Source: Candidatus Bathyarchaeota archaeon BA1
GTDB lineage: Archaea; Thermoproteota; Bathyarchaeia; Bathyarchaeales; Bathyarchaeaceae
Assembly (NCBI GenBank): GCA_001399805.1
Contig: LIHJ01000054.1
Span: 1,041-10,667 of the forward strand
Direction of reading: 5' to 3'
Length of the DNA: 9,627 nt
Shown one piece after another: positions 1 to 9,627 of this stretch; positions within the stretch are counted from its first letter, which is position 1; each line of letters opens with the position of its first letter. Under the pieces are notes generated by a model. The model was not told the origin of the DNA and made no database searches. It saw only the letters and a program-made list of their open reading frames with translations. Both the position numbers and the translations under genes were made by a program.

Positions 1-575
1 AGCTCGAATGCCCTGAGATTCACATCCCCTAGTCTCCGGATTCGCTCGACTATGGTGCTTTTGTAGTTCTCAGGCTCCAAGGGCGTTAGCTGTGCCCCTG
101 CGAGTGCTCCAAGCATGACCACGTTCATCACCATGGGGCTGCCGGCTTCAACCGCTAAATCAGTTGCGTTGATTGGCCAGAGGCGTTTACATATCTTCTT
201 TACCACATCCACCACTGTCGTCACGTCAGGGTATTTGAGGACCCCTGATAATACCTCAGCTGGGTAGATTGGTCTATTGTTCATGATGATGGAGCTTTCT
301 GGGTTGAGGTATTGAGCGCCAACTCGAAGGGTTTCAATGGGCTCAAATCCTAGGAGGATGTGGGCTTTTCTGTGGGGTATGAGTGGTCCCAATTTTTCCT
401 CACCAATCCTCACGTGGGACATTACTGGCCCACCCCTTTGGGAGGCGCCGAAGGTCTCTCCTATGGTGGCGTGGTAGCCCCTTCTTATGGCTGTCCACGC
501 GATGATTTGTGAGGAGAAGACGTTCCCCTGCCCCCCAACCCCGGCAATGATGATGTTTATAGGAAGCTCGTACAT
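1..575 (-). CDS. iorB: Indolepyruvate ferredoxin oxidoreductase, beta subunit (3'-truncated by window edge)
   Basis: This is the gamma-domain (beta) subunit of indolepyruvate:ferredoxin oxidoreductase, which works with IorA to decarboxylate aryl-2-oxoacids oxidatively to aryl-acyl-CoA while reducing ferredoxin in the cytoplasm. The reading frame opens with ATG at 575 and stays open for 191 codons to the left edge, so the C-terminus lies outside the window. Residues 12-18 read GVGGQGN, the glycine-rich signature of the POR gamma domain, and residues 39-58 carry the family motif GETFGASQRGGPVMSHVRIG. Archaeal IorB proteins are around 190-210 residues, so little should be missing. It starts only 6 bases after the iorA stop, with a GGAGGG Shine-Dalgarno at 591-586 lying inside the end of iorA. 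The two genes should therefore be co-transcribed and translated together. Identity is firm; the exact 2-oxoacid preference is inferred from the family. Confidence 0.93.
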   Translation of the reverse strand, partial: MYELPINIIIAGVGGQGNVFSSQIIAWTAIRRGYHATIGETFGASQRGGPVMSHVRIGEEKLGPLIPHRKAHILLGFEPIETLRVGAQYLNPESSIIMNNRPIYPAEVLSGVLKYPDVTTVVDVVKKICKRLWPINATDLAVEAGSPMVMNVVMLGALAGAQLTPLEPENYKSTIVERIRRLGDVNLRAFE

Positions 576-581
576 GTGATA

Positions 582-2489
582 TTAACCCTCCACTCTGCGG
601 ATGGCCCTATAGGGGCATATGGTTGCACACACACCGCATCCGTTGCAGAGCACAGCATCTATTTTCGCCTTATTTGAGGTTGGGTCCCAAACACAAGCCG
701 TACAACTGTACTGTCGCGAGCAGATTCCGCATTTCTCCCCCACACATTTATCTTGGTCCACTATGTAGGCTGGGATTTTCTCCCCAGCCCTTTCCATCTC
801 CCTTCTGGCGATGAGGGTGCATCTCCTGCGGAAGATGATCACGTGGTTGCCTGGTGTTATAATGCGCTCATGGACAGCCTTTATCGCCTCCTTGACATTG
901 AATGGGTCCATTATCTTCACGTCCTTATACCCGATCCCTCTCACGATGTCCTCGATTCTCACCTTCGGTGCCTCGTTGCCTACCGCGTTTATGCCTGTTC
1001 CAGGGTGGGGCTGAAAACCGGTCATGGCGGTTGCGTCATTGTCTAGGATGCACACTGTGGCGTTGGAGTTGTTGTAGATGATGTTTATCAACGCTGGTAT
1101 GCAGGCGTGATAAAAGGTGGAGTCTCCCATCACGGCTATCACTGGCTCCTCCAAGCCAAACCTGTGAAGCTGTCCGAATCCACTGGCTAACCCTACGCCA
1201 GCGCCCATGCAATGAACGGACTTCACGAGCTCGTGGTAAAACACACCTATAGTGTAGCAGCCTATGTCGCCAGTTACAAATCCTCTATTCTTGTTTCTTC
1301 GTATGGCTTGCAGGATGCTCCAATAGGAGGCTGTATGTGGGCAGCCTGGACAAAGCGTTATGCTTCTTGGAGGCGCCACGGTGCCAAGCTTAGTGGTCTC
1401 TTCCTCATATTCGTCTGGCACTGGGCTGTAATGAAGATTCCTTATCTTAGAAATTGCATAAATCACTTTGTCGGGATCCATTTCTCCCCAAGCTGGAATG
1501 TGTCCGGTAAGCTTGCCAAAAAACTTCGGGATCCTCCCCGAATTCATATCAACTGCTATGCTTCGAACACTTTCTTCCAGGTATGGATCAATTTCCTCAA
1601 CAAAAAGCACCTCATTAGCGAACATCAAGTACTTTTTTATTAATTCTGTTGGCAACGGAAAGATTGTTCCTATCTTAAGAATTCCGGCTTTTTCAACGCC
1701 CAAAATCTTGACTGCCTCTTTTGCGTAAGTCCACCCCATCCCTGAAGTTATTATGAGCATTGATGGGGCTTCTGATCCCTCGTATAGGTTCCATTTGGAA
1801 ACCTCAAACTCTTTACGGATTTCATTTAGCTTTCTATGCAATGCTTCATGTTTAATGTGCGGCCTCGGTAAGTTGTAAAACGCGTGTTCACGATCGAAAA
1901 CCGCTCTCCTCTCTATCCCCCTTATTTCCCCAAGCTTAACGTCTCCTCTACTGTGTCCAAGCCTCGTCGTTTCCCTAATCAACACCGGTAGATTGAAACT
2001 CTCTGAAAGCTCAAAGGCGTATGGGACGATGTCCTTGGCTTCTTGATGCGTGCAAGGCTCTAACGTTGGGATTTCAATGTATTTTCCCAATGGTCTGCCA
2101 TCTTGTTCGTTTGTGGAGCTGTGGGCACATGGGTCATCTGCAACAACAATTATCAGTCCGCCCCTCCCACTGCCCGTGAAATTGAGGTTCATCAAAAAGT
2201 CTAAAATAACATTGAGCCCATTCTGCTTCATGGAGGTTATCGCTCGCAAACCAGCCCAAGCTGCCGCAGCCGCAGCCTCAACAGCAACCATCTCATTGGT
2301 GCTCCACTCAGCGTGAAAACTAAAGTGTTTGGAGGCTGAGGCGAGGCTCTCCAAAATCTCGGATGAAGGGGTTCCAGGGTAGGCTGAAGCAAAGTGCACG
2401 CTAGCCTCGATGGCTCCTCGTGCAATAGCTTCGTTGCCTAGTAATAGGACAACGTCTCCCGGTTTGCCCGTTACCAGGTACTCTGACAC
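582..2489 (-). CDS. iorA: Indolepyruvate ferredoxin oxidoreductase, alpha subunit
   Basis: This is the catalytic thiamine-diphosphate and iron-sulfur subunit of IOR, which converts indolepyruvate, phenylpyruvate and similar aryl-pyruvates plus CoA to aryl-acetyl-CoA and CO2, passing electrons to ferredoxin. The 635 residues fit the usual length. Domains in order: the pyrimidine-binding POR_N domain (YPGTPSSEI at about 37-45); a middle transketolase-C-like domain (about 240-345); CPGCPH at 380-385; the diphosphate-binding domain with GDIGCYTIG at 407-415, GDS at 455-457 and NDATAMTGFQPHPG from 484; and a C-terminal ferredoxin-like module. Cysteines 582, 587, 590, 596, 599 and then 615, 618, 621, 625 should ligate two 4Fe-4S clusters. 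The start is GTG at 2489, supported by AGGTG seven bases upstream. The stop is TAA. Sixty-nine bases separate it from the upstream dehydratase gene, and iorB follows at once. Its role in aromatic amino-acid fermentation is inferred from the family. Confidence 0.95.
   Translation of the reverse strand: MSEYLVTGKPGDVVLLLGNEAIARGAIEASVHFASAYPGTPSSEILESLASASKHFSFHAEWSTNEMVAVEAAAAAAWAGLRAITSMKQNGLNVILDFLMNLNFTGSGRGGLIIVVADDPCAHSSTNEQDGRPLGKYIEIPTLEPCTHQEAKDIVPYAFELSESFNLPVLIRETTRLGHSRGDVKLGEIRGIERRAVFDREHAFYNLPRPHIKHEALHRKLNEIRKEFEVSKWNLYEGSEAPSMLIITSGMGWTYAKEAVKILGVEKAGILKIGTIFPLPTELIKKYLMFANEVLFVEEIDPYLEESVRSIAVDMNSGRIPKFFGKLTGHIPAWGEMDPDKVIYAISKIRNLHYSPVPDEYEEETTKLGTVAPPRSITLCPGCPHTASYWSILQAIRRNKNRGFVTGDIGCYTIGVFYHELVKSVHCMGAGVGLASGFGQLHRFGLEEPVIAVMGDSTFYHACIPALINIIYNNSNATVCILDNDATAMTGFQPHPGTGINAVGNEAPKVRIEDIVRGIGYKDVKIMDPFNVKEAIKAVHERIITPGNHVIIFRRRCTLIARREMERAGEKIPAYIVDQDKCVGEKCGICSRQYSCTACVWDPTSNKAKIDAVLCNGCGVCATICPYRAIRRVEG
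586..591 (-). promoter_or_regulatory. Shine-Dalgarno for iorB
   Basis: GGAGGG on the minus strand lies within the last codons of iorA, with 10 bases before the ATG at 575. It supports that start and translational coupling of the two subunits. Confidence 0.6.
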
Positions 2490-2496
2490 GGGATTA

Positions 2497-2501
2497 CACC
2501 T
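2497..2501 (-). promoter_or_regulatory. Shine-Dalgarno deciding the GTG start of iorA
   Basis: AGGTG is followed by a 7-base spacer and then GTG at 2489-2487. The frame stays open upstream of this point, so the site is what selects GTG as the start. Confidence 0.6.
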
Positions 2502-2519
2502 AGCCCTACATACATACTC

Positions 2520-2537
2520 TGTAAAAAATAAATACTT
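2520..2537 (-). promoter_or_regulatory. AT-rich TATA-like/T-tract segment between leuD and iorA
   Basis: Read on the minus strand the segment contains TATTTATTTTTTAC. It could be a TATA box for iorAB: about 26 bases downstream would place a transcription start near 2505, giving a short leader that holds the AGGTG site. The run of six T could equally be a weak archaeal U-tract terminator for leuCD. The sequence alone does not separate the two. Confidence 0.3.
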
Positions 2538-2558
2538 TGAGAGACATGGAGACAGAAG

Positions 2559-3062
2559 CTACTTCTTAACCATTTTACGTTTTAGTACCTCTAATGCTCC
2601 ACCTGCCTCAATTATTTCAAGGAGGAAGTCAGGCAGTTTTGTTCCTTTATAAGTTTCTCCCTTAGAAATATTTTTGATATCGCCTAATGTTAGGTTCAAC
2701 TCAAGCCGCTGACCCTTATCCACCTTTTTTGAGATGTTTTTACATTCAAGGACTGGTAAACCAATGTTTATTGCATTTCTGAAGAAAATTCTTGCGAAGG
2801 ACTCCGCCACAATAGCGCCTACCTTTAAATGCTTAAGAAGCACAGCCGCGATTTCTCGACTTGATCCGCACCCAAAATTTTTGCCTGCAACTAGGATGTC
2901 TCCCGGCTTGACTTTCTTAGCAAACTCTGGGATGACTCCCTCAAGCACATGAGAAGCCATTGTGTCTGTGTCTTTAATTGTTAGGTGTGGACCAGCTATG
3001 ATCATATCTGTGTTTATGTCATCTCCAAGTTTCCAGGTTTCCCCTTTAATAATGAACTTCAA
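2559..3062 (-). CDS. leuD: 3-isopropylmalate dehydratase/homoaconitase family, small subunit
   Basis: This is the small (swivel-domain) subunit that closes over the active site of the large Fe-S subunit and provides substrate-recognition residues. The 167 residues match the 160-170 usual for archaeal LeuD/HacB. The N-terminus has GDDINTD at 13-19, then the specificity loop HLTI at 26-29, the conserved NFGCGSSRE at 62-70 and NAINIGLPV at 96-104. The loop position normally begins with tyrosine (YLRT or YLVY in the Methanocaldococcus enzymes as I recall them), so HLTI is unusual and leaves the substrate open among isopropylmalate, homoaconitate, citramalate-type and other acids. The start is TTG at 3062, preceded by GAGGTG with a 7-base spacer, just after the leuC stop. 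The stop is TAG at 2561-2559. The frame beyond that TAG runs without a stop into iorA, but the normal family length indicates genuine termination. It is co-transcribed with leuC. Confidence 0.9.
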   Translation of the reverse strand: MKFIIKGETWKLGDDINTDMIIAGPHLTIKDTDTMASHVLEGVIPEFAKKVKPGDILVAGKNFGCGSSREIAAVLLKHLKVGAIVAESFARIFFRNAINIGLPVLECKNISKKVDKGQRLELNLTLGDIKNISKGETYKGTKLPDFLLEIIEAGGALEVLKRKMVKK

Positions 3063-3069
3063 CTTTGCG

Positions 3070-3075
3070 CACCTC
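3070..3075 (-). promoter_or_regulatory. Shine-Dalgarno deciding the TTG start of leuD
   Basis: GAGGTG begins one base after the TAA stop of leuC and is followed by a 7-base spacer and TTG at 3062-3060. No ATG in this frame lies nearby with comparable support. Confidence 0.7.
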
Positions 3076-3076
3076 G

Positions 3077-4339
3077 TTACAAGGTTCTTGGGTCGGTGAT
3101 TTTTCCCTTCACCGCTGAGGCTGCCGCAGTTGCTGGGGAGGCTAAATACACTTTTGCTTTTGGGCTTCCCATTCTCCCAATGAAGTTTCTGTTAACAGTT
3201 GCAATTGCCACCTCATCTGAGCCAAGAACGCCTAAGTGCCCTCCTATGCACGGGCCGCATGTTGGCGATTCAACTATCCCACCAGCCATTAAGATAATTT
3301 CGATTAATCCTTCGCGTAATGCTTGCATGTAAACCTCGTAGGATGCTGGTATGACTATTAGTCGCACAGACTCTGCCGCCTTTTTTCCTTCCAATATCTT
3401 TGCTGTCATTCTCAAGTCCTCAACTCTTCCGTTGGTGCATGAGCCTATGAATGCCTCATCTATAGGAGTTCCTTCCACTTCACTTACAGAAACGCTATTA
3501 GATGGGCTTGAGGGCTTGGCAACCTGGGGCTCAAGATTTGACACGTCAAGGTCAGCCTCGTCTACATACTCTGCATCGGGGTCTGCCTCTATGATTTTGA
3601 AGGCTCTGTTTGTCCTTGACTTAACATAGTCAATCGTTTTTTCGTCAGGAGGAATTATAGCCGCCTTTGCATCCGCCTCCAAGGACATGTTGCTTATGGT
3701 CATCCTACCATCGATGCTGAGCCGTCTTATAGCCTCACCATAATACTCTAGACATTTGTATGAGGCCCCCTCGGTTCCGATCTCTTTGAGGATCCGTAGG
3801 ATAATGTCCTTGCCCATGATCATGGGTGGAATTCTTCCTGATACGGTGTATCGTATGGTCTCTGGAACCTTGAACCATGTTTTTCCAGTGGCGAAAATAA
3901 CCGCCATGTCAGTTGATCCCACGCCCGTGCTGAAGGCTCCGAAGGCACCATACGTTGTGGTGTGGCTGTCCGTCCCAACGATGAGCTCACCTGGACAGAC
4001 GTGACCCTTCTCCGGCATCACTTGATGGCAGATGCCGGCCTTCATATCATACCAGTGTTTTATTCCATATTTCCTCACGAAATCTCTACAGACCTTATGG
4101 AACTCTGCCATCGCAGCTGACGGCGCTGGAACCCAGTGGTCCAATAAAGCAACAATCTTTTCTGGGTCCCAAACCCTGTCAAGGTTTAGCTTTTCGAAAA
4201 GTTCAGCTACACCCTCGGGCATTCCAAGAATTTCATGAACCATAACCCTATCAACGGTGGCGTTGACAATTTCGCCCGGGGCAACCTTATCCTTATCGGA
4301 GTGAGACGCAATTATTTTTTCCGCTATAGTCATGCCCAA
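3077..4339 (-). CDS. leuC: 3-isopropylmalate dehydratase/homoaconitase family, large subunit
   Basis: This is the catalytic 4Fe-4S subunit of an aconitase-superfamily hydro-lyase. It isomerises a branched or extended malate through dehydration and rehydration, in leucine-type, homocitrate-type or related 2-oxoacid elongation pathways. The 420 residues fit the archaeal two-subunit family. Visible signatures are DHWVPAP at 67-73, GTDSHTTTYGAFGAFSTGVG at 122-141, GSCTNGR at 299-305 and CGPC at 361-364. Cys301, Cys361 and Cys364 are the expected cluster ligands. The segment PSSPSN (276-281) lies where I recall homologues usually carrying a Pro-His pair. The start is TTG at 4339, eight bases after GGAGGT; an ATG two codons later is possible but would be 14 bases away. 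The stop is TAA, and leuD follows after 14 bases. No leuA or leuB is in view, so the physiological substrate is unresolved. Confidence 0.94.
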   Translation of the reverse strand: MGMTIAEKIIASHSDKDKVAPGEIVNATVDRVMVHEILGMPEGVAELFEKLNLDRVWDPEKIVALLDHWVPAPSAAMAEFHKVCRDFVRKYGIKHWYDMKAGICHQVMPEKGHVCPGELIVGTDSHTTTYGAFGAFSTGVGSTDMAVIFATGKTWFKVPETIRYTVSGRIPPMIMGKDIILRILKEIGTEGASYKCLEYYGEAIRRLSIDGRMTISNMSLEADAKAAIIPPDEKTIDYVKSRTNRAFKIIEADPDAEYVDEADLDVSNLEPQVAKPSSPSNSVSVSEVEGTPIDEAFIGSCTNGRVEDLRMTAKILEGKKAAESVRLIVIPASYEVYMQALREGLIEIILMAGGIVESPTCGPCIGGHLGVLGSDEVAIATVNRNFIGRMGSPKAKVYLASPATAAASAVKGKITDPRTL

Positions 4340-4347
4340 GTGAAGCT

Positions 4348-4353
4348 ACCTCC
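4348..4353 (-). promoter_or_regulatory. Shine-Dalgarno deciding the TTG start of leuC
   Basis: GGAGGT is followed by an 8-base spacer and TTG at 4339-4337. The alternative ATG at 4333 would be 14 bases away, which is a poorer distance. Confidence 0.65.
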
Positions 4354-4374
4354 ACTATTTTATTAATCTTATTG

Positions 4375-4383
4375 AAATAAAAG
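4375..4383 (-). promoter_or_regulatory. Possible TATA box for the leuCD-iorAB unit
   Basis: CTTTTATTT on the minus strand sits in the 120-base gap upstream of leuC. A start about 25 bases downstream would fall at or just before the Shine-Dalgarno near 4353, giving a very short leader. It is matched by eye only. Confidence 0.3.
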
Positions 4384-4459
4384 ATAATGTTAGTTGTAAG
4401 AATACTTCTTCCAATTGTTTTCTCATGCAAAATTGAGTGTATAGAAAGCTGGGTCTGCT

Positions 4460-4714
4460 TTAACCTCTTCCTTTCCGTTTAACCCTTTGGGGCCTTGAGG
4501 TTTGGGTTAATATTATGATGGCTGCGGAGTGGGAACACCTGCCCTTACTCATGAAGCCGGGGCAGTTACAGGTCACCTTTCCCTCATAAGTTCGCCCGAC
4601 GGTGTATGTTCCATGGTCCCCGATCACATTATAATGCTCCTCATCAACACGCTCTACCCTACCACTCTCCAGGAGCCTACGAGCCTTCTCCACCATCCTA
4701 TCAAGAGACAACAA
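4460..4714 (-). CDS. Small SWIM zinc-finger protein
   Basis: This is an 84-residue protein that consists of little more than a SWIM domain. Residues 49-62 have the pattern C-x-C-x8-C-x-H (Cys49, Cys51, Cys60, His62) with the typical CNCPGF and KGRCSH flanks, which should bind one zinc ion. SWIM domains are known from DNA- or protein-binding proteins such as recombination accessory factors, transposases and bacterial helicases. The function of small stand-alone archaeal versions is not established. The C-terminus is basic (RPQRVKRKGRG), consistent with nucleic-acid contact. An in-frame TGA at 4720-4718 limits the start to TTG 4714, TTG 4711 or ATG 4696. A GGTGAG at 4722-4717 favours one of the two TTG codons, so the first seven residues are uncertain. 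The stop is TAA. It has gaps of 159 bases upstream and 120 downstream, so it may be its own transcription unit. Confidence 0.85.
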   Translation of the reverse strand: MLSLDRMVEKARRLLESGRVERVDEEHYNVIGDHGTYTVGRTYEGKVTCNCPGFMSKGRCSHSAAIIILTQTSRPQRVKRKGRG

Positions 4715-4753
4715 AACTCACCGTCAACCACTCCATAAACCCTGATTTCATCC

Positions 4754-4760
4754 TTTTTAA
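4754..4760 (-). promoter_or_regulatory. Possible TATA box for the SWIM gene
   Basis: TTAAAAA on the minus strand is preceded by the A-rich GAGAAAACAG, which resembles a BRE. A start about 26 bases downstream would lie near 4731, leaving a short leader before the TTG codons. It is judged by eye. Confidence 0.3.
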
Positions 4761-4873
4761 CTGTTTTCTCGCTCCTAAAGTGCTAAAGGGCAAATTCTGA
4801 AATTTTCTGGAGCATCATAAAAGTCATAGGTAAAGATCTCAAAGGGGAACATGAATGGCAATGAGGAGTTTAG

Positions 4874-5173
4874 CTATGTAATATTATTAGAGCCTTTACT
4901 TTTCCGTCTTATGTAGATGGTTTTATACCTGCTGCAGTCAGCTAGGAGGCAGGCTTTACATGCTTCGCTAGCTTCGTTGAAGGAGACTGGTTCAAGGTGA
5001 ACCTCATAGCCGAGCGACTCGTAGAGCTCAACGGCCTCGCTTAAGCGGGGCTCATCCGTGGTGAACTGCCTCATCCATCCCCTTCGCTTTAACTCGTCCC
5101 CTTTAAGCCTATACCCAGGGCATTGTGAACCCAAAACTTTAACCTCATTTATGATTAGAGATAAGTTGCTCAT
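4874..5173 (-). CDS. Conserved-looking cysteine-bearing hypothetical protein, 99 aa
   Basis: I do not recognise a named family with confidence. The protein has a central segment, FTTDEPRLSEAVELYESLGY (37-56), that looks like a folded alpha/beta element, and then a cysteine cluster in EACKACLLADC (Cys72, Cys75, Cys80) followed by a strand and basic stretch, YKTIYIRRK. With Cys18 in SQCPGY there are four cysteines, enough for a zinc or iron site, but this is inference. There is no signal peptide or membrane segment, so it should be cytoplasmic. The start is ATG at 5173 and the stop is TAG at 4876-4874. No Shine-Dalgarno stands out; instead the ATG overlaps by four bases (ATGA) the TGA that would end the racemase frame if its internal TAG is read through. 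That points to translational coupling with the racemase gene. The basic, glycine- and asparagine-rich tail looks like a natural C-terminus. Confidence 0.75.
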   Translation of the reverse strand: MSNLSLIINEVKVLGSQCPGYRLKGDELKRRGWMRQFTTDEPRLSEAVELYESLGYEVHLEPVSFNEASEACKACLLADCSRYKTIYIRRKSKGSNNIT

Positions 5174-5286
5174 ATAGTTAGTAGTGGTCGTTTAGCGACT
5201 GATTGCAATCTTTTCATGGTGACGTAATAGGCATATAACCCCGCCGCTATCACAGGATCGATCACGAATGTGTTGAAATTTTCCTA
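5170..5286 (-). other. In-frame amber codon and 37-codon C-terminal extension of the racemase
   Basis: The racemase frame stops at TAG (5286-5284) and then continues in the same frame for 37 sense codons to TGA (5172-5170). The extension contains FVIDPVIAAGLYAYYV, which matches the strand-and-helix that normally follows the CTGYS loop in this racemase family (typically VIDPV followed by a small-residue helix). With the TAG decoded the protein would be 228 residues, a normal family length. The terminal TGA overlaps the ATG of the next gene as ATGA, a standard operon junction. The amber falls at a variable linker position, where Lys, Gln or Glu would be ordinary, so one base change (AAG, CAG or GAG to TAG) would explain it. 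Alternatives are pyrrolysine insertion, suppression, or a sequencing error. Confidence 0.7.
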
Positions 5287-5856
5287 CAGCTTGTCTGCTA
5301 TCCTAAGCGTTGAGTAGCCTGTGCACCCGAGAGCTAAAACGTCAATACTTTGATTCACTAATTTCTTAGCCGACTCAAAGATGGCGTTCACATTTTCAGC
5401 TAAGTCAAGTGTTGTTTTCACATTATAGGGTTTTTCATAGGCTACCAATTTCTCGCCCAGTACTTTAACCATGGGGTGGGGTGGAATATCGGTTATGCCT
5501 AGAACCCCTATGCGTCTGCCATACATCGATGCCAATGATGCGCAAGCTGAGCCGGCTCCAATAATTGGTACTTTTGTAGCTTCTCTTAGCTCGTTGACCC
5601 CCGGATCGTTGGCGCAACTAACTATGATGGCTTGAGCACCTTCATTTTCCAACGTTTTGCCCAAAGAAATGATCTTGGGAATGGCCTTTCTTTCAGATTC
5701 GAAATTATATAATCCCTTAGGGTGGCCCTTAATGCATTGAGATATCACCTTTAGCTCAGGGAACATATCTTCAACTATTCTTCCATGTAAGTTAAGGAGG
5801 GTTTTATCGGTCAATGTTACGACTCTAATTAGTCCAATTAGCGCTCCCAAATCCAT
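5284..5856 (-). CDS. Asp/Glu/hydantoin racemase family protein, interrupted by in-frame TAG
   Basis: This belongs to the cofactor-independent racemase superfamily, in which two cysteines act as acid/base pair on the alpha-carbon of amino acids or hydantoins. Relatives also include maleate isomerases and decarboxylases. The N-terminal GLIRVVTLTD (8-17) is the first strand. Cys81 lies in VSCANDPGV and Cys178 in LGCTGYS, both catalytic positions present. GAGSACASLA (100-109) and RRIGVLGITD (114-123) mark the domain junction. The product as terminated at TAG 5286-5284 has 190 residues and ends soon after the second catalytic loop, shorter than the roughly 220-240 usual for the family. The missing part is encoded in the same frame just beyond the TAG. 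ATG at 5856 lies one base after the stop of the upstream gene, with AGGTAGGTAG just before it. The substrate is unknown. The gene is either truncated and possibly inactive, or completed by decoding UAG. Confidence 0.85.
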   Translation of the reverse strand: MDLGALIGLIRVVTLTDKTLLNLHGRIVEDMFPELKVISQCIKGHPKGLYNFESERKAIPKIISLGKTLENEGAQAIIVSCANDPGVNELREATKVPIIGAGSACASLASMYGRRIGVLGITDIPPHPMVKVLGEKLVAYEKPYNVKTTLDLAENVNAIFESAKKLVNQSIDVLALGCTGYSTLRIADKL

Positions 5857-5857
5857 T

Positions 5858-6883
5858 CTACCTACCTTTTAGTTTCTGAGAGATTTCCACAAGCATTGGA
5901 TGAACATATTTCCCTTCCTCTTCGATAGGTTCCCGATCAAGCTGGATTGAGGGGTTAAGTATTATGCCATCGGTATGTGAAGGGGCGCGACCTGCCCTGC
6001 CCATGAAGTAGTCTGTTTGAGAGCCGATTCCCCACTCAATACAACCGAAAATTCTCTCGTCTTCTAGTATGTTCCCGGTCAGCCTCGCGCCTGGATTAAA
6101 GCCATATGACACATGAGCTAGGTTGTACATGCTTGGGTGCTCAAAGCTAGAAAGCCACGATTCTAGTATTCTGGCCTCAGCTTCGCCTCTGACTTCCACA
6201 ACTCTACCATTTTTAATCACGAGTTTAATCGGGCTTTTCAGTAGGCCTATCTCGTCTGGTGGCCATAAAGAACCGTCAAAGACGATTGCGCCGTTTATTG
6301 TTTCCTCAATGGGAGCCCAGGATATTTGACCGCCCAACATCGCCCTTTCTCCAGCCTTTTTAATTACTCCGCGATGATGGATGATTGGTCGCTCAGGGTC
6401 GTTCTTAAACGTTATATTGGTGCCTCCCGGACTCGTGATCTTTACTTCACTGGCTTTACACGTCAACTCGGTTAATCGATCCCCCAACTCAACTATTAGA
6501 GGATAATCAACTCTCCCTATGCATCTTATCATCATTTCTTTAGTTATCCCTGTAAGACATAGATGCCTAGCACCAGCCTTTAGTGCCTCATAATACGCAT
6601 TCGTATGTATGATATACATTTTAGCGAACTCACAGATCACATCAGCATTCTTCATGGCGGCAGCCACTGGTTTGGGGGGTTCCATATCAACTTCTGGCCT
6701 TGTTTCATACCATATGATTGTAGGGATTACTCCGGCCGTATAGCCAGCCGCCGCCACCGCATTAACTATATCTGGGTCCGTCGATGTATCGGCGTACAAT
6801 AGAAGATTTTCCCCGCTCCTCGCGCATAGGAGCTGCTTGATTAAAACATCTGCGGCTTTAGCAAGCTCCATCCATAAATACAT
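5858..6883 (-). CDS. M29 aminopeptidase / NicX-like metalloenzyme
   Basis: This 341-residue protein has the fold shared by M29 aminopeptidases (AmpS, aminopeptidase T) and the Fe(II) ring-cleaving 2,5-dihydroxypyridine dioxygenase NicX; archaeal copies are commonly labelled leucyl aminopeptidase. Conserved C-terminal elements are visible: NLAHVSYGFNPGAR (254-267, His257), GCIEWGIGSQ (280-289, Glu283) and SHTDGIILNP (302-311, His303 and Asp305). The His..His-x-Asp set matches the three iron ligands known for NicX, while M29 peptidases use a two-metal site with additional glutamates. The length is nearer NicX than the roughly 400 residues of bacterial M29 enzymes. It may therefore hydrolyse peptides or act on a ring or amide substrate; the sequence does not settle this. 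ATG 6883 is used here, with ATG four codons later possible. The stop is TAG, one base before the racemase ATG, so the two are surely in one operon. It is probably cytoplasmic. Confidence 0.85.
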   Translation of the reverse strand: MYLWMELAKAADVLIKQLLCARSGENLLLYADTSTDPDIVNAVAAAGYTAGVIPTIIWYETRPEVDMEPPKPVAAAMKNADVICEFAKMYIIHTNAYYEALKAGARHLCLTGITKEMMIRCIGRVDYPLIVELGDRLTELTCKASEVKITSPGGTNITFKNDPERPIIHHRGVIKKAGERAMLGGQISWAPIEETINGAIVFDGSLWPPDEIGLLKSPIKLVIKNGRVVEVRGEAEARILESWLSSFEHPSMYNLAHVSYGFNPGARLTGNILEDERIFGCIEWGIGSQTDYFMGRAGRAPSHTDGIILNPSIQLDREPIEEEGKYVHPMLVEISQKLKGR

Positions 6884-6914
6884 AACTATCCCGTTCCTTA
6901 TTGTGTATATAGAA

Positions 6915-6924
6915 GTTTAAAAGC
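6915..6924 (-). promoter_or_regulatory. Probable TATA box for the M29-racemase operon
   Basis: GCTTTTAAAC on the minus strand is preceded by the purine-rich AAGAAATGA, which could serve as BRE. A start about 26 bases downstream lies near 6893, leaving about ten bases before the ATG at 6883. A second AT-rich element (ATATA near 6905) is also present. The 151-base gap after dppF is consistent with a new transcription unit here. Confidence 0.4.
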
Positions 6925-7034
6925 TCATTTCTTAACTTATCTAAATTTGAGTCTATTGAAATCATTCTTTTTATGGAGGGCTTCACTTTTAAGAATGGTA
7001 TGAGAATGGTTAATTGTGCTGAATGTTTTCTTTA

Positions 7035-8030
7035 TCAATTGTACACATGGCAACCAACATGATGGTTTTTCTTTATTTCTATTAACTGGGGGAGATCAAC
7101 TTCACATTTTTTCATTTTCCTATAGCATCTAGTGTGGAAAACGCACCCTGAGGGAGCTTTAGTTGGACTTGGAATTTCCCCAGTTAAAGTCACTTTTTCA
7201 GGAATTATTTCGAGTTCATCCTCGGAAGTCACGGGGATGGCTGAGAGAAGAGCCTTCGTATAAGGATGGAGGGGATTCATGAACAACTCTTTGGTCGGAG
7301 CCATTTCAACTATTTTCCCGAGATACATAACAGCTATATGATCTGAAATGTTTCTAACAACGCTTAAGTTATGAGAAATAAATAGGTAGGTCAACCTGAA
7401 TCTTTTCTGTAACTTGCTGAGTAGGGTGAGAATCTTGGCTTGCACCGAAACATCTAGAGAAGACGTTGGCTCATCAAGCACTATGAAATCGGGATTTGGG
7501 GCTAAGGCTCGGGCTATACAAACTCTCTGCCTCTGACCACCGCTGAGAGCGTGAGGATAGCTATGTATGTATTTTAATGGAATTCCAACGATGCGCATAA
7601 GTTCTTCTATACGTTTTAGCCTCTCCCTCTTTGTTCCTATCTTATGAATATCCATGGGCATAGTGATAATGTCTGCAATCCTTTTTCTAGGGTTCAGGGA
7701 TAGGGTAGGGTCTTGGTATACTATCTGCATTCTTCGTCTCCAAGGCTTCAGCTCTTTCTCCTTCAGATTTGAAATATTTTCGCCGCCAAATATTACATCT
7801 CCAGCTGTAGGCCTAAATATTCGTATGACGGTTCTGCCTGTTGTGGTTTTCCCGGATCCTGATTCACCCACGAGGGCGAAGGTTTCCCCATCATCTATTT
7901 CGAAGGATACGTCATCTACAGCTTTAATCCATCCCACTCTCTTACCAAAAAATCCGCGGGTAATCGGGAAGTACTTTTTCAGTCCCGTAACCTCAAGTAA
8001 TATCTTCTCGGTCATTTTGTTGTCCGCCAT
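7035..8030 (-). CDS. dppF: Peptide/oligopeptide ABC transporter ATP-binding protein (DppF type)
   Basis: This is the second ATPase of a di/oligopeptide importer, energising uptake at the inner face of the membrane. All ABC motifs are present (numbering from this start): Walker A GESGSGKT 55-62, Q-loop around Gln106 in YQDPTLSLNP, signature LSGGQ 162-166, Walker B FIVLDE 182-187 and switch His220. The C-terminal oligopeptide-transporter domain has HPYTKALLSAIP and cysteines 296, 302, 309 and 327, the spaced set seen in DppD/OppF proteins. I chose ATG 8030 because it overlaps the dppD stop as TGATG, a classic coupling. An ATG five codons earlier at 8045 lacks a Shine-Dalgarno, and one at residue 6 of this version is also possible. 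The stop is TGA. The peptide specificity set by the binding protein is unknown because that gene is outside the window; OppF naming is equally defensible. Confidence 0.94.
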   Translation of the reverse strand: MADNKMTEKILLEVTGLKKYFPITRGFFGKRVGWIKAVDDVSFEIDDGETFALVGESGSGKTTTGRTVIRIFRPTAGDVIFGGENISNLKEKELKPWRRRMQIVYQDPTLSLNPRKRIADIITMPMDIHKIGTKRERLKRIEELMRIVGIPLKYIHSYPHALSGGQRQRVCIARALAPNPDFIVLDEPTSSLDVSVQAKILTLLSKLQKRFRLTYLFISHNLSVVRNISDHIAVMYLGKIVEMAPTKELFMNPLHPYTKALLSAIPVTSEDELEIIPEKVTLTGEIPSPTKAPSGCVFHTRCYRKMKKCEVDLPQLIEIKKNHHVGCHVYN

Positions 8031-9049
8031 CAATATAGGTGACATGCAACAAAGTGTTTTTTATTAACCTCGATAAGTTTAGGCTTTTCCTTTGAGCAGA
8101 TTGGTAAAACATGGGTGCATCTTGGATGGAATCTGCATCCTGATGGTGGACTGGTGTAGTCTGGCATCATTCCTCGAATTCCCTTCATGGGTTTCTTCGT
8201 TAGTTTAGGTATGGAGGCCAGTAGCCCTCTTGTGTATGGATGCATAGGGGTATTGAAGATGTCTTTTGTGTTAGCAGTCTCAACGATTTGACCAACATAC
8301 ATGACATAGATTCTTCTGGCAATTCTTCTTGCAACCCCAAGATTATGCGTGATATGCAGAACAGAAAGCCTCTGCTCCCTCATTCTTTCCTCTAATAGTT
8401 GGAGGATCTGATCCTGTGTTGTGACGTCTAAGGCTGTTGTAGGTTCATCTGCGAATAGGAGCGAAGGGTTTCCCGCTAAGGCCATGGATATTAAAACTCT
8501 CTGGCACATTCCACCACTGAGTTCAATCGGATAGCTTTTCATAACCCTTTCGGGATCAGGAATATTTACTTTCTCAAGAAGCTCTATTGCCTTGTTCCAA
8601 GCTTCCTCACATTTCCCTCTTCCACCGCCAAACCATTTCCCAATCCACTCCATCCACCCTAGTCGATGTCTGCCATGAAAGAGAATTAGATCAGTTAGCT
8701 GATCGCCAATTGTAAATACCGGGTTTAGGGAGGATATTGGTTCTTGAGGGATTAGGGACATCTCCCTCCCTCTTAATTTGTAAAATTCCTCTTCCCTCAT
8801 GTTTAGGAGATCTCTTCCCTTGTACAGAATTCGCCCCTCAGCAACTCTCCCGGGCGGAACTGGAAGAACTTTAAGTATTGTTCTGATGGTAACAGATTTA
8901 CCGCACCCGGTCTCTCCAACAAGTGATATGGTCTCGCCTTCCCTTATATCTAAGCTAACTCCGTCTAGAACCTTGGCTACGCCTTCGAACATGTGGAAAT
9001 TCACCTTAAGATTGTTGACGCTTAAAATAATTTCCGACAAGAAAATCAT
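8030..9049 (-). CDS. dppD: Peptide/oligopeptide ABC transporter ATP-binding protein (DppD type)
   Basis: This is the first ATPase of the importer, pairing with the DppF-type subunit to form the nucleotide-binding heterodimer. Motifs are Walker A GETGCGKS 45-52, Q-loop at Gln102 in LIPQEPISSLNP, signature LSGGM 177-181 (Met in place of Gln, common in DppD), Walker B LLFADE 197-202 and switch His235. The C-terminal domain carries HPYTRGLLASIP and cysteines 305, 311, 318 and 336; the equivalent DppD segment is reported to hold a 4Fe-4S cluster in the mycobacterial transporter. Residues about 126-149 form an aromatic- and glycine-rich insertion (WMEWIGKWFGGGRGK) between the Q-loop and signature helices. 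The length is 339. ATG 9049 lies 29 bases after the permease stop with no strong Shine-Dalgarno, so the start is less certain than the identity. The stop is TGA, overlapping dppF. Confidence 0.95.
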   Translation of the reverse strand: MIFLSEIILSVNNLKVNFHMFEGVAKVLDGVSLDIREGETISLVGETGCGKSVTIRTILKVLPVPPGRVAEGRILYKGRDLLNMREEEFYKLRGREMSLIPQEPISSLNPVFTIGDQLTDLILFHGRHRLGWMEWIGKWFGGGRGKCEEAWNKAIELLEKVNIPDPERVMKSYPIELSGGMCQRVLISMALAGNPSLLFADEPTTALDVTTQDQILQLLEERMREQRLSVLHITHNLGVARRIARRIYVMYVGQIVETANTKDIFNTPMHPYTRGLLASIPKLTKKPMKGIRGMMPDYTSPPSGCRFHPRCTHVLPICSKEKPKLIEVNKKHFVACHLY

Positions 9050-9078
9050 CGCTTCATAACGATTTCAACTTTTGTTCA

Positions 9079-9627
9079 TTATTCTATTCTGACGTCGAAT
9101 ACATCCCTCAAGCCATCTCCAAGTAAATTGAAGCCTAGAACTGTTACAGCTATGGCCAGCCCTGGAAAAGCAGTTAGCCACCACATGTAGGGTAGATAAA
9201 TCCTGCCATGGCTTATCATGGTCCCCCATTCGGGAGTTGGAGGTCGAACACCGAGTCCGAGGAAGCCCAGAGTGGCACCGGTCAGGATAGCATACCCAAA
9301 GTCAAGGGTTGCCTTAACTATAATTATAGCGATACAGTTTGGAAGTATTTCTTTAAAGGCTATATATAACGAGCCAGCACCGATTGCTCGACTAGCCTCA
9401 ACAAAGCTTTCTTCCTTAAGGGAGAGAACCTGACCTCTAATTAGGCGTGTGTACCATGGCCACCATCCAAACGAAATCGCGATGATGCAATTTTGTAGGG
9501 TGGGAGCTAGGACTGCGCTAACTGCTAGGGCCAGTGCCATAGGAGGGATGGTAAGAAACACATCGGTGATCCCCGTGATAACAGCGTCGATCTTCCCGCC
9601 CATATATCCAGCTACTAATCCAAGCGG
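9079..9627 (-). CDS. dppC: Peptide/oligopeptide ABC transporter permease (DppC type), 5'-truncated by window edge
   Basis: This is one of the two membrane-spanning subunits of the peptide importer. The frame is open across the right edge and the first visible residues, PLGLVAGYMGG, are internal to the family. The ATG at 9603 is therefore not the true start. About 182 residues are visible, with hydrophobic helices around the segments PPMALALAVSAVL, CIIAISFGWWPWY, LTGATLGFLGLGV and FPGLAIAVTVLGFNLLGDGL. The cytoplasmic EAA loop that docks on the ATPases reads EASRAIGAGSLYIAFKEILP, with the invariant glycine present. GFLGLGVRPPTPEWGTMI and NLLGDGLRD are hallmark DppC/OppC sequences near the C-terminus. 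The stop is TAA. The other permease and the substrate-binding lipoprotein are expected further right, outside the window. Confidence 0.93.
   Translation of the reverse strand, partial: PLGLVAGYMGGKIDAVITGITDVFLTIPPMALALAVSAVLAPTLQNCIIAISFGWWPWYTRLIRGQVLSLKEESFVEASRAIGAGSLYIAFKEILPNCIAIIIVKATLDFGYAILTGATLGFLGLGVRPPTPEWGTMISHGRIYLPYMWWLTAFPGLAIAVTVLGFNLLGDGLRDVFDVRIE

Follow-up and report, generated by a model that had tools for sequence, protein, structure and literature searches.

A probable recent nonsense codon in a hydantoin/Asp-Glu-type racemase gene of a Bathyarchaeia-related archaeon

The methylamine methyltransferase genes MtmB, MtbB and MttB, like the racemase gene described here, contain an in-frame TAG that is followed by conserved coding sequence. 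According to the accessible text of PMC8211752, every methylamine methyltransferase gene of methanogens contains pyrrolysine, invariably at the active site; the racemase stop, in contrast, occurs in one sequence only and at a variable column. An in-frame UAG outside the methylamine genes, as in the racemase, is annotated for transposase and TetR genes of Methanosarcina acetivorans in the accessible part of PMC3639795, but these genes, unlike the racemase, belong to a known pyrrolysine organism. Young nonsense-interrupted genes, whether pseudogenes or strain variants, show the same single stop in an intact, conserved frame, and from these we found no difference. As for the protein itself, the hydantoin racemase of Pyrococcus horikoshii (PDB 2eq5) has the same fold (TM 0.89 over 213 columns, ∼50% identity) and is also matched by sequence, with a profile match across nearly the whole chain; the difference is the TAG of our gene, which at codon 191 precedes the final strand and helix. 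We propose that one recent in-frame nonsense codon very probably interrupts this gene, either as a real mutation or strain variant or as a base error. The features concerned, within the window (the whole stretch of DNA analyzed, 9,627 nucleotides), are as follows.

5858 to 6883, minus strand: upstream gene, 341 amino acids (aa), with a TAG stop one base upstream of the racemase ATG
5284 to 5856, minus strand: interrupted racemase open reading frame, 190 codons and the TAG, containing C81 and C178, PF01177 score of 69.2 bits
5284 to 5286, minus strand: in-frame TAG, racemase codon 191; relatives (n = 25) have E 14, K 9, S 1 and R 1 in this column
5170 to 5283, minus strand: in-frame continuation, conserved family C-terminus VIDPVIAAGLYAYY, 37 codons plus TGA; contains the modeled strand 197-199 and helix 201-221
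4874 to 5173, minus strand: downstream gene, conserved small Cys-containing protein of 99 aa, with TAG as its natural end
2559 to 3062, minus strand: LeuD-type small subunit, full-length family match, with TAG as its natural end

On the minus strand, the TAG at 5286-5284 is followed in the racemase frame by 37 sense codons (5283-5173) and then by a TGA (5172-5170) that overlaps the ATG (5173-5171) of the downstream gene, all as given in a preliminary description of this DNA. The frame is clean apart from the TAG, and its full read-through comes to 228 codons. That description had cautioned that an open run of 37 codons is not rare by chance, and we agree: since the chance of such a run is P ∼0.13 at the base composition of the window, it is no evidence by itself, or at best weak evidence, for a real coding tail. 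Its further claim that the tail resembles the normal C-terminus of the family was borne out. Against a C-terminal profile built from 25 relatives, with the window's own sequence left out, the tail scored 45.8 bits, compared with 8.3 bits for the best of 2,000 shuffled tails. Reading through the TAG likewise raised the PF01177 (Pfam) score from 69.2 bits for the 190 aa to 79.3 bits (cut-off 31) and carried the match on to profile position 207 of 211, from 189 without read-through, so that the single stop precedes the end of the conserved racemase domain. By sequence similarity above the curated cut-off, the gene is assigned to the Asp/Glu/hydantoin racemase family (PF01177), and it is split by the TAG, with its true C-terminus beyond it.

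A homologue search returned 77 proteins, namely the window's own 190-aa product and 76 others of 212 to 258 aa, the closest being 74% identical. Whether relatives have a TAG at this codon, a check put forward in the preliminary description, was judged by protein length: all 76 others are 212 to 258 aa, none of them is short enough to stop at codon 191, and there is no other short form among them. We aligned the read-through product with 25 of the 76 (26 sequences in total). The homologues align across the TAG, all 25 relatives crossing the site without a gap there, and the TAG column is variable, mostly E/K (E 14, K 9, S 1, R 1). From a sense codon for E or for K, the most frequent residues here, TAG is one substitution away. 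C81 and C178, which we take to be catalytic, are invariant in 26/26 sequences and precede the stop; D200, P201, A204 and G206, also invariant in 26/26, lie beyond it. In the structure predicted for the read-through protein (mean pLDDT, 92.6), residue 191 falls within a helix (186-194) that is followed by a strand (197-199) and a further helix (201-221). The complete C-terminal strand and helix (197-221, beyond the stop) are therefore absent from the TAG-terminated product.

If the TAG is real, translation would halt at codon 190, and the resulting 190-aa product would lose the remainder of one helix, one strand and the terminal helix of 21 residues, which carries residues invariant in the family. 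Because this strand and helix would be missing, the product is probably unstable or inactive in the modeled fold, and a loss of function is suggested. One could suppose instead that the protein functions at 190 aa and that its tail is dispensable, as both conserved cysteines precede the stop. We consider this very improbable: the four invariant residues beyond the stop, the strand and long helix lost in the model, and the lack of any other short form among the homologues found all argue against it.

We further investigated whether the gene shows signs of decay, using the window sequence and 13 close relatives (P0003 to P0015, excluding P0016 and P0025 of alignment A2), with the tail defined as the 19 conserved columns that follow the TAG. 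Of the columns that are otherwise invariant, the window racemase breaks none of the 66 in the body and none of the 7 in the tail; among the 13 relatives, the counts are 0 to 9 and 0 to 1, respectively. The ratio of tail to body identity is 1.01 for the window and 0.89 to 1.10 for the relatives. The marks of an old pseudogene, relaxed constraint and more lesions, were thus not found in these 66 body and 7 tail columns. Since neither body nor tail has decayed, the interruption must be very recent, be read through, or be a base error. The lack of decay would be expected of a very young change and equally of active read-through, and we infer that the interruption is recent.

A base-calling or assembly error, the gene in the cell being intact with 228 codons, would account for a single faulty codon in an otherwise undecayed gene whose frame is otherwise clean. 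This is one of the two forms of the nonsense-codon reading, and the one we hold to be unlikely. The LeuC, LeuD, IorA and ABC-transporter genes of the window have no frameshift and give family matches at normal lengths. In addition, the protein cluster of the 190-aa product has 2 member sequences, and a protein 98% identical to the 99-aa neighbor (P0199) is encoded on another contig, a weak hint at a second assembly with the same short form, i.e., at a real change. Over an error we favor a real point mutation or a strain variant, which we consider reasonably likely.

We also looked at how TAG is used elsewhere in the window. Three of the nine complete genes of the window, the racemase left out, stop with TAG. 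The 341-aa upstream protein had no Pfam or NCBIfam match at 1e-3; it has a 49% identical homologue in genome G450, and both end 3 residues past the aligned stretch. In LeuD, the TIGR02087 match covers positions 1-156 of 157. LeuD and the IorA-like gene share a frame (2489-2561), in which the TAG of LeuD alone separates them and is followed by 23 sense codons up to the GTG of IorA, and read-through of this TAG would fuse the LeuD and IorA-like proteins. The 99-aa protein has 205 homologues, and none of the best 120 aligns past its stop; among the matches listed (120 of 205), the best coverage is 75% of the read-through query. Two of 13 aligned homologues run beyond the stop, in a manner unlike the window's continuation. 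These three gene-ending TAGs are thus natural stops, and TAG works as a stop here.

The start of the 99-aa gene is less clear than its end. The ATGA overlap with the racemase tail, which had been cited as an exact operon-style arrangement, is present in the sequence but weaker as evidence than claimed: 5 of the 13 homologues aligned begin 13 residues later, where the window has a TTG (5134-5132), and this TTG, rather than the overlapping ATG, may be the true start. The other 8 homologues start further upstream, including P0199, which is 98% identical and has the same ATG start. Upstream of the racemase, we observed that the G450 homologue of the 341-aa protein (L069, 3445-5244) is followed directly by another PF01177 racemase, and the pairing of the two families thus recurs in the window and in G450. 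The homologue of the 341-aa protein in G306 contains a TAG that was considered as an internal stop and rejected, as it is located at the end of the protein.

Ordinary read-through, programmed or by a suppressor tRNA carrying an ordinary amino acid, would yield some full-length protein and fits the undecayed tail. It is nevertheless the least probable reading, and we regard it as very improbable. No short relatives point to a conserved stop, and no structure follows the stop; a tRNA scan of the window found no tRNA gene, which says little. Read-through of archaeal stops is named for Sec and Pyl, and for no other residue, in the accessible text of PMC8211752.

The remaining reading is that this archaeon decodes the UAG at codon 191 as pyrrolysine through tRNA-Pyl and a pyl cassette not yet seen, at a position that tolerates change, giving a full-length racemase. 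We placed the window by its LeuC and its racemase matches. LeuC is 71% identical to a protein of Ca. Bathyarchaeota A05DMB-4 and 70% identical to that of the nearest genome, G306; because these values are about the same, the class of 256 genomes to which G306 belongs was taken to be Bathyarchaeia. By LeuC, the nearest of the 256 in score order are G306 (70%), G426 (64%), G422 (65%) and G539 (60%); IorA, at ≤46% identity, was a poorer marker. PylS was above the cut-off in 3 of the 256 genomes (G537, G445 and G542), G445 being of the same order as G306, so that at least one lies in the order of the nearest genome. PylD was above the cut-off in two of seven genomes tested (G537 and G542). A tRNA-Pyl was found near PylS in G537 and G542, and in G537 one MtmB match out of 12 contains a TAG (codon 197 of 451); these searches therefore detect the pyrrolysine system where it is present. 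Neither PylS nor PylD was above the cut-off in any of the four nearest genomes, which is soft evidence of absence, as the completeness of these genomes is not given. In print, PylSBCD is described for a Bathyarchaeia representative in the accessible text of PMC9723677.

In G445, PylS stands above the cut-off without a PylD above it, and two MtmB-family matches lack an internal stop. A tRNA scan of its loci L042 and L068, the only ones scanned, found no tRNA-Pyl, and within that coverage G445 has no evident pyrrolysine system. Reduced use of TAG as a stop is a mark of pyrrolysine-encoding genomes, although not a universal one. Among open reading frames of at least 100 codons, in only 80 to 160 kb of each of four genomes, TAG ended 25/105 in G445, 34/110 in G537 and 13/75 in G542, and 34/153 in G306, which has no PylS. 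TAG depletion was dropped as a test of pyrrolysine use, because the PylS genomes of the class show none (17 to 31% TAG in the stretches examined). For Sifarchaeia, the accessible text of PMC9723677 gives a TAG stop use of 21%. Since TAG is a common stop in PylS genomes too, the ordinary TAG stops of the window are compatible with pyrrolysine.

Beyond the PylS genomes of the class, the undecayed tail also fits pyrrolysine at codon 191. We nevertheless rate it very improbable, and the preliminary description's alternative of a UAG-encoded pyrrolysine is not supported, in view of the full-length homologues (none of the 76 others short enough to stop there), the neighboring TAGs that act as natural stops, the four nearest genomes without PylS or PylD over the cut-off, and the variable, mostly E/K column. 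Residue 191 lies in this column and within helix 186-194 of the model, and the UAG thus does not occupy a functional, active-site position. No stable hairpin follows the TAG (z, +0.77); such a hairpin is said not to be required for pyrrolysine in the accessible text of PMC9499178. The six PF01177 matches in nine genomes searched fall in four genomes and are all without an internal stop; one of the four (G542) is among the three PylS genomes, and its match is a distant one. We found no report of a pyrrolysine racemase in the literature, as judged by titles and the starts of abstracts among the matches listed.

The gene itself is patchily distributed. A racemase relative at 1e-40 is present in 3 of the 256 genomes of the class, with 40 to 50% identity, and once in the class of the best IorA genome (40 genomes); in a sample of the phylum, 11 of 398 genomes had a match at 1e-30, at most 52% identical. 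A contig search with alignment A2 gave 15 distant loci, none of them close (best identity, 48%). A contig search with the single protein and a search of viral contigs found nothing. A close relative (∼70% identity) is absent from the genomes searched. With so patchy a distribution, loss of the gene is plausible. A TAG in the racemase of L039 (G420) was rejected as a second case, as it terminates a protein of 218 aa, a length in the family's range.

Taken together, these data favor a recent nonsense change, because the true C-terminus lies beyond the stop, a single substitution suffices, the homologues are full length, the gene shows no decay, the neighboring TAGs are natural stops, the nearest genomes lack PylS and PylD over the cut-off and the gene is patchy. 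Of the alternatives first raised for this locus, the best fit is a new nonsense mutation or a base error. The hydantoin/Asp-Glu-type racemase gene of a Bathyarchaeia-related archaeon would thus have been hit by a single nonsense change, and one young change of this kind in an accessory gene is the most economical account. Few pyrrolysine cases are, to our knowledge, known in this lineage. Were codon 191 decoded as pyrrolysine after all, the racemase would be a pyrrolysine protein outside methylamine metabolism, and pyrrolysine use would extend to a racemase-family protein in this lineage. The locus cautions that, in an archaeon, conserved sequence behind an in-frame TAG does not on its own make a pyrrolysine site, even where some members of the class have PylS.
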